Positions 1 through 64,000 of a stretch of 64,000 bases of DNA are shown in pieces. Every line of letters begins with the position of its first letter. Position 1 is the first letter of the stretch. This stretch comes from an uncultured Gammaproteobacteria bacterium (lineage in GTDB: Bacteria; Pseudomonadota; Gammaproteobacteria; Pseudomonadales; Pseudohongiellaceae). The notes beneath the pieces were generated by a model. It did not search any database. It was not told the origin of the DNA and was given only the letters and a program-made list of their open reading frames with translations. Position numbers and translations under genes: made by a program. The stretch is taken from positions 1 to 64,000 of the forward strand of contig CAJXUA010000019.1 of NCBI GenBank assembly GCA_913060695.1. Reading direction: 5' to 3'.

Positions 1-87
1 TAACCCACGTGCGTCGAGGCTGGGTAGGTCAATCCATCATGTCTACAGTCAGTGGGTTCTAGCTGGATAGGGGTAATGCTCTGCGTG

Positions 88-113
88 TAGGAGCCTGCCC
101 TGCAGGCGATTTG
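88..113. repeat. REP-like intergenic palindrome
   Basis: The GCCTGC/GCAGGC inverted repeat at 93-107, inside the context GTAGGAGCC...GGCGAT, resembles the short REP elements scattered between genes of Pseudomonas-type bacteria. It lies just downstream of ubiJ (leftward). The rest of 1-126 shows no gene; in particular the expected next gene, ubiB, does not begin here. Confidence 0.5.
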
Positions 114-126
114 TTCCCATTAACGA

Positions 127-753
127 CTAGGTTTCAGTGACCTTAGCCCCAAGTCGCTGGGTTCTTGCATTGATACGATCTAAACGCAGTTTGAGTTCAT
201 CGATGCGGGCACTAAAGTGCGCTACTTCGCTCTTGCTCGGCAGCAAACGGGCCTCTTCGTGTAGATACTCTTCCACATTATCGAGCACCGTCTCGCGGCT
301 TTGCTTGCCCCAGCGCTTGGCGCGGCTAACGAATTCCGAGAACTGATGGGTGGCGACATCGCCGAACACCGAGGCGAAATGGTCCTGCCAGTCGATCTCC
401 AGGCCTGCAATAACACGGTGCAGCCCTTGCACCAGATGCGTATCGCCACTTATGGCCACAGCGGGGGAGAACAGCGCATCGGTCTGTGAATCGCTGGCGA
501 GTAGGTTGGCGAAGGAGCTCGCGCTGGCGCTAATGCCGGCTTCAGGCTCTCCTTCGAAGACGCTACGCAGCGAGATGCATTGGTCTTCTACTACCAAGTA
601 GGCCACTAATTTAACGGGGGACGTGCACTCGACGCGCATCACTTTGCCTTGATAGGCCTGTAGCTGCAGCGCGCTGCCGGGATCTTGTTTGAGTACCGCA
701 TTGATGATGGCTTCGACTGGGGCGCAAAGGCTGGAAGTGAGCATCTCGTTCAT
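127..753 (-). CDS. ubiJ: UbiJ, ubiquinone biosynthesis accessory factor (SCP2 domain)
   Basis: A 208-residue protein. The N-terminal half has the SCP2-like lipid-binding pattern and the C-terminal half is a charged helical tail, as in UbiJ (YigP). UbiJ is an assembly/lipid-binding factor of the aerobic ubiquinone (Ubi) complex in the cytoplasm. The reading frame stays open upstream to 966, but that extension is antisense-like and overlaps ubiE. The ATG at 753, 14 bases past the ubiE stop, gives the normal family length. ubiE-ubiJ is a conserved operon. The usual third gene, ubiB, is not visible in the 126 bases that remain. Confidence 0.9.
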   Translation of the reverse strand: MNEMLTSSLCAPVEAIINAVLKQDPGSALQLQAYQGKVMRVECTSPVKLVAYLVVEDQCISLRSVFEGEPEAGISASASSFANLLASDSQTDALFSPAVAISGDTHLVQGLHRVIAGLEIDWQDHFASVFGDVATHQFSEFVSRAKRWGKQSRETVLDNVEEYLHEEARLLPSKSEVAHFSARIDELKLRLDRINARTQRLGAKVTET

Positions 754-767
754 CGCTGCGGGCCTGC

Positions 768-1553
768 TCAGTCTACCGTGAGAGGCTTGAAGCCTACGTG
801 AATGGCACAGACGCCGCCCATCACATCGTGGAAACGGCAATCGGCAAAGCCGGCGTTCTCCATCATCGACTTCAGGGTCTCTTGGTCGGGGTGCATGCGA
901 ATAGACTCGACAAGGTAGCGATAGCTGTCCGCATCTCCCGTCACAAGTTTGCCGACGATTGGCCATAGGGCGGAGTAACCGTCGTAGACCTTACTGACCA
1001 AGTCATTGCGGGGTTTGGAGAATTCTAATACGAGCGCGCGACCACCGGGCTTGAGCACGGAGAACATAGAGCGCAGTGCAGCATCTTTGTCTGTGACATT
1101 GCGCAGACCGTAGGCGATGCAGATGCAGTCGAAGGTGTCGGCGGGAAAGGGCAGTTGCTCTGCATTGAGCTGGGTGTACCTCACATTCTGCGAGATGCCT
1201 TTGTCGATCAGGCGATCGCGGCCAACGCGCAGCATGGAGGCGTTGATGTCGGCTAGCACCACCTCGCCCGTTGGCCCGACGAGGGACGAGAAGCGGATGG
1301 TGAAGTCGCCTGTGCCGCCGGCCAGGTCGAGTACTCGTTGCCCGGCGCGCACGCCGCTGAGCTCGATAGTGAAACGCTTGACGAGGCGATGAGTGCCTAG
1401 AGACATCAGGTCGTTCATCACGTCGTATTTGCTGGCGACGGAATGGAATACCTGGCCGACGCGCTGCGCCTTCTCTGCTACCGGCACGGTCTCGTAGCCG
1501 AAGTGAGTAGTTTGCTCGTCGCTCGACGAGTTGGGCTTATTATCCCCGGACAT
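768..1553 (-). CDS. ubiE: UbiE, demethylmenaquinone/demethoxyubiquinol C-methyltransferase
   Basis: A 261-residue class I SAM-dependent methyltransferase. The glycine-rich motif [10 protein letters not shown] sits near residue 75, and the family pattern [10 protein letters not shown] and ALVLEFSKP follows. UbiE C-methylates the quinone ring in ubiquinone (and, where made, menaquinone) synthesis. The N-terminal [17 protein letters not shown] is the typical UbiE start region and the length is normal. It is the first gene of the ubiE-ubiJ pair and follows a DUF971 gene by 33 bases, so the two may be co-transcribed. Confidence 0.96.
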
Positions 1554-1586
1554 AGACGGTTCCTGCTGGTCTGGCGCTGTGAAGGC

Positions 1587-2012
1587 TTAAGATTTAGATA
1601 GGGGGGCTATGTTAATCACTTGCACGGGGTCTGACAATGAAGCCTTTGCAGTTGGCGCATCGCGGCTGGCTCCCGCGCTGGCCAAGTCCTGCAGGTATTG
1701 GCTCCATCGGGCCTCCTGCTCACTTCCCAATTCGGCGAGATAATCCCAGCTGAAGATGCCCGAGTTGTGGCCGTCATCGAAGCTGATCTTGATGGCGTAA
1801 TGGCCAACAGCCTCTACGGAGTCGATGCCGACCGAACGCTTGCCCGTCTGCAACACCGCCTGGCCCTTGCCGTGCCCACGCACCTCGGCGGAGGGGGAGC
1901 ACACGCGTAGGAACTCGGCGGGCAGTTGCCACTGCCTGCCGTCGGCATAGTGCAGCTCTAAGCATTTGGACTTGCGATGCAGAGCAACGGCAGTGGGCGT
2001 ATTAGTCGTCAT
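1587..2012 (-). CDS. DUF971 family protein (gamma-butyrobetaine hydroxylase-like N-terminal domain)
   Basis: A 141-residue protein. The first ~95 residues match the DUF971 pattern: the LHYADG start, LPAEFLRVCSPSAEVRGHG, then HYAIKISFDDGHNSGIFSWDYL. This domain is found alone next to hslU/hslV and ubiE in many gammaproteobacteria, as here. It is related to the N-terminal domain of carnitine-pathway hydroxylases and is sometimes linked to Fe-S handling, but the function of the single-domain form is not established. The last ~40 residues look disordered. It follows hslU by 15 bases and probably shares its transcript. Confidence 0.9.
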   Translation of the reverse strand: MTTNTPTAVALHRKSKCLELHYADGRQWQLPAEFLRVCSPSAEVRGHGKGQAVLQTGKRSVGIDSVEAVGHYAIKISFDDGHNSGIFSWDYLAELGSEQEARWSQYLQDLASAGASRDAPTAKASLSDPVQVINIAPLSKS

Positions 2013-2027
2013 TTACATAAGGCCTTC

Positions 2028-3368
2028 TTAGAGTATGAATCGGCTGAGGTCTTCGTCCAGTGCCAAGTCGCTGAGTTGCTTCTCAACATAGGCGGCATCG
2101 ATCTGCAGATCTTGCCCCTCGCCAACGCCGAAGTCAGAGGCCGAATAAGACACCTCCTCTAGCAGGCGCTCCATCACCGTGTGTAACCGGCGCGCGCCGA
2201 TATTCTCGGTGCGTTCGTTCACCTGAAAGGCGATCTCCGCGATCTTGGCGATGCCGTCTTGCGTAAACGTCACGTGCAGATTCTCGGTACCTAACAGCGC
2301 TTGATACTGCTCCGTTAGCGAGCAGCTTGGCTCGGAGAGTATGCGCTCGAAATCCTTGGCGCTAAGCGCGTCGAGCTCGACACGAATCGGCAGGCGACCC
2401 TGCAGCTCGGGTATCAAGTCCGAAGGCTTGGAGAGATGGAACGCGCCCGAGGCAATGAAAAGAATATGGTCAGTCTTGATGCTGCCATACTTAGTCTTGA
2501 TCGTAGAGCCTTCGATTAAGGGGAGCAGGTCTCGCTGCACGCCTTCGCGAGACACGCCGCTGCTGCCGCTGTCATTGCGCACGGTAACCTTGTCGATCTC
2601 GTCGAGGAAGACTATTCCAGTCTGTTCTGTCACCGCGATGGCGCGGGTGCGAATCTCGTCCTCGTTTACCAGCTTCGCCGCCTCTTCTTCGCGCAGCAGT
2701 TTGAATGCCTGCTTAACGGGAAGGCGTCGGGTCTTCTTCTTTCCTGTGTTCATGTTCGAGAACATGCTCTTGAGCTGGCTGGTCATCTCTTCTAGGCCAG
2801 GCGGCGCCATGATCTCTACGCCGGCAGGGTTGTCGGAGAGGCTTACTTCGATCTCTTTATCGTCTAGGTCGCCCTCGCGCAGTTTCTTGCGGAAGATCTG
2901 GCGCGTGCTGTTGTCGGTCTTCTTTTCGAGCTCTTCGCCTTCCATGCCGCGAGCGGGCGGCAGAAGTGCGTCGAGGATACGATCTTCCGCGGCATTCTCG
3001 GCAACGTGTTCGAACTTGCGAATCTGCTCGTCGCGCAGCATCTTCACTGCCACGTCCACGAGGTCCCGAATGATGGAGTCCACGTCGCGGCCTACGTAGC
3101 CGACCTCTGTAAACTTGGTAGCCTCGACCTTGATGAAAGGCGCGTTGGCGAGTTTGGCTAGGCGTCTGGCGATCTCGGTCTTGCCCACGCCAGTAGGTCC
3201 GATCATGAGGATATTCTTAGGGGTAATTTCCTGGCGAATGTCTTCGGGTAATTGCATACGGCGCCAGCGGTTGCGTAGGGCAATCGCGACAGCGCGCTTC
3301 GCTGCGCTCTGACCGACGATGAAGCGGTCTAGTTCAGAGGCGATCTCTCGTGGTGTCATACTGCTCAT
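2028..3368 (-). CDS. hslU: HslU, ATPase/unfoldase subunit of the HslVU protease
   Basis: A 446-residue AAA+ protein of normal family length. Walker A GPTGVGKT is at 57-64 and Walker [12 protein letters not shown] near residue 250. The I-domain lies between them, and the C-terminus LSRFIL is the tail that docks into HslV. HslU unfolds proteins with ATP and feeds them into the HslV chamber in the cytoplasm. It follows hslV by 87 bases in the usual hslV-hslU order and should be under the same heat-shock promoter. Confidence 0.97.
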
Positions 3369-3455
3369 GTTTGCTTACCTTGTGGCGGCGACTGGTTTTG
3401 CAAGCTAGCGGCCGCGCGGAAAAATTGGGTTGTGCTTTTTTCAATAAAGAGTGTT

Positions 3456-3995
3456 CTAAAACTCTAGCTCTTCGATAGTGTGGTTCTGATTGGTGTATAC
3501 GCAGATGTCTGCGGCGATGCCGAGGGAATGCTGCACGATGGTCTTGGCATCCAGTTCCGTGTGGCGATACAGTGCGCGGGCCGCGGAAAGGGCGAAGGAA
3601 CCACCGGAGCCGATCGCCATTAGCGAGTCTTCTGGCTCAATCACATCGCCATTACCGGTGATGATCAGTGAAGCCTCTTTGTCTGCCACGATCAGCAGTG
3701 CCTCGAGTCGGCGCAGCATTCTGTCGGTGCGCCATAGCTTCGCTAGTTCGACGGCGGAGCGCACGAGTTTGCCGTGGTGCTTCTCTAGTTGCTCCTCGAA
3801 GCGCTCGAAGAGCGTGAAGGCATCGGCGGTGCCGCCAGCGAAACCTGCGATAACTTGATCCTTGTATAGGCGTCGGACTTTGCGGGCATTGCCCTTCATG
3901 ACGGTATTACCCTGTGAGACTTGTCCGTCGCCGCCAATGACTACCTTGTTGCCACGCCTAACGGAGACGATGGTCGTGCCGCGATATTGTTCCAA
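3456..3995 (-). CDS. hslV: HslV, threonine peptidase subunit of the HslVU protease
   Basis: A 179-residue bacterial proteasome-like peptidase. The catalytic threonine is Thr7, start of the conserved TTIVSVRRG block, so the first six residues (MEQYRG) would be a short propeptide removed on maturation. Many HslV proteins lose only Met, but this longer form is known in some gammaproteobacteria. [20 protein letters not shown] is the family signature. An AGGAG ribosome site precedes the start. It is the first gene of the hslVU operon, behind a sigma32-like promoter and a hairpin leader. Confidence 0.97.
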
Positions 3996-4009
3996 ACTAC
4001 TACTCCTGC

Positions 4010-4030
4010 GACACGGCGCTTGGTCGTGTC
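4010..4030 (-). promoter_or_regulatory. hslVU 5'-UTR stem-loop
   Basis: GACACG and CGTGTC form a perfect 6-bp inverted repeat around a 9-base loop, between the predicted transcription start (~4070) and the hslV ribosome site. In Escherichia coli a stem-loop in the hslVU leader stabilises the message; an equivalent role here is inference. Confidence 0.5.
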
Positions 4031-4077
4031 TTTAATATTTGTGGGCGGTGCTTATCGAAAACATGATGAGCCAATGG

Positions 4078-4106
4078 ATATGGGGAAAGTAGCGTGCTAA
4101 TTCAAG
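4078..4106 (-). promoter_or_regulatory. sigma32 (heat-shock) promoter of hslVU
   Basis: On the minus strand, CTTGAA (4106-4101) is followed after 15 bases by CCCCATAT (4085-4078). This matches the RpoH consensus (CTTGAA, 13-15 bases, CCCCATnT) at every consensus base. The predicted start is about 75 bases before hslV. The site overlaps the space after the SPOR-protein stop codon, so hslVU is an independently heat-inducible unit. Confidence 0.8.
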
Positions 4107-4129
4107 GTTAGCGAGGGCAGAAGCGGGAA

Positions 4130-4804
4130 TTATTGGCTCAGCCCGATACGAATGCTGTCAATGCCATTGCTGCGCAGGACGCGTTCCGCCTGATTGATCT
4201 GCTCGCGGCTGGTGTAAGGGCCAGCCTGCACGAGGAATAGCGTCTTGCCGAGCAGGGCTTCTTTTCTGACCCGTGCGGTAAGGCCAAGCGCGATAAGGCG
4301 CTCGCTCTGGGCAGCCGCGGATGTCTCTTGTTGAAATGCGCCCGCCTGAATCATGAAGCTAGGCTCGCCAGCTCGCGCGCTTTCTTGGCTGACAGGTGCC
4401 GTGCTTGCTACGACGGTGTTGGTGGCTGCCGGTACTGGCGCCGCTGCGGTGCTAGCGGTGGCCTGACGAGGCGAGGGCATATTGTCGACGATGACCTCGT
4501 AATTAGGCAGCTCCTTGTAGAACTCCAGTTGTAGTCTTGCGGCGGCCTGTTCTAGCTCCTCGTTGCGGCGCACCTGTGCGGCCGCGATCTCAGCCGCATT
4601 ATCCTCGACTGCCTGTGCGGTCATATTGCCAACCGGGGGTAGAACTCCAGAGAGGTAGATGAGGAAAGAGGCGAAGAAGCCCAATACCAAACCGGTGACT
4701 AGGCCAGTCATCAGCATGCCCTTGCTGGGCTGTGGAGGGGGTGGTGGCGGCGGTGTTTGCTGCGCACTTCTTCGGTCTCTAATTTTCGCGAAATCGTGGG
4801 CCAT
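4130..4804 (-). CDS. SPOR-domain membrane protein, FtsN-like
   Basis: A 224-residue bitopic membrane protein. It has a short basic, proline-rich cytoplasmic N-terminus, one transmembrane segment at about 31-52 (MTGLVTGLVLGFFASFLIYL), an Ala/Glu helical stretch and an Ala/Thr/Pro linker. The C-terminal SPOR domain (about 146-224) would bind denuded septal peptidoglycan. Position between priA and hslV is where ftsN sits in Pseudomonas-type genomes. The order and domain plan support a divisome role, but the essential FtsN helix region is too variable to confirm. Confidence 0.8.
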   Translation of the reverse strand: MAHDFAKIRDRRSAQQTPPPPPPPQPSKGMLMTGLVTGLVLGFFASFLIYLSGVLPPVGNMTAQAVEDNAAEIAAAQVRRNEELEQAAARLQLEFYKELPNYEVIVDNMPSPRQATASTAAAPVPAATNTVVASTAPVSQESARAGEPSFMIQAGAFQQETSAAAQSERLIALGLTARVRKEALLGKTLFLVQAGPYTSREQINQAERVLRSNGIDSIRIGLSQ

Positions 4805-4910
4805 GCTATCTCTTTTGTTATGTGTTCATGCGGGCGTGGAACTAGGGGGGCATTATCCTCAAAAAAAGGCGTGCCAACCACTGTTATCGCGCTAGCTTCA
4901 TATGCACAAA

Positions 4911-7175
4911 TTAGATCATGTCCTGCGGGTCCACATCGAGGGACCAGCGCACACTACGGGACTCTTTCATGCTCTCTATTTCTGGGCATAAAGCGGAGAG
5001 TAGATTCTGCAGGGTTCGGCGCTGGGGGCATTGCAGCAGCAGCTGGGCTCGAAACTTGCCATTGCGCCGCTCCATGGGCGCGGGGAGTGGGCCAAGTAGT
5101 GCGACATCCTGATTGCCCTGGGCGGCGAGAATACCCGCCGCGCGCTCGCGCACTATGCCCAGGAATGTCTCGGGGGCGCGCATGTCGATGGCTTCGGCGC
5201 GAAATAGGGTCAGATAACTAAAGGGGGGCATGTAGGCATTCCTGCGCTCCACGAGCAAAGCTCTGGCGAAATGGCCGTAATCCTCGCTTACCAAGGTGCG
5301 CAGGGTCTCGTGGGTAGCATGACGAGTCTGAATCAACACTTCGCCAGCTAGACCGGCGCGGCCTGAGCGACCTGCCACCTGCATCAACAGCTGGGCGGTA
5401 TGTTCTTGGCCCCGGAAGTCCGCGCTGAACAGGCCGGCGTCCGCATCCAGCACCGCGACGAGAGTGACGCAGGGGAAGTGATGTCCCTTGGCCAGCATCT
5501 GCGTGCCGATGAGGATGCAGGGTTTGCCCTGGTGCACCTCGTTTAGCAGCGCGTCTAGTTCATTCTTGCGCCGGGTCGTGTCACGGTCTACGCGCAGTAC
5601 TCGCGTGTCGGGGAACTGGCTCTGGAGGAATGCCTCGCTGCGCTCTGTGCCTAGGCCTAGAGCCTGCAGGTTCTTTGACTTGCAATTGGGGCAGGCGTAG
5701 TCGACCGGTCGCCGCGTATCGCAGTGGTGGCAGCGCAAGTGGGGCTGCTTCTTATGCAGTGTCATGCGTGCGTCGCAGCGCGTACACTCCGCTACCCAGC
5801 CGCAGTCCGCACATTGCAGGGTAGGTGCGAAGCCGCGTCGATTGATGAATACCAAAACTTGATTGCCGCGCTGCAGATGGCTGCTCATCTGCTCGAGCAA
5901 GGGCGCGGAGAAGCCCTCGTTCAATTGCTCGTGGGTGGTGTCGAGTAATTTCAGGGTGGGCGAGGCTGCATCGCCCGCGCGCTCCTTGAGAGTCAGGTGG
6001 GTATAGCGTCCGCTCAAAGCATTGTGCAAAGACTCTAGGCTGGGCGTCGCCGAGCCCAGCACGATACTGACTTTCTCTTGTCTGGCGCGCACGATTGCTA
6101 GATCCCGCGCAGAATAGCGGAAGCCTTCCTGCTGCTTGAAGGAGCTATCGTGCTCTTCGTCGATGATAATCACCCCGGGCTGAGCCATCGGAGTGAATAG
6201 GGCCGAGCGTGTGCCGATGATGATTTTGGCGACGCCGTCGCGTGCTTCCAGCCACGCGTTTAAACGCTCAGAATCCGTGAGGCCTGAATGCAGTACGGCG
6301 ATCTGGCAGGCGAAACGCTGGCGAAAGCGCGCAATAGTTTGTGGCGTGAGGCTGATCTCCGGCACTAGCACGAGGGCCTGGCGAGACTGCTCTAGCACTC
6401 TGGCGATTATCTGTAGATACACCTCGGTCTTGCCGCTACCGGTGACGCCATCCAGAAGATGACATTGGAAGCTGCCTAAGCCCTTGCCGATTTGCTCGAC
6501 CGCATGAGTTTGCTCACTGTTCAGAGCGAGTGCCTGCGCGTTGGAGTGCTGCGCATCGAAGGCGCGGGGGCTAGAGGCGGCACGCTCCTCCATGACGATA
6601 AAACCATTCGCCTGCAGGGCGATCAGGGCGCTGGCTGAGATACCCATCTCGCTCACCGCGGACTTGTCCAAGGCCTCATGCTCCTTCAAGAACTCGACGA
6701 TCTCGCGCTGTCGCGGGGCGCGGCGCAGGTCCTGTTCCGTAAGCTCCTGTCCCGCCTCGCTGAGCTGCCACACCTTCTTGCCGGGGCGTTCTGCCGGGCG
6801 GCCTTGTCGCAGCAGTGCTGGCAACATGCTGTGGAACACGTCCCCCGGGGGGTGCTGATAATATTGGGCCGCCCACAGGTAGAGATTGGTCAGGCTCTGG
6901 GGCAGCAGGGCTTGATTGTCTAGCACCTCTAGCGCTGGGCGTAGACGGGCAGGGGGCACCTCGGTATGGGTTTCCAGCGATACCAAGACCGCCACGAGTG
7001 CGCGTGAGCCAAAGGGGACTCGTACGCGCATTCCCGGAGTGAGGGCTGCGATCTGCTCGACATCTAGGTCCACGGGCGCTAAGTAATCGAACAGTCGGCG
7101 CAGGGGCGAGGGGACGGCGAGCCTTAGTATCACCTTAGGTGCGGGGAGAAGGCTGGCGTCTTTTGGCGTTGGCAT
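4911..7175 (-). CDS. priA: PriA, primosomal replication-restart helicase
   Basis: A 754-residue protein with all PriA parts in order. The N-terminal 3'-DNA-binding domain is followed by superfamily 2 helicase motif I (DGVTGSGKTEVYL) and the DEEH box (IIIDEEHDSSFKQQE). A zinc-binding insert has four CxxC pairs (CADC, CTRC, CHHC, CPNC), and the C-terminal helicase lobe ends with the VAGRSGRAG motif. PriA recognises abandoned replication forks and reloads the replisome. argS, which often separates priA from the SPOR gene in relatives, is absent here. Confidence 0.97.
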   Translation of the reverse strand: MPTPKDASLLPAPKVILRLAVPSPLRRLFDYLAPVDLDVEQIAALTPGMRVRVPFGSRALVAVLVSLETHTEVPPARLRPALEVLDNQALLPQSLTNLYLWAAQYYQHPPGDVFHSMLPALLRQGRPAERPGKKVWQLSEAGQELTEQDLRRAPRQREIVEFLKEHEALDKSAVSEMGISASALIALQANGFIVMEERAASSPRAFDAQHSNAQALALNSEQTHAVEQIGKGLGSFQCHLLDGVTGSGKTEVYLQIIARVLEQSRQALVLVPEISLTPQTIARFRQRFACQIAVLHSGLTDSERLNAWLEARDGVAKIIIGTRSALFTPMAQPGVIIIDEEHDSSFKQQEGFRYSARDLAIVRARQEKVSIVLGSATPSLESLHNALSGRYTHLTLKERAGDAASPTLKLLDTTHEQLNEGFSAPLLEQMSSHLQRGNQVLVFINRRGFAPTLQCADCGWVAECTRCDARMTLHKKQPHLRCHHCDTRRPVDYACPNCKSKNLQALGLGTERSEAFLQSQFPDTRVLRVDRDTTRRKNELDALLNEVHQGKPCILIGTQMLAKGHHFPCVTLVAVLDADAGLFSADFRGQEHTAQLLMQVAGRSGRAGLAGEVLIQTRHATHETLRTLVSEDYGHFARALLVERRNAYMPPFSYLTLFRAEAIDMRAPETFLGIVRERAAGILAAQGNQDVALLGPLPAPMERRNGKFRAQLLLQCPQRRTLQNLLSALCPEIESMKESRSVRWSLDVDPQDMI

Positions 7176-7353
7176 AAGGGTGGAGGGTCAGAGTGTTAAT
7201 ACACCCGCTCGGGCTGAATTGGGAATTCATGGTAATGGCATCCCCCTGTACTCGCAACAAGTCCACAATGGCACTGCCGCTCTGTGTCAGTACCGAGGAA
7301 TGGTTTATACTCGCTGACACACAAGCATACAGCATGACCATGGAGTACCAACG

Positions 7354-7659
7354 ATGGCTAAGCAACTCGTTCCCGAGGAGCTTCTAAAGGTTCGAGCGCA
7401 GATAGATCGCATTGATCATGGTCTGGTGTTGTTGCTCGCCAATCGTTTTGCACTGACACAAAGGGTTGGCGAGCTGAAGGCCGAGTTTGGGCTAGAGGCA
7501 TTGGATCCGGAGCGTGAGAGTCGCAAAATCGCCGATATTCGCGCGGCATGCGATGCTAACGGTGTGAACCCAGACTTAGTGGCGGAGATTCTCGAGCGCG
7601 TGATGCGCGAGGTCGTTAAGAACCATAAAGTCATTAAGGCGAGCCAAGCTGGCGCTTGA
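7354..7659 (+). CDS. Chorismate mutase, AroQ type
   Basis: A 101-residue all-helical AroQ-class protein. The family pattern is present: RAQIDRIDHGLVLLLANRF..VGELKAE in helix 1 and DPERESRKIADIR in the loop and helix 2. It would convert chorismate to prephenate for Phe/Tyr synthesis. No second domain (dehydratase or dehydrogenase) is attached and there is no signal peptide, so it is a cytoplasmic monofunctional enzyme. It diverges from priA and precedes rpmE by 173 bases. Confidence 0.82.
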   Translation: MAKQLVPEELLKVRAQIDRIDHGLVLLLANRFALTQRVGELKAEFGLEALDPERESRKIADIRAACDANGVNPDLVAEILERVMREVVKNHKVIKASQAGA

Positions 7660-7832
7660 AAACCCCCGTAATTGGCCCCAAATAATCTGTGTAAACTAAA
7701 TATCTGCATGCCGCGCTTGCGAATCTAGCCTTGTTTGGTAGAATGCTGGCCCGTTTCGCTGGCGGTGCAGGTCTTTCCTAATGCAGACCCGATGCAGCGA
7801 TCCCAGTGAAAACTTATTGATGAGGCAGAGTC

Positions 7833-8045
7833 ATGAAACCCGATATTCACCCAAATTACGTAGAAATGACGGCAACTTGTAGTTGCGGCAACGTGCTCAA
7901 AACACGCTCTACGCTGGGCAAAGACATTCTTCTGGACGTTTGTTCAGATTGCCACCCGTTCTATACTGGTAAGCAGAAGATTCTAGACGCGGGCGGTCGA
8001 GTAGATCGATTCAAGAAGCGTTTCGCGAACCGTACAGTTAAGTAA
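7833..8045 (+). CDS. rpmE: Ribosomal protein bL31, zinc-binding form
   Basis: A 70-residue protein with the four zinc-ligand cysteines of the C+ form: Cys16 and Cys18 (CSC), Cys37 and Cys40 (CSDC). It carries the family end [20 protein letters not shown]. It is part of the 50S-30S bridge and acts as a zinc reserve. A strong Rho-independent terminator follows 20 bases after the stop, so it is a single-gene or last-gene unit. Confidence 0.97.
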
Positions 8046-8064
8046 GCGGCTCCAAAGATTCTCT

Positions 8065-8098
8065 AAAAAGGCGTTAGGGTTCTCCCTAACGCCTTTTT
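8065..8098 (+). terminator. Rho-independent terminator after rpmE
   Basis: A perfect 15-bp stem (AAAAAGGCGTTAGGG with its complement) around a TTCT loop, with a T-run on the right arm and an A-run on the left, so it can act on both strands. It separates rpmE from the convergent mrcA gene, which ends at 8119. Confidence 0.93.
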
Positions 8099-8118
8099 GT
8101 CATGCCTGAGATTTAGTG

Positions 8119-10548
8119 TTAGAAGGTTGTTTCGATCGATGGCATCTCGTCGACATTTTGAAGAGTGGCGGCCTCGCTTGGGGCGTTCTCCTGCATGAAC
8201 AGCTCGAACATGGTATTCGCTTGCCCTGGGCGAGCAATTTTGCCGGTGGTCTTATCGATTAGACGATCGACGATGCCATCTGGGCGTTCCAGCATCCTTT
8301 CCGGCTTATCCTTGAGCACTGCCGACATATAGTCGATCCAGATTGGCACTGGCACAGTAGCGCCTTGCTCGCTCTCGCCCATCGGTTCAGGCTGGTCGAA
8401 CCCAATAAATACACTCGTCGAAACGTCACGATTGAAGCCGGAGAACCACAGCTCTGCTGGACCATTGGTGGTGCCCGTCTTACCCATAAGATCCTTGCGG
8501 TTCATCTCGCGGTTGACGCGTCGACCGCTGCCCTCTTCGATTACAGAGCGCATCATGCTCGCCAATATGTAGGTAACGCGTGGGTCGACAATTTGCGGTG
8601 CTGGCATCTCGCCATAGGCAAGGTTTTCGCAGTCGCTACCGCAGGCGACCGCTTGCACCGGGAGCGGCACCAGTCCATCTACAGTCCTAATCTGCTTGAT
8701 GAGAGTGGGCTCTACTTTCTGCCCGCCATTTGCAATAGTCGCAAAAGCGGTGGCCATCTCTATAGGCTGTACGTCTTGGCTGCCAAGTGCGATGGTCAGG
8801 TCGTTAGGAGGGAAGTTCTCTGTCTTAAAGCCGAAGCGTTTCGCAAAGGGGAATACCTTCTCTGAGCCTAGTTGGTCGTAGAGACGAACCGCTGGAATAT
8901 TGCGCGAGGTCGCCAAGGCGTTGCGCAGTGTCACCGGACCTATGAAGTTGTTCTCGAAATTGCGTGGGCGATACTCGCCGCGCGCAAAGGGCGCGTCGTT
9001 GATAGTGGTGGCGGGAGTATAGCCATTCTCTAATGCGGTGCCATAGAGGAAGGGCTTGAAGCCCGAACCTGGCGGACGTGGCGAGGTGGCGCGGTTTACT
9101 TGGCTCACGTCGAAATCGTATCCGCCGGTCAAAGCGAGGATATCGCCGTTATGGGGCGAGACCGAGACGATGGCGCCCTGTAGCTCGGGCACCTGTCCAA
9201 GTGACCAGCGCTCTTCACCCTCGTTCTTAATTCGGATACGGTCGCCTACGGATACGATATCGCTGGCGCGCTGCGGTCTGGGCCAAGCGTTGCCTCTATC
9301 GACGAAGGGAGCCGCCCAGCTAAGGCCGTCCCAGCCGATGCTTACTATGGAACCATCACGCTGCAATGCCTTGATCTCACGTTCGCCCACCTCTGTAACG
9401 ACTGCGGGTACCTGGTTGCCATAAGTTGAGTAGGCCTCTAGCTCTTCGCGCCAATACATCAAAGGGTCTTGGTCATCGGGCACGTCGATATGCCCATCGA
9501 TACCGCGATAGCCGTGGCGTTTGTCGTAGAACTCTTCCAGCCCATTTGTCAGGGCTTTGGTGGCGGCGCGCTGGTTCTCGCTCAGAATCGAGGTGGTGAC
9601 CTCGAAGCCCTTGCGATAGATGTCTTCACCGTATTCGCGGTAGAGCTCCTGGCGCACCATCTCGGCGACATAGGGGGCACTTACTTCGATGCGGCGGCTG
9701 TGGCGACGGGCGTCATCGGGAGTGTTGATAGCGGTTTGATACTGCTCGCGGCTAATCATGTCTTGCTCGTACATCTTGGTGAGCACTACATTGCGACGAG
9801 TCTGCGCTCGTGCAGGGTCGGCGATAGGATTGCAGGGAGATGGGCAGGGCAGTACAGACACCAGCATAGCGAAGTGGTGTATCTCTAACTCATTGATTGG
9901 TTTGCCATAATAGGCGTATGCCGCGGCATTGATGCCGTCTGCACCGGAGCCGAAATAGATCAAGTTAAGGTAAAGAGTAATGATTTCTTCTTTGCTCAGT
10001 TCGCGCTGAATGCGCAGGGCAAAGGGAATCTCTTTGAGCTTGCGCGCATAAACACTGTCTTCATCGAAGGAGATGTTGTTGGCCAATTGCATCGTGATAG
10101 TGCTGCCGCCGCCGAGGTTAATGCCACGCACGAAACCGTAGAAACCGCGCATAAGGCCGCGGATATCCACCCCTGAGTGGGAATAGAAGCGGGGATCTTC
10201 ACTGGCAATAACCGCATTGATCATCATCGGCGGGATTGCTTCGAAAGGAATTGGGTCGCGGCGAATGCCGATCTCGTCGATCAGGCGATTATCTGCGGTG
10301 AGGATGCGCAGAGGGGTCTCTAGCTGCACGTAGCGATAGGATTCGGCCGAGGGCAGTTGTGGAGATAGGTAGAGAAACGCCGCAGCGGTGACCATAACCA
10401 TTCCGCTGGCGCAGAAGACTCCGAACCAGAACACGAATCTGAATAGTTTTTTAACGCCTTTATTCACAAATTTTTGCCACGCTTTGTTAATTAGCCCAAG
10501 CCGAAATGCTCGTAATAAGACCTTTTGCGAGGAGATTCTGTTTCGCAC
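8119..10548 (-). CDS. mrcA: Penicillin-binding protein 1A (glycosyltransferase and transpeptidase)
   Basis: An 809-residue class A PBP. It has a basic cytoplasmic N-terminus, one membrane anchor at about 37-61, and a GT51 glycosyltransferase domain with the catalytic EDPRFYSHSGVD motif. An OB-like insert precedes the transpeptidase domain, which has SxxK (SGFK), SxN (SRN) and KTG (KTGTT) motifs. It polymerises and crosslinks peptidoglycan in the periplasm. The chosen GTG at 10548 keeps the cytoplasmic tail. A TATAAT hexamer (minus strand, about 10580) with a weak -35 lies upstream. It sits next to pilM in divergent orientation, as in Pseudomonas. Confidence 0.95.
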   Translation of the reverse strand: MRNRISSQKVLLRAFRLGLINKAWQKFVNKGVKKLFRFVFWFGVFCASGMVMVTAAAFLYLSPQLPSAESYRYVQLETPLRILTADNRLIDEIGIRRDPIPFEAIPPMMINAVIASEDPRFYSHSGVDIRGLMRGFYGFVRGINLGGGSTITMQLANNISFDEDSVYARKLKEIPFALRIQRELSKEEIITLYLNLIYFGSGADGINAAAYAYYGKPINELEIHHFAMLVSVLPCPSPCNPIADPARAQTRRNVVLTKMYEQDMISREQYQTAINTPDDARRHSRRIEVSAPYVAEMVRQELYREYGEDIYRKGFEVTTSILSENQRAATKALTNGLEEFYDKRHGYRGIDGHIDVPDDQDPLMYWREELEAYSTYGNQVPAVVTEVGEREIKALQRDGSIVSIGWDGLSWAAPFVDRGNAWPRPQRASDIVSVGDRIRIKNEGEERWSLGQVPELQGAIVSVSPHNGDILALTGGYDFDVSQVNRATSPRPPGSGFKPFLYGTALENGYTPATTINDAPFARGEYRPRNFENNFIGPVTLRNALATSRNIPAVRLYDQLGSEKVFPFAKRFGFKTENFPPNDLTIALGSQDVQPIEMATAFATIANGGQKVEPTLIKQIRTVDGLVPLPVQAVACGSDCENLAYGEMPAPQIVDPRVTYILASMMRSVIEEGSGRRVNREMNRKDLMGKTGTTNGPAELWFSGFNRDVSTSVFIGFDQPEPMGESEQGATVPVPIWIDYMSAVLKDKPERMLERPDGIVDRLIDKTTGKIARPGQANTMFELFMQENAPSEAATLQNVDEMPSIETTF

Positions 10549-12113
<1,565 letters not shown>

Positions 12114-12114
<1 letters not shown>

Positions 12115-12686
12115 TGGCGCGTATTAATCTTCTGCCCTGGCGCGAACAACTTCGTGAAGAGCGCAAACGCGAATTCTTCGTTCTCCTACTCGGCGTTGTG
12201 ATCATCGCTGCAGGCATAGTCTTTTTAGTGGATCGAAATTTTCGTGGTGATATTCGTTACCAGCAAGCTCGCAACGATTTCGTGCGCCGTGAAGTCCTCG
12301 TGCTCGATGCCCGTATTGCAGAGATCAATGAATTAAAAGAACAGAAAGAGCAGATCAGCTCGCGCATGGAAGTGATTCAAGATTTGCAGGGCTCACGCCC
12401 GGTTATCGTGCGTATTTTCGACGAGTTGGTTAAGGCTTTGCCTGCCGGAGTGTATTTCAATAATCTTGAGCGCACCGGCGAGCGTTTGGAGATCGAGGGT
12501 ATCGCAGAGTCCAATAACAAAGTCTCTGAATTGATGCGGCGTATCGATGATTCGGAATGGTTCGTGAACCCAAGTTTGCAACAGATATCGGCAGCTAGTG
12601 CGGACGCCAATTCCGACCAGCGCGCGGCTAACGCCTTCTCTTTAACTCTATTCTTACAAGAACCAATACGCGGGGAGGATGAGTGA
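12114..12686 (+). CDS. pilN: PilN, type IV pilus assembly protein
   Basis: A 190-residue bitopic protein. The conserved N-terminal INLLPWREQLREERKR binds PilM. One transmembrane helix (about 22-42) is followed by a periplasmic coiled coil and a ferredoxin-like domain that pairs with PilO. Translation is coupled to pilM through TGATG. It is part of the inner-membrane alignment complex of the pilus machine. Confidence 0.95.
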
Positions 12687-12687
12687 C

Positions 12688-13320
12688 ATGGCGCTATCTG
12701 ACCTGAAGAAAGAACTACAGAGTTTCGACTGGAATAATCTTAGCGATATAGAGTCAATCGGCATCTGGCCGGGCGTGGTGAAGATTATCATTGCCGTGAC
12801 ACTGTTCGTGCTATGTCTCGCCGCGGGCTTCTGGTTCGATATCCGCAATCTGCAGGCTGAGCTGTCGCGGTGGGAAGCCGAGGAGTCGACGCTGCGCGTG
12901 GAATTCGAACAGAAGGCCGTGATGGCATCGAATCTCGAAGAGTACAAAGAGCAGACCGTGGCGATGGAGGAGGCATTCTCCGAACTGCTGCGACAGTTAC
13001 CGAGCCAGACAGAGGTGCCGGACTTGGTCGACGATATTACCGAAACGGGTTTAGGAAGCAGCCTTACGTTCTCACGCATCGAGCTCGACTCGGAGGTGGC
13101 GCAGGAGTTTTACATTGAGCAGCCGATTCAGGTAGAAGTGCTGGGTAATTATCACGACTTCGGAACCTTCGTTAGTGGCGTCGCTAGCTTGCCTCGCATC
13201 GTGACCTTGCACGACTTCTCAATTATTCCAGTGAACAATCGCAACGCGCTGCAGATGACGATTACCGCGAGAACCTATCGCTACCGCACGGAGGGTGAGC
13301 TCAATGCCGCTACTCCATAA
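12688..13320 (+). CDS. pilO: PilO, type IV pilus assembly protein
   Basis: A 210-residue bitopic protein with a cytoplasmic tail, one membrane helix (VKIIIAVTLFVLCLAAGFWF), a coiled coil and a C-terminal ferredoxin-like domain. It is the PilN partner in the alignment complex. The start was set at the ATG at 12688, because GGGGAGG (12672-12678) lies 9 bases before it but directly abuts the alternative ATG at 12679. Confidence 0.94.
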   Translation: MALSDLKKELQSFDWNNLSDIESIGIWPGVVKIIIAVTLFVLCLAAGFWFDIRNLQAELSRWEAEESTLRVEFEQKAVMASNLEEYKEQTVAMEEAFSELLRQLPSQTEVPDLVDDITETGLGSSLTFSRIELDSEVAQEFYIEQPIQVEVLGNYHDFGTFVSGVASLPRIVTLHDFSIIPVNNRNALQMTITARTYRYRTEGELNAATP

Positions 13321-13831
13321 AACTTGCTCACTCGTATCGCTATGTGTGCTGCTTTCGGCCTGTGGCGGTAATGCCAGTATGGACGACTTGCAGCAGTATA
13401 TCGTTGAGGTGTCTCTGCGCCCCGGTGGCCCTGTAGAGCCAATGCCGCAGTTCCTCCCTTACGAGGCGTTCACTTATAGCGCCGCGTCGTTGCGTAGCCC
13501 ATTCGATGTGCCCATCATGGCGGGCACTTCTGCGGCTCAAGAGCCTACTAACGAGGTGAAGCCGGATTTCGATCGCACGCCCGAGGCCCTGGAGTCTTTC
13601 GCGCTCAGCAATTTAACTATGGTTGGGATGATCACCCGCGGCAACGCAACAATCGCGTTGATTCAGGATGAGAACGGTATGATCCACCGCGTTGGTCGCG
13701 GCAGTTATTTGGGGCGCAACCACGGGCGCGTCATGAGCGTGGCCCCAAACGAAATAGAGTTGACCGAAATCGTACCCTCGGGTGACGGCGCGTGGGTAGA
13801 GCGTCCGCGCACGCTGGCAATGCAAAGATAA
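13304..13831 (+). CDS. pilP: PilP, type IV pilus lipoprotein
   Basis: A 175-residue lipoprotein. The signal peptide ends in the lipobox LLSACG, and the C-terminal beta-domain (LTMVGMITRGNATIALIQDENG...RVGRGSYLGRNHG) is typical of PilP, which bridges PilNO and the PilQ secretin. The ATG at 13304 is preferred over the GTG at 13295 because GAGGGTGAG lies just before it. The gene overlaps the end of pilO by 17 bases. Confidence 0.93.
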   Translation: MPLLHKTCSLVSLCVLLSACGGNASMDDLQQYIVEVSLRPGGPVEPMPQFLPYEAFTYSAASLRSPFDVPIMAGTSAAQEPTNEVKPDFDRTPEALESFALSNLTMVGMITRGNATIALIQDENGMIHRVGRGSYLGRNHGRVMSVAPNEIELTEIVPSGDGAWVERPRTLAMQR

Positions 13832-13917
13832 ATAGTCAACGGGTCGGCAGTGTGGCGACACGATCTATGAATAAGTTTTTCAGCAGCAGGTACACCGCTG
13901 CCAATACAGGTGAAACA

Positions 13918-16233
13918 ATGATGTCTATAGCTTTGATGACTTCGAGGGCCAGATTAATTGCCCCGCGCGCACTCTGGAGATGCTGTCTTTCGCTTCTGCT
14001 GGTGATGTTCGCTGCGCAATCTGCATCCGCACAAGAAGCTGTTAATCTCAACAGCATTGGTTTCGCGAATATGCCCGGCGACAGTATCGAGATCCGGCTG
14101 GAATTCGATAGCCGCCCACCAGAGCCGACTGGCTTTACGCAAGACGATCCGGCGCGCATCTCCATCGACCTTAGCAATGTGCAGAGTAGCTTGGCCGAGC
14201 GTCGCTTCGACATCGACTCGAACAATGCCCAGAGCGTAATGGTGCTAGAGACTAATGATCGTACGCGTCTCGTTTTCAATCTCACCAGCCCTGCGGATTA
14301 TCAGACCCGCATAGAGGGCAATACTCTAATAGTTCACTTGGGCAGCGACACGCGAGTGGCGAGCACTGCCGCAGTCGCCGCTACTCCTGCAGCGCAAGCT
14401 GCTAGCGCTCAGGGCCCTGCCTTGGTTGACGTCACCTTCCGTCGCGGTAGCGCGCCTAACGAGGGGCAGATTGTGATTAGCCTCAGTGACGATCGCGTGC
14501 TCGGTAATGTGGAGCAGATCGGTAGCCGTGTTTATTTAGAGTTTACTGGGGCGGATGTACCTGAACGCTTGAATCGCCGCTTCGACGTCACCGACTTTTC
14601 AACACCAGTGAACACGGTAGACGTGTATCCCCAGCGCGGCAATGCCACCGTGGCGATCGATCTCAATGGTGAGTATGAGTACGTCGCCTATCAGCAAGGT
14701 CGTCAATACACCATTAGCGTTACCCCGCCTGGTGCGGCATCCGCGAGTGCCGATCCGGCTTCGGCCTTCTCCGGTAACTTAGTGTCGTTGAGTTTTCAGA
14801 ATATCGATGTGCGCTCTGTGTTGCAGCTACTCGCCGATGAGAATAATTTCAACCTCGTCGCCAGCGACGCCATCTCTGGCAACATCACACTGCAGCTACA
14901 AGATGTGCCTTGGGATCAGGCTTTGAACTTAGTATTGCAGTCGCGCAATCTCGATAAGCGCTTGGTGGGCAATGTGTTGTATGTGGCTCCTGCGGACGAG
15001 ATCGCCGCACAGGAACAGCAGGCACTAGATGCCAGTCGACAGGCGCAAGCCTTGGCGCCTCTGCACACCGAATACGTGCAAGTGAACTATGCCGATGCCG
15101 CCAATATCCTATTGTTGTTGACCGGCTCCTCAACCGGCAATGCGACAGCGGGTGCCGCAGCAGATGCGCCGCCGCCGACGGGCGTAGCGCCCGAGAATGG
15201 CAGCAGCGGTGTGCTCTCAAGCCGCGGCACCGCCACGGTAGATTCGCGCACTAACATCATCATCATTCGCGATGTCGCCGAAAAATTAGAGGAAGTGCGT
15301 GAGCTACTAAGCAAGCTCGATGTGCCAGTGCGTCAAGTTCTTATCGAGGCGCGCATTGTCAATGTCTCTACTGACTTCGGTCGTGACCTCGGCATACGTT
15401 GGGGAGGGGCGGGCAGGACCGATTCCTCCGATGGCTTCCGCTACGGTGGCAGCCTAGCCTCAACCGGACAGCAGCAAAATAACCGAGTTGCAGAGAACGC
15501 GGCAATGCGTGAGGCGATAGTGGCAGGAGAGACTGCCCGTGTTCAGGCGCTGCAAGACGGCACCGATCCGAGTTTAATCGGCGCTCTCGTGGCGCAGGCA
15601 ATCAACTCGGTGGCGATCCCGGTTGGTTCGGTCTCCTTCCCCGATGCGCTGGCAGTGGATTTGGGTGTTGAAAGCGAGAATGCCTCCTCCTTCGCTGTTG
15701 GCTTTACAAGCAATAGCGGTTTGATTGAATTGGAGTTGTCTGCACTTGAGAGCAGCGGCAATGGCGAGGTCATCGCACGGCCGAAAGTAACGACACAAGA
15801 TAAGGTGACGGCGACTATTCGGTCTGGAGTACGCATTCCCTATCAGGCGCAAGCCGGTGGCACAGCTGGGGGCTCTACAACGGAGTTCGTCGACGCAGTG
15901 CTATCGCTAGAGGTGACGCCACAGATTACGCCCGATGGCCGTATCATTATGCAACTCGAGATCCATCAGGACTCCGTTGCCGCGGGCACTGGCAATGTGC
16001 CTGCCATCAATACCAATGCCATCGATACCAGCGTTCTGGTGGAGAATGGCGACACTATCGTCTTGGGTGGGGTGTTTCGTGAGGAGACTACTACTACCGA
16101 GACTAAAACTCCGCTGCTTGGCGATATCCCTTATCTCGGCAGACTCTTCAAGCGCACCAACAACGCGAATCGTAGAACGGAGCTTCTGATTTTCATCACG
16201 CCAAGGATTGTCGCGGAGATCAATACGCGATAA
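13918..16233 (+). CDS. pilQ: PilQ, type IV pilus outer-membrane secretin
   Basis: About 771 residues. A signal peptide is followed by two AMIN domains (peptidoglycan binding), an STN/N0 domain (LVSLSFQNIDVRSVLQLLAD), an N1 domain and the secretin core, ending GDIPYLGRLFKRTNNANRR...LLIFITPRIV. It forms the gated outer-membrane pore for the pilus. The frame is open upstream to 13792. The start at 13918 is chosen because AGGTG (13908-13912) precedes it and the signal peptide follows directly; the ATG at 13867 is an alternative. Confidence 0.93.
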   Translation: MMSIALMTSRARLIAPRALWRCCLSLLLVMFAAQSASAQEAVNLNSIGFANMPGDSIEIRLEFDSRPPEPTGFTQDDPARISIDLSNVQSSLAERRFDIDSNNAQSVMVLETNDRTRLVFNLTSPADYQTRIEGNTLIVHLGSDTRVASTAAVAATPAAQAASAQGPALVDVTFRRGSAPNEGQIVISLSDDRVLGNVEQIGSRVYLEFTGADVPERLNRRFDVTDFSTPVNTVDVYPQRGNATVAIDLNGEYEYVAYQQGRQYTISVTPPGAASASADPASAFSGNLVSLSFQNIDVRSVLQLLADENNFNLVASDAISGNITLQLQDVPWDQALNLVLQSRNLDKRLVGNVLYVAPADEIAAQEQQALDASRQAQALAPLHTEYVQVNYADAANILLLLTGSSTGNATAGAAADAPPPTGVAPENGSSGVLSSRGTATVDSRTNIIIIRDVAEKLEEVRELLSKLDVPVRQVLIEARIVNVSTDFGRDLGIRWGGAGRTDSSDGFRYGGSLASTGQQQNNRVAENAAMREAIVAGETARVQALQDGTDPSLIGALVAQAINSVAIPVGSVSFPDALAVDLGVESENASSFAVGFTSNSGLIELELSALESSGNGEVIARPKVTTQDKVTATIRSGVRIPYQAQAGGTAGGSTTEFVDAVLSLEVTPQITPDGRIIMQLEIHQDSVAAGTGNVPAINTNAIDTSVLVENGDTIVLGGVFREETTTTETKTPLLGDIPYLGRLFKRTNNANRRTELLIFITPRIVAEINTR

Positions 16234-16356
16234 TCCCGGTCTCTCGCCGAACGACAGTGATTTTGCAGGCCCGGCAAGGGTACAATGTCGATCTTTTTAT
16301 TAGCGACAGGGTAGCCGGCGTGCGCCGCACCGAGTGTTGCGGAGAGTCAAAGCTTC

Positions 16357-16929
16357 ATGAGCGAGCCAGTGAATGTATACCTTATAGGGCCAATGGGTGT
16401 CGGAAAGAGCACCATCGGTCGGCTTTTGGCGAGCCAACTCGATCTGCCCTTCTTCGACTCGGACCGTGAAATTGAGTTCGTCACCGGTGCCGATATTCCC
16501 TGGATCTTCGATGTAGAGGGTGAGAAGGGCTTTCGCACTCGCGAGGCGCGCATGATCGATACTCTAACGCAGCGCAAAGGCATCATCCTAGCGACTGGCG
16601 GTGGGGCAATACTCGATGCTAATAGCCGACACTTCCTGCACTCCCGCGGCACCGTGGTGTACCTGCGGGCTTCCGTAGCGCAGCAGTTGGAGCGTACTGG
16701 CAAAGACAAGAATCGGCCCCTCCTGCAGACTGAGAATCCTCTCGCGAAGATCAAAGAACTCATCAAAATACGCGAACCTCTCTATAACGAAACCGCCCAC
16801 TTGATCATCGATACCAGTCGCAAAAGCCCGCGCTCCGTGAGTATGGACATCACGCGCAAGCTGCAGGCCTTGTGGGAAAGCCAGGCACAAGGGGCAGCCG
16901 ACGAGGACTCCTCTTCGGGCTCTAACTAA
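16357..16929 (+). CDS. aroK: Shikimate kinase
   Basis: A 190-residue P-loop kinase. It has Walker [10 protein letters not shown], shikimate-binding residues FDSDREIE and FRTREARM, and the GGGAIL motif, plus RPLL in the lid region. It phosphorylates shikimate at O3 in aromatic amino-acid synthesis. It lies downstream of pilQ and upstream of aroB, the usual arrangement. The C-terminal Ala/Glu/Ser-rich tail is longer than in E. coli AroK. Confidence 0.95.
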
Positions 16930-16969
16930 ACTTAATGAGTATGTATACGCAGTAGACGGGCTAACAAAT

Positions 16970-18061
16970 ATGATCACATTGGAATTGGATCTCGGGGAGC
17001 GTTCCTACCCCATCTTCATCGGCTCTGGTCTGCTCGGGCAGGCTAACTTGTTGCGCCCCTATATTAAAGGCAAGCGGGTCTTGATAGTGAGCAATGAAGT
17101 GGTCGCTCCGCTTTATCTATCCAAAGTGCAGGACGCATTGGGCGACCTGCAATGCGACGTGATCGTGTTGCCCGACGGTGAGCATACGAAGACCCTGCAG
17201 ACTCTGTCATTGATCTACGACAAGCTTCTCGAGGGTCGCCATGAGCGCAGTAGCACTCTGATCGCCCTAGGCGGCGGAGTGGTCGGCGACATCACAGGTT
17301 TCGCTGCCGCCACCTATCAGCGTGGCGTTAATTTCATCCAGATACCCACCACCTTGTTATCACAAGTGGATTCCTCGGTCGGCGGCAAGACAGGCGTAAA
17401 TCATCCATTAGGCAAGAATATGATTGGGGCGTTTTACCAGCCGCAATGCGTCTTAGCGGACACGGATGTCTTGGCGAGCTTGCCGCCTCGTGAGCTGCGC
17501 GCCGGCATCGCGGAAGTCATCAAATACGGGCTTATCGATAACCTTCCCTTCCTGCAATGGTTAGAAAACAATATTGAAGCCTTGTTAGCGGGCGATAAAG
17601 ATTTGCTCGCCGAGGCGGTCAGAGTAAGCTGTGCAGATAAAGCGCGCATTGTCGCGGCAGATGAGAAGGAGGGTGGCGTGCGCGCTTTGCTCAATCTCGG
17701 CCACACCTTCGGCCACGCTATCGAGAATGGCATGGGTTATGGTGTGTGGCTGCACGGCGAAGCCGTTGCGATAGGCATGGTGATGGCGGCGGACCTTTCA
17801 GCTCGTCTCGGTTACATCACTTGGGCTGAGGCTGCGAGGGCTAAGGCACTCATCGAGCGCGCCGGGCTACCAGTCGTGCCGCCAGCGCAGATGAGCGCGC
17901 AGGATTTTCTAGAATTGATGGCCTTTGATAAAAAGGTCCAGGGTGGCAAGATTCGCTTCATCCTGATGAAGGGTCTTGGTACGAGCGTGATCGAAAGTAA
18001 TATAGAGGCTAGTTTGCTGGAGCAAACATTGGAGGCGAAAGAACAGCTGTGTCAAAACTGA
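16970..18061 (+). CDS. aroB: 3-Dehydroquinate synthase
   Basis: A 363-residue NAD-dependent enzyme of normal length. It has the [21 protein letters not shown] dinucleotide region, the [19 protein letters not shown] active-site block, and metal ligands in [11 protein letters not shown] and [11 protein letters not shown]. It cyclises DAHP to 3-dehydroquinate, step two of the shikimate pathway. Its end overlaps the damX start by 13 bases. Confidence 0.97.
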
Positions 18062-19605
18062 GTGAGAAATTAGCGGAGCTTGGTCTTTCGGCGAATCCCT
18101 TTGCAGCGGATACGCCATTGGAAAGTCTTTTCCCGGGTGCCATGCGTCGCGCCAGCCTCGATCAGTTGCAGCTATTGTCTCGCGAGAGCAGCGATATCAT
18201 CGCGCTAATAGGTCCCGATGGTTCAGGCAAGACAACGCTCGCAGACTTCTATACCCGCCATGCGGAGCGTGACCAAGTGGTAGCCCGAGCACGCGCTAGT
18301 ATGCTCACCAGCCCCTCTCAACTCCTGCAAGAAATGTTCAAAGCTTTCGTGCTCGACTTCCCTCCTCAGGCGAGTATTGCCCAGCTCAAGCAAGTCTTGG
18401 CGCTGTATTTTCAAGCAGCGCAGAATCAGTCCCGTACAGTCGTGCTGATCGTAGACGACGCCCATGAGCTTGGGGACGATGCATTCAATCTGCTGACCAA
18501 ATTAGCGTTGGCGGATAACGCGGGCGGCACCTTTCATCTGATCTTAGTCGGGCAGAGTTCATTGATCGACATGCTCGACTACACATGCCCGCAGAAAGAG
18601 GGGCAGAATCAGTTCACCTCCATCCGCTTGCCCGAGTTCAATCTGGACGAGACCCGTAACTACATCCGTTACCGGCTCAACGCGGTAGGCTTTAACGACG
18701 CTGATCCGGGGCGCACTTTACCGTTTAGCAATCGTCAGATAGAGAAGATCCATAAACTATCCTCCGGCACTCCTGCCGCGATCAATCAGGTCGCGGGGGA
18801 TTTATTGTTCTCAGGCGGCCAAGGCCTTGCCTGGCTGGCGCCACTGCTGCAGATAAAGCTGCCTCGCAATTATGCCTACGCGGCGGGTGGGCTAGTGTTC
18901 ATCTTGTTGGTCGCATTTTTAGTAGGCGGGGGTGAAGAGCCGGAGCAGAGCGCGCAGCGACAGATATCATTACCAGTGCCTCAGCCACAAGCGGTCGCCG
19001 TTGAACCGTCTGCGCAAGTGCCAGTTGCGGAAATTGAAGAGGAATTGCCATCGCCATTCGCAGAGCTCGTGACAGATCCCGAGCCGGAGCCTGTGGCGGC
19101 TAATAATGTTCCCGTCACTAATACTGCGCAGTCGACTACTGCCAGTAGCGCTGTATCTGCTCCAGTGGTGACCCCACCACCAGCACCGGTGGTGAGCAGC
19201 CAGCCGAGAGCTCTTGCTGAAACGTCCGCTTCTGCTCCAGCCAGTCAGCCTGCTCCCGCAGCACCTACACGCACTGCGCCGACTGCCGCACCGGCCGCGA
19301 ATTCCCTTAGTGCTCAGCGCGAGCGCATTATGAGCTTTCCGGCCTCCGAATTTACCGTACAACTACTTGGAGCCTCGTCGCGCAGCAACGTCGAGGCCTT
19401 TGTACAGCGCAATAGCGCTAGCCCGCTATACTGGTTCGAATCGCAGAATCAGGGGCGTCCTTGGTATGTGGTGATACACGGCAACTATTCGAGCCGTGCC
19501 GCCGCGACGAGCGCTGCCTCCAGTTTGAGTGGAGAGCTCGGCCGTCTTCAGCCTTGGGTGCGCAGTATTGGGGCCGTGCAAAACGACATCCGGCCTAGCA
19601 ATTAA
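18049..19605 (+). CDS. damX: DamX-like cell-division protein (AAA ATPase and SPOR domains)
   Basis: A 518-residue protein. The N-terminal ExeA/GspA-type ATPase domain has Walker [10 protein letters not shown] near residue 52 and Walker [12 protein letters not shown] near 130. One membrane helix is at about 281-299, followed by a long Pro/Ala/Ser/Val periplasmic linker and a C-terminal SPOR domain (about 440-515). DamX localises to the septum through SPOR. Position after aroKB is the classical damX locus. It begins with GTG overlapping aroB. Confidence 0.9.
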
Positions 19606-19764
19606 TGAGGGCGGTATTTGTTCTGCCCTTTCGCGCTGTGTAGAATGTCCCGCCGTTTGATCCGCTGTCGCCATTCAAGTCGTATGCCCTAGCAGTGTGA
19701 AGAGCATCTGGTGCGACCAGTATTTACAACCGAATCCATAGCAGTACAGCATGAGGAGTTTGCA

Positions 19765-20832
19765 TTGACAGCTTTGAAGAATGACAGATTTTTGCGCGCC
19801 CTAGCCGGCGAACCCGTCGACATGACGCCAGTATGGATGATGCGACAGGCGGGGCGTTACTTGCCCGAGTACCGCGCTACGCGCAAATTGGCTGGTGACT
19901 TCATGAGTCTTTGCCGCAACGCGGAGCTGGCCTGCGAGGTTACGATGCAGCCTTTGCGCCGCTATGCGATGGATGCCGCAATCCTATTCTCCGATATTCT
20001 GACTATTCCCGATGCAATGGGACAGGGCCTGTATTTCACCGAGGGCGAAGGACCACGTTTTCGCAAAGTAGTGCGCAGCGCGCAAGACGTCGAACAATTG
20101 CCTGAACTCGATACGGCCAAGGACCTGAGCTATGTCACCGACGCTGTCTCCGTAATTCGACGCGAACTTAACGGCTCCGTGCCGCTGATCGGTTTCTCTG
20201 GCAGCCCCTGGACTCTGGCGACCTATATGATCGAGGGCAGTGGCAGTAAAGACTTCCGCAACGCCAAGGCCTTTATGTTTAACGAGCCAGAGGCTATGCA
20301 TCAGTTGCTAGACAAGCTCGCGCGAGCGGTCACGAACTACCTCAATGCGCAGATCGCCGCCGGTGCACAGGCCGTGCAGATCTTCGATACATGGGGTGGT
20401 GTGTTGTCCACCTCTGCATATCGCGAATTCTCATTGGCCTATATGCAGAAGATTGTGGCTGGGCTGACCAAGGAATCCGAGGGTCGCAAGGTGCCGGTAA
20501 TTCTTTTTACCAAGAATGGTGGGCTGTGGCTCGAGGAAATCGCCGCTAGTGGCTGCGACTGTGTCGGCCTAGATTGGACTATCGAGATCGGGCGTGCCCG
20601 CGCTCTTATTGGGGCCAAGACATCCCTGCAGGGCAATATGGATCCCACGATTCTGTACTCCACGCCGAAGAGCATTCGGGCGGAAGTGGCGCGTATCCTG
20701 AAGGACTACGGTCCCGGCGCAGGCCATGTCTTCAACCTAGGGCACGGCATCACTCCCGATGTAGACCCCGCCAATGTCGCCGTATTCGTTGAGTCGGTAC
20801 ATGAGCTCTCCCAGCAATATCATCAGGGCTAA
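19765..20832 (+). CDS. hemE: Uroporphyrinogen decarboxylase
   Basis: 355 residues from a TTG start at 19765, preceded by GAGGAG (19753-19758). This gives the exact family N-terminus ([21 protein letters not shown]), whereas the open frame from 19711 adds 18 atypical residues. [14 protein letters not shown] and [16 protein letters not shown] are the substrate-pocket signatures. It converts uroporphyrinogen III to coproporphyrinogen III in haem synthesis. Its end overlaps folK. Confidence 0.96.
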
Positions 20833-21379
20833 GCTAGACGACGTGCCGATCTTGGCCGGTATCGAACTCGCCTTTATCGGCATTGGTTCGAACCTAGCAA
20901 AAGGCCAAGAAGAGCCCGCAGCGGTGCTCCAGCGAGCCTTTGCTGCGCTAGCCCTGCTCAGTGACTACCCAATATTGGTGTCCTCGCTTTGGGAGAGCTC
21001 GCCGGTGGACTGCCCACCTGGCTCTCCGCGCTTCATCAATGCTGTGGCTGCGTTGCGGCCTCGTCACGATAGCCCACGGCAATTGCTCAGTAGTTTGCAA
21101 AAGATTGAGAACGAATACGGTCGCAAACGCGGCACTGTTCGCAACGCGCCACGCACCTTGGATCTAGATATTTTGAGTTTCGGTGAAGTCCTAATGCAAG
21201 AGGCGGAGCTAACCCTGCCGCATCCGCGCATGCACCAGCGCGCATTTGTATTGCAACCGCTACTGGAGATATCGCCCAACTTCATTGTGCCGGGCATGAA
21301 CCCCCCGGCCAGCCAGCTGTTGCGGGGAATTGTCGATCAGGGCGCATTAACTCCAATAAATTTTACTAAGTCTCTGTAA
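20801..21379 (+). CDS. folK: 2-Amino-4-hydroxy-6-hydroxymethyldihydropteridine pyrophosphokinase
   Basis: About 192 residues. HPPK signatures are present: IGIGSNL near the start, the PRFINAV motif, RTLDLDIL with the metal-binding aspartates, and [16 protein letters not shown]. It transfers pyrophosphate to the pterin in folate synthesis. The ATG at 20801 is used; an open frame extends to 20774. Either way it overlaps the 3' end of hemE, implying coupled expression. Terminal deviations from E. coli FolK do not touch the active site. Confidence 0.92.
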
Positions 21380-21508
21380 GTTTCTTTTTGCGTGTGTATA
21401 CTAAGTGTTCTTGCAATGCGCCAATAGAGTGCGGCTATGGGTTTTCCGTCTGTTTAAGCGAAAACTCAAGTCTAAAAAAGCAAGAAAACTGTTTCAAGGG
21501 ACTATAAA

Positions 21509-22411
21509 GTGAAGAATTTACGGTTCAAGAAAGGCTTGTTGACGGTAGCTCTATGCTGCTGCGCGCATGCCATTCCTGTATCGGCCCAAGATCTTCCAAG
21601 CGTAGATGACAAGAACTTGTCACTGTTTGGTCGTTTCTACAGTAACTTCAGTGCTTCTCCTAGCACTTATCAAGCGCCTTTCTCCGGTGAATCCAACAAC
21701 GTTAACCTTGGCATGTTCTTCTCTCCCGCTAAGGGTTTAGATCTGCGTGCGGATGCATGGCGTGTAGAGCTCGATAAACCATTTGCTACGGCGCAAGCTG
21801 TGCCTGAAGTAAGTTTGAGCGCTACGTCAGTAGGGTCCAACTCCGGGCTCTATATAGACGACTCCAATCTCTATGCCGGTTTGCTCGAGGCTCCTTCAGT
21901 AAAGAGCACCGTCAACCCAGGAGAGTTAGCGAAGGGCGTCGATCTAAGCGCTTCCTATGTATGGGAGTCGCCGCGCTTCGGGCAGTTCATCGTAAGTACC
22001 AAGGCTACTTATCTTTACGATACCGCAAAGACCAATAATCTTCTCGATAGCGCCTTGCCACCTATAAGCGACAATACCCTGTTGCCGAAAGGTACTGATC
22101 TGCAGAGCAGCCTGATGTTAACTTGGCAGGTAGGGCAGCACACAGCGAGTGCCGTGACTCACTATTTCGACTCCTTCGAAGATATCGGCAAGTTGAACCT
22201 AGAGCAACTCAATGAGTTGGTCGGCGACTTGACTACACTGGACCTGCAATACGGTTATAACTTGAAGACCGGTAAGCAAGGTCAGGCTCAATTCTCGGTT
22301 GGTGTTCGCAATCTCTTCGATGCGCGCCCAGACCAAGTGATGCCCACTCCGAGTAGTGCAATCGAGCAGCAAGGCCGTGTGGCCTACGGCTCTATCAAGT
22401 ACCAATTTTAA
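21509..22411 (+). CDS. Outer-membrane beta-barrel protein, TonB-receptor-like C-terminus
   Basis: A 300-residue protein with a signal peptide (cleavage likely after VSAQ) and alternating amphipathic strands. The C-terminus (FSVGVRNLFDARPDQ...YGSIKYQF, ending in Phe) has the features of the last strands of TonB-dependent receptors. At 300 residues it is less than half a normal receptor, and no plug domain or TonB box is seen. It is either a compact barrel or a receptor remnant in secreted form. It begins with GTG. The ligand is unknown. Confidence 0.7.
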   Translation: MKNLRFKKGLLTVALCCCAHAIPVSAQDLPSVDDKNLSLFGRFYSNFSASPSTYQAPFSGESNNVNLGMFFSPAKGLDLRADAWRVELDKPFATAQAVPEVSLSATSVGSNSGLYIDDSNLYAGLLEAPSVKSTVNPGELAKGVDLSASYVWESPRFGQFIVSTKATYLYDTAKTNNLLDSALPPISDNTLLPKGTDLQSSLMLTWQVGQHTASAVTHYFDSFEDIGKLNLEQLNELVGDLTTLDLQYGYNLKTGKQGQAQFSVGVRNLFDARPDQVMPTPSSAIEQQGRVAYGSIKYQF

Positions 22412-22423
22412 GCTCGGTTCGAA

Positions 22424-23119
22424 TCAGCTCACCCTCGCAAGACAAGCCACATCTACTCGCTCTACACCCTCTTTTTTTAGTAAGTAAGCGATCGCTTGCA
22501 CGGTTGCCATTGTGGTTACTACGTCGTCCACTATGACAATATGACGCGGTGTGCTCTTCATTGCCTTCGGCTCGAGTCGAAAAATTCCTTGGACATTCTG
22601 CTTGCGGGCAGCAGCACTTAAGCCGCGTTGCGGCTTACTCGCGCGTAGCCGTTTGCAATAGTGAGGCGCGATAGGGGTGCCGAGATGTTGGGAGAGTTGC
22701 TGCGCGATCTCGAGGCTTTGATTGAAGCCGCGCTGCCTTAGCCGGCCCGAGTGTAAGGGTACGGGCAGCAGCGCATCTGGTGGTTCAGCACTGAATATAG
22801 GTGCTAGGCGTTGAGCTAATAACTGCCCTAGCGCTCGGCCGATGCTGAAGCGGCCGTGAAACTTAAGGCGTGCAATCATCTCGCGCAGTGGGAAGCCATA
22901 GTCACCTAGTGGGTAGCAATGTTCGAACGGAGGTGGGTCGACGCAGCATTGTCCGCAAAGCTGCTGTTCTGCTGCCTCAGGCCCGAGTGCTAGGGCGCAG
23001 CGTATACAGGCTGCTTGGATGCTAGGCAATTCGGTCTGGCAGGGCTTGCAAAGTGTTAGCGTGCCTTGCGAGCTAGCGCCACAAAGCAGGCAGCTGTTTG
23101 GGCCGGAGAGTAAGTGCAT
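22424..23119 (-). CDS. comF: ComF family phosphoribosyltransferase-like protein
   Basis: A 231-residue protein with an N-terminal zinc-binding region (CLLCGA, CKPC, CIRC, CGQC pairs). A type I phosphoribosyltransferase domain follows, with the PRPP loop HIVIVDDVVTTMATV. ComF/GntX-type proteins assist uptake of single-stranded DNA in naturally transformable bacteria. With the pil operon nearby, a competence role is plausible but unproven. It faces the barrel gene convergently, 12 bases apart. Confidence 0.88.
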   Translation of the reverse strand: MHLLSGPNSCLLCGASSQGTLTLCKPCQTELPSIQAACIRCALALGPEAAEQQLCGQCCVDPPPFEHCYPLGDYGFPLREMIARLKFHGRFSIGRALGQLLAQRLAPIFSAEPPDALLPVPLHSGRLRQRGFNQSLEIAQQLSQHLGTPIAPHYCKRLRASKPQRGLSAAARKQNVQGIFRLEPKAMKSTPRHIVIVDDVVTTMATVQAIAYLLKKEGVERVDVACLARVS

Positions 23120-23257
23120 TGTGTTTCACCTAGCTTTGAACCTCACTAAAGAGACAAATCCAGTATAGGCTATGCAGCGTAATTGACCTGCGCTGCCGCG
23201 CTGAGTAACGTAAGGTGACTCTTGGGAAAAGAGTTAAAAATTTCATAGGGGGACTTC

Positions 23258-25051
23258 ATGACAGGCTACAGCGCGCCACTTCAAGATATGCAATTCGTAC
23301 TGCACGAGGTGCAGGATGCAGAGGCCCTATTCGCCTCGATGGAAGGTACTGCGGAGGTTAGCCGAGACCTTATTGACGCCGTGCTGGAGAGCGCCGCAAA
23401 GATCGCGCAAGAGGTATTGGCGCCAATCAATCGCTCGGGCGATGAAGAGGGATGCCGGCTCGAGCAGGGCAAGGTCTTTACCCCGAAAGGTTTTAAAGAA
23501 GCCTATACAGCCTTCGCCGAGGGCGGTTGGATTGGACTCTCAGGCGATCCTCAGTACGGTGGGCAGGGCATGCCAAAGGTGCTCGCGGTGTTGTTCGAAG
23601 AGATGATCATGGCGGCCAATTCATCCTTTGCGCTCTACCCCATTCTCAGCGCTGGGGCGAGCCTAGCCTTGGCGCGCCATGGCAGCGAAGAGCTCAAGCA
23701 GCGCTATCTTCCCAAGCTTTATAGTGGGCAGTGGTCGGGCACCATGTGCCTCACGGAGGCTCACGCCGGAACCGACCTCGGAATCATCAAGACCCGCGCA
23801 GTGCCCAATGTAGATGGCAGCTACCAGATCAGCGGAACAAAAATATTCATAACGGGAGGCGACCACGATCTTAACGCTAATATTATCCACTTGGTGTTAG
23901 CTAAGTTGCCCGATGCGCCCGAGGGGCCGAAAGGAATCTCCTTGTTCGTAGTGCCGCGACATCTCGATGATGAGGCTGGCGATCCTAGTAAGGCAAATAA
24001 TGTGTCTTGTGGCGCTATCGAGCACAAGATGGGAATCAAAGGGTCTGCCACCTGCGTATTGAACTTCGATGATGCGCAGGGCTTTCTCGTGGGCGAGCCC
24101 AACAAGGGCCTGAATTATATGTTCACGATGATGAACTATGAGCGGCTCTCGATTGGTTTGCAGGGACTCGGTCTGGCCGATAGCTCCTATCGCAGTGCTG
24201 CACAATATGCTCGGGAGCGCGTGCAAGGGCGCAGTGCGCATGGCGTGCAGGATGAGAAAAGTGTGGCTGATCCAATTCTCGTGCATGCTGATGTGCGGCG
24301 TATGTTGTTGACGGTGCGTGCCGACACCGAGGCGGGGCGAGCGTTAGCGGTCTATGTGGCTAGTCAGTTGGACGTTGCTCATTTCCATAGGGATGAGCAG
24401 CGTCGCGCGCGGGCCGCAAAGCTTGTCGCCTTGCTTACCCCGGTTGCAAAGGCGGCATTCTCGGACCGCGGCTTCGAGGGCTGTGTGATGGCGCAGCAAG
24501 TTTTGGGTGGTCATGGCTATGTGCGGGAGTGGGGCTTGGAGCAGAACGTTCGCGATGCGCGTATCGCGCAGATCTATGAGGGCACCAATGGCATTCAGGC
24601 CCTCGATCTGGCTGGGCGCAAACTGGTGCGCGATCGCGATGGATTGCTCGAGGTGCTAATCGATGAGATCGAAACCTTCATTGCTGAGCACGGCGCTCAA
24701 GAATCACTCGCGTCGAGTATTGCTGCTCTTAAAGCGGCACTTAGTTCCGTGGTCGACGTCAGCGCTTGGCTCAAGGAGGCAGCGCAGACTGATGCAGACG
24801 AGATTGGGGCGGCATCGGTGCCCTATCTGCGCTTAATGACCTTGTTGTTATATGCCTTCATGTGGGCACGTATGGAGCGGGCCGCTCACGAAGGGTTGGC
24901 CAACAATAGTGCGAATGCGAGCTTCTATGATGCCAAGCTCAAGACGGCCGCGTTCTTTCGTGCGCGAATGATGCCGAATGCTCAGGCGTTAGTCGGGGAG
25001 ATTAAAGGGGGTTGTGCGGTGCTGATGACAATGGACGCAGATCAGTTCTGA
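23258..25051 (+). CDS. Acyl-CoA dehydrogenase, large (DmdC/AcdA-like) family
   Basis: A 597-residue flavoprotein of the long acyl-CoA dehydrogenase subfamily. It has the FAD-binding MCLTEAHAGTDLG motif, ITGG and MGIKGSATCVLNFDDA in the middle domain, and QVLGGHGYVREWGLEQNVRDARIAQIYEGTNGIQALDL in the C-terminal domain. The extra C-terminal helical region of ~120 residues is typical of DmdC (methylmercaptopropionyl-CoA dehydrogenase) and related enzymes. Substrate cannot be told from sequence alone, so fatty acyl-CoA is equally possible. It stands alone behind a GGGGG ribosome site. Confidence 0.88.
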   Translation: MTGYSAPLQDMQFVLHEVQDAEALFASMEGTAEVSRDLIDAVLESAAKIAQEVLAPINRSGDEEGCRLEQGKVFTPKGFKEAYTAFAEGGWIGLSGDPQYGGQGMPKVLAVLFEEMIMAANSSFALYPILSAGASLALARHGSEELKQRYLPKLYSGQWSGTMCLTEAHAGTDLGIIKTRAVPNVDGSYQISGTKIFITGGDHDLNANIIHLVLAKLPDAPEGPKGISLFVVPRHLDDEAGDPSKANNVSCGAIEHKMGIKGSATCVLNFDDAQGFLVGEPNKGLNYMFTMMNYERLSIGLQGLGLADSSYRSAAQYARERVQGRSAHGVQDEKSVADPILVHADVRRMLLTVRADTEAGRALAVYVASQLDVAHFHRDEQRRARAAKLVALLTPVAKAAFSDRGFEGCVMAQQVLGGHGYVREWGLEQNVRDARIAQIYEGTNGIQALDLAGRKLVRDRDGLLEVLIDEIETFIAEHGAQESLASSIAALKAALSSVVDVSAWLKEAAQTDADEIGAASVPYLRLMTLLLYAFMWARMERAAHEGLANNSANASFYDAKLKTAAFFRARMMPNAQALVGEIKGGCAVLMTMDADQF

Positions 25052-25080
25052 TCTGCGCCCACGGCTAAATTATGGATTAC

Positions 25081-25827
25081 CTAGATTGACCACTCGAAAG
25101 CTTCCGAGATCATTGCTTGGTATTTATCCAGAGGCTCGTCTTTCTCGCCAACGATGATCAGATTGCCTTCGCCGAAAGGGATTATCTTGCCGGCAAAGCG
25201 CGAATCGTTGACGTTGAAAGTGGTTGTGACGGGCGAGTTGTGCACCACCATGACCGAAACCGAACCCTTCTCGCCATCTAGTACGATGTGGGCGCCTTTG
25301 CTGTTCGATGCGATGTTGCAGCCGTTAGCAAACTTGATATGCATCTGCTTGATGCGCTCTTCGTTGCGTAGATGTCCGCCGGCCTCTTCTAGCACCGAGT
25401 TGATCTGCACGATGCTGGCGTCTTCGCGCTTGGTATCGTAGCGTGCTACCTCGCGGTAGACGTGCCCGATGACCTCGTCATGGAATTTCAGGTCCGAGGC
25501 GCTGGGTCTGGCCGTAATCAAGCCGGGCGAAAGGATGAGGCCGATAGCGACCACGAGACTTGCCGCCACAGCGATATAGCGCCTCGCTTTGGATTTGTTC
25601 TCCACGACCGCATCGTTAGCCGCTGGCTCCTCGAGAGCTTTGAGGCGATCCGCGAGGCCGCTGGGAACCGGAACAGATCTTGCTGCGGCACTCACGCGGG
25701 CATCTAGTGCCTGTAATTGCAGGAGTAGCGCAGTACGTTCTGGGCTGGATTGCGCCGCGGCCAGAAACTCTGGGTCTTGATTCTGCGGGTCCGCGAAAGC
25801 ACTTCTTCTAAACTCTAAGTCATCCAT
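25081..25827 (-). CDS. DUF3379 family membrane protein, probable partner of the ECF sigma factor
   Basis: A 248-residue protein. The N-terminal cytoplasmic region starts MDDLEFRRSAFADP, and one membrane helix (about 85-103, YIAVAASLVVAIGLILS) leads to a periplasmic beta-rich domain. The layout (cytoplasmic helix bundle, TM, sensor) and position 74 bases after an ECF sigma gene suggest an anti-sigma factor. That role for DUF3379 is inference. DUF3379 proteins regularly sit beside ECF sigma genes. Confidence 0.8.
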   Translation of the reverse strand: MDDLEFRRSAFADPQNQDPEFLAAAQSSPERTALLLQLQALDARVSAAARSVPVPSGLADRLKALEEPAANDAVVENKSKARRYIAVAASLVVAIGLILSPGLITARPSASDLKFHDEVIGHVYREVARYDTKREDASIVQINSVLEEAGGHLRNEERIKQMHIKFANGCNIASNSKGAHIVLDGEKGSVSVMVVHNSPVTTTFNVNDSRFAGKIIPFGEGNLIIVGEKDEPLDKYQAMISEAFEWSI

Positions 25828-25901
25828 TTGGTTTGGACTCTTATAGGGGGGTTGAGGCCCTTTGATTTGTGGATATTAAATGGACCGACTTTTGATCGAT
25901 C

Positions 25902-26453
25902 CTATTCATCTTGTGGTTCGTCGGGGATCTCGTCTGGATTGCCGTCAGGGAAGAAAACATGCTTCAGTTTTCCCCGCGCCCGAAATAAACGCGTCATGAC
26001 GGTATTGTTATTCAGATCGAGAATTGCGGCGATTTCCTTTCCACTAAAACCCCCTACTACCTGTAATAGAAGGGGTTCTCTATAATCCTTTTCCAAGGAA
26101 GCAATAGCTTCGTGCAGCAGGCGCCGGTCCATACGCTGGTCGGGCTCGCTCTCAAAAGAGTCTGCGATTGATTGGTCTTCAATGTCGACTAACTCTGGCC
26201 TGTAACGCTCGTAAAGTCTGGCATTTTCACGTCTCAGAATGGTAAACAGCCACGCCTTAGCGGCTTTATCGTTCTGTAGGCTGTCCAAAGACCGCCAAGC
26301 ACGTAAAAAAGTTTCCTGCACGAGATCTTCGGCCAGTGCTCCGTTTTTGCAAAGCCAATAGGCATAGCGATATACGTCCTGGTATAACGCATCGACGAGC
26401 ACTGCGTAGCGCTCTCTCTTTCGTCTATCGTCCAAGACCGGGGTTTCACTCAT
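25902..26453 (-). CDS. ECF-type RNA polymerase sigma factor
   Basis: About 184 residues. Region 2 (YRYAYWLCKNGALAEDLVQETFLRAWRSLDSLQ) and region 4 (EPLLLQVVGGFSGKEIAAILDLNNNTVMTRLFRARGKL) are both clear. The frame is open to 26513, but MSETPV at 26453 is the more usual start and has a purine-rich GAAAAG upstream. It would form a two-gene unit with the downstream DUF3379 gene. The signal it answers to cannot be seen. Confidence 0.93.
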   Translation of the reverse strand: MSETPVLDDRRKRERYAVLVDALYQDVYRYAYWLCKNGALAEDLVQETFLRAWRSLDSLQNDKAAKAWLFTILRRENARLYERYRPELVDIEDQSIADSFESEPDQRMDRRLLHEAIASLEKDYREPLLLQVVGGFSGKEIAAILDLNNNTVMTRLFRARGKLKHVFFPDGNPDEIPDEPQDE

Positions 26454-27028
26454 TTCTTTTCGTTGTACCAGAATGCATTGCTGCTGAATTTTTTGTTGGC
26501 GAATCATACGCAAAGATTATTTGTCGCGTCGCTTGGCCATTCGAGAGAGGAGTTTGCCCAATATCGCCATGTGCAGCAAGTTATTTGCAAATACACACCC
26601 TGATCGTTGGGCGCGGAGAATAGGCGTTTAAGCCCAATAAAAAGCTTCCTCGCGTATTTGCGGCAAATCAGTGACCGCGGTCAGTGAGTGGGGTTTGGTC
26701 CTGAGGTATTGAGGCTGGAGCGTGATGCAGGATAAAGTCTGCCGAGAGACGCCGAATTGCTCTCGCTCTGTTGTTCGGCTCGAGCTACGGAGCATTTTTG
26801 CGGTAGTGTTTGAATTCTGTGGTTCTGGCTCTGTGGTATTAGTTCAGTGCTGGAGCACGCTGCACGGTAGGGACTGCTGAGAGACGCCGTAAACCCGTCC
26901 ATGGGGGCTTGGTGAACCCAGACTAGATAAACACACAGGGTAAAACAAGATAACTGGACTATTCGGGATGAAGCCGGATAGTTCCGGACAGTTTATATGA
27001 AACACTGTTTCATCTGATGAAACCCATG
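26454..27028. other. Gene-free junction between the host chromosome and the methylase module
   Basis: About 570 bases with no credible gene; short frames at 26681-26902 and 26336-26623 look like noise. It holds a 41-bp imperfect direct repeat (26714-26754, 26849-26889) and, after the second copy, a motif CCGTCCATGGGGGC typical of repeated intergenic sequences in marine gammaproteobacteria. A hairpin at 26958-26982 (ACTATTCGG / CCGGATAGT, one wobble) may end transcription from the methylase gene. Confidence 0.6.
26714..26889. repeat. Two copies of a 41-bp imperfect direct repeat
   Basis: Copies at 26714-26754 and 26849-26889 are aligned without gaps and agree at 32 of 41 positions. Both begin GCTGGAGC and end GAGAGACGCCG. 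They look like fragments of a dispersed intergenic repeat rather than protein-coding duplication. Confidence 0.65.
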
Positions 27029-27034
27029 TTACGC
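26995..27034. repeat. Flanking repeat copy A (left of methylase-ParB module)
   Basis: 40 bases with two TGAAAC cores at 26998 and 27018 (20-bp period). They agree with copy B (29427-29466) at 27 of 40 positions without gaps. The copy also contains nested palindromes TGAAACA/TGTTTCA and GTTTCATC/GATGAAAC. It overlaps the methylase stop codon. The GTTTCA core resembles the core of MuA end-binding sites; whether it is a transposase site is inference. Confidence 0.6.
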
Positions 27035-27892
27035 GGCCTTTCTAAGCCCAAGACTGGGCGATATTAGAAGATCATCACTGGCTACAAGTAGCTCGGTACC
27101 CACTCTCTTCCACGCGAGGCTATAGTTTAAGTCGAAGTGAAACTGCCTTCTGTCTTTGTAAAGAGCCTGAATTTGCTGAGCGTTATCGTAAGTTAGGACC
27201 CAAGGGCGATTGAGCTTCAGCAGTACTTGGGAAATCTCTAGATGATCATGTGGCTCGTAGAAATTAGCGTAAAGCGATGAACCCTTGTGATAGTACGGAG
27301 GGTCGATACAAAAGAAACTCTTATTTTTAGGGAGTGTATCTCTAGCATCATTTATGAACTGGACAGCATCCAGGTTGTAGAAGTGGATCCGGTGCCGATA
27401 CCGAGCGATCTGCCTAATCTTCGCAATTAGACCTTCTTTGTTAAAGCGGCAGTCCAGTTTGTAACTACCACTCTGATCATTGCCTCCAATTACCCCTGCT
27501 TTACCAATCACACCGGACCTATTGGTTCGATTTAAGAAAAACGACGAGAAAGCCAATTCAAGGCTGTTTGCCGAGATTTTATTCGTCTGAACAAGCTTTT
27601 GTCTTTGCCACTCGGTAATAGTTACTGGCGTACGTTCAATTAAGTCGACGAACTCATCAGTGTTATTGAGTATTGCGTCCCAAAAGCTGGCAATTGACCG
27701 GTCGATGTCGTTGAGGTGCAACTCGTGCACAAACCCTTTAAAAAGCAGTGATAAAGCAAGTCCACAGCCGCCTGCATATGGCTCGATATAGTGTCCACGT
27801 TCTAGTTTATTGTCCTGGATGATCTGCGCGACCATCTTCCAGATGGATGTCTTTCCTCCGGGGTATCGGAGTGGTGATGGAGTTTGTGGCAT
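27029..27892 (-). CDS. DNA adenine methylase, D12 (Dam) class
   Basis: A 287-residue N6-adenine methyltransferase of the alpha (Dam) group. It has LRYPGGKTSIW at 8-18, the SAM motif EPYAGGCGLAL at 37-47, NRTNRSGV in the target-recognition region and catalytic DPPY at 197-200. Its target cannot be read from the sequence; GATC is likely only by analogy. GC and codon use are lower than the host genes to the left. It follows the ParB-like gene by 64 bases on the same strand. No restriction endonuclease lies beside it. Confidence 0.93.
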   Translation of the reverse strand: MPQTPSPLRYPGGKTSIWKMVAQIIQDNKLERGHYIEPYAGGCGLALSLLFKGFVHELHLNDIDRSIASFWDAILNNTDEFVDLIERTPVTITEWQRQKLVQTNKISANSLELAFSSFFLNRTNRSGVIGKAGVIGGNDQSGSYKLDCRFNKEGLIAKIRQIARYRHRIHFYNLDAVQFINDARDTLPKNKSFFCIDPPYYHKGSSLYANFYEPHDHLEISQVLLKLNRPWVLTYDNAQQIQALYKDRRQFHFDLNYSLAWKRVGTELLVASDDLLISPSLGLRKAA

Positions 27893-27956
27893 AAAATTAA
27901 TCTGCGTCTTTTGGCATAACGTTATTTTACACGGCGTGAGAGTGCGTGGCCACCAG

Positions 27957-29354
27957 TCATTTAGAATCCAACTCTTGAAGCATGTATTCGAGAATCGGAG
28001 CTACATTATCCCATTCTCGTTTTAGCTCTGTAGGGTTTGGATAATGGTTTGCGTGGGCATTTGCTCCCAGAGTCTTTGGACTAAAAACGTTATGTTCATT
28101 CGATTGTACTTTGGTCAACGCGCCTAAAGCCTTTTGTTGGGCTCGATCTAAACCTGTGCTGTCAATGAGTTTAATTACTCGCCCTAGTAGCTTGTTGGTG
28201 TCAGTGTCGATGAAATTTGCCATTTTTTCGTGGAATTGTGAATAAAGATTCTCTAGGAACGCCCGAGTGAGGAACGATACTGCAAGTGGGAAATCATCCA
28301 CTGGGATATTACGCATCTCATCTAATACGCGCCGGAGAATTTTATGTCTAACTGGAGGATGAAAATCGCTTGGGACAATGTATCGTCGCTTGTCCGGACT
28401 AGGAGAAGATCTCTTGCCTTTGCGGCCTGAAGTCGAACTAGCTGACCCTCCCCCCTTAGCAGCGCGACCCTTGCCACCAGTACCGTCATCGACATTGCGA
28501 TCTGACAGTTTGGTCTTGGGAATGTGCTGACTTGGAGCATATCCTTTGTTTACTAGACCCGCAGCATAGGCTTCCCATTCAGCTTTATCTGATCTCGAGG
28601 TAACTTTCGGCTTGGGGGCCAGTAAGTCAGTAAAGAACTTTTCTATAGCTCGATCAAACTCGTCATAAGTGACCGTGAGAATCACTTCCGCATCAGATCT
28701 TCCGCTGGCTATCCCGATGGTCTTTCTGAAATATGGGTTCCCAAAGTATCTTGCGACAGTTGTGATAATGCGATCACTGCCTTCAGCTGGCAAAAATCCC
28801 TGTTTAACAGCGTAATCAATAATGCTAAGTGCAAGTGCATTAGTGTTGGGTTTATTAGTAGCATCCTTATGACGTGCTTTCTGCTCAGCGTCCCACTTGC
28901 GCGTACCTATGCCTTCTTGCTCGCCATCGTGGCGTCGTTCGATCCAGATATCCGCTGCCTCTCGACTTGGAAATAGTACACCTGTTATCTCTCGGGGCAC
29001 TAAAGTACTTCCATCTGCCAAACTCTTAAAGTAATTTCGCTCCCCGTCCGGGGCTGCACTGGGATTGTTTAGCAAGATGATTGAGCACAGTCGCCGATTG
29101 CCTTCAACTGCAACATAATTTCCGCCTTCATCCTGAATTATGGCAAATAGCTCCAATGGGCTTAGACCTTCGGCGGCTATAGCCCGCGCCAAGTTGCGTA
29201 CTTTCTCTTTTTTTAGGAGATGAGCAATTATGTCCGATTGGCTGGCAAGAGGTTCATGACGGGGGTTCGCGGTGTCTAGATATACATCTAATGGATTGAG
29301 CCTTAAGGTTTTGATTTCACTGATGTCTTTACCTCGAGTATCTTTTGACGCCAT
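27957..29354 (-). CDS. ParB/Srx-type nuclease-fold protein
   Basis: A 465-residue protein. Residues 10-120 carry the ParB/sulfiredoxin fold pattern: N-terminal strand LNPLDVYLDTANPR, then GLSPLELFAII and the VEGNRR box at 83-88 that binds CTP/phosphate in ParB-like proteins. The middle is helical and basic. A Gly/Ser/Lys linker (about 275-320) leads to a C-terminal helical domain. There is no ParA neighbour, so partitioning is unlikely. The partner is the Dam-like methylase just downstream. A GTGGAGAG ribosome site supports the start. The function is unknown. Confidence 0.75.
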   Translation of the reverse strand: MASKDTRGKDISEIKTLRLNPLDVYLDTANPRHEPLASQSDIIAHLLKKEKVRNLARAIAAEGLSPLELFAIIQDEGGNYVAVEGNRRLCSIILLNNPSAAPDGERNYFKSLADGSTLVPREITGVLFPSREAADIWIERRHDGEQEGIGTRKWDAEQKARHKDATNKPNTNALALSIIDYAVKQGFLPAEGSDRIITTVARYFGNPYFRKTIGIASGRSDAEVILTVTYDEFDRAIEKFFTDLLAPKPKVTSRSDKAEWEAYAAGLVNKGYAPSQHIPKTKLSDRNVDDGTGGKGRAAKGGGSASSTSGRKGKRSSPSPDKRRYIVPSDFHPPVRHKILRRVLDEMRNIPVDDFPLAVSFLTRAFLENLYSQFHEKMANFIDTDTNKLLGRVIKLIDSTGLDRAQQKALGALTKVQSNEHNVFSPKTLGANAHANHYPNPTELKREWDNVAPILEYMLQELDSK

Positions 29355-29403
29355 CGTTGACTCTCCACTTGTTATTATCTATTTGGGACGACCGATAACT
29401 ATT

Positions 29404-29424
29404 ACCCGCCATACTCGGGCGGGT
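29404..29424. terminator. GC-rich hairpin upstream of the ParB-like gene
   Basis: ACCCGCC and GGCGGGT pair perfectly around a 7-base loop. It has no T-run, so it may be a boundary hairpin or the end of leftward prophage transcription. It sits immediately left of flanking repeat B. Confidence 0.4.
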
Positions 29425-29426
29425 CA

Positions 29427-29466
29427 TTATGAAACAGAGTTGCGTGGAATGAAACTACTGTGATGC
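29427..29466. repeat. Flanking repeat copy B (right of methylase-ParB module)
   Basis: Related to copy A at 27 of 40 positions. TGAAAC cores are at 29430 and 29450, the same 20-bp period. It lies between the ParB-like gene and the leftmost prophage gene, where the left end of the prophage, or its transposase-binding sites, would be expected. Confidence 0.6.
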
Positions 29467-29557
29467 AGATCTCAATTAGTAAGTGGGGGGCACGCAAATT
29501 TGCACGATTAGGAACTTTGGTCTATATGTTGATATAGGCAGAAACGGGAAGCATGCT

Positions 29558-29587
29558 CGGGCCTGGGTGGCCCGACTCAGGTCGGGC
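29558..29587. terminator. Overlapping alternative hairpins ending the leftward early operon
   Basis: CGGGCC/GGCCCG (29558-29574) and GCCCGAC/GTCGGGC (29570-29587) share bases and so exclude each other. The second is followed on the plus strand by TGCTTTTA. The first lies right after the stop of the last early gene on the minus strand. Together they would insulate the prophage edge in both directions. Confidence 0.6.
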
Positions 29588-29825
29588 TGCTTTTAAAGTG
29601 CTCGACCATTTGTCGAGATGTGACTTCAATTGCGCCAAAGCCAACGGCCAAGGCTCTCTTGGATTTGCAGATGTCATAGTGCTGACGCCTACCATTTTGA
29701 AAGTGCTTGCGCTTCACACCGATCTGATCTGCCATCGTGTGCAGCTCCTCAAGCGTGTCTGCGGCCATATGACACATAATCATGCGTCCGTATGGGAAAA
29801 TTGATTTGTCGACGTATACGGCCAT
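29577..29825 (-). CDS. DUF4031 family protein
   Basis: An 82-residue protein matching DUF4031: VYVDKSIFPYGRMIMCHMAADT at the start, then ELHTMADQIG, HYDI, KRALAVGFGAIEV. The domain is common in phages and actinobacteria and its function is unknown. The conserved His, Asp and Cys residues suggest a metal or nucleotide site. It is the last gene of the early operon. Its ATG overlaps the previous stop (TGATG). Confidence 0.8.
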   Translation of the reverse strand: MAVYVDKSIFPYGRMIMCHMAADTLEELHTMADQIGVKRKHFQNGRRQHYDICKSKRALAVGFGAIEVTSRQMVEHFKSSPT

Positions 29826-30058
29826 CACGCTGCGCTCGCTCTATTGAATATCTGGCGTTTAGTTCTGAGTACTTTGAAGGTCAGATCGACTTTAATGTGC
29901 ATCTCGAGAGGATCGGAAATGTCGGGCTTTGGAAGCGAAGAATCCAGCATCAAAGCCATATAGCCGATAAAGAGTAAGTCTCGATCCTTGGATCGAATCG
30001 TTGCACCTGGTACGCAGATGAACCATGTGGAAGTAGTGAAATCGAGTTTGGCGTTCAT
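29825..30058 (-). CDS. Small prophage protein of unknown function
   Basis: 77 residues, with no recognised domain. It is coupled on both sides by overlapping stop/start codons (TAATG with the gene before, TGATG with the gene after), which supports it as real. It has a mix of beta-prone and charged segments and no membrane helix. Confidence 0.6.
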   Translation of the reverse strand: MNAKLDFTTSTWFICVPGATIRSKDRDLLFIGYMALMLDSSLPKPDISDPLEMHIKVDLTFKVLRTKRQIFNRASAA

Positions 30059-30366
30059 TAGTTGCTCCGACTTCTGAGCTTGAAAACAGTGATAATTCTG
30101 GCTGGATGCGCCATCACGAAAACGATGCCGTCGCGGGTCTTTCGATACCAGTATTCTTGATTAGCCGGTGTAGCCAGATGCGAGTGACCAGGACAGAATT
30201 TGCGCAGCAACTTGAAGTCGTTGCGGGTGAGTCGCAAGCTGGCTTGGTCGAAGACCTGTTCGATCTCGCGACCAGGGAATCTCCTGGTGAAACGTGCTCT
30301 GGCATGGTGAGTGACTCTCAAGCCAGATCGGCTAGACTCACATTTTTTGGAATCGACTGCGCTCAT
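30058..30366 (-). CDS. Small prophage protein, DUF4258/RelE-fold-like
   Basis: About 102 residues from the ATG at 30366, which overlaps the preceding stop (TGATG); the open frame to 30483 is rejected. The pattern H-A-RxR..R, then EIEQVFDQA, YWYRKTRDGIVFVM and IITVFKL resembles the small DUF4258/RelE-like fold. Toxin activity is not implied, because no antitoxin-like partner was identified with confidence. Confidence 0.6.
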   Translation of the reverse strand: MSAVDSKKCESSRSGLRVTHHARARFTRRFPGREIEQVFDQASLRLTRNDFKLLRKFCPGHSHLATPANQEYWYRKTRDGIVFVMAHPARIITVFKLRSRSN

Positions 30367-30590
30367 GCGGTCGCCTGCTTTGGTGCCAAGCGATAATAGA
30401 AATACTTTTTGCGCCAATGGCCATCGATTTCGATTCCATTGATTGGGTCGCGCAACTCGGCTATGGCGCTGTTCACAGCACAAACCTTTGCACCATGGAC
30501 GATCTCACGCGTCGAATGCCATGCTCCATCCGAGAGGAAATTTACTACTCGCTGTAGCCTTTCTGAATTTGCTAGTTTTGCAGCTCTCAT
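30363..30590 (-). CDS. Small winged-helix-like prophage protein
   Basis: 75 residues with a strong AAGGAG ribosome site 7 bases before the ATG. The pattern LQRVVNFLSDGAWHSTREIVHGAKVCAVNSAIAELRD is that of a winged-helix DNA-binding domain, with RKKYFYYRL as the wing strand. It could regulate left-end genes; no target is visible. It overlaps the next gene by 4 bases. Confidence 0.65.
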   Translation of the reverse strand: MRAAKLANSERLQRVVNFLSDGAWHSTREIVHGAKVCAVNSAIAELRDPINGIEIDGHWRKKYFYYRLAPKQATA

Positions 30591-30642
30591 GACGCACTCC
30601 TTCGTGAAAGTGTTGGTGCCAAGTTACGAGTGATGATCAGTT

Positions 30643-31005
30643 TCAAGTCAGATCATCGAATAGTTTGTGCTGCCTCTTTTCCCGCTCTGATACGCGCATC
30701 GCCTTGACGATCCGGTAGATCACCGACACCGTCAGTCCATATTGCTTTGCAAGTTGGAAGTGATTTGCGCCGTTGAACTTGCCGTAGATTTCGAGATTGC
30801 GCTCCGACATCTGCGCGGCGTCGGCTTTGCGAAAATACACTTGCTGACCGCCCCATGATTCCCTAGCATCTGCTACGATCTGGCAGGCGATATCGTGGGC
30901 TTGTTGTTCGTCCACTCCTCCCTCGGCGAGCACGCGCAGCGCGATCTGCTGGAGGTCCAGCAGCACGTCATCGTCAGCGTTTCTCACCAAGTTGTTCATG
31001 GTCAT
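30643..31005 (-). CDS. Mor/C-family transcription activator
   Basis: About 120 residues. The C-terminal half (ERNLEIYGKFNGANHFQLAKQYGLTVSVIYRIVKAMR) is the Mor-family pattern with its helix-turn-helix. The N-terminal half (LLDLQQIALRVLAEGGVDEQQAHDIACQIVADARESWGGQQVYF) matches the Mor dimerisation domain. In Mu, Mor and C activate middle and late promoters. Only one member is seen here. Its ATG overlaps the gemA stop (ATGA). Likely targets are the identical palindromes at 40151 and 46592. Confidence 0.85.
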   Translation of the reverse strand: MTMNNLVRNADDDVLLDLQQIALRVLAEGGVDEQQAHDIACQIVADARESWGGQQVYFRKADAAQMSERNLEIYGKFNGANHFQLAKQYGLTVSVIYRIVKAMRVSEREKRQHKLFDDLT

Positions 31006-31496
31006 TCCCAGTCCGATTCCTCTAATCCCACTCGAAAGCACCATTGCTTAAGTGACTCTATAAGCCTTCCAGCTACGACTTCAGGAAGAAAATCAGGTGC
31101 GCTATACCCCGCGCCTTGGTTGTATTTTTTAGTGGAACTAAGCACCCACGCATTGAGAGCGTCAGTGCCTGGCGAAACGAGATGGCCACCATCACCAAGC
31201 GTTTTCCAAAGAACATGGATCAGGCCAATCTGGCCGGTGGAAGCCATGCCAGGCGCCTTCTCGCGGCGCTTAGGGCGACCGCTGGTGAAACCCTTGCTCT
31301 TGAGATGGCGGATCACTTTGCCGCGCTCTGCGTCGCTCATAGCGCCGATTGCAGTTGAGGTTTTGCCTGTGAGGTTTTTCAGCATCAGCCGGTAGGTGCT
31401 AAGCACACCTAGCGACTCGTTTCCGTCTTCGTCGCTGATGCCAAGCTGCTTGGTCGCGATCTTGATCATAGCGATATTCTTACGCGGATCGGCCAT
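31002..31496 (-). CDS. GemA-like regulatory protein (DUF1018)
   Basis: 164 residues with the DUF1018 pattern: MIKIATKQLGISDEDGNESL..YRLMLKNLTGKTSTAIGAMSDAERGKVIRHLKSKGF. GemA of Mu modulates host DNA supercoiling and gene expression in the early phase. The C-terminal part (LIHVLWKTLGDGG...WVLSSTKKYNQGAGY) is the second half of the family. It lies directly before the Mor-like gene, as gemA and mor do in Mu. Confidence 0.9.
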   Translation of the reverse strand: MADPRKNIAMIKIATKQLGISDEDGNESLGVLSTYRLMLKNLTGKTSTAIGAMSDAERGKVIRHLKSKGFTSGRPKRREKAPGMASTGQIGLIHVLWKTLGDGGHLVSPGTDALNAWVLSSTKKYNQGAGYSAPDFLPEVVAGRLIESLKQWCFRVGLEESDWE

Positions 31497-31770
31497 TGAA
31501 CACCTCAGTGAAAAGTGAATCGAATGACTGACTTGCGCGGAATGGTTGTGTATGCCGTTCGGCTACTAAAATCGCGTTGTACCAAGTGAAACCGTCTCGC
31601 TCGCCAATATTTGAAATACGGACTTGATCAGCGTCAACGTTGAAGTATCGCAGCGCAGCTTTAGCCGCTGCGTCGACTGGGCCCAGCTCACTGGTAACAT
31701 TCACACTCGAGTCCATCACAAGCGCGAAGTGGATGCCGTCGCAATAATTCACTCGGACTTTAATGCTCAC
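31480..31770 (-). CDS. Small early prophage protein
   Basis: About 96 residues from the GTG at 31770, 4-5 bases after a GGAGAG; the frame extending to 31854 overlaps the peptidase-like gene and is rejected. Alternating strands (VRVNYCDGIHFALVMDSS, VRISNIGERDGFTWYNAILV) suggest an alpha/beta fold. No family was recognised. It overlaps the gemA start and the preceding gene's end. Confidence 0.6.
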   Translation of the reverse strand: MSIKVRVNYCDGIHFALVMDSSVNVTSELGPVDAAAKAALRYFNVDADQVRISNIGERDGFTWYNAILVAERHTQPFRASQSFDSLFTEVFNGRSA

Positions 31771-32176
31771 TATTCGCTCTCCAAGTGAGATTGAAACGGG
31801 ATGGATCGAGCGGATATAGCAAAGAGATATCGAGAGGCGCGCGAACTCCCCCACCTTCAGGATGTGGGTCGTGAATTAGCTTCCCGCCCTCCCAAATGGT
31901 CGCGTGCATACGTTCTCTAGGAGAAGTTCCGCTGACTATTAGAAAACCGGGCAAGCTCAACGATAAGTTGCCATTCGAGTCATCTATAACGAGCACGCCA
32001 TAACCATACAAGTACAGCCATTCGCGCACCGCGGCCCACCAGCCATCGGGATCGTCAGTCAATCGAACCTCGAAAAAGTTCGGAACAACTTCGATGGGCA
32101 ATTCCAGAATAGAAGCAAGGCATGCGCTAAAGCAGTTGCCGGTGCCGCCCGTTTGAGTTTGAATCACTGGTTTCAT
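31760..32176 (-). CDS. Thiol-peptidase-like protein (C39-like fold)
   Basis: 138 residues with a papain/C39-like catalytic arrangement: Cys15 in TGGTGNCFSACLASIL, His91 in ERMHATIW and Asp103 in LIHDPHP. The short length and the absence of a signal peptide or transporter nearby argue against bacteriocin processing. Homologous small proteins are known in phages without assigned function. A protease, amidase or inactive scaffold are all possible. Confidence 0.6.
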   Translation of the reverse strand: MKPVIQTQTGGTGNCFSACLASILELPIEVVPNFFEVRLTDDPDGWWAAVREWLYLYGYGVLVIDDSNGNLSLSLPGFLIVSGTSPRERMHATIWEGGKLIHDPHPEGGGVRAPLDISLLYPLDPSRFNLTWRANSEH

Positions 32177-32195
32177 GTTTGTTCCACCTTGGACG

Positions 32196-32549
32196 CTAGG
32201 CGTCCAGCTTTGCCTGAGAGCCGTTGCGCTGTTTTATTGCCTTCACAAACTCTTCTTTAAGGCCAAGTGTATGCATCGCCGCAGTACCTTCTGAGAAGCG
32301 ATACCGCGATCTCAATAGTAAAATTGGGTATGCAACATAGCCGTCGCTGACAATCGGCTTAGCGACGATGTGATTTGGTAGGGAATCGTCCAGGCATAGG
32401 AAAAGATAGTTGCAAAGCAGGTCTTGAGGGTTGCCGGAATTGTCGATCACGAACGCAGTATCGACAACGGGAAACCAATGAGAAGTGGCCGTCAGTGAAG
32501 GATCGGAAAGCCCTGCTTTTATTGCTGCATTTAGCTTTGAAATGTCCAT
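32196..32549 (-). CDS. Early prophage protein of unknown function
   Basis: About 117 residues, with no recognised domain. The start is the ATG at 32549, with a GTG at 32555 as an alternative, both next to the preceding stop. It contains hydrophobic beta-rich stretches (LLCNYLFLCLDD, AYPILLLRSRYRF) and a basic C-terminal end. It lies between the DUF3164 and peptidase-like genes. Confidence 0.6.
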   Translation of the reverse strand: MDISKLNAAIKAGLSDPSLTATSHWFPVVDTAFVIDNSGNPQDLLCNYLFLCLDDSLPNHIVAKPIVSDGYVAYPILLLRSRYRFSEGTAAMHTLGLKEEFVKAIKQRNGSQAKLDA

Positions 32550-32551
32550 AG

Positions 32552-33166
32552 TCACACCGCCGCGATATCGAGTGGAATTTGACGATAGTTCTCTGTGTCT
32601 TTAATCCGTTCATAGACTCGGATGTACGACTTACTGCCCACTACCTGTAGCGCATCACCAATCGCTTCCATTGCTTTAATCCAGCGCGGGTCATCGATGT
32701 CGTGGCGACGAAGAGCAAGGATTCTGGCAGTGCGAAGCTCGCCGTTTCGATCTGCTCGGAACGCATCGTCGATCATTACCATCAAGCCTTTGTGCGCACC
32801 TTGACTCCAGTCCTTGAGGCATTCATCGATCAGTTGCTTGGCAGCCTGTAAGCGTTCATCGAACACGATGTTGTCTTGATTGGCTCGCAGTACTTTGAAT
32901 CGACCATCGAACGAGAGCAGGCTCACGTTGCCTTTGATACCGCCAAGCGAGACGTTGTATTGCTCCGCCGAAAGTTCGACAAACGCGGCGATATCGGCTT
33001 GGCATTGCTCTTTCACGTTGGCTAGCAATTCACTGACATTTCTCGCTTTGGCAACAATCTCGTTGACCAAGGAATCTCTGGCTAAATCGATTGGCTTGAT
33101 GGTATCCACTGGCACAAATCGGTTTCGTGCATCGCGCTTAAATCCATCTGGAACATTGTCATTCAT
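32552..33166 (-). CDS. DUF3164 family protein
   Basis: 204 residues matching DUF3164, a family found in the early region of Mu-like phages: FKRDARNRFVPVDTIKPIDLARD, LLSFDGRFKVLRANQDNIVFDERLQAAKQLIDECL, and a C-terminal part ending SKSYIRVYERIKDTENYRQIPLDIA. Its function is not established; it is expressed with the transposition genes. A GGAGAAAG ribosome site precedes the ATG. Confidence 0.85.
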   Translation of the reverse strand: MNDNVPDGFKRDARNRFVPVDTIKPIDLARDSLVNEIVAKARNVSELLANVKEQCQADIAAFVELSAEQYNVSLGGIKGNVSLLSFDGRFKVLRANQDNIVFDERLQAAKQLIDECLKDWSQGAHKGLMVMIDDAFRADRNGELRTARILALRRHDIDDPRWIKAMEAIGDALQVVGSKSYIRVYERIKDTENYRQIPLDIAAV

Positions 33167-33193
33167 GGTCTTTCTCCTTAACGGGTTGAGGGA

Positions 33194-33634
33194 TTAGCTG
33201 ATCGACATTGCGGTGGAGCTGCTGTTGCTGACCGTCTGATACTTGTTGGCAAGGCGATTGCGAGCACGCTTCTTGGCGGCCTCTTCTTCAATCGCCTGTA
33301 ACTCTTCTCGGACCAGCCGATCGCGCACAGAAGCTTGAGCTGGTAATAGCGGCAGAATGTCCAGATCGCTCTCGCTGGCTTTCCACAGCAAGGCGTTTGC
33401 GTAGCCGCGAGGATTGGTCATGAACACATCGAAAGAGACGCTGTGAAGTACCGCATTCCCGATGTAAACCTCTGCCCAGTGCTGCACGCTGGCAGCACTG
33501 TGGAAGTCATCGATCAATGGTGCTGTGGCGGTTTCTTGCGAGCCATACACCTGGTGCACATACATCAGATGCACGAACAAATAAGCGGCGGAACCAATAA
33601 TGATGATGGCAAGGGAAAGTGTTTCCACGATCAC
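33194..33634 (-). CDS. Small membrane protein of the transposition operon
   Basis: 146 residues with one N-terminal membrane helix (about 4-26, VETLSLAIIIIGSAAYLFVHL) and a cytoplasmic helical tail rich in Glu/Ala/Lys/Arg. It begins with GTG overlapping the ATPase stop. The role is unknown. Confidence 0.65.
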   Translation of the reverse strand: MIVETLSLAIIIIGSAAYLFVHLMYVHQVYGSQETATAPLIDDFHSAASVQHWAEVYIGNAVLHSVSFDVFMTNPRGYANALLWKASESDLDILPLLPAQASVRDRLVREELQAIEEEAAKKRARNRLANKYQTVSNSSSTAMSIS

Positions 33635-34851
33635 AGCTCCCTGATCAGCTCGGCGCTGATCTTCTCGACACCCAGTTCCACGCAGATGTTCATCGCGGCG
33701 GTGACGGTATTGTTCACGATCAAGGGGTAGGCCATGTTCACTGGTGTGCGCGAGGTACCGCGATGCACAGTCAGGCGAGCACGAATTGCATCAAATGCAT
33801 CGGCCTCAAACACGTCGCTCAGCTCTTTGTTAAGTCGCTTGAACTTGAGTTCGAGATACTTCTCAAGGTTGCCATTGAGCGGCTGCAACTCGATGATCTC
33901 GCAGCGGCGAGACACTTCACGGATCTCTGGGTGGATGTGCTCGTTGAGCGTATTTTTAAGCTCTGGCTGCCCCACCAAGATGATGCTGATCAGTTTTTTG
34001 AAACCGTCTTCTAGCTCCCAAAATCGCTTCATGAATTTGAGCGTGTTGATGGGGATATCGTGTGACTCTTCGATCATGATGCAGTGCGCATTACCCCCGC
34101 GTGAGGACTCTGCCAGTAGCAATTCGATCTGTCGTGCTTTGGCCTCCAGTGATGACTTTGGACGTGCTCCGAGGTCGGCCAAAATGGCATCGCAGATTGA
34201 GGAGGCGTTGATGCGAGCTTTGTCGATGATGCGCGGGAACACGATACGGATGTTAGGGTCTTCGCGGTTGATACGGTCCAGCAGATCGCGTCGAAGAGTA
34301 GTCTTACCTGCACCGGACTCGCCCACCACTGCGATGAATCCACCACGCTTGGCCGTCTGGTACATAGCACCTTTCACATAGGTCTGATCAGGAGACATGA
34401 ACACGTCCTCTGGACCTTGCACATCGTCAGTGAAGGGATCGGTCATTAACTTAAAATGCTGCTTTGCTTTCTGTGTGAGCATGGCGTTCTCCGGGAGTTC
34501 TTCGTGGATTAACTGAGACTTTTTGGTGGACTCTGGTGGTACAAAAGCGCGAGCACGTTGTAGGTGGCCTGCATAGGTCACTGGATCATCTGCATCATCA
34601 AAATCCCAAATCTGAGCGAGACCATCGGTGACACCTCGGCTCGTAAGCGCATCTTGAATAATGCTGCGCAGCTGCGCGGGGTCTTGGTTGCTTGGCCATA
34701 CGTTGTGGTTGATGATCTGCGCCAGCGTGCTGGTGGGCAGTTTGATCTCGCGCGCTAGCTCGGCCTGAGACAGACCGATAGTGAATATCGTGCGTTTAAG
34801 CTTGAGCGCAATGCAGGGGCTGACAAGCTGTGCAGCTTTCGTAGGGGCCAT
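33631..34851 (-). CDS. MuB/TnsC-like AAA+ ATPase, transposition target protein
   Basis: A 406-residue ATPase. An N-terminal helix-turn-helix (TIGLSQAELAREIKLPTSTLAQIINH) of the MuB kind is followed by Walker A GESGAGKTT at 177-185 and Walker B CIMIEE at 258-263. The helical C-terminus is like TnsC/ExeA ATPases. It would polymerise on DNA with ATP, select the target and activate the transposase. It lies 21 bases after the transposase stop, the same pairing as MuA-MuB. Confidence 0.92.
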   Translation of the reverse strand: MAPTKAAQLVSPCIALKLKRTIFTIGLSQAELAREIKLPTSTLAQIINHNVWPSNQDPAQLRSIIQDALTSRGVTDGLAQIWDFDDADDPVTYAGHLQRARAFVPPESTKKSQLIHEELPENAMLTQKAKQHFKLMTDPFTDDVQGPEDVFMSPDQTYVKGAMYQTAKRGGFIAVVGESGAGKTTLRRDLLDRINREDPNIRIVFPRIIDKARINASSICDAILADLGARPKSSLEAKARQIELLLAESSRGGNAHCIMIEESHDIPINTLKFMKRFWELEDGFKKLISIILVGQPELKNTLNEHIHPEIREVSRRCEIIELQPLNGNLEKYLELKFKRLNKELSDVFEADAFDAIRARLTVHRGTSRTPVNMAYPLIVNNTVTAAMNICVELGVEKISAELIREL

Positions 34852-34872
34852 AACTCTCTCCTTTCATGGCGT

Positions 34873-36651
34873 TTACTTGACCAGGGACAACTTCAACTCT
34901 GGTGTTGGGTTTGCAATCAGCTCGACGAGCTGGTCGTACTCTTCAACCGGCACCCCTTTGGGGTAACGGTCACGAATTAGTTGGTTCTCTTGGGAGGTCA
35001 CCGCGCGCCCAATGCTTGAGCGAATGCGTTTGCAGGTCTCGATAATCGAGAGCGGTTTGTTCTCAATGCGGTTGGTGTCAGGCAGATCGATGGTGGTGCC
35101 TGGTCGCTGAATGAACGATGGCTTGTAAACGCCGCCAAGGTGCGAGTGCGCATCCAGCCCACCGAATGGCGCTGCGTTTTTGCGCTTGAGTTTGGCGATC
35201 TCTTCATCGTTGCCGGCATCGGGGAAGGCGTTTCGATCCGCTTCTTTGCGGTTGTAGTCCAGCAGCGTGTCAGGCTTGCTCTTGAACTCTTCACCCCACA
35301 CAGGAGCATCGACGCGGAAGCCGGATAGATCGTCAAACACGATGGGCGAGAGTGTGAAGCTTTGCTTTTCGTCTTTGTAATCGGTGACCGACACCTTGAC
35401 CTGGCATTCGCCATAGACAAGCGGTGCGACCTCCACTGTGGCGCCTGGATACACTTCGGGCAGACCTTGTAAGTCATACGAGAGCGACCGATCAGCCTGC
35501 GGGTGTTTGAACGTGATCGTGAGGCTGGAGCTGACCTTGCGGGTCTCGCTTTTGCGCGTAAGCAGTGAGCGGCATAGTGCGAGATCGGGCAGGATGCGCA
35601 GCTGCTCTTTGCGGATCATCTGCCACAGTGAAAAACGGGCTAGAGGCTGAGCCATGCCTTCGCGGTTTAAGCGCGAATCAAAGTGAGGGATCGCGTCAGC
35701 GTTGTACGCGGTACACCAGCGATCGGCGGCGGCATTAAGCTCCTCTACACTGCTCACTGGCTCGAACCTTAGGCGTGACTCGAAGAACTTCTCCACCAAG
35801 TTGTTGGCGTTCTCGACCTGTCCCTTGGCTCTGGCATTGCCTGCCGTGTGTGGGATGTCATCCACTTCCAGCGCTTCGAGCGCATGTTTGATCGCGGAGC
35901 TAGTGTTGGCGCTGCCTTTGTCCCACACGAGGATCTTGGGAACGCCATGCATTGGCCGTGATTCTTGCTTGGCCCAGCACCAGAGCAGGAACTCATAAAG
36001 ATTGGTCTGCGTCTCACCGGCGCTTTGGTAATAGCGCACTAGGATCGTGCTGGAAAAGTGGTCAGTGAGCACATAACGCCACACGCGAAAGCGCGCATTT
36101 TTCTCGATGTTCTGTGGCTTGTTCTTATAGAACTCGTCATCACCGGCGATGCGTTGTACACAGGGACCTTTGCTGCCGGGAAGGTAATAAAGCACGCAAT
36201 AAGAAGGGTCCACTTGGTGGACATGGTTCGGGTGTAGCGATTTCATCTTGGTGTGCGCTGAGGCACGCTTGAGCTGGTCTACGCCCATCGCGCGGCGACG
36301 CATTAGCCTGGACAAATGTCCGTTGCTCACGTTGATCTCGCGCCCATTAGCGGCCATCAGGCTTCGAGCGTTAGGCATGTCCATCAACGCTTTGCCATTG
36401 GCACGAACCGAGTTGGAGACAGTTGATGCAAGATCTCGAAGCACGTTCTCAGTCACCGTGGTTTTGCCGGCATCGGATCGTTTCTTGCGGCCACTACTCC
36501 AGCCCACTTTTTTCAAAGACTCATACACACGCGCAGCCGACCATCCGAGCGCAGAGGCAATGCGCAGGACTTCCTCGCGCTTGCCCCCATGCGGCATCTC
36601 GTCCAATGTTTTGGCGAGGTTACGGATGATGTCGACGGTGTGCAGTTCCAT
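34873..36651 (-). CDS. DDE-family transposase (Mu A/TnsB class)
   Basis: A 592-residue transposase of the rve superfamily. The catalytic triad is Asp148 (HQVDPS), Asp244 (VWDKGSANTS) and Glu280 (KGQVENANN), with exactly 35 residues between the second Asp and Glu. N-terminal helix-turn-helix modules (about 15-135) would bind the phage ends, and a basic beta-barrel and helical tail follow the core. It carries out replicative transposition of the phage. It is preceded by a DUF3102 gene and followed by the ATPase. Confidence 0.95.
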   Translation of the reverse strand: MELHTVDIIRNLAKTLDEMPHGGKREEVLRIASALGWSAARVYESLKKVGWSSGRKKRSDAGKTTVTENVLRDLASTVSNSVRANGKALMDMPNARSLMAANGREINVSNGHLSRLMRRRAMGVDQLKRASAHTKMKSLHPNHVHQVDPSYCVLYYLPGSKGPCVQRIAGDDEFYKNKPQNIEKNARFRVWRYVLTDHFSSTILVRYYQSAGETQTNLYEFLLWCWAKQESRPMHGVPKILVWDKGSANTSSAIKHALEALEVDDIPHTAGNARAKGQVENANNLVEKFFESRLRFEPVSSVEELNAAADRWCTAYNADAIPHFDSRLNREGMAQPLARFSLWQMIRKEQLRILPDLALCRSLLTRKSETRKVSSSLTITFKHPQADRSLSYDLQGLPEVYPGATVEVAPLVYGECQVKVSVTDYKDEKQSFTLSPIVFDDLSGFRVDAPVWGEEFKSKPDTLLDYNRKEADRNAFPDAGNDEEIAKLKRKNAAPFGGLDAHSHLGGVYKPSFIQRPGTTIDLPDTNRIENKPLSIIETCKRIRSSIGRAVTSQENQLIRDRYPKGVPVEEYDQLVELIANPTPELKLSLVK

Positions 36652-36653
36652 GA

Positions 36654-37631
36654 CTAGTTAGCCGCTCCGAGGTCAGATTGGGATTCCAAATCATTGAGAG
36701 AGACATAAGGGGTGTCGTGGACGCGCAGATAGCCTGATAGGTTGTTATTGAATGAAGCGCTTAGGCTATTGAGGTACTCGAACATCGTTTGAATGTGAGA
36801 GGCGAAAGGCTCGACGATGGCTGCGGACTCTTCCTCGCTCAGGTCGAAGCGCTCCATCTCTTCCAGTATCTGGCTGACTTGAGTGTCCAGATATGAAAGG
36901 TGCATGATTACCTCACCAGACATATTGGTGAGGTTCAGGTTGATCTCGCTGACCACCCCTGCCCAAGTTTTTACACGCTTTGAGCGCTCAAGGAACTCGC
37001 GGTCTAGCTGGTTGATTTTCTGGTCTTTCTTCTCCAGAAGCGTCTCGTGCGCGTCGGCCTCTTCTTTGCGTTTTTCACGCTCTTTGCGCAGCGCGGCTTT
37101 GAGTTCGCGGACTGACATCTTCTCCACATCGTCCAGCTTCAAACCGGCTAAGGTGCCGCCTTCGGCTAGAGCGTCGAGATCATCATCATCCTCAACCATC
37201 AGTTCTAAAAGCTTCGATTTTTCCAAAACGGCCAACGTTGGCCGCTTTGAAAACTTTACTGCTGCCTGCATCATCTTCCGCGCAGCGCGTTCGCCTATAC
37301 CAATGCGCTCGAGTGAATCAGTGAAATTTCCGTGACCTTCGTGCTCCTTAATTACGATCAGTCGCGTACCAGCCTCAAGCATTGCTGTGGCGGACTCTCT
37401 TAAATAGAACTGAGCTTCGTTTTCAAGTCGAGTTCTGTCATAAGGCAGATCCCCACCATATGTCTTATCGACCACAGCGAGGTTTTGTTCGTGCTGAATC
37501 AGCAGTGAGTTTGCATTGGCTTCGGCATCGATCATGTCCTGTGGGGTTTTATTCACAAACTCTGGCCCGATTTTCTCCAGTGGAGTGTTCTTCTGACGTC
37601 CCGCTTTTTTCCTTTCGTTGGCAACTGCCAT
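36654..37631 (-). CDS. DUF3102 family protein
   Basis: 325 residues. The central part (LENEAQFYLRESATAMLEAGTRLIVIKEHEGHGNFTDSLERIGIGERAARKMMQAA) is the DUF3102 pattern, also found in plasmid and phage proteins that resemble RepB/KilA partners. Residues 195-250 form a coiled coil. Its place directly before the transposase suggests a role in transposition or its control, but this is inference. Confidence 0.8.
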   Translation of the reverse strand: MAVANERKKAGRQKNTPLEKIGPEFVNKTPQDMIDAEANANSLLIQHEQNLAVVDKTYGGDLPYDRTRLENEAQFYLRESATAMLEAGTRLIVIKEHEGHGNFTDSLERIGIGERAARKMMQAAVKFSKRPTLAVLEKSKLLELMVEDDDDLDALAEGGTLAGLKLDDVEKMSVRELKAALRKEREKRKEEADAHETLLEKKDQKINQLDREFLERSKRVKTWAGVVSEINLNLTNMSGEVIMHLSYLDTQVSQILEEMERFDLSEEESAAIVEPFASHIQTMFEYLNSLSASFNNNLSGYLRVHDTPYVSLNDLESQSDLGAAN

Positions 37632-37642
37632 GGTCTCTCTCC

Positions 37643-37942
37643 TTACGTTGGACTGCGTGAAAATCGCTGTTCTATCTCAGCGATGTTGGCTTTAACTCGG
37701 GCCATGCTTTCGGTATGTGCCCGTGAAACTTGGATGATCTTTGGTCCTAATCGCCATCTGCCTTGCATGCTAGGAATCTGCTCGACAATGCCGATCTTCT
37801 CTAAGGCTGCGAGATCACGAGTGATGGTGGGTCGTGAGACGCGCATAGCGTCCGCTAGCTCAGAGTTGCGAACTCCCATCACCTCATGCCCAGCCATACA
37901 GAGGATCAGCTGACAGACGCGCTCGTGAATGTTCTCAGCCAT
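37643..37942 (-). CDS. Winged-helix (DeoR/MarR-type) regulator
   Basis: 99 residues from the ATG at 37942, 7 bases after GGAG. The helix-turn-helix is at about 22-60 (MGVRNSELADAMRVSRPTITRDLAALEKIGIVEQ). A longer frame starts at 38002, but it has no ribosome site and overlaps a coupled micro-ORF. It lies just before DUF3102 and may regulate the early operon. Confidence 0.8.
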   Translation of the reverse strand: MAENIHERVCQLILCMAGHEVMGVRNSELADAMRVSRPTITRDLAALEKIGIVEQIPSMQGRWRLGPKIIQVSRAHTESMARVKANIAEIEQRFSRSPT

Positions 37943-38081
37943 TGCGATGCTCCATTGCGCCTGGACGCGGGTATTGGTGACGACGGTGTGGGTAGTGGCC
38001 ATAGATCATCTGGCCGCTGCTCAGTTTGCGACCGTAAGTACCTCGGGCCTTGCTGCATTTAGGTAGTGATCGTCGCTTCAT
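37935..38081 (-). CDS. Micro-ORF of 48 residues, basic
   Basis: A 48-residue frame (MKRRSLPKCSKARGTY...) starting with ATGA overlap at the stop of the CII-like gene and ending across the ATG of the winged-helix gene. Such linked overlaps are typical of phage early operons. It is strongly basic (Arg/Lys/His). The alternative is that these codons are the 5' extension of the winged-helix gene in another frame; only expression data could decide. Confidence 0.45.
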   Translation of the reverse strand: MKRRSLPKCSKARGTYGRKLSSGQMIYGHYPHRRHQYPRPGAMEHRNG

Positions 38082-38563
38082 GACTCGTCCTCTTCAAAAA
38101 GCTCTAACTCGGGTTGGTCTGCTTTTTCCACATTGGCTTTGTGCCAGGCGAGGTTTTCCATAGCGCTCATAAGGGCGCCCTTGCACTGAGTAGCAGGTAG
38201 TTTTCCGGAGTAAAAATCGATTAGCGCAGATACCACTTCAGTGAGATTTCCCTGAAGCGAGTTGATGTCCCGAGCGTCGGCGTTTCTACCGCTGGGAATT
38301 GGCATGGTGAGAAGACGAGCGCTTTGGGCAATGTATTGGCTGATGTAGTTCGCGCCGCACGCGTGCTCAAAGGGTCGGATCTTGTTCGCTGGCATTTGAC
38401 CCGATGCCATGTATTTGTAGAGCGAGTGGTGAGTTGTCATCCCCATCAACTCTGAGATGCGCTCAACAGAAAGGTTCCGCTTCTCTCTGGCATACATTGA
38501 GCACAGCTCAATAGCGTGGGTAAGACTGGTTGGCTGGACTCTGTTCCAATTTTTACGCGGCAT
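38078..38563 (-). CDS. CII-like (CP76-type) phage regulator
   Basis: 161 residues. The start TSLTHAIELCSMYAREKRNLSVERISELMGMTTHHSLYKYMASGQ has the helix-turn-helix pattern of phage CP76/CII regulators, and PFEHACGANYISQYIAQSARLL follows the same family plan. A strong GGGGGG ribosome site precedes the ATG. It would control choice of transcription programme. It follows a 38-residue frame through TAATG. Confidence 0.72.
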   Translation of the reverse strand: MPRKNWNRVQPTSLTHAIELCSMYAREKRNLSVERISELMGMTTHHSLYKYMASGQMPANKIRPFEHACGANYISQYIAQSARLLTMPIPSGRNADARDINSLQGNLTEVVSALIDFYSGKLPATQCKGALMSAMENLAWHKANVEKADQPELELFEEDES

Positions 38564-38679
38564 TAGAAGCCCCCCTTAAGCAGCGCTTCTAAAAAAAGAG
38601 TTTTTTTCGCTCTATCCAAGGCCAGTCCGGCTCGGTAGTCTGAGTTCAGTTTTAATTTCTTCCCTTCCCAACGCGCCAT
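38563..38679 (-). CDS. Micro-ORF of 38 residues
   Basis: A frame of MARWEGKKLKLNSDYRAG... and 20 more residues whose TAA overlaps the CII-like ATG. It is basic and helical. The longer open frame (to 38949) upstream looks like noise. Its start lies inside a perfect 16-bp palindrome (38673-38688), and no ribosome site is visible, so confidence is limited. Confidence 0.4.
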   Translation of the reverse strand: MARWEGKKLKLNSDYRAGLALDRAKKTLFLEALLKGGF

Positions 38680-38688
38680 CGATGGCGC
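38673..38688. promoter_or_regulatory. 16-bp perfect palindrome in the early operon
   Basis: GCGCCATCGATGGCGC is fully symmetrical. It is followed on the plus strand by CACTAATAGTG (another small palindrome) and the start of a plus-strand frame at 38714. It could be an operator for that frame or for the early genes. Confidence 0.4.
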
Positions 38689-38713
38689 ACTGGCACTAAT
38701 AGTGAGAGTAAGC

Positions 38714-38962
38714 ATGAACACAGATGAGAGAGTTCTAAGGCTAGAAGCTTTGGCGCTCAACCAGACATTGATAATCGAGCAGTTAACGCTTCTAGTGGCA
38801 GATTTCGCCCCAACCAAGTCCATCGAACTAGCATTGGACGTTAGCGCCGAAGGGATTCTCGAACTCACATTTGAACAACGTGTACCCCTAGATGTTCTAG
38901 AGATGGCTGTTGATTGGAGGCGAGGTTTGGCTGGCACTAGAGAGATCATGCAGATCTCCTGA
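38714..38962 (+). CDS. Plus-strand prophage protein inside the leftward early region
   Basis: 82 residues (MNTDERVLRLEALALNQTLI...) with leucine-rich, acidic, helical composition typical of real proteins; the minus-strand frame here is Ser/Arg-rich noise. GTGAGAG lies before the ATG. The gene runs against the early operon and overlaps the Ner-like gene's end by 17 bases. No family was recognised; it could be an antirepressor-like or cargo gene. Confidence 0.5.
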   Translation: MNTDERVLRLEALALNQTLIIEQLTLLVADFAPTKSIELALDVSAEGILELTFEQRVPLDVLEMAVDWRRGLAGTREIMQIS

Positions 38963-39230
38963 TACCTTCCATATGCTGAAGCTTTTGGGCTAATGCGGCT
39001 TCACGTTCCGCATTAGTCATAAGCGGCCCGTGATACATCGGAATGTCGGGGAATACGGTATCAACGCGCATTTCCAGCGCTGTGGCGATTGCTATTGCAA
39101 CTCGGTGGTTGTGGCGAATTCTTCTGGCAACCAACGAGACATATGCGGGTGTGACGCCTATCACATTTGAGATTCGGGTGTAGTTGTAACCGCGTGTAGC
39201 GAGCTTTTCCAGAATACGGTCGGCGTCCAC
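38946..39230 (-). CDS. Ner-like early transcription regulator
   Basis: 94 residues from the GTG at 39230, preceded by AGGAG at a spacing of 11; the frame open to 39365 runs through the repressor gene and is rejected. DADRILEKLATRGYNYTRISNVIGVTPAYVSLVARRIRHNHRVAIAIATALE has the helix-turn-helix of the Ner/Nlp family. In Mu, Ner turns down the early promoter and the repressor promoter. It is the first gene of the early operon. Confidence 0.82.
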   Translation of the reverse strand: MDADRILEKLATRGYNYTRISNVIGVTPAYVSLVARRIRHNHRVAIAIATALEMRVDTVFPDIPMYHGPLMTNAEREAALAQKLQHMEGIRRSA

Positions 39231-39264
39231 GGTGATATACTCTCCTATTGGCAAAATGTCGTAA

Positions 39265-39289
39265 TCATTACAGCTAGAACCTGTAATGA
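39265..39289. promoter_or_regulatory. Operator 2: 9-bp inverted repeat at the early transcription start
   Basis: TCATTACAG and CTGTAATGA pair perfectly around 7 bases. It spans the predicted +1 (~39286) of the leftward early promoter, so a protein bound here would block early transcription. The most likely ligand is the Ner-like protein or the repressor. Confidence 0.7.
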
Positions 39290-39292
39290 AAG

Positions 39293-39320
39293 AGTATACA
39301 CGCACGTATGTGCGTGTCAA
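39293..39320 (-). promoter_or_regulatory. Early (lytic) promoter, sigma70 type
   Basis: On the minus strand TTGACA (39320-39315) is followed after 16 bases by TATACT (39298-39293), a near-consensus promoter for the early operon. Operator 1 fills its spacer and operator 2 its start site. Confidence 0.85.
39298..39317. promoter_or_regulatory. Operator 1: 20-bp palindrome in the early promoter
   Basis: ACACGCAC and GTGCGTGT pair perfectly around GTAT (or ATAC). It covers the whole spacer of the early promoter and touches both hexamers. It differs in sequence from operator 2, which implies two different DNA-binding proteins. Confidence 0.8.
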
Positions 39321-39325
39321 CGAAA

Positions 39326-39331
39326 TATAAT
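39326..39331 (+). promoter_or_regulatory. Repressor promoter -10 hexamer (leaderless transcript predicted)
   Basis: A perfect TATAAT lies 8 bases before the repressor ATG (39340), so transcription should start within about 2 bases of the start codon. No -35 match is visible at normal spacing (the position falls within operator 1), suggesting dependence on an activator bound there. Confidence 0.65.
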
Positions 39332-39339
39332 AGGTTCGT

Positions 39340-39765
39340 ATGAGCGCAATTGGAGCAAGACTCAAAGAAGAGCGGGCGGCGTTTGGAATGACTCAAGAGA
39401 GATTTGGGTCAATCGGGGGTGTTGCGACCCGTGCCCAGCAGAACTATGAATCGGGAGCAAGATCGCCAGATGCGCAATATTTCGCAAAAATCGAGAAAAT
39501 TGGTGTGGATATCCATTACATCATCACTGGACACCGTCACTCGGCAGTAGTGGAAGTCTTCGAGCCAGTCGGATCTCCTATGGATTTCGCATTGGTAAAG
39601 AACATTCTAGAACTTTTCCGCGAAGAGCCTCGATGTCAGACGTTAGATACAGAAACTATCGCCCGAGTATTCATTGTGCTTTACCGGAACAATTTGAACT
39701 GGAAAACAAAGATCGGCAGCGATATGCTCTCGGCGGTGATAGACGCTATGATCGCAGTCAAGTAA
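39340..39765 (+). CDS. CI/Cro-type phage repressor
   Basis: 141 residues. The N-terminal helix-turn-helix (IGARLKEERAAFGMTQERFGSIGGVATRAQQNYESGARSPDAQYFAKI) is of the Xre/CI class. A short C-terminal domain (FALVKNILELFREEP...) has no LexA-type serine protease signature, so SOS-driven self-cleavage is not expected from the sequence. It probably maintains lysogeny. It has no clear ribosome site, consistent with a leaderless message. Confidence 0.85.
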   Translation: MSAIGARLKEERAAFGMTQERFGSIGGVATRAQQNYESGARSPDAQYFAKIEKIGVDIHYIITGHRHSAVVEVFEPVGSPMDFALVKNILELFREEPRCQTLDTETIARVFIVLYRNNLNWKTKIGSDMLSAVIDAMIAVK

Positions 39766-39777
39766 AGAGAGTAAGCA

Positions 39778-40131
39778 ATGGCTGTAATAAAAGTTCACGC
39801 TGGTGATTTTCTTCCCAAAAACGGAGAGTTTAATGGGCGACAACTCGTGCTCAAAACGGAAGCTAAACACAGCAGAGGCGAGACCATTGAACTTAGTGAG
39901 CTTGATCAAGTTGAAGTGGCCAGTGAGGAAAATGCTAAACGAATTGGCGGGACTTTAGGCTGGGGAGCAGTAGGTGCCGTAGCCCTTGGACCAGTAGGAT
40001 TACTAGCCGGGCTGGTGCTCGGTGGAAGAAAAAAAGAAGTCACCTTTGCCGCCAAATTCAAGGATGGGCGGCGACTTCTGGCGACTACTGATAGTGCTAC
40101 ATTCATAAAATTGCAAGCCGCAGTATTCTGA
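39778..40131 (+). CDS. Membrane-associated prophage protein with glycine-zipper helix
   Basis: 117 residues. The beta-rich N-terminus is followed by a Gly/Ala-rich hydrophobic segment (GTLGWGAVGAVALGPVGLLAGLVLGG) resembling a glycine zipper, and then a short basic domain. GAGAG lies 8-9 bases before the ATG. It is the second gene after the repressor and may be expressed in the lysogen. The function is unknown. Confidence 0.7.
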   Translation: MAVIKVHAGDFLPKNGEFNGRQLVLKTEAKHSRGETIELSELDQVEVASEENAKRIGGTLGWGAVGAVALGPVGLLAGLVLGGRKKEVTFAAKFKDGRRLLATTDSATFIKLQAAVF

Positions 40132-40150
40132 TATTCTCTTTCGCATGCTT

Positions 40151-40196
40151 TTTTGACGCGCGTCAAAAGTCTTATTAACACCCCCGCCATTACCAT
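40151..40196 (+). promoter_or_regulatory. Late promoter of the lysis operon with 18-bp activator palindrome
   Basis: The perfect palindrome TTTTGACGCGCGTCAAAA (40151-40168) is followed after 22 bases by TACCAT (40191-40196), a TAnnnT -10 hexamer. No -35 is present. The palindrome centre is about 43 bases before the predicted start, the position used by the Mor and C proteins of Mu. The same palindrome occurs at 46592. Confidence 0.7.
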
Positions 40197-40228
40197 GGTT
40201 CGCAAATCACAATGCGCGAGCTGCAACC

Positions 40229-40771
40229 ATGAGTGCCAATGCCTTTCTAACCGCTTTACAGGAGACCCTCCGAAAGGAAGGCCGCCTAGCTGATCACAGA
40301 GCTGATCGCGGCGGGGTTACTGACTATGGCATAAGCCTCAGATTCCTAAAAACACTCCCCTTGATCGACGCTGACATCACCGGCGATGGGCACGTCAATG
40401 AGCAGGACATCAAAGCGCTCACGCCTGCAGATGTCGCCAAGCTCTACCGTAAGCACTTCTGGGACTATTACCGACTTGACGAGATCCAGCATGATCGCAT
40501 CGCTGTGAAGGCGTTCGATCTGCTCGTCAATATGCGCTCGGTATCTGCCGTAAAAATCATTCAACGTGCCCTTAGAGCCTGCAATACGCCTTTGACCGAA
40601 GACGGCGTGCTTGGCTCTAAAACCATCGCCGCTATCAACGGCATTCGCGATCAGCTCAATCCTCTGGCCGCAATGCGCTCCGAATCCTACGGCCACTACC
40701 GCCTCATCATCGCTGCCGATCCCACTCAGGCCGTCTTTCACGATGGCTGGAAGAATCGGGCTTACTCATAG
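40229..40771 (+). CDS. Endolysin, GH108 family, with an EF-hand-like insert
   Basis: 180 residues. The N-terminal GH108 core starts with Glu17 (KEGRL, putative catalytic residue) and GGVTDYGIS. The C-terminal part (FDLLVNMRSVSAVKIIQRALRACN.LTEDGVLGSKTIAAIN) is the second half of the zliS-like lysozyme. Between them Asp49 to Asp60 (DITGDGHVNEQD) form a calcium-binding EF-hand/dockerin-like loop. No signal peptide is seen. It degrades peptidoglycan at lysis and is the first gene of the late region. Confidence 0.88.
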   Translation: MSANAFLTALQETLRKEGRLADHRADRGGVTDYGISLRFLKTLPLIDADITGDGHVNEQDIKALTPADVAKLYRKHFWDYYRLDEIQHDRIAVKAFDLLVNMRSVSAVKIIQRALRACNTPLTEDGVLGSKTIAAINGIRDQLNPLAAMRSESYGHYRLIIAADPTQAVFHDGWKNRAYS

Positions 40772-40781
40772 GGGGTGGTAC

Positions 40782-41189
40782 ATGGCTTTAGAAATATTCA
40801 AGTTTCTGACATCAGCACTGGACCCAGTAGTCCGGTTGATCGATGACGTCCACACGTCCGAGGAAGAGAAACTCAACATTAAAACTGAGCTGACCAAACT
40901 ACAAAACAGCGTCACTGCGCAGATGCTGAATTACGAAGGTCAGCTGCTAACCTCACAAGCCCAAATTATTACCGCCGAAGCACAAGGCGAGAGCTGGCTT
41001 CAGCGCAATTGGCGTCCGATCACAATGCTCACGTTCTTGGTACTAGTGGTGTGTGACTCTTTTGGATTGCTTGCGTTTCGACTTGCCGATCAGGCTTGGA
41101 CGCTTCTGCAAATTGGATTAGGTGGCTATGTAATGGGACGCAGCGCAGAGAAAATCGCGCCGCAGATCAAGGAGATTTTTAAGAAATGA
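40782..41189 (+). CDS. Holin-like protein (3TM family)
   Basis: 135 residues from the ATG at 40782 after a GGGGG ribosome site; the frame open to 40611 overlaps the endolysin and is rejected. The helical N-terminus is followed by a membrane segment (PITMLTFLVLVVCDSFGLLAF), a second one (LLQIGLGGYVMGRSAEK) and a basic end, the plan of the phage 3TM holin family. It lies directly downstream of the endolysin. Confidence 0.8.
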   Translation: MALEIFKFLTSALDPVVRLIDDVHTSEEEKLNIKTELTKLQNSVTAQMLNYEGQLLTSQAQIITAEAQGESWLQRNWRPITMLTFLVLVVCDSFGLLAFRLADQAWTLLQIGLGGYVMGRSAEKIAPQIKEIFKK

Positions 41190-41311
41190 ATTGGCCGCTT
41201 ATCGCAGCATTGACGATCACGGCTTTCCACATCTGGGCAGTCTGGTCGTTGATCATTGCTACATGCTCAAACAAGTGCGAACAGAACACTGATGAAGAGG
41301 ACTATGACTAA
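41186..41311 (+). CDS. Small membrane protein of the lysis cluster
   Basis: 41 residues (MNWPLIAALTITAFHIWAVW... then an acidic tail). The ATG overlaps the holin stop (ATGA) and its TAA overlaps the next gene's ATG (TAATG). One membrane helix and a Cys pair are visible. It could be a holin partner or a spanin-like accessory, but it lacks a lipobox. It is too short for ordinary gene finders. Confidence 0.65.
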   Translation: MNWPLIAALTITAFHIWAVWSLIIATCSNKCEQNTDEEDYD

Positions 41312-41751
41312 TGGATTGGCTCGACATTTTCAAGATTGTAGTACCAATTATCACGTCTCTTATTGTCACGATGGTGGCGATGGTGTTGTGGATTTTTCGA
41401 AGAGAAGAGCAAACAAAAGCAGCTCAGGACAGTGCCACTAAAGAATACTGGCAAACAGTGCATAAAGCTCTGGAGTCGATGATCACAGAGCTATCCGGAC
41501 GGCTTACTGCCTACAACCAAAGAGCAGATGATGACAAGAAGGAACTGCATGCTCGAGTCGCATCAGTTGAAAAACAGTTTTATGACTTCAAGGAACACGT
41601 AGCCGGTGAGTACTTAAAGCGAGAATTGTGGGGAAGCAATCACCAGAATTTAGAGCGCAAAATAGACAACATACGGACCGATTTCGGCAAAGAACTAAGA
41701 GCAATTAGCGACAAATTGGAGCGGTGGAGAAATGAGCCTAAACGATCTTGA
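41311..41751 (+). CDS. DUF2730 family protein (Mu gp25-like)
   Basis: 146 residues. One N-terminal membrane helix (about 5-30, WLDIFKIVVPIITSLIVTMVAMVLW) is followed by a long coiled coil (about 40-140). It matches DUF2730, the gp25 position in Mu-like late regions, and resembles an inner-membrane spanin in layout. Coupled by TAATG to the micro-protein before it. Confidence 0.82.
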   Translation: MDWLDIFKIVVPIITSLIVTMVAMVLWIFRREEQTKAAQDSATKEYWQTVHKALESMITELSGRLTAYNQRADDDKKELHARVASVEKQFYDFKEHVAGEYLKRELWGSNHQNLERKIDNIRTDFGKELRAISDKLERWRNEPKRS

Positions 41752-42043
41752 AACACAACGGACCCGACTGCGGCGGCTTCGTATTTTGCAGGTACTTTCG
41801 CAGAATAGGCCGGACCCTATTGGTGATGGCTTAATTCACCGCTGCTTGCGCAACGATGTGGATCTAGCATTTATGCAGTCCAATATACGCAACTCGCTAG
41901 ACTATCTAGCAGAGCGCAAGCTGGTCACGATTACGCTGCGAACTGATGAGCGTTGGATGGCTAAGATCAGTGCCGACGGTGTCGACTTTCTCGATGGCTT
42001 TGGTCCGAAGTTTGAAGGGGTCGCGCATCCCGAGGAATTTTAG
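41732..42043 (+). CDS. Mu gp26-like winged-helix protein
   Basis: 103 residues: LRRLRILQVLSQNRPDPIGDGLIHRCLRNDVDLAFMQSNIRNSLDYLAERKLVTI is a winged-helix pattern. It holds the place of Mu gp26 between gp25 and the small terminase. It overlaps the previous gene by 20 bases. Its function in Mu is not established. Confidence 0.8.
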   Translation: MSLNDLETQRTRLRRLRILQVLSQNRPDPIGDGLIHRCLRNDVDLAFMQSNIRNSLDYLAERKLVTITLRTDERWMAKISADGVDFLDGFGPKFEGVAHPEEF

Positions 42044-42045
42044 CC

Positions 42046-42609
42046 ATGCCTGCGGTCAGTAAAATTCAACAACTCCCTGCCGATGTGAAAGCCTGGCTAG
42101 ACTCTAAACTGGTTGCCAATGCATTTGGCAACTATGACGAGTTGACCGAGCAGCTCAATGCCAAACTCGAAGGACATGAGCTAGAGATGACTGTCAGTCG
42201 CTCTGGCTTGGGCATCTACGGAAAAGGGCTCAAGGATCGTATAGAGAAGATCCGCAACAGTACCGCAGCGGCCAAGCTTCTCAATGAGACTATGGACGAT
42301 GAAGGCGATGCACTGGGCATGGCCAACGTTGCATTAGCCCAAGACCTCATCTTCCAGCTGATGAACCAGTACGATCCTGACGACACTGAGCACCCGATCT
42401 CTATCAAAGAGATCAGCACACTTTTCCGTGCGTTGGGCAATGTCTCGCGCGCTTCACTTCCACAGAAGCAGTGGGCCAAGAAAGTGCGCGAAGAGCTGGC
42501 TCGAAAAACCGCAGAGGCAGTCGATCAAATTCAAGCTGAGGCCGGCTTATCGGATCAGCAGTTCGAGCGCGTTCGTGCCAAATTCCTCGGGATAAAACTG
42601 GATGTCTGA
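42046..42609 (+). CDS. Terminase small subunit (DUF3486, Mu gp27-like)
   Basis: 187 residues. The all-helical DUF3486 pattern starts with SKIQQLPADVKAWLDSKLV and continues to the C-terminal IQAEAGLSDQQFERVRAKFLGI. It binds phage DNA and presents it to the large subunit. Its stop overlaps the start of the large terminase gene. Confidence 0.9.
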   Translation: MPAVSKIQQLPADVKAWLDSKLVANAFGNYDELTEQLNAKLEGHELEMTVSRSGLGIYGKGLKDRIEKIRNSTAAAKLLNETMDDEGDALGMANVALAQDLIFQLMNQYDPDDTEHPISIKEISTLFRALGNVSRASLPQKQWAKKVREELARKTAEAVDQIQAEAGLSDQQFERVRAKFLGIKLDV

Positions 42610-44194
42610 ACTTAGCGCCAGCCAACAGAAAGAGCTGCTCGATCAAGTCGACGACATCCAGCGCGAGCGCGTTGGGCAGTTCAATGCGTCCGAGGTACCG
42701 GATGTGCTGTTGCCGTATCAGAAAGCCTGGCATGCCGATATGTCGCCGGTGAGGATTCTGGTCAAGTCGCGCCGTATCGGTGGAACGTGGGGATGCCTTG
42801 CTGCCGAGGCGACACTGGAAGCGGCTCACCGAGGCGGCATGAATCAATACTATGTTGGTTACAACAAAGAGATGGCTGCAGAGTTTATCGGCGACTGTGC
42901 AAGCTTTGCAAAAGCCTATCAAGTCGTCGCATCGGCGATCTCAGTTTCCCTGGACAAGTCGGTGGTCGATGATGAGGCCAAAGACATTTTGCGCTATCGC
43001 ATCCGCATGGCCTCTGGTCACGAGATCGTGGCATTGTCCAGCAAGCCCTCGAACCTTCGTGGCCACCAAGGTCACGCGCGCCTGGACGAGGCCGCCTTCC
43101 ATGATGATCTGCAAGCACTGATCGATGCTGCGATGGCCTTCTTGATCTGGGGTGGACGAGTCGATATATGCAGTACTCACTTTGGCGATGGCAATCCGTT
43201 CAATCAGATCATCCGCGAGATCGAAGCAGGGAAACTCAAATACTCGGTGCACAAGGTCACTTTTGATCAAGCACTGGAGCAAGGATTCTATCAGCGCATT
43301 TGCCTGGTCAAAGGAGAAGTGTGGACTATCGAGAAACAGCGCGCTTTCCGCGATCAAATCTACGCGCTCTACGGTGCAGCTGCTGACGAGGAACTTGGTT
43401 GTATTCCCTCAGCCGGTTCTGGCGCCTACTTCACACGCACGCTGATCGAACAATGCCAGAACGAAGAGATTCCTATTGTGCGGCTATCCAAGCCTGCCGA
43501 GTGGGTGACCGATCCTGAGCGTATAGCGGAGATCGAAAAGTGGTGCGTCGATGTGCTGCAACCAGTAATCGACAATCTGAATATGGGGCAGCGCTCTGTT
43601 TACGGTCAAGATTTTGGCCGAGATGGCGACTTGTCGGTGATCTGGATTTTGCAGGCCAATGGTTTGCGCCGTTGGAAAACAGGTTTCGTGCTGGAGCTTC
43701 GCAAGATCCCGTTCGATGTGCAGAAGTTCATCATGCATTTCATCATTGACCGGTTACCACTTTTCCACCATGCGAAATTCGATGCGCGTGGCAATGGACA
43801 ATCTCACGCCGAGGCGGCACTGCAAGAATATGGCGAGCAGCGCGTCGAGTGCGTGATGGCCACCACTAAGTGGTACAGCGAGTTTTTTCCGAAGTACAAA
43901 TCCGCGTATGAAGATCGCACGATCGAGGTGCCTAAGAGCGAGGACATCATTGCTGACCATCGCCGTGTGGTGCTTGTCCAGGGCAGCCCGAAAATGTCGG
44001 ACGGACGAGATCGCGGCAGCGATGGCATGTACCGTCACGGCGACTCCGCGATCGGAGGTTTGCTTGCCTACGCTGCAGCGCTGGAAGAGACCGAACCGGC
44101 AGCCGGTGCCAACATCGATGTCCAAAAGAACTATGGCCTGCCTACGCGCATGGAAAATAGGCAAAGAACCACGATGTTTCGCCGCTCTGCGTGA
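42602..44194 (+). CDS. Terminase large subunit (Mu gp28-like)
   Basis: 530 residues with an ATPase N-terminal half (Walker A-like KSRRIGGTW near residue 60) and a C-terminal nuclease part (GQDFGRDGDLSVIWIL, HAKFDARGNG) containing acidic metal ligands. It packages DNA into proheads by the headful method of Mu. The 113 bases after it hold no gene. Confidence 0.93.
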   Translation: MSELSASQQKELLDQVDDIQRERVGQFNASEVPDVLLPYQKAWHADMSPVRILVKSRRIGGTWGCLAAEATLEAAHRGGMNQYYVGYNKEMAAEFIGDCASFAKAYQVVASAISVSLDKSVVDDEAKDILRYRIRMASGHEIVALSSKPSNLRGHQGHARLDEAAFHDDLQALIDAAMAFLIWGGRVDICSTHFGDGNPFNQIIREIEAGKLKYSVHKVTFDQALEQGFYQRICLVKGEVWTIEKQRAFRDQIYALYGAAADEELGCIPSAGSGAYFTRTLIEQCQNEEIPIVRLSKPAEWVTDPERIAEIEKWCVDVLQPVIDNLNMGQRSVYGQDFGRDGDLSVIWILQANGLRRWKTGFVLELRKIPFDVQKFIMHFIIDRLPLFHHAKFDARGNGQSHAEAALQEYGEQRVECVMATTKWYSEFFPKYKSAYEDRTIEVPKSEDIIADHRRVVLVQGSPKMSDGRDRGSDGMYRHGDSAIGGLLAYAAALEETEPAAGANIDVQKNYGLPTRMENRQRTTMFRRSA

Positions 44195-44307
44195 GGCTCT
44201 CAGAGGCCATGTAAGCGCTTTAACGATATCCCGGTACAACGAGCGGGAAAAATTCATGAAGTCGCCCTGAATCAATTTATAAACGCCACTGTTGCGAGTA
44301 TCAGCCA

Positions 44308-45735
44308 ATGACTAGCACTGCAAAGAAGAAATCACCCAAGCCTGCGCCAGAATCAGTAGAAAAGTTCATCGAAGCAGCAGGTACCAACATTGATGCAGAC
44401 GAGGATTTGTATCGACCGTTGAGTGGAAACAACGCTCGCGATCTTGAACCGATGAAACAGGACAGGATGCAAAAGCTCGCCAAGTTTCTATGGGAGTCAA
44501 ACTTGCTGGCCGATCGCATCATCGAGTTGCCTCTGGCATTCATGCTCGGTGATGGTGTTCGATTGACCTCGCCAGATGAAGAAGCACAAACCGTACTCGA
44601 TAAGTTCTGGTATGACCCGATCAACAAAATGGATTTGGCTTTGGAGGAGTTCGCTCGCGAGCTGGCTCTTTTTGGCGAGCAGTGCTATCCGGTGTTCGTT
44701 AACAACTTCAACGGGCATGTGCGACTCGGCTACTTGGACCCAGCACAGATCGATTCGGTGATCACCGATCCAGACAATGCACGCCAGCCAATTGGCATCC
44801 AAACCAAGAAAGACGCCAAAGGCAACTACAAGCGCTTTCGCGTGATAATCAATGCTGAAGAAACTGTGTTCGGCCCTCGCGCCAGGCGCAAGCGTAAAAC
44901 CTACACCGATGGTGATTGTTTCTATTTCCGCATTCGGGGGCTTGCCAGCGGATCTCGTGGTCGCTCCGACTTGCTACCACAGATGGACTGGCTAGACGCT
45001 TATGATCAGTTCCTGTTTGGAGATCTTGATCGTAACTCGTCACTGCGAGCATTCATCTGGGACGTGACAGTCAAGGGTGCTACAGAGGCTGAGATTATCG
45101 AGCGAGCTAAGAAGATCGAGCTGCCTCAGTTCGGCGGGGTGCGCGTTCACAATGAAAGCGAAGAGTGGACCGCAGTCAGTCCTGACATGAAATCCAATGA
45201 CACTTCCGGATCAGCCCGCCTATTTCGCAACCATGTTCTAGGTGGTGCAACTATTCCGGAGCATTGGTTTGGCGGTGGCGGAGATGTTAATCGCAGCACG
45301 GCTGGCGAGATGGATGAGCCCACTTTCAAAATTCTGGCAAGCAGGCAGCGCCGTCTCAAGTATATGCTCGAGGAGATCGGCACCTTCGTGATCTACCAAT
45401 GGGCTGAGAAGAACGGCAAGCCGAACGTGATCGATAACAAAGACTATTGGGTGACGTGCGAGCTGCCTGAGATGGTCCAGCGCGACACCACTAAATACGC
45501 TGCTGCTCTGCAGCAAGTGGTCGCAGCCTGTGTGGGCATGATGAATGCGAACCTGGTCACCCGTGAGGTGGCCATTGAATTGATCATGATCACGGCCAAA
45601 CGCCTTGGCGTGGATAAAGACCCCAAGCAGATGCTCGTCGATGTTCTCGCGATGTTAAAAAAGCAAGAAGAGGCCGATGCGGATCTCGGACTTGACCCGT
45701 TGCCAGAGGACGAAGCTGAGGCCGATGCTCAATGA
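44308..45735 (+). CDS. Portal protein (DUF935, Mu gp29-like)
   Basis: 475 residues. The DUF935 pattern covers DLEPMKQDRMQKLAKFLWESNLLADRIIELPLAFMLGDG, SRGRSDLLPQMDWLDAYDQFLFGDLDRNS and a C-terminal part with SAIGEM-like segments. It forms the dodecameric DNA gate of the head. It ends ATGA with the next gene. Confidence 0.92.
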   Translation: MTSTAKKKSPKPAPESVEKFIEAAGTNIDADEDLYRPLSGNNARDLEPMKQDRMQKLAKFLWESNLLADRIIELPLAFMLGDGVRLTSPDEEAQTVLDKFWYDPINKMDLALEEFARELALFGEQCYPVFVNNFNGHVRLGYLDPAQIDSVITDPDNARQPIGIQTKKDAKGNYKRFRVIINAEETVFGPRARRKRKTYTDGDCFYFRIRGLASGSRGRSDLLPQMDWLDAYDQFLFGDLDRNSSLRAFIWDVTVKGATEAEIIERAKKIELPQFGGVRVHNESEEWTAVSPDMKSNDTSGSARLFRNHVLGGATIPEHWFGGGGDVNRSTAGEMDEPTFKILASRQRRLKYMLEEIGTFVIYQWAEKNGKPNVIDNKDYWVTCELPEMVQRDTTKYAAALQQVVAACVGMMNANLVTREVAIELIMITAKRLGVDKDPKQMLVDVLAMLKKQEEADADLGLDPLPEDEAEADAQ

Positions 45736-46589
45736 ACGACAAGCAGCGACGCAAGGCGTTTAATTCGGAGCGGCTACGACTTCGCCGCGAGTATGCTGCC
45801 TTGAACAAAGACACTATCGCGACCATGAATACCATTCTGTCTACTGCGCTCGAACAGGTTCAGGCGATACTCAGGGCTTCGCCAACCGACTACCAAACAT
45901 GGGTATTGCCCCAGCTTGAGAGCCAAATTAAAACCGTGATGGACACGGTAGCATTACAGGGCAGCTCGCTCACACAGTCTTCACTTGCCTCCGCCTGGAG
46001 CAACGGGTTGATGACAGTGGACGGACCGCTTTTGGCCGCAAGCGTGCCGATAAGTACTGTTCTGCCATCTGTAGATGTACGCCAACTCTCGGCGATCTCG
46101 CATCTCACGACCAAGAAAATCACCGGCATTACACTTGAGACACTCAATAAAATTGATACTCAGCTCGGGCTTGTTGTCACTGGCGTGCAGCCTTTCTCCG
46201 ATGCCATTACCGTGATTACGAATGTGCTCGACGAAACTGTTCGCTACCGAGCGACGATGATTTTGCAAACTGAACTGAGCCGGGTGAACTCTATGGCCAG
46301 CCACTTGCGGAAGTTGCAAGCTGCTGATCATTTGCCAGGCATGAAAAAGCAATGGCGCAGATCCTCACGCAAGCACCCGCGTGAGACGCACGCAGCTGCC
46401 GATGGTCAGATACGCGAGATCGATGAGCCGTTTGACATCGGAGCGATCAAGATGCAGCATCCTCACGACCCCAAGGCCCCCGCCAGTGAAGTCATCAAGT
46501 GCGGTTGTCAATCTCTTCCCTATATGGACTCTTGGGAAGTTAAAGACCCTAAAAAACGCTCTATTCCCACGCCCACTGTTTTGACGTGA
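45732..46589 (+). CDS. Minor head protein (Mu gpF-like, SPP1 gp7 family)
   Basis: 285 residues of the phage Mu F-like/SPP1 gp7 family: a helical N-terminus, then IQTELSRVNSMASHLRKLQAADHLPGMKKQWRRSSRKHPRETHAAADGQIREIDEPFDIGAIKMQHPHDP with the family HxxxDG-type core. It sits on the portal in procapsids. Its 3' end carries a TTTTGACG half-site next to the late palindrome. Confidence 0.85.
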   Translation: MNDKQRRKAFNSERLRLRREYAALNKDTIATMNTILSTALEQVQAILRASPTDYQTWVLPQLESQIKTVMDTVALQGSSLTQSSLASAWSNGLMTVDGPLLAASVPISTVLPSVDVRQLSAISHLTTKKITGITLETLNKIDTQLGLVVTGVQPFSDAITVITNVLDETVRYRATMILQTELSRVNSMASHLRKLQAADHLPGMKKQWRRSSRKHPRETHAAADGQIREIDEPFDIGAIKMQHPHDPKAPASEVIKCGCQSLPYMDSWEVKDPKKRSIPTPTVLT

Positions 46590-46591
46590 AT

Positions 46592-46636
46592 TTTTGACGC
46601 GCGTCAAAAGAATCCCGCCTTCCACCTCGCTACGCT
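46592..46636 (+). promoter_or_regulatory. Second late promoter with the same 18-bp palindrome
   Basis: TTTTGACGCGCGTCAAAA (46592-46609) is identical to the copy at 40151 and is followed after 21 bases by TACGCT (46631-46636), again TAnnnT with no -35. It starts just after the minor head gene and precedes the head-assembly genes. An extra half-site TTTTGACG lies at 46579-46586. Confidence 0.68.
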
Positions 46637-46679
46637 GCACTCCTAATCGAAATTTAAGTATTTCACCAGGAGATGAGCG

Positions 46680-47093
46680 ATGGCCAAGCCGAAGAAAACC
46701 ACTGCGAAGAAAACCACTGCCACTACGGCTTCGGTTGCTGCATCGCAGACCCCTCCCGACGCATCCACTAAGCAGGAATCCACTGCGGCTGCACAAACTG
46801 GTGCTACCGGTAATGACGCAAGCGCGTCAACTGCGACTACCCAGACAGCTAAAGCCGCAGAGTCGCCCGCTCCTGAAACCAAGGCAAAACCTGATCCAGC
46901 AAAGGATGAAAAGCCTAAGATTGCTGAGATGACCCCTGTACAGAAAGCCGCGAAGTTCGTCGGCATTCCAGTAGACCAGGTGTTGGATTTCGCAGAGAAA
47001 GAAGGCGGTCGCTTTGTCGTGGTTACTATCTCTGGCCATAAGTTCGCTGACACTGCCGCAGAGCGTGAAGCGGCTGCGAAGGCCAAGCGATGA
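46680..47093 (+). CDS. Head-region protein with low-complexity Lys/Thr/Ala N-terminus
   Basis: 137 residues. About 85 residues of Ala/Thr/Lys/Pro low-complexity sequence are followed by a compact C-terminal domain (MTPVQKAAKFVGIPVDQVLDFAEKEGGRFVVVTISGHKF) that looks like a small DNA-binding fold. AGGAG lies 8-12 bases before the ATG. It may help scaffold or decorate the head. The stop overlaps the next start. Confidence 0.7.
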   Translation: MAKPKKTTAKKTTATTASVAASQTPPDASTKQESTAAAQTGATGNDASASTATTQTAKAAESPAPETKAKPDPAKDEKPKIAEMTPVQKAAKFVGIPVDQVLDFAEKEGGRFVVVTISGHKFADTAAEREAAAKAKR

Positions 47094-49309
47094 AGATTAT
47101 TCCAAACGAGGGAATTGTTGGCGAGGTCGCACTGCGTGAAGCAGCTGTTGGCGAGATGCGCGATCTTATCGAGTTGGTGCGTTCCTCACTTGCTGTGAAA
47201 ATTGGCAAGCAACTAGGTCGCAGCGAACCTCAATGGTTGAATCTAGAAGCCATTTATCCGGATCGCGCGATTGTGCTTGTTCATGGTCGCTTTTACTCAC
47301 ATCCCTTTACTGTCTCCGACGACAACATTGTGACTTTTGCTGAACCTGCCGAAGTGGTTCGTGAGTTCACAGCAGTGACTGCTATGCGCGAAGCGGTCTC
47401 TCTGATCGAAGCCGCTGGCGAGAAAGAATCACACTCTTTCCTGATCCGCATCGTTAAAGCCGGTACTTCCAAGAACAAAAAAATCTATCCCGATTCAGTG
47501 CTGCGTGAAGCCACTCCGCTGTTCGCTGGTTGCCGTGTGTTTCTGAAAAGCGATGACGAGCATTTGGCGGGTAAAGGCAAGTCGGTACGCAATCTGGTGG
47601 GCGGACTTAGTAATCCGCAATTCATCGAAGGCGCGAGTGCTGACACCGGCGAGATTCAAGCACGGCTCGATGTGCTCGATGCGGATATCTCTACCAAGCT
47701 GCGCGAGGCGATTGATCGCAAGCTCACTCACCTGTTCGGTTTCTCCATCGATGTCGAGGGCGAGGCCAAGCGCAAAGGGCAGTTCGTCGAGGCTGTTCGA
47801 TTCACCAAAGTCCACTCCGTTGACATGATCGTTGAACCAGGCGCGGGTGGCGAACTAATTAATTTCATTGAGGCTGTCGCCTCACAATCCCAAGAGGAAG
47901 ACGCCATGAAGCAGCGAATGCTTGAAGCAATCCGCAAGGCCCATAACGGCAAATTGCCATCTGGTTTGGACGAGAACGATGAAGAGGCGGTTTATACCGC
48001 ATTCCAAGAAGCGGTAGCGTCTTCAAGCAAAACCGATGTCAGTGGTTTGGTAACTAAGGCCGAACTGGAACAAATGGAAGTGCGCAGCTCTATGCGTGAA
48101 GCCGTTCGTACATCCAAGTTGCCTGAGAAGGCACAGGACAAACTGATTAAGCAACTGGAGTCTGATCCAGCGCTGACCACTGTCAAGTTTACAGAGGCGA
48201 TCAAGGATGAGCGCGAGTACCTAGCCAGCTTCACTGAAGCAGGCACGATTCGTGGTCTAGGTGGCGGTGACGGCACAACAGGTCCAAAGGGCATTGCTGA
48301 GATGCTCGATAAACTGCTCGATCCTAGTGATCGTGAAGTGATCTCGATCAAAGAGTGCTACCAAGAGGCCACCGGCGACAAGCACGTCACTGGTCTTTTC
48401 CAGAATATGCGATTCCGTGAAGCGACGATTGAGTCTGACTCGTTCCCAATTATGTTGGGCAATGCACTGAATCGCCGCATTGTTGAGATGTACAAAGTTG
48501 AAGGCCGTTATGGTCTATGGCGCGAACTGGTAAGCGACATTATCCCAGCGAACGATTTCCGCGAACGTAAAACGATCATGTACGGTGGCTTCGGTGATCT
48601 GCCTGTAGTGGCCGAAGATGCAGCGTATGTGGATCTGGCTAAGCCTACAGAAAAGGCCGAAGCCTACACCCCTGGCAAGCGTGGTGGATTGGTGCCGATC
48701 TCTCGAGAGACCATCAAGAATGACGATGTGGGCTTCATCATGAAGATACCACGCAATGTCACAACTGCCGCATTGCGCACGCTGAATAAGTTCGTTCTCG
48801 ACATGATTCGCACTAACCCCACGATGTCGGACACCAAGGCACTTTTCCACGCAGACCACGGCAACTTGCTGACCACTGCATTGACCAAGGCCAACTATCT
48901 GATCGCCCGACTTGCCATGATGAAACAAGCCGATCATGACACTGGTGAAGCGATGGGGCTTGCGCCGAAGTTTCTCTTGATCCCTGCGGATCTGGAAGAA
49001 GCAGCGTTTGAAATGTTCCGTCGCGATACGAACATGGACGCGGACTTCGCACACTCCACAGCACCGCAGATTAGACCGGTGTCTTATTGGACTGACGCGA
49101 ATGATTGGGCAATGGTTTGCGATCCAGCAGAGCACCCCACAATCGAGATTGGATTCATCGACAATCGTCAGGAGCCTGAGCTGTTTATACAGGACATGGC
49201 GACCTCTGGTTCGATGTTCACTCACGACAGAATGACTTGGAAGATCCGTCACGAATACGGCGGTGCTCCAGCGTCTTGGAAAGGCATGCGCAAGAACGTA
49301 GTGGCCTAA
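47090..49309 (+). CDS. Fused prohead protease and major capsid protein
   Basis: 739 residues. Residues about 110-250 (SFLIRIVKAGTSKNKKIYP.., HLAGKGKSVRNLVGGLSNP, HLFGFSIDVEGEAK, VHSVDMIVEPGAGGEL) have the prohead-protease pattern. A helical, Glu/Lys-rich delta-like stretch (about 260-390) leads to the major capsid domain (about 400-739). The capsid part includes LFHADHGNLL and PKFLLIPADLEEAAFEMF, as in HK97/Mu-type capsids. Protease and capsid are normally separate genes in Mu. Confidence 0.82.
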   Translation: MKIIPNEGIVGEVALREAAVGEMRDLIELVRSSLAVKIGKQLGRSEPQWLNLEAIYPDRAIVLVHGRFYSHPFTVSDDNIVTFAEPAEVVREFTAVTAMREAVSLIEAAGEKESHSFLIRIVKAGTSKNKKIYPDSVLREATPLFAGCRVFLKSDDEHLAGKGKSVRNLVGGLSNPQFIEGASADTGEIQARLDVLDADISTKLREAIDRKLTHLFGFSIDVEGEAKRKGQFVEAVRFTKVHSVDMIVEPGAGGELINFIEAVASQSQEEDAMKQRMLEAIRKAHNGKLPSGLDENDEEAVYTAFQEAVASSSKTDVSGLVTKAELEQMEVRSSMREAVRTSKLPEKAQDKLIKQLESDPALTTVKFTEAIKDEREYLASFTEAGTIRGLGGGDGTTGPKGIAEMLDKLLDPSDREVISIKECYQEATGDKHVTGLFQNMRFREATIESDSFPIMLGNALNRRIVEMYKVEGRYGLWRELVSDIIPANDFRERKTIMYGGFGDLPVVAEDAAYVDLAKPTEKAEAYTPGKRGGLVPISRETIKNDDVGFIMKIPRNVTTAALRTLNKFVLDMIRTNPTMSDTKALFHADHGNLLTTALTKANYLIARLAMMKQADHDTGEAMGLAPKFLLIPADLEEAAFEMFRRDTNMDADFAHSTAPQIRPVSYWTDANDWAMVCDPAEHPTIEIGFIDNRQEPELFIQDMATSGSMFTHDRMTWKIRHEYGGAPASWKGMRKNVVA

Positions 49310-49325
49310 CCAAAAGGTTGATGTG

Positions 49326-49973
49326 ATGGATTCAGCAGCGTTCGAGAGTTTGATGACCAGCCTGGTGCGTGACGACGACGCCCAACTCTCTCCGGGAAAT
49401 GTCTCGGCAGCCATCGGGCTGGTCATCAGCCGTTACAACAGAGATCGAGCGCTGCAGATTATCCAAGACTGTGAATTAGGAGAGGGGCTGGTGCTGGAGA
49501 CTCCCGAATCGTGGGTCGATCGTTTCAGCAGCGTTGTCAGTATTGAAGCACCCATTGGACGAAATCCGCCAAGTTATGTGACCGAGGATTACTACTATGT
49601 TTACGACCTCCCTGATGGTTCTGTTGAGCTGCGTCTTCTTACTCCTGTTGTACCGATTGGTGAGCTTTGTCGCATTCGCTATGTCGCGAAGCACACCTCC
49701 GCAAGCACTTTCGATGAAGACGATCTGGAAGCGTTGGCTTGTTTTGGAGCAGCAATCTTGTGCGACCAGTTGGCGGCGGCTTACAGCCATGATTCCAACC
49801 CTTCGATTCAGGCCGATGGCGTGGACCACGTCGACAAAGCTCGTAAGTTTAGTAATCGTGCTCGTGATTATCGCGCTCGGTACGAGAGCAAGTTTGGCAA
49901 GCCCACCACCAGTGCAGCTGCTAGCACCATCGTGTGCCACACCCCACCTCGCCGATCGGGAATGTTCCACTGA
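49326..49973 (+). CDS. Head-tail connector (DUF1320/Mu gp36-like)
   Basis: 215 residues from the ATG at 49326, with AAAAGG 8 bases before; an overlapping GTG at 49323 is an alternative. FESLMTSLVRDDDAQLSPGNVSAAIGLVISRYNRDRA and DLEALACFGAAILCDQLAAAYSHDSNPSI are the helical connector pattern. It follows the capsid gene, as gp36 does. Its stop overlaps the next start (TGATG). Confidence 0.72.
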   Translation: MDSAAFESLMTSLVRDDDAQLSPGNVSAAIGLVISRYNRDRALQIIQDCELGEGLVLETPESWVDRFSSVVSIEAPIGRNPPSYVTEDYYYVYDLPDGSVELRLLTPVVPIGELCRIRYVAKHTSASTFDEDDLEALACFGAAILCDQLAAAYSHDSNPSIQADGVDHVDKARKFSNRARDYRARYESKFGKPTTSAAASTIVCHTPPRRSGMFH

Positions 49974-50494
49974 TGGATACATCAATGCTGGTCATCGAGA
50001 GCAACCTGCCGCAATTAGAAGCGCTCTGGCAGCAAGCACCAGAGTTAACCAGGGGCGAGCTTACCAAATCATTGACCGAAGCCGTGTTCTTGCTGGAGCG
50101 CGAGGTGATCGAGCGCACTCCGGAAGGGATTGGCGGGGCGGCGGGACTCAAGGGCGGGATCGCGGCGGTACCACCATCGCTCTCACTCGATACGCCTGGT
50201 GAAATTATTGGATTGGTAGTCGGCAGCGCAGCACACACGCTGCCGATCGAGCTAGGCACCAAACCACACTTCGTACCGATCCAACCACTGCAAGACTGGG
50301 TGGAATACAAGTTAGGACTTGAAGGTAAAGAAGCCAAGAACGTCGCGTTTGCAATAAGCCGAAAGATTGCCAGAGATGGCACAGAGGGCAAGTTCATGTT
50401 CCGTGATGGATTTAACGCCAACGAAGCACAAGTGCAACGGATCATTGAAGCAGCTCTTCCCCGAATTGTAGAGGGGCTAACTCGTGAGCAGTAG
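49973..50494 (+). CDS. HK97 gp10-like neck/tail-completion protein
   Basis: About 173 residues from the ATG at 49973 that overlaps the previous stop; the frame open to 49934 is rejected. LEREVIERTPEGIGGAAGLKGGI, PIELGTKPHFVPIQPLQDWVEYKLG and the C-terminal FMFRDGFNANEAQVQRIIEAALPRI follow the gp10/gpZ-like plan of siphophage neck proteins. Confidence 0.78.
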   Translation: MDTSMLVIESNLPQLEALWQQAPELTRGELTKSLTEAVFLLEREVIERTPEGIGGAAGLKGGIAAVPPSLSLDTPGEIIGLVVGSAAHTLPIELGTKPHFVPIQPLQDWVEYKLGLEGKEAKNVAFAISRKIARDGTEGKFMFRDGFNANEAQVQRIIEAALPRIVEGLTREQ

Positions 50495-50939
50495 CGAGCA
50501 AATACGCACAGCCATACTCGCAGTGCTCAACACAGTTGAAAGCATCGGTTTGATGTATGACCGAGAGAAGTACAGCAAGAACGCCAAGAAATTGGCCGAA
50601 TTTTATATGCAGGATGGGTTTTTATCTGGTGGCTTTATTCGTCGCCGTTCCCTGGTAAAGGAAACACCCGACACCTTCACCTTTATCATGAAAACCAACT
50701 GGGAGATCGAACTGTTTCGAGGCTTTCAGGAGAGTGAGAACAGCGAGCTGGCCTTTGATTTGATGATCGATGCGATTGATGAAGCGTTCATTGCGGACCA
50801 GACACTAGGCGGCGTGGTGGACACCACAGTCACCCCCGATCAGGCAGGTATTCGCCTGGTCACGAGTCAACCGGCCATGTTTGGTGGCGTGTTGGTGCAC
50901 TACGCGAAACTAAGTTTGATCACAGAACACACTGAGTAA
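50484..50939 (+). CDS. Tail terminator-like protein
   Basis: 151 residues, GTG start overlapping the previous gene. An alpha/beta pattern (IRTAILAVLNTVESIGLMYDREKYSKN..., FTFIMKTNWEIELFRGF) in the position of the gpU-type tail terminator, between neck protein and tail tube. The family assignment rests mostly on gene order. Confidence 0.6.
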   Translation: MSSSEQIRTAILAVLNTVESIGLMYDREKYSKNAKKLAEFYMQDGFLSGGFIRRRSLVKETPDTFTFIMKTNWEIELFRGFQESENSELAFDLMIDAIDEAFIADQTLGGVVDTTVTPDQAGIRLVTSQPAMFGGVLVHYAKLSLITEHTE

Positions 50940-50950
50940 CGGAGAAAACG

Positions 50951-51286
50951 ATGAGCAAGCAAGCTGTAGCACCCAAGCCTCCTCACAGCCTTGAGCTTCG
51001 CGCCAAGCGCATGACGATGCCCTCCAGCGCTGGTGTGCACATCGCCAGTGTCGAATCGACTAGCTCTGAGCCAGTGGCAAACAACGATGTACAAGCGAGC
51101 GAGGAGAATGAGGTCTCGCCTCGACTGGCTGCGATTCATGCGGCGATCGCCCGTGTAGATGTTAACGATCAAAACGCCTGGACGAAGAACGGTGGCCCCA
51201 AGGTTTCGACTCTTGAGAAGCTGCTCGGTTACCAAATCACTGAAGCTGAACGCGATGCCGCCTGGCATCTTGAAATAGGGGAATAA
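50951..51286 (+). CDS. Small tail-region protein
   Basis: 111 residues. The N-terminus looks disordered. The C-terminus (RLAAIHAAIARVDVNDQNAWTKNGGPKVSTLEKLLGYQITEAERDAAW) is a helical domain recurring in Mu-like siphophage tail clusters as a conserved hypothetical. GGAG before the ATG. Function unknown. Confidence 0.65.
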   Translation: MSKQAVAPKPPHSLELRAKRMTMPSSAGVHIASVESTSSEPVANNDVQASEENEVSPRLAAIHAAIARVDVNDQNAWTKNGGPKVSTLEKLLGYQITEAERDAAWHLEIGE

Positions 51287-51289
51287 ATC

Positions 51290-52231
51290 ATGTTTTTCCG
51301 AGCTGCCGAAGCCACGCTTTACGCAAAATTCGAAGCCACTTACGCAACACTCGCGGCACCGGCTGTAGCCGCTGACGTATTGCGCGTATTCGATCTCAAC
51401 CTCAAAGCGTTGGAGGCTGATATCCAAGAGGACGAGGTTGCCCAATCTGCTTGGGGTAACAGCGAAGCCTTCCACGTTGGCGAGCACGTCTCGCTTGACT
51501 TCAAAATGTACATGACTGGCGGTGGAGATGCGGGTACCGAGCCTGCATGGGCGATTCCGTACAAGATTGCTGGTAATGCCGTGACTATCACTGCGGACAC
51601 TGATGCGACCTACAATCCGATCAGCGCCGATGGCAGTAGCGCCTCGATCTACGTGAACATTGGCGGCAACCGGCACCCGATCACCGGTGTGCGCGGCACA
51701 GTCACTGGCCACTTGGATGCCAAGAAACGACCCTACATTGCCTTCAAAGGCTTAGGTCTTTTCAACCCCGCAGCGGCCAAAGCCACAATCAACCCTGATC
51801 TGACAGGCATCGTGCATCCGGTAACGGTTGGCAAAGACTATACGACCTGCACTCTGCACGGGGTGACTGTGAACATGGTCAGCTACATGTTCGACCAGGG
51901 CAACGACTACAAGTTTATCGATGTCACTGGCTACAAAGGCATCGACTTGGATGACCGCAAGCCCAAAGGCGAGTTGGTGATTATGGCGCCAGCTGTAGCC
52001 ACTCAAGACTGGTTTGAAGTAGCCCTGGCAGGCACTGCCGATGCGCTGATCATTGAGCACGGCACTGGCGAAGGCGATGGCAATCACATCCGCATCGAAG
52101 AGCAGCGCGTGCAGCTGATCAAACCGGACTACGTCAAGGTGGAAGGTAAGTGGGGCTTGAAGATCGGCATCCACACGCTGCCTGGTGAGGACACAGCAGG
52201 CAATGACGAACGTCTGATCATTGTTAGCTAA
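51290..52231 (+). CDS. Major tail tube protein
   Basis: 313 residues, beta-rich throughout, with Gly-rich turns (VGEHVSLDFKMYMTGGGDAGTEPAWAIPYKIAG, VRGTVTGHLDAKKRPYIAFKG) typical of siphovirus tail tubes. It is 109 bases from the tail-assembly chaperone and follows the terminator-like gene, the usual tail order. It is longer than many tubes, suggesting an extra surface domain. A strong hairpin follows. Confidence 0.78.
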   Translation: MFFRAAEATLYAKFEATYATLAAPAVAADVLRVFDLNLKALEADIQEDEVAQSAWGNSEAFHVGEHVSLDFKMYMTGGGDAGTEPAWAIPYKIAGNAVTITADTDATYNPISADGSSASIYVNIGGNRHPITGVRGTVTGHLDAKKRPYIAFKGLGLFNPAAAKATINPDLTGIVHPVTVGKDYTTCTLHGVTVNMVSYMFDQGNDYKFIDVTGYKGIDLDDRKPKGELVIMAPAVATQDWFEVALAGTADALIIEHGTGEGDGNHIRIEEQRVQLIKPDYVKVEGKWGLKIGIHTLPGEDTAGNDERLIIVS

Positions 52232-52260
52232 AGCATACAACCCCGCGACGAGAAGCCCAC

Positions 52261-52297
52261 CCCCAGCGACCGGATAGACGTAGCACCGGCGCTGGGG
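52261..52297 (+). terminator. Strong hairpin between the tail tube and chaperone genes
   Basis: CCCCAGCGACCGG and CCGGCGCTGGGG pair with one bulge around a 12-base loop, and GTTTTT follows 11 bases later. It would act as a partial terminator or RNA-stability element reducing downstream expression after the abundant tube protein. Confidence 0.6.
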
Positions 52298-52339
52298 CGA
52301 GGCACCAGTTTTTCACAACAGCAATAGGAGAGAGCCATC

Positions 52340-52681
52340 ATGGCCGCATTTAAAAAACGAGCAAGTAACACATTCACTCTAGCTGTCGCAGTGTTTTTAG
52401 GCGACGAGTCTCTCGGTGACCTTACAGTTGACTTCGAGCAGCTCTCACAAAGTGAGTTCACTGACTTGGTGGAGAACGAGAGTGATCAAGGGCTTTGTAA
52501 GCGCGTCATCAAAAAGGTCGCCGATATCGAAGTCGAAGGCAGCGCTGAGAAAATCAGCGGCGAAGATGCCATTGCTTTGGTGATCAACGATGCATGCTGC
52601 GTGGCCGCGTGTGCCAATAAGTACATGGAGGCGATGAAAACTCAGAACTTTCGTAGCCGAGGATCTGCAAGGCGTCGTTGA
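52340..52681 (+). CDS. Tail-assembly chaperone, upstream frame (gpG-like)
   Basis: 113 residues. AFKKRASNTFTLAVAVFLGDESLGDLTVDFEQLSQSEFTDLVENESDQ is the plan of tail-assembly chaperones. It ends shortly after entering the region (52638-52681) where the next frame is open. GGAGAG precedes the ATG. It is likely read partly into the downstream frame to make the longer chaperone that binds the tape measure. Confidence 0.75.
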   Translation: MAAFKKRASNTFTLAVAVFLGDESLGDLTVDFEQLSQSEFTDLVENESDQGLCKRVIKKVADIEVEGSAEKISGEDAIALVINDACCVAACANKYMEAMKTQNFRSRGSARRR

Positions 52682-53024
52682 TTTTTTCCACGCGCAGGCC
52701 GATCTGCGGGTAAGCGACGAAGAGATCGAAGAGATGCGGGAGATGGGGGCTGACCAGGAGCGCATAGACGCACTGCTCGACTCAGAGCAACAAGAGCAGC
52801 CCTACGAAGTACTCCCCGAAAACTGGCCCGCTGTGCAGCTTTATCTCTCTGTCTACGGGCAGTTCAGAATGGCGGCCAACGGGCACATTCTTGGTTTTGA
52901 TTTGAACGCGGTGGATATCGACATCAAGCGAAGCGGCTTGGAGCCAACCGCACAGGATTGGGGCAAGTTCAAGATGCTCCAGCAAATGACCGTCACCATA
53001 CTCAACCAGCGTAGCCCAACATGA
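52638..53024 (+). CDS. Tail-assembly chaperone, downstream frame (DUF1799-like, made by frameshift)
   Basis: The frame is open from 52638 and reads KLRTFVAEDLQGVVDFFHAQADLRVSDEEIEEMREMG..., then a DUF1799-like C-terminal part. It has no start codon before 52734. Its frame is +1 (equal to -2) relative to the upstream gene, as reported for phage Mu. AAAA at 52637-52640 is the slippery candidate: decoding AAA then moving back two gives AAA CTC. Independent initiation at 52734 is the alternative. Confidence 0.65.
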   Translation, partial: KLRTFVAEDLQGVVDFFHAQADLRVSDEEIEEMREMGADQERIDALLDSEQQEQPYEVLPENWPAVQLYLSVYGQFRMAANGHILGFDLNAVDIDIKRSGLEPTAQDWGKFKMLQQMTVTILNQRSPT

Positions 53025-56000
53025 GCGAGTACTCCGCCACCATCAAACTGAAAGCTGACCGATCTGGCCTTACTGGCGAGTTGAAGTCAGCCACAGGTGA
53101 TGTCTCTAAGCTCAATGCTGAGTTGGGTCAAACCGGCGCAGCTGGTGCTAGCGGTGCGCAGGGTATCAAGAAGCATTCCACTGAAGCGCAAAGTGCAGCG
53201 AACAGTTCTCGTAAACTCTCAGATGAAACTAAGTCGCTTAGAAGTCAATTTCTAAGCCTTAAGGGTGCCATTGCCACTTTGGGTATCTACACCTTAGGTC
53301 GGCAGATGTATAGCACGCTTGCCCAGTTTCAAGACACCCGTACGATGATTAAGGGTCTGACCGATAACGCCCGCGAATATGCGGTTACTCAAGAATACCT
53401 CATCGATGTCTCAGACCGTTATAGTGGCAATCTTAATACCGTGTCTGAGAGTTATGCTCGAATGTTAGCTCTCAAAAAAGCAGACATCGTCACAACTGGT
53501 GAAAGCCGACTTATTCTCGAAGGGCTACTAAATGCAGGCAAACAACTCAAGGCGAGCAACGAACAACTAGGGTTGGTGTATTACGGACTAGCCCAAGGGC
53601 TCAGCCAAGCAACACTGCAAGCGCAAGAACTCAACCAAGTGATGGAGCCGCTGCCGGGACTTCTCAACTACATGGATAAAGCCGCTGGACTAACTGCAGG
53701 TGGTTTTAGGCGTATGGTCGTTGATGGCGAAGTCACCTCAGCTTTTTTCAAAACGACTTTGATACAAGCGTTGGAAAACTACGACGGCGCAGCGGCGCGC
53801 ACCTATGACAACATTTCGAGTAGATCAGCTCGAATCTCTAGTCAACATCAATTGCTAGTTTCTGAATTGGAAGCACCGATTGAAAGCACAATTGGTGGTT
53901 TTCTAGAAAGCTATGAATCAGGCCTAAGAGCTGTAAACGCCAACTTACCAATGCTGATCGAGTTCACTGGCGATCTTGCTGTTATAGCAGTTGCTGTCGT
54001 GGCGGTTAAACTTTCCGCATGGTTATTTCAGGTCGCAGCAGGCAGCATTGCAGCAAATGGTGCGTTCACCGCACTTGAGTTCCGCATGCTTGCGACGATG
54101 TCGCTTGCTCGCGCCACTACTCTAGCTATGACTGGTTTGAAAGCATCCATGGCGTTTTTTGGAGGAATACCTGGCGTTGCTCTTTTAGCTGGTACTGCAC
54201 TCTATGCATTTGGTCAGAATAGCCAAAGTGCTGCTGAGAGAACCGCTCAACTTCGAGTTGAAATTGATGATCTGGCTGAGTCATTTAACAATCTAACGGT
54301 CGCTCAATTAGACCAGCAGATCGCTGAACAACAACAAGCAATGAATGCGCTCGCGACTCAGCGCGATGCACTCCAGATCCCTGCTCAGAAATCCAGTGGC
54401 AATGGGCCTTGGGGAATTTCTGCTGGAATGATGCAAGATGTAGAAGCGATCCAAGCATATCGGGATCAGCTTGCTCAATTCGACTCGGAGTTGGAAGAAA
54501 AGGCCAAGAGTTTAGCGGCATTGTCGCAGGCGCGCACTCAAGCGGTTACTAATGCAACCGAGGCGGAGTCTGACGCGGCTGCGAAACTGTCTGAGTTGCA
54601 GCAGGACTTGCTCGACAAGTACCTTCCAATGGTGAAACTCACGCGGGAGTATCACGAGTCTCTGGCCGCCTTGAGCGCAATAGAGACAGAAACCACAGAA
54701 CAATCCCAACGCAAAGCAATGGCCATTGACGCTCTCAATGCCGCCTATGCAGATGAAGTGAAAGAGTTGACCGGTGTCACCAAGGCAGAGGAAGACGCGC
54801 TGAAAGTGCGCGAGAAAACGCTTCAATCAATGACCAAACTCATTGAGGAGTACGCCCCAGCGCAAAACAGTGTTTTACAGTACGAAACTCAGTTGCGCCT
54901 GCTGACACAAGCACGCGATGAAGATCTGCTATCGCTTGAGAACTATCAGATTGCGATCGCAGCGGTGGCCCAAGAGTACTATGACGCGGCCAACCCCGGC
55001 GCGGTGCTTATAGAGCAGCTGCAAGAAGAGCTGGCAGCGCTCAAACTCACAGGCGATGAGCTGACGTACTACACGCTGACCCATGGCCTGAGTGCCGAAC
55101 AGATCGAGAAGCATGGCGGTGCCATCAAGGCGTTGGTCGCTGAGATGCGCCAGGAACAAGTTGCGCTGGATGCCACAGAAGCGGCTCAGAAAGAGTATCA
55201 GCAGCGCACCGAGACGATGATCGATGACCTTCAGCGCTCCTGGGCAGACTATCTGGATGACTTCCTTCGCACTGGCAAGTTCACGTTTAAATCCTTGGGC
55301 GATTCCATTGTCGACATCATGCGATCGACAATTTCGCGCATGGCAAGTTTGGACATGGCCAATGCGTTTCGTGGTGCACTCACTCCGTCTGCGGCCAGTG
55401 GCGCTTCGGGTACCGCGAGCACCACTGGAAGCGCTGGCACTTTGAATCTTGGGTCACTCGCTGCGGTGGTCGGTGGTGGCGTGACCTCTGTCTTGGGTGC
55501 ATCGCTGGCCACGAGTTCAGCGCCGATCTACGAAGGCGGCAAGCTGATCAGCGAAGGCGCAACAGCGCTGGACTTCAGCCTAAAGAACATCGGCACCAAT
55601 CTGTTTGCAGGCATGGCCGGTGGCCAACTCGGGACCTTCCTTGGCGAGTCTTTGTTTGGCAAACAGGCACAATCAAACTTGGGCGCTACTGCCGGTGCTG
55701 TCATTGGCAGCATGGTGCCGGTTGTGGGTACCTTCCTCGGCGCATTTGCCGGTGGGGCCCTAGATGCGCTTTTCGGTGGAGACGGATTTAAGCGCAGCAG
55801 CGTTGGCTTTGACACTGGTCGCGACTCGGTGCGTGATTCGTATTACAGCGGTAGTGAGACTTTTGCCAGCGGCTTGAGCGTGAACAAGATTAATCGCCGA
55901 GGCGATGCACAATCGATGGATGCGATCGTGGCCAAGGCGGCAGAGATCGATGCGTTTATCACCAACGCGACTCGAGCTGCAGGTGGCTCACTCAATCTCG

Positions 56001-58228
56001 CCGGTACCCGATTAAGCGGTACCAGTGCCGACTATGGCAGCAACGATGGTTCTTTCGTTGGCATGCGCATTGGCGATGGACAAGACAGCGAAGCGGCACT
56101 GGATGCGATGTTCGCCAATTTCAGCACGCAGCTGATCAGCCATATTCAGGGCATCGATGAGGACGTGCGCCAGGCATTGATCAATGCCACTGGCTCCGCC
56201 GACGAGATCCTCCAGCAGTTCCAGGAAGCGCTCAAACTAGATCAGCTGGTCAAGTCCGGCGCACTGGATATCTTGGGCGATAACATTAGTTTCACATTCG
56301 CCCAGCAGCTGGCCGATGCAGCCGGTGGTATCGATAACCTGAACGCTGCGACCTCTGCCTTCAATGCGAGTGTGGCTGACAGTGCACAGGCCCAGCAGAA
56401 CGTGGTGGAGCGTCTACGCACTGCCGTTGGTGATCAGTTCGCTGCGATCAATCTCACCTTGAGCGACTTCACCAGCGTCAACGCATTCCGCGATCACTTC
56501 GACCAGGTGAAAAACTCCCTCGAGGCGACCGATGTGCTCAAGCTTGTGCAGGCTGGCAATGCCCTAGCACTGTTGATCGAGCAGGAAGAGCAGCTCGTGC
56601 AAGTACGCGCCGCATCGATGGCAGAGCAGCTGGCCAGTGCGCAGGAGATGTTCGACACCTACAAGTCGATCCGCACGCAGGCAACTGCGCTGGCCGGCAC
56701 GATCCAAAACGATATCTACAAGCTCACCGGCAACTCGGCCACCGACCTTCGATCGCGCCTTCGATCGGGTACCTTTGATGAGCAGCTGGACGTGGTGGAT
56801 CAGTTGCGATCGCAAATTCTGGCCAACTACAACGAAGAGCTGCAGATCAAAGAGCAGCTGCACGACCAGGCGATGAAGAACTACGAAGCGCAGGTCGATT
56901 CGGCCACTCGCATTGAGGATTACATCAAGGGCGTGATGTCCTCGGATATCTCTCCATTGTCGGTAGCGGATCGATTGACCCATGCGCAGGCTCAGTTCGA
57001 TGACGTGGTCTCACGAGCGCTGGCCGGTGATGTAAAGGCAGGCTCTGAGGCAACCGAGTACTTCAACAATTTGGCGAAACTAAATCAGCAAGCCAACGCC
57101 AGCAGCGTCACCGGTGTGGAGCTGTTCTACTCCAACTTGGACAAGCTCCAGCAGGTCGGCGCGTACCTCTCGCAAGTGCAGGCTCCTACAGAGTTCTCCG
57201 GCAGCAATCTCGCAGCCCCTTATGTGGCGCAGCTTCAAGAGCTTCAGGCTGAGACTATTCGCATCCAGAACGCCACAGCCGTGGATCTCGTCTCTGGTCT
57301 TGGAAGTCTAAAATTATTACTCGAGCAGCTGCCCGCTAAAATGGCGCTGGAGCTGCTCGGCGTGTTGCCAGGTGCGTTGTCGCAAAGTCTTCAGTTAGGC
57401 GCGAACCTTGGGATTCTTTCCAACGATGTTCGCCAGGCATTGGGCTTGTTGCCACAGGCTAGTGATCTGTCTAGTAACGGGATCGCCACAAGCATTGAGG
57501 CGGTTACTCTGCTGAGCCAACACCCATCGTTGATGGCGGCCAACATAACCTCCTTGGCCGGTGCCATGGGCGCGATGATGCAGCAGCTGGTCGCCTCTGG
57601 GGTTTCAACGCACCTGCTGGCCGACACCATCGCTAAAAATCCAGCGGCAACAGCTGCTGCCAACGAATACTTGGCAGGCGCAGGACTTGGTTCAATTCCT
57701 GATTACACCAGTGCAGTCAACAATGCCTACAGCGGTGCTCAGATCAACGATTATGTGAATAGCGCAATCGCCAATGCTGCTGACGAAAAAGCAGCGGTCG
57801 ATGCGGTCATGGCGGGAGTTATTGCGGGGAACATTGGTTCTGCTCAACTGGCTGCTTCAACTGGACGCTCCCAAGAAGAGATCCTCGCGCTGGCCGCCAA
57901 GTACGGCTACAACTCATTCGATGTCGGCACGGATCGCGTGACACACGACCAAACGGCAAACATTCACAAAGATGAAATTATCTTCACCCCAGCCGAATCT
58001 GGAAGTCTGCGCAAGGCTGTGATCGCGAGCGTTGGTAGCGGCGGTAATCGTGGCGACTTTGAACGCCTTGTAAGGGCCGTAGAGACGCAATCGAAATTAC
58101 TTGATGCATTCGTTGGGCAGATGGAGCAAATGTCTGGTGAACAGCAACGCGCATTCGCAGGTGCATCTCGCGAGATTAGCGAAGCGGCAGACCGTATCGC
58201 ACGCGAGTTGGAGGATCGAGCAGCATGA
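53021..58228 (+). CDS. Tape measure protein
   Basis: 1735 residues. The N-terminus YSATIKLKADRSGLTGELKSATGDVSKLNAELG and LGQVYYGLAQGLSQATLQAQELNQVMEPLPGLLNYMDKA are the tape-measure pattern. Long helical/coiled-coil regions (about 400-760) and two hydrophobic Gly/Ala segments near 290-345 and 810-905 follow. At about 1.5 angstrom per residue the tail would be near 260 nm. The ATGA overlap couples it to the chaperone. The middle third is Ala/Gln-rich. Confidence 0.92.
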   Translation: MSEYSATIKLKADRSGLTGELKSATGDVSKLNAELGQTGAAGASGAQGIKKHSTEAQSAANSSRKLSDETKSLRSQFLSLKGAIATLGIYTLGRQMYSTLAQFQDTRTMIKGLTDNAREYAVTQEYLIDVSDRYSGNLNTVSESYARMLALKKADIVTTGESRLILEGLLNAGKQLKASNEQLGLVYYGLAQGLSQATLQAQELNQVMEPLPGLLNYMDKAAGLTAGGFRRMVVDGEVTSAFFKTTLIQALENYDGAAARTYDNISSRSARISSQHQLLVSELEAPIESTIGGFLESYESGLRAVNANLPMLIEFTGDLAVIAVAVVAVKLSAWLFQVAAGSIAANGAFTALEFRMLATMSLARATTLAMTGLKASMAFFGGIPGVALLAGTALYAFGQNSQSAAERTAQLRVEIDDLAESFNNLTVAQLDQQIAEQQQAMNALATQRDALQIPAQKSSGNGPWGISAGMMQDVEAIQAYRDQLAQFDSELEEKAKSLAALSQARTQAVTNATEAESDAAAKLSELQQDLLDKYLPMVKLTREYHESLAALSAIETETTEQSQRKAMAIDALNAAYADEVKELTGVTKAEEDALKVREKTLQSMTKLIEEYAPAQNSVLQYETQLRLLTQARDEDLLSLENYQIAIAAVAQEYYDAANPGAVLIEQLQEELAALKLTGDELTYYTLTHGLSAEQIEKHGGAIKALVAEMRQEQVALDATEAAQKEYQQRTETMIDDLQRSWADYLDDFLRTGKFTFKSLGDSIVDIMRSTISRMASLDMANAFRGALTPSAASGASGTASTTGSAGTLNLGSLAAVVGGGVTSVLGASLATSSAPIYEGGKLISEGATALDFSLKNIGTNLFAGMAGGQLGTFLGESLFGKQAQSNLGATAGAVIGSMVPVVGTFLGAFAGGALDALFGGDGFKRSSVGFDTGRDSVRDSYYSGSETFASGLSVNKINRRGDAQSMDAIVAKAAEIDAFITNATRAAGGSLNLAGTRLSGTSADYGSNDGSFVGMRIGDGQDSEAALDAMFANFSTQLISHIQGIDEDVRQALINATGSADEILQQFQEALKLDQLVKSGALDILGDNISFTFAQQLADAAGGIDNLNAATSAFNASVADSAQAQQNVVERLRTAVGDQFAAINLTLSDFTSVNAFRDHFDQVKNSLEATDVLKLVQAGNALALLIEQEEQLVQVRAASMAEQLASAQEMFDTYKSIRTQATALAGTIQNDIYKLTGNSATDLRSRLRSGTFDEQLDVVDQLRSQILANYNEELQIKEQLHDQAMKNYEAQVDSATRIEDYIKGVMSSDISPLSVADRLTHAQAQFDDVVSRALAGDVKAGSEATEYFNNLAKLNQQANASSVTGVELFYSNLDKLQQVGAYLSQVQAPTEFSGSNLAAPYVAQLQELQAETIRIQNATAVDLVSGLGSLKLLLEQLPAKMALELLGVLPGALSQSLQLGANLGILSNDVRQALGLLPQASDLSSNGIATSIEAVTLLSQHPSLMAANITSLAGAMGAMMQQLVASGVSTHLLADTIAKNPAATAAANEYLAGAGLGSIPDYTSAVNNAYSGAQINDYVNSAIANAADEKAAVDAVMAGVIAGNIGSAQLAASTGRSQEEILALAAKYGYNSFDVGTDRVTHDQTANIHKDEIIFTPAESGSLRKAVIASVGSGGNRGDFERLVRAVETQSKLLDAFVGQMEQMSGEQQRAFAGASREISEAADRIARELEDRAA

Positions 58229-59682
58229 TCTCTGATACTCAATACCTCGACTGGCTTCGCTCCAATGACCCCAAAGTGTTGTTGGCCGAGTTGGACTATT
58301 ACGACACCGTGGCCGAGGAGATCGGCACTGAGTACATCAGCGACAAAGGCTACAACACGCGCTGGTCTGAAGGCGTTGAGCATCGCCCTTATCCAGATAA
58401 CATCGTGTCGGTGCCCAGCACTAAGCGCACTTTGGGTTCAGGTCGTCCCGCTCGAGGCGAGTTGATCATCGATAATACCGAAGGCGTGCGCGATCACTGG
58501 CTCACTCAATTCAAGTTTGATGGTCGAAAGATTCGTCTGCTCTACGGCTCGCCAGATTGGGAGTACTCCGATTTTCGCCTGGTCTTTATTGGGGTTGTCA
58601 AAGCGCGTTATGCAAGGGGCACCAAAGAGCTTGTGTTCAAGCTTCGTGAGCCAGAAGACTTCCTAGATCAGCCAATTCAGAGCGCTACAGTCGCAACTGG
58701 GCCCAACGCAGGCGACTACTTGCCCGTGATATACGGTGACTGTTTTAACGTCTCACCAGTGCTGATCGACGGCACTTTGCATGTCTACCAGCTCTCCGAT
58801 ATCGCCATCGATTCGGTTAGCCTGGTCAAAGACAACGGTGCTGGCCCAGTCTCACATACACCCGATCTGGCCGCTGGCACGATCACGCTAGCGGGTGCTC
58901 CAGTAGGCAATATCACGGTGGATTGCATTGGCGCAAAAGTGGGCGGTTCAGCCCTTGTCAAAGCAGGCGAGATCATCGATCACATCATCACCACACGCAC
59001 TGATCTGCCCTCTGAGTATTACGACGCTGCCGCCTTTACTGCGCTGGATATAGCAATTGATTGGGAGCACAACCTCTACGTGAGTGATCGCACGACGGCT
59101 CGCCAAGTGATCGATCAAATTCTCGATTCAATTGGCGCGAAGCTTTCCCGCACAGTGGAAGGGGCAATTACTGTTGTGCAGTTAGCCGAGCCTTTGGAAA
59201 CAGCCGATTTCGCAATCGGTACCGACGATATTCGCGAGAACACACTCGTTGCCCACAGCACCGAATTGCCATGGAAACGTGCTCGCCTTGGGTACCGAAA
59301 GAACTATACGGTGCAAGAATCGCTAGACACCACACTGACTGCCGATGTTCGCGCAGCGCTAGGTCGTGAGTACTTGATCGTCGAAGATGACAACGATATC
59401 AGCGCGATTCATCCGCTGGCCACCGAGCCAGAATTGATCCCCAGTACTCTCACGCTCAAAGCCGATGCAGAGACCCGCTTGGCCGATTTGATGGCCTTGC
59501 ACGCGGTGGAGCGTTTCTGGTTCGAGCTGCAGGTTTACGCAGTGCTTTATCAATATCGCTTGGGTAGCACTGCCACTCTCACACATCCGCGTTACGGCTT
59601 CAGCGAAGGCGTCAACTGCGTTGTTCATGACACCGACAGCGTGTTCACCAAAGGAAAAGCGAGGGTGTCATTGTGGCGCTAG
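58225..59682 (+). CDS. Distal tail protein
   Basis: 485 residues, ATGA overlap with the tape measure. Beta-rich with EIGTEYISDKGYNTRWSEGVEHRPYPDNIVSVPSTKRTLGSGRPARGEL and a C-terminal hub-like part (TARQVIDQILDSIGAKLSRTVEGAITVVQLAEPLE). The position matches baseplate hub/distal-tail genes of Mu-like siphophages. No glycosidase motif seen. Confidence 0.65.
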   Translation: MISDTQYLDWLRSNDPKVLLAELDYYDTVAEEIGTEYISDKGYNTRWSEGVEHRPYPDNIVSVPSTKRTLGSGRPARGELIIDNTEGVRDHWLTQFKFDGRKIRLLYGSPDWEYSDFRLVFIGVVKARYARGTKELVFKLREPEDFLDQPIQSATVATGPNAGDYLPVIYGDCFNVSPVLIDGTLHVYQLSDIAIDSVSLVKDNGAGPVSHTPDLAAGTITLAGAPVGNITVDCIGAKVGGSALVKAGEIIDHIITTRTDLPSEYYDAAAFTALDIAIDWEHNLYVSDRTTARQVIDQILDSIGAKLSRTVEGAITVVQLAEPLETADFAIGTDDIRENTLVAHSTELPWKRARLGYRKNYTVQESLDTTLTADVRAALGREYLIVEDDNDISAIHPLATEPELIPSTLTLKADAETRLADLMALHAVERFWFELQVYAVLYQYRLGSTATLTHPRYGFSEGVNCVVHDTDSVFTKGKARVSLWR

Positions 59683-60536
59683 CAAATAGCCAAATCCGCA
59701 TCATTACTCGCAACCTTGCTCGCACGGCCACGCTCAGTGCTGAGCCAGATGTGAGCAATGTCGCCTCGATGCCGGTGACCAACATGCAGAACAGCAATCG
59801 CACGCTTTCGTTCCGCAATACTGCGGTTGAAGTAGACGATGTGATCACGATCCATGTGGAGCTTTCCGAGCGCAAACCGCTCTCCGCCATCGTGCTGGAT
59901 GGTCACAACCTGAAGGCTGGGGATATTTGGCGAGCGAAGCTTTACAGCGGTCCAGAGAACACTGGTACCGAAACAATTTTGGAGTGGACCGAAGCACTGG
60001 TACCTAAGACTGTGGGCGAGCTGGACTGGGGCATTGATGATTTGGTGGCCACGGTATTCGACAACTGGGATAGAGCTTACTCTGTGCTCTGGTTTGGCGT
60101 GATCGGCGTTCAGTCAATTGATATCGAGATCATTAGCGAAGAGAACCCTGATGGCTACGTCGACATCAATCGCTTGGTCTTTGGATTGGCCACTAGCCCA
60201 TCGCGCAACTTCACTTTCGGCTATGAGCTGGACTATCTGGATACCAGCACGCTGGAGCTTACAGAAGGTGGTTCACCCAAGTCCGAGCAAGGGGTGCTTC
60301 GGCGCATCATCAAGACTACTTTACCCCGAATCAATGATGCTACCGAGCGCAGTACCTGGGCAGATTTTTTGCGCAGCAGTGGCCAGTACTCGGAAGTCTT
60401 TATAAGCCTATTTCCCGAACAAGGTGGCAAGCGTGAGCGCGATCACTCGATGGTCTGTGTGGTCATCAATCGCTCTGCCCTGAAGAACCGCAACGCCACA
60501 AGTCACACGATCGATATCACCTTCCAGGAGACCTGA
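59673..60536 (+). CDS. Tail tip protein of unknown fold
   Basis: 287 residues. The GTG start follows GAGGG by 6 bases and overlaps the previous gene. All-beta composition (TLSFRNTAVEVDDVITIHVELSERKPLSAIVLDGHNLK) suggests a galactose-binding-like or tail-tip domain. It lies between the distal protein and the fibre, so it probably connects them. Confidence 0.65.
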   Translation: MALANSQIRIITRNLARTATLSAEPDVSNVASMPVTNMQNSNRTLSFRNTAVEVDDVITIHVELSERKPLSAIVLDGHNLKAGDIWRAKLYSGPENTGTETILEWTEALVPKTVGELDWGIDDLVATVFDNWDRAYSVLWFGVIGVQSIDIEIISEENPDGYVDINRLVFGLATSPSRNFTFGYELDYLDTSTLELTEGGSPKSEQGVLRRIIKTTLPRINDATERSTWADFLRSSGQYSEVFISLFPEQGGKRERDHSMVCVVINRSALKNRNATSHTIDITFQET

Positions 60537-60537
60537 G

Positions 60538-63450
60538 ATGCCAGTACCAGAGTTTGATCCAATTGATTTCGCGAACTCCGATAAACCCTACAACGGTGGC
60601 GAAGGTTACGTTGAAAAACTAGGGCAGCTTAGTGCGAATTTCACAGCGCTGCGTGACTACAACGCAAGCGTAGGCTTGACAGTGGAAGAGCAGACTATTG
60701 CCTTATTTGCAGGTACTGAAGCTGCTCGACTTGCGACGGAGGGGTTCAAGAACTCGTCCTATCAAAATGCACTTGCAGCTGCTGCGGCAGCCGGTCAGGC
60801 AACTGATTCAACAGCCAACATAGCGGCTATTCTAAAGTCTCGCGGTATCACCAACATTAAAGCCATCGCTTTCAAGTCTGCCGAAGGGTGGGAGAAACAA
60901 GGACAGCAAAGCTATAAGACTGAGACTCGACCAACGGGTCGTCCGCTTGGTGACTATGCAACTGTTGCGTTGGCTTGGGCAGCTAACTGTCAGGGTATTG
61001 CTAGTGTCAATGGCGATTACTATTGGGACACTACTGATAAGGCTCAGTATGAGTTAAGTGGTGGTAATTCACGAACTATTAACTATCGTGCTGGCTCTGC
61101 TGAAATGCCTGCGGAGTGTATGTTTGTGTTCCACGGGTCTAGTCCGGTTCTTTCAATTTTTGACCTAACTAGCCCTCTTGTGCCTCTTTGGATGGCCTTC
61201 CTTAGATCATCAAACACTATGTTTGCTTGTTCTTCGGCAGCCGATTTTACTGGGATTAGTTTTGGGGCAGTTTTTGCTAATGGGAAACTTATATTTGGCA
61301 CCGTTGGAGGCGCTGGCAGTGGAGCATCACTTCGTATTATTGATTTCAAAAATGATGTCGCAAAACACAAAAATTCAGCAAGCACCTTTGCATTCTCTGG
61401 GGGCATTGGGAATAGAAACTCTGCACTAGGATATAAGACGTTAGATTCAAATGGCATATCTAATAGTTTCGCAATATCGGTCGCAGCAATTGATGGCTAC
61501 ATTTCAGGAGCAACTGCTGCTGGTCTATCACTAATTAAACCGGATGGCACTGTTGTTAAGTCTTCTGATACTTCTGGCTACTCTCTAACATGGTTTCTAA
61601 ACGGCAGGCTCTACGGGATTCGTTCAGCTTCATCGAACCAGATTTACGACTACGGCGATCCATCACTGCTAGGGGCTTCGTTTTCCCACCAAAATATATA
61701 TGTGACTTCAAGCTATCCATATTTGTCCTCGGTGGCTTCATCTGCACAGATAACATCTGCAATCGCTGCTGAGAATTCTTTTGTACTTTCTAATCAGTTG
61801 GGTATAGATCAGCTATGGCCTAACCCTGTTGATTTCACTAGCGGTCTTTTGGCTCGAAAAGGCTTGTATCACGCAACACCTCCAATGAAGAAGCCGGAGT
61901 TGATGCTGATTTGTAGTACGCTTACTGGCGCTATCTCAGATGCTAATAAAGTAACCGGCGATGACTCTACATTCACATCGAGCATAGGGACTTGGACTGC
62001 TGTAAATTCTGCCACCTTGTCGCATGAGACTGATAAATTAAGAGTCACATCTTTGTCGCCTTTATCATACGGCGCGGCAGCGAAAACATTCACACTTGTT
62101 ATTGGCAGAACTTATAAAATTTCCGCTAATGTAATTGCAATTTCAACCGGCAATGCAAGCGTTCAAGTTGGCGGCTCAACTATAATTCCCGTGGCAACTT
62201 CAACGGGGGTTAGGTCTGCTAATTTTACTGCTGCCTCTACGTCAGTCGCGGTCAATCTGGTAGCCAATAACTCAGCCGGTGGATACGTTGAGTTTGACGA
62301 TATTACTATAGTAGAGGTGGTGGCTGACTACTCAGGACTATCCAACCACGCCACTATCAACGGCACTCTTACTGCTACGGCTGAAGTGACTGGTGGTGTT
62401 GCTGGTTTGAGTGGGTTTACTGTTAATACTAACTTCCTCAACGCCATTAATCCGTGGGATGGGATAGCCACTGGCGAGGCTTGGCTTGCTTGTGCGTTTA
62501 AAACTAGTGCAAGTGGGAGCAATGAGATATTGCTTCAAGCAGCCTATTGGAATGGTGCGGCATACTTAGGCGCGGTGATCCAATTGCACCTCAATGGCAC
62601 CGGCAACTTATTGGGGGTCGCATCTAACGATGGTGCTGTTACTACCGTTATTCCGACTTCAACATCTACATATACTGACAGTCTGATTCACACGGTAGTG
62701 CTGAGAAAAACCACCACAAATTACCGTCTCGATGTAGACGGGCAGGAGGTTGCAAGTTTAGCTGTTGGCGCACATGGCAATCTTTCATTCAATGCTTTGG
62801 CGTCACTTTTTATAGGCAGAAATGCACAGGGTTCTAGTGTTGCTCCCAACACAAGAATATGGTTTGGTGGCGCGGGTAAAACTGCGCTATCTGATTCCGA
62901 AGTTTCCCTAATGCACAAGCACATGAAAAACCTAATCCTAAACAAATCCAACTTAGATGGAATCCCATCTTCCTTAGCCGATAACGCTCTCACTGGCGCT
63001 GTTGAAATGGCCGGTGCTACCTACAAACAAACTATGGTGAATGGTGCGATCACTAACAGTGCTGCTCATGGTGTCGGTACTGCGCCAACGATTGCGTGTG
63101 GTGTACGTGGTGAGGTTGGGTATGGCGGCTCAACTAGTAGTGTGGCTTCGGTTCCTGCTCGCAATCTAAGGGAGTATCAAGCCCGTAAGGTCAAAGAGCG
63201 ATTCACTGTGACTTACTTGGGCGATAGCTCACGCACGAAGTTCCCTGACCCTGCAATTGCTGCCGAGATCGCTAAAACTATCGGTGCGAAGCCTGTGAAG
63301 GCTTGGGATTCCGGAAACATATTGACGGTGGGAGCGGCAGAAGACTACACGATCAAGGACGGTGGTTTAGGTCGTTACTATATCTTGTGCGCTGTTGCTC
63401 CTGGTGCAACTGATGTCATTGTTGAGTTTGAGCGGGAGGTGTACCAATGA
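60538..63450 (+). CDS. Tail fibre / receptor-binding protein
   Basis: 970 residues. A conserved N-terminal anchor (1-130) is followed by a beta-propeller-like or solenoid region (about 150-430), a carbohydrate-binding-like jelly roll (about 460-600) and a LamG/ConA-type domain (about 600-790). A C-terminal domain (about 815-970) ends GLGRYYILCAVAPGATDVIVEFEREVYQ. The DNA at 61.0-62.9 kb is AT-richer than its flanks, a sign of modular exchange. It determines host range. Confidence 0.8.
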   Translation: MPVPEFDPIDFANSDKPYNGGEGYVEKLGQLSANFTALRDYNASVGLTVEEQTIALFAGTEAARLATEGFKNSSYQNALAAAAAAGQATDSTANIAAILKSRGITNIKAIAFKSAEGWEKQGQQSYKTETRPTGRPLGDYATVALAWAANCQGIASVNGDYYWDTTDKAQYELSGGNSRTINYRAGSAEMPAECMFVFHGSSPVLSIFDLTSPLVPLWMAFLRSSNTMFACSSAADFTGISFGAVFANGKLIFGTVGGAGSGASLRIIDFKNDVAKHKNSASTFAFSGGIGNRNSALGYKTLDSNGISNSFAISVAAIDGYISGATAAGLSLIKPDGTVVKSSDTSGYSLTWFLNGRLYGIRSASSNQIYDYGDPSLLGASFSHQNIYVTSSYPYLSSVASSAQITSAIAAENSFVLSNQLGIDQLWPNPVDFTSGLLARKGLYHATPPMKKPELMLICSTLTGAISDANKVTGDDSTFTSSIGTWTAVNSATLSHETDKLRVTSLSPLSYGAAAKTFTLVIGRTYKISANVIAISTGNASVQVGGSTIIPVATSTGVRSANFTAASTSVAVNLVANNSAGGYVEFDDITIVEVVADYSGLSNHATINGTLTATAEVTGGVAGLSGFTVNTNFLNAINPWDGIATGEAWLACAFKTSASGSNEILLQAAYWNGAAYLGAVIQLHLNGTGNLLGVASNDGAVTTVIPTSTSTYTDSLIHTVVLRKTTTNYRLDVDGQEVASLAVGAHGNLSFNALASLFIGRNAQGSSVAPNTRIWFGGAGKTALSDSEVSLMHKHMKNLILNKSNLDGIPSSLADNALTGAVEMAGATYKQTMVNGAITNSAAHGVGTAPTIACGVRGEVGYGGSTSSVASVPARNLREYQARKVKERFTVTYLGDSSRTKFPDPAIAAEIAKTIGAKPVKAWDSGNILTVGAAEDYTIKDGGLGRYYILCAVAPGATDVIVEFEREVYQ

Positions 63451-64000
63451 TCGTCTTTGCTGATAGCCACGTTGATCTAATGTCCAATATCGCAATGACC
63501 GGACCTCAAGTAGCGAAACGATGGGACAGAGAGTTACTGCGCAAGTGGAGCAAAATCACACAAGACAACCTTCGAGACTTTATGCAAATAAAAGACTCGT
63601 TAGATCCTGAGACGTTCCCAAACTACGCTGAGAACGATGCCATGCTGGCTGAATTTGTGGCAGATAAGGCTTCACTCTATGCAAAGCGCGTGGCAGATGA
63701 TGCCTTTGCGATTCTTCTCGATCAGGTACTGGCGTATGAGCAGGCTGTTCGTGATGTTGCCGATCTTGAGCTTAGAATTGATGGCCGCGAGGCTGTTGAC
63801 GAAGTGTCGGAAGAGACAGACCCCGAAACCGGCGAAGTGACTCAGGTCTACTTGCCTGCTATCACTTCTATCGAGCCAATGGCCGCCACCATTGAAGTTG
63901 AAGGCGAGACAATCGATAACCCCGAATATCTAACTGCTTTGGCTGATCTAGAGGCAGCTGAGGCGATCATCGCTGCTGTCAGCGATGATGAAGAGGACCC
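63447..64000 (+). CDS. Protein after the tail fibre, partial (cut by window edge)
   Basis: ATGA overlap with the fibre stop and a GGGAGGT ribosome site. At least 184 residues: MIVFADSHVDLMSNIAMTGP, then an acidic helical region (RWDRELLRKWSKITQDNLRD..., EDPETGEVTQ). It may be a fibre-assembly or tail-tip protein. The end lies beyond the window. Confidence 0.7.
   Translation, partial: MIVFADSHVDLMSNIAMTGPQVAKRWDRELLRKWSKITQDNLRDFMQIKDSLDPETFPNYAENDAMLAEFVADKASLYAKRVADDAFAILLDQVLAYEQAVRDVADLELRIDGREAVDEVSEETDPETGEVTQVYLPAITSIEPMAATIEVEGETIDNPEYLTALADLEAAEAIIAAVSDDEED

Follow-up and report, generated by a model that had tools for sequence, protein, structure and literature searches.

Paired 18-bp palindromes as predicted late operators of a Mor-type activator in a prophage of an uncultured gammaproteobacterium

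The closest described system is the Mor promoter of phage Mu. In the available portion of PMC4390567, Mu Mor binds a 16-bp dyad centered at -43.5 that takes the place of a -35 element and is accompanied by a recognizable -10, the element of the middle promoter Pm consists of two 5-bp inverted repeats with a 6-bp G/C-rich spacer, and a second activator, C, switches on late transcription. Two of the C-dependent promoters, Plys and PI, lie before the lysis genes and before the head protease and head genes (PMC4461284, available portion). For B3- and D3112-type phages, the portions of the literature available to us place promoters by position or with general predictors and leave a late operator unnamed. 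Here we describe a prophage in a 64,000-nucleotide stretch (the window, positions 1 to 64,000 of contig CAJXUA010000019.1) from an uncultured member of the Pseudohongiellaceae. Judged from sequence and by analogy with Mu, two identical palindromes in this prophage are very probably operators of its own Mor-type activator, through which the lysis and head operons would be switched on.

The sequence, position, and uniqueness of the palindrome are established here. The element, TTTTGACGCGCGTCAAAA, is 18 bp long with perfect 7-bp arms and a self-complementary 4-bp centre (a 7-4-7 dyad). As the preliminary description of this DNA had reported, it occurs twice without mismatch, at 40151..40168 (predicted late operator 1, plus strand) and 46592..46609 (predicted late operator 2, plus strand), and with flanks the sites share the 20-mer TTTTTGACGCGCGTCAAAAG. 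They are also the window's only perfect 9+9 dyads with a spacer of 0 or 1. That description had seen no further copies in the window, and this absence extends to the whole 3.73-Mb genome: with up to three mismatches, TTTTGACGCGCGTCAAAA is found at 40151 and 46592 only (three places for a reversed control pattern), and the third copy that it had suggested seeking is absent at this threshold. Dinucleotide-shuffled controls gave a mean of 0.05 matches with three or fewer mismatches, and two matches arose in 0 of 100 shuffles. The TTGAC-N4-GTCAA half-sites resemble the FNR/DNR consensus, and class II FNR/CRP sites lie near -41.5. It is nonetheless highly improbable that a host regulator of the FNR/CRP family uses the dyads, because numerous sites would be expected of a host regulon and TTTTGACNNNNGTCAAAA with up to two mismatches occurs at only six places in the genome, the operators included (12 for the reversed control); relatives, moreover, carry other sequences at the same positions.

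Operator 1 lies 60 bp upstream of the endolysin gene (40229..40771, plus strand; PHROG 315), the first of the lysis/packaging operon; L011 and L022, the nearest relatives that we found, have endolysins with 80% and 83% identity, respectively. Next comes an ORF with a 3-TM holin domain at residues 68-149 (40611..41189, plus strand; Pfam GTA_holin_3TM), the true start of which is probably near 40770. The genes for the terminase small and large subunits, the portal, and a Mu-F-like head protein (42046..46589, plus strand) belong to the same operon by position; the portal has no Pfam match and is called by position alone. Operator 2 begins 2 bp past the stop of the Mu-F-like gene, upstream of the first ORF of the head/tail operon (46680..47093, plus strand; no PHROG match, weak relatives in L011 and L022) and of a head protease/major head protein gene (47090..49309, plus strand; PHROGs 29592, 4523, and 133). 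One copy thus precedes the lysis genes and the other the head genes, as first described, and the arrangement recalls Plys and PI of Mu. In Mu, however, there are four late promoters (at lys, I, P, and mom) and two PF08765 proteins, whereas the window contains one such protein and two sites. An extra half-site that the preliminary description did not mention, TTTTGAC (46579..46585, plus strand), immediately precedes operator 2.

Predicted -10 hexamers follow both dyads at the spacings originally given: TACCAT of the lysis promoter (40191..40196, plus strand) begins 22 bases past the dyad, at centre +31.5, and TACGCT of the head promoter (46631..46636, plus strand) begins 21 bases past it, at centre +30.5. 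With the hexamer placed at -12 to -7, the dyad centres fall at -43.5 (operator 1) and -42.5 (operator 2), close to the -43 proposed earlier, the +1 positions being derived from the predicted -10. A simple scan detected no sigma70-type -35/-10 pair at either operator, which agrees with the reported lack of a -35, and an ordinary sigma70 promoter at either site was rejected on this basis. Both sites accordingly share with Mu Pm a dyad near -43.5 and a -10 in register without a -35, in a prophage that also has a Mor-family activator. The 16-bp Pm architecture of 5-bp repeats and a 6-bp spacer was not found; the Mu element serves a middle promoter, whereas the 18-bp 7-4-7 dyad of the prophage has a different sequence and stands at two late targets, which bears out the impression that this operator is unlike Mu's. 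Since the element has 18 bp and 7-bp arms instead of Mu's 16 bp, we class it as a Pm-type variant. The -10 register itself is established across phages: all 25 of the sites tabulated, the window's two included, have a NANNNT hexamer beginning at centre +30.5/31.5, against a mean of 2.8 over 65 registers with the peak included, all sites having been scored by one analyst aware of the hypothesis. After later sites were added, the rule held in 30 of 33; the failures are a third dyad in G434, the AFS-2018a dyad at 30289, and the G436 head site. One Bise site was shifted by one base to align with the other Bise dyads and passes either way.

The paired architecture is established in relatives as well. 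L011 and L022 carry a different 18-mer in exactly two copies at the same two positions, and lysis and head pairs are found additionally in G437, G434, B3, Fc02, Bise, L058, AFS-2018a, and G436. In all, 10 Mor-bearing lineages have phage-specific 18-bp elements, ranging from imperfect to perfect dyads, common to their lysis and head promoters, with three to five copies in B3, Fc02, Bise, and AFS-2018a. The near-duplicates JBD25, UMP151, L060, and L061 are uncounted, the gene starts for L058, G434, G436, and G437 were set by homology or from chosen ORFs, and PHROG matches later confirmed the lysis genes in G434, G437, Bise, and L058. Because late position, -10 geometry without a -35, and operator pairing are shared by 10 lineages, among them phages with a different operator sequence, the reading of the palindromes as Mor operators is well supported by comparison. 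The expectation that they would be conserved in related phages stands for position, pairing, and geometry and fails for exact sequence, in which the nearest relatives differ. Outside its own genome, the window's 18-mer was found at up to one mismatch in none of 94 relative genomes. Exact copies were returned from three viral contigs, of which L003, a distant Mu-like contig, is considered relevant; those in L004 and L005 lie in unrelated-looking stretches and were taken as chance.

Detection varied with the method and the phage. When nine genomes were scanned for dyad pairs, the late pair emerged in the window, G434, and G437, and the scan missed L022 and G432 because their dyads are too imperfect; both were found by sequence. 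It also missed G436, where the late pair was detected later. Among six named phages, the scan gave four pairs in B3, including two of its three copies, and no late pair in JBD25, Bise, Mu, Mae-JY22, or Vibrio 1.028; the JBD25 and Bise copies were recovered by eye and then by pattern. The Bise I operator matches its own partner at only 14 of 18 positions, the PhiKM/KP12 pair is weak (13/18), and RcapMu is ambiguous in that its shared hairpin may be a terminator. No operator pair was found in KS10 and no late pair in G248, G114, or G360. For the A+T-rich AFS-2018a, five zero-mismatch and eight one-mismatch dyads were listed, and two of the latter eight, on the plus strand, pass the -10 rule.

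In permutation tests, a phage's own lysis and head operators were more similar to each other than mismatched pairs were. Similarity between each phage's own lysis and head operators summed to 179 against a permuted mean of 143.4 in a first set, which contained RcapMu and Mu, and to 177 against 144.2 in a second set without them, and neither value was reached in 100,000 permutations. L011 was excluded since its operator class is that of L022, and the B3 gene I start was taken as 19887, not the annotated 19857. These permutations, the shuffled controls, and the -10 register make chance very unlikely. Palindromes can form hairpins, yet terminator prediction is empty at both operators, and the L011/L022 18-mer, as read on L060 and L061, which carry the same 18-mer, pairs at only 6 of 9 dyad positions; we regard terminators or chance repeats as having almost no likelihood.

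B3 and Fc02/JBD25, each with one PF08765 match, resemble the window in having copies at the lysis and I genes and in the register of the -10 hexamers that follow. They differ in their half-sites (TTTTCGG in B3, TTTTCGC/TTTTGGA in Fc02/JBD25), in possessing a third copy, which precedes the tape measure gene, and in I genes that begin at the predicted +1. The three Fc02 copies, two exact and one with three mismatches, precede the holin (lysis), protease, and tape-measure genes. RNA-Seq of Fc02 revealed three induced forward clusters, transcribed sequentially, the first beginning at holin-endolysin and the second comprising mainly virion structural genes and already incipient while the first is barely transcribed (PMC9936078, available portion). 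Equal operators are insufficient as the sole explanation of this order. The distribution of copies also bears on whether the CI-like HTH repressor (39340..39765, plus strand) uses the dyads as its operators to silence the late promoters in the lysogen. Repressor operators are typically palindromic, and the third copy in G434 was counted in favor of this role, but it is very unlikely: the control region of the repressor gene and the early promoter region have no copy in the window even at three mismatches, only late sites do, all copies are late in L022 (up to four mismatches) and Fc02 (up to five), and the remaining B3 copies (three mismatches) fall within coding genes.

The candidate activator is encoded at 30643..31005 (minus strand, ATG at 31005), at the far end of the leftward early operon, and adjoins the early gene GemA (31002..31496, minus strand), whose distribution, as wide as that of Mor, counts against the assignment to Mor. 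The 120-residue product scores 92.5 bits against Pfam Mor PF08765 (cut-off 24.9) over profile positions 5-107 of 107. The early operon had been credited with one Mor/C-family activator, and this ORF is indeed the only PF08765 match above the cut-off in the genome, where one other place reaches 17.8 bits; no separate gene for a second activator C was found. Alignments place the HTH at about residues 82-105, and the sequence matches PDB 1rr7 over residues 15-108 (E 9.7e-9). AlphaFold yielded a model of modest quality (mean pLDDT 71.2, pTM 0.42); chains of Mu Mor and C take the first seven places among its PDB matches, but with a best E of 4.8e-4 the TM values are only 0.31-0.41.

Another early regulator, either the MarR/IclR-like wHTH protein (37643-38002) or a DUF3102 protein, might bind the dyads instead. 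Both occur in 9 of 10 operator-bearing genomes (W, the window; L022; L011/G432; G434; G437; B3; Fc02; Bise; and L058), G436 lying outside the tested set. The exception, AFS-2018a, matches neither profile and yet has Mor and a 17/18 operator pair with -10 hexamers in register, although its second regulator, the CI-like HTH_3 protein ORF12, is still a candidate activator there. To our knowledge, no activator acting from a -43.5 dyad belongs to the wHTH or DUF3102 families, and we consider this assignment unlikely. Because Mor is present in all 10 lineages, whereas one of them lacks the wHTH and DUF3102 proteins, we infer that Mor itself binds the dyads. Across nine phages, operator similarity correlated less with the Mor HTH (r 0.34, p 0.04) than with the remainder of the protein (Mantel r 0.53, p 0.002), and HTH-specific co-variation gave a partial r of 0.00; in these comparisons, operator divergence does not track the recognition helix specifically, which counts against the assignment to Mor.

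With Mor as the activator, induction would lead to transcription of the leftward early operon and production of Mor from its far end. A Mor dimer would then bind each 18-bp dyad at about -43, substituting for the absent -35, and recruit the sigma70 RNA polymerase of the host to the weak -10, so that transcription would start for the lysis/packaging operon (from 40229) and the head/tail operon (from 46680). That Mor binds as a dimer, that the promoters depend on the activator, and that sigma70 is used are presumptions carried over from Mu. What is new relative to the Mu Mor promoter is that one predicted activator would drive the late operons directly, whereas Mu has C.

More broadly, single-Mor transposable phages may hold a large set of diverged, possibly mutually orthogonal activator-operator pairs, in which two to five late operators per phage change together against a constant -43/-10 geometry and transcription from many of the promoters begins at the start codon or no more than one base away, so that the late mRNAs would be leaderless; we judge the chances for and against this generalization to be about even. 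A fixed geometry combined with operators particular to each phage would allow late transcription units to be predicted from sequence, provides about ten activator-operator pairs for studying specificity and orthogonality, and raises the evolutionary question of how an activator and its several operators come to change in step.

The late genes of the prophage are preceded by two copies of one perfect 18-bp palindrome, TTTTGACGCGCGTCAAAA, at 40151-40168 and 46592-46609 of the window, which bears out the preliminary description of an identical pair, and a search allowing up to three mismatches found no further place for it in the 3.73-Mb genome. As that description had it, the copies stand before the lysis and the head genes: the first precedes the endolysin gene, and the second begins 2 bp past the Mu-F-like stop codon. 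A -10-like hexamer follows each at the location originally reported. An additional half-site, TTTTGAC (46579-46585), lies immediately upstream of the second palindrome and overlaps the end of the F gene. The early leftward operon contains integrase-core (transposase-like), AAA (B-like), GemA and Mor genes, and its Mor gene (30643-31005, minus strand), already described there as coding for a Mor/C-family activator, encodes the sole PF08765 protein above cut-off in the entire genome.

The preliminary description had proposed looking for the palindrome in related prophages, and the outcome was divided. The nearest phages found were L011, an IMG/VR sequence, and L022, a prophage in a Pseudohongiella MAG whose endolysin and large terminase are 83% and 87% identical to those of the window. 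The window palindrome is absent from both; instead, TACTAACTTAGGTTAAAA occurs exactly twice in each (searched with up to three mismatches), at the same two positions, immediately upstream of endolysin and directly after the F stop. A short relative, L012, carries a two-change variant of TACTAACTTAGGTTAAAA at the head position. The exact window operator was seen in the Mu-like contig L003, flanked there by a G-like and an I-like gene; this location corresponds to the I promoter region of Mu. The relatives thus conserve the places of the operator while its letters change.

With the window and L022/L011 included, a lysis/head operator pair was found in ten lineages, and every lineage of the wider set has copies before both the lysis cassette and the head/protease operon. 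The operators are TAGTAACCCG(C/A)GTTAATA in G437, TACTAAAGC(A/C)CTTTAATA in G434, TTTTAACCCGCGTTAGAA and TGTTAACCCCCGTTAAAA in G436, a TTTTCGG-type sequence in B3, TTTTCGCYCCTTCCAAAA in Fc02/JBD25, a AACTAAAGNNCTTTA-type sequence in Bise, TTTTTGCGCGCGCAAAAT in L058 and CTTTAAANCACTTTAAAA in AFS-2018a. A third copy precedes the tape measure gene in B3 and Fc02 (with three mismatches in the latter), five copies are present in Bise, where the fifth carries one mismatch and the next annotated gene is 360 bp away from it, and four copies in AFS-2018a satisfy the -10 rule (NANNNT beginning 30.5 or 31.5 bp after the dyad centre). The pair of PhiKM/KP12 is weak (13/18, partial dyads). Among the lineages examined, no operator pair was found in KS10, G248, G114 and G360, which are annotated with or bear a Mor; the annotated Mor of KS10 does not match the profile of this Mor subfamily at E 1e-3, and the GemA and DUF3102 profiles both match that phage. 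RcapMu was left out of the pair-bearing lineages; its lysis and I sites share a hairpin, an identical CCCCCGGACCTGTGTCCGGGGG-TTTTGC within 200 bp upstream of 14017 (lysis) and 22439 (I gene), which may be a terminator or a GC-rich operator.

To evaluate the pairing, the 200-bp stretches preceding the lysis gene and the head gene were compared and their best 18-base match was scored. Across 11 lineages, including RcapMu (score 18) and Mu (14), own pairs summed to 179. Permuted sums averaged 143.4 (sd 4.7), and 0 of 100,000 permutations reached 179. With AFS-2018a and PhiKM added and Mu and RcapMu omitted, the sum was 177 versus 144.2, again reached by 0 of 100,000. For 7 of the 11 lineages in this second set, no other partner scored as high as their own. 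The own partner of B3 shared the top score of 15, that of KS10 shared its 13, the background level, with five others, and those of Bise and PhiKM were beaten; off-diagonal scores of 16 (G434/AFS, Bise/G434, PhiKM/AFS) have a common TAAAG/CTTTA look.

The promoter geometry is conserved as well. The hexamer fell in the +30.5/+31.5 register at all 25 sites tested (22/22 without L011 and L012), against a mean of 2.8 over 65 registers, peak included; the overlapping neighbours gave 18 and 8, and the best of the remainder 7. Sites added later followed the rule at four of five zero-mismatch dyads in AFS-2018a, one of two in G436 and not at the single third copy of G434, for 30 of 33 overall. Counted from the dyad centre, 12 of these 33 sites have an ATG at a distance of 42.5 or 43.5 bp, which puts the start codon on the predicted +1 or one base away from it, so leaderless late mRNAs are predicted there: for the I genes of L003 (5102), L058 (12257), Fc02 (20152), B3 (19887, start re-called) and G436, the endolysins of G434, G437 and Bise (7003), further Bise genes (15788, 19271, 29332) and a late gene of AFS-2018a (28253). 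Late mRNAs of the window are expected to carry leaders, one of about 26 nt and the other of about 37 nt.

Transcription has been described for Fc02 by strand-specific RNA-Seq after thermo-induction, with a left operon including the mor homologue and then three sequentially transcribed forward clusters, the first beginning with holin-endolysin-like genes and the second mainly of virion structural genes (PMC9936078). In the text consulted, the start of cluster 3 is not stated and no late promoter sequence is given (PMC9936078). Searched with up to five mismatches, the Fc02 genome has exactly three operator copies: the first starts 113 bp ahead of holin, the second 52 bp ahead of protease I and the third 75 bp ahead of tape measure.

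Among the early regulators, an HMM of this Mor subfamily matches the window, L011/G432, G434, G437, B3, Fc02, Bise and AFS-2018a, and the Pfam Mor model matches in the same record for L022, L058 and G436; no Mor match occurs in L003, whose fragment spans 5.4 kb. GemA is distributed as widely as Mor, and AFS-2018a has the operator with no match to the early wHTH and DUF3102 profiles. In Mantel tests, operator similarity correlated with the non-HTH part of Mor at r 0.53 (p 0.002) and, more weakly, with the HTH at r 0.34 (p 0.04). The HTH contributed nothing beyond the remaining Mor sequence (partial r 0.00), and a Mor-operator recognition code is therefore not established. In a model of modest quality the window Mor resembles the fold of Mu Mor and C; the sequence match is firmer.

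Other palindromes occur in these phages. In 8 of 11 examined, the DUF3102-like gene embeds a 26-28-bp palindrome, CAAA(A/T)...(T/A)TTTG, in the same codon region: 37224-37249 in the window (gene 36654-37631), L011 1212-1237, G434 28076-28103, B3 7893-7918, PhiKM 28403-28430, KP12 27919-27946 and homologous codons of L022 and L058. It is perfect in five phages, the window, L022 and L058 each keep 12 of its 13 pairs, and it was not found in Fc02, Bise or G437; the survey covered part of the gene in G434, G437 and L058. Because its inner sequence varies from phage to phage, it suggests a DNA site within its own gene, perhaps parS-like. A metagenomic relative, L014, has five consecutive 24-28-bp palindromes of this type at 347-540, with starts 33-47 bp apart. 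The perfect 20-bp palindrome CTTTATAAAGCTTTATAAAG immediately upstream of the F gene (L013 9962-9981, L014 5106-5125) lies too near the start codon to fit the geometry of the late promoters.

Mor-dependent promoters are already known. At Pm of Mu, a 16-bp Mor site with two 5-bp inverted repeats, centred at -43.5, replaces the -35 element (PMC4390567). The window dyads are 18 bp long, and their centres would fall at -43.5 and -42.5 provided that the hexamers act as -10 elements. Our literature search found no report that phages with a single Mor use an 18-bp operator of their own sequence at the late operons; earlier promoter proposals may exist, and we claim no priority for what is a variant of the known promoters. 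Binding by Mor, dependence on the activator and use of sigma70 are steps that we infer. In the simplest model, a single Mor would directly drive both late operons, with no intermediate step through C, the second activator that Mu uses for its late promoters.
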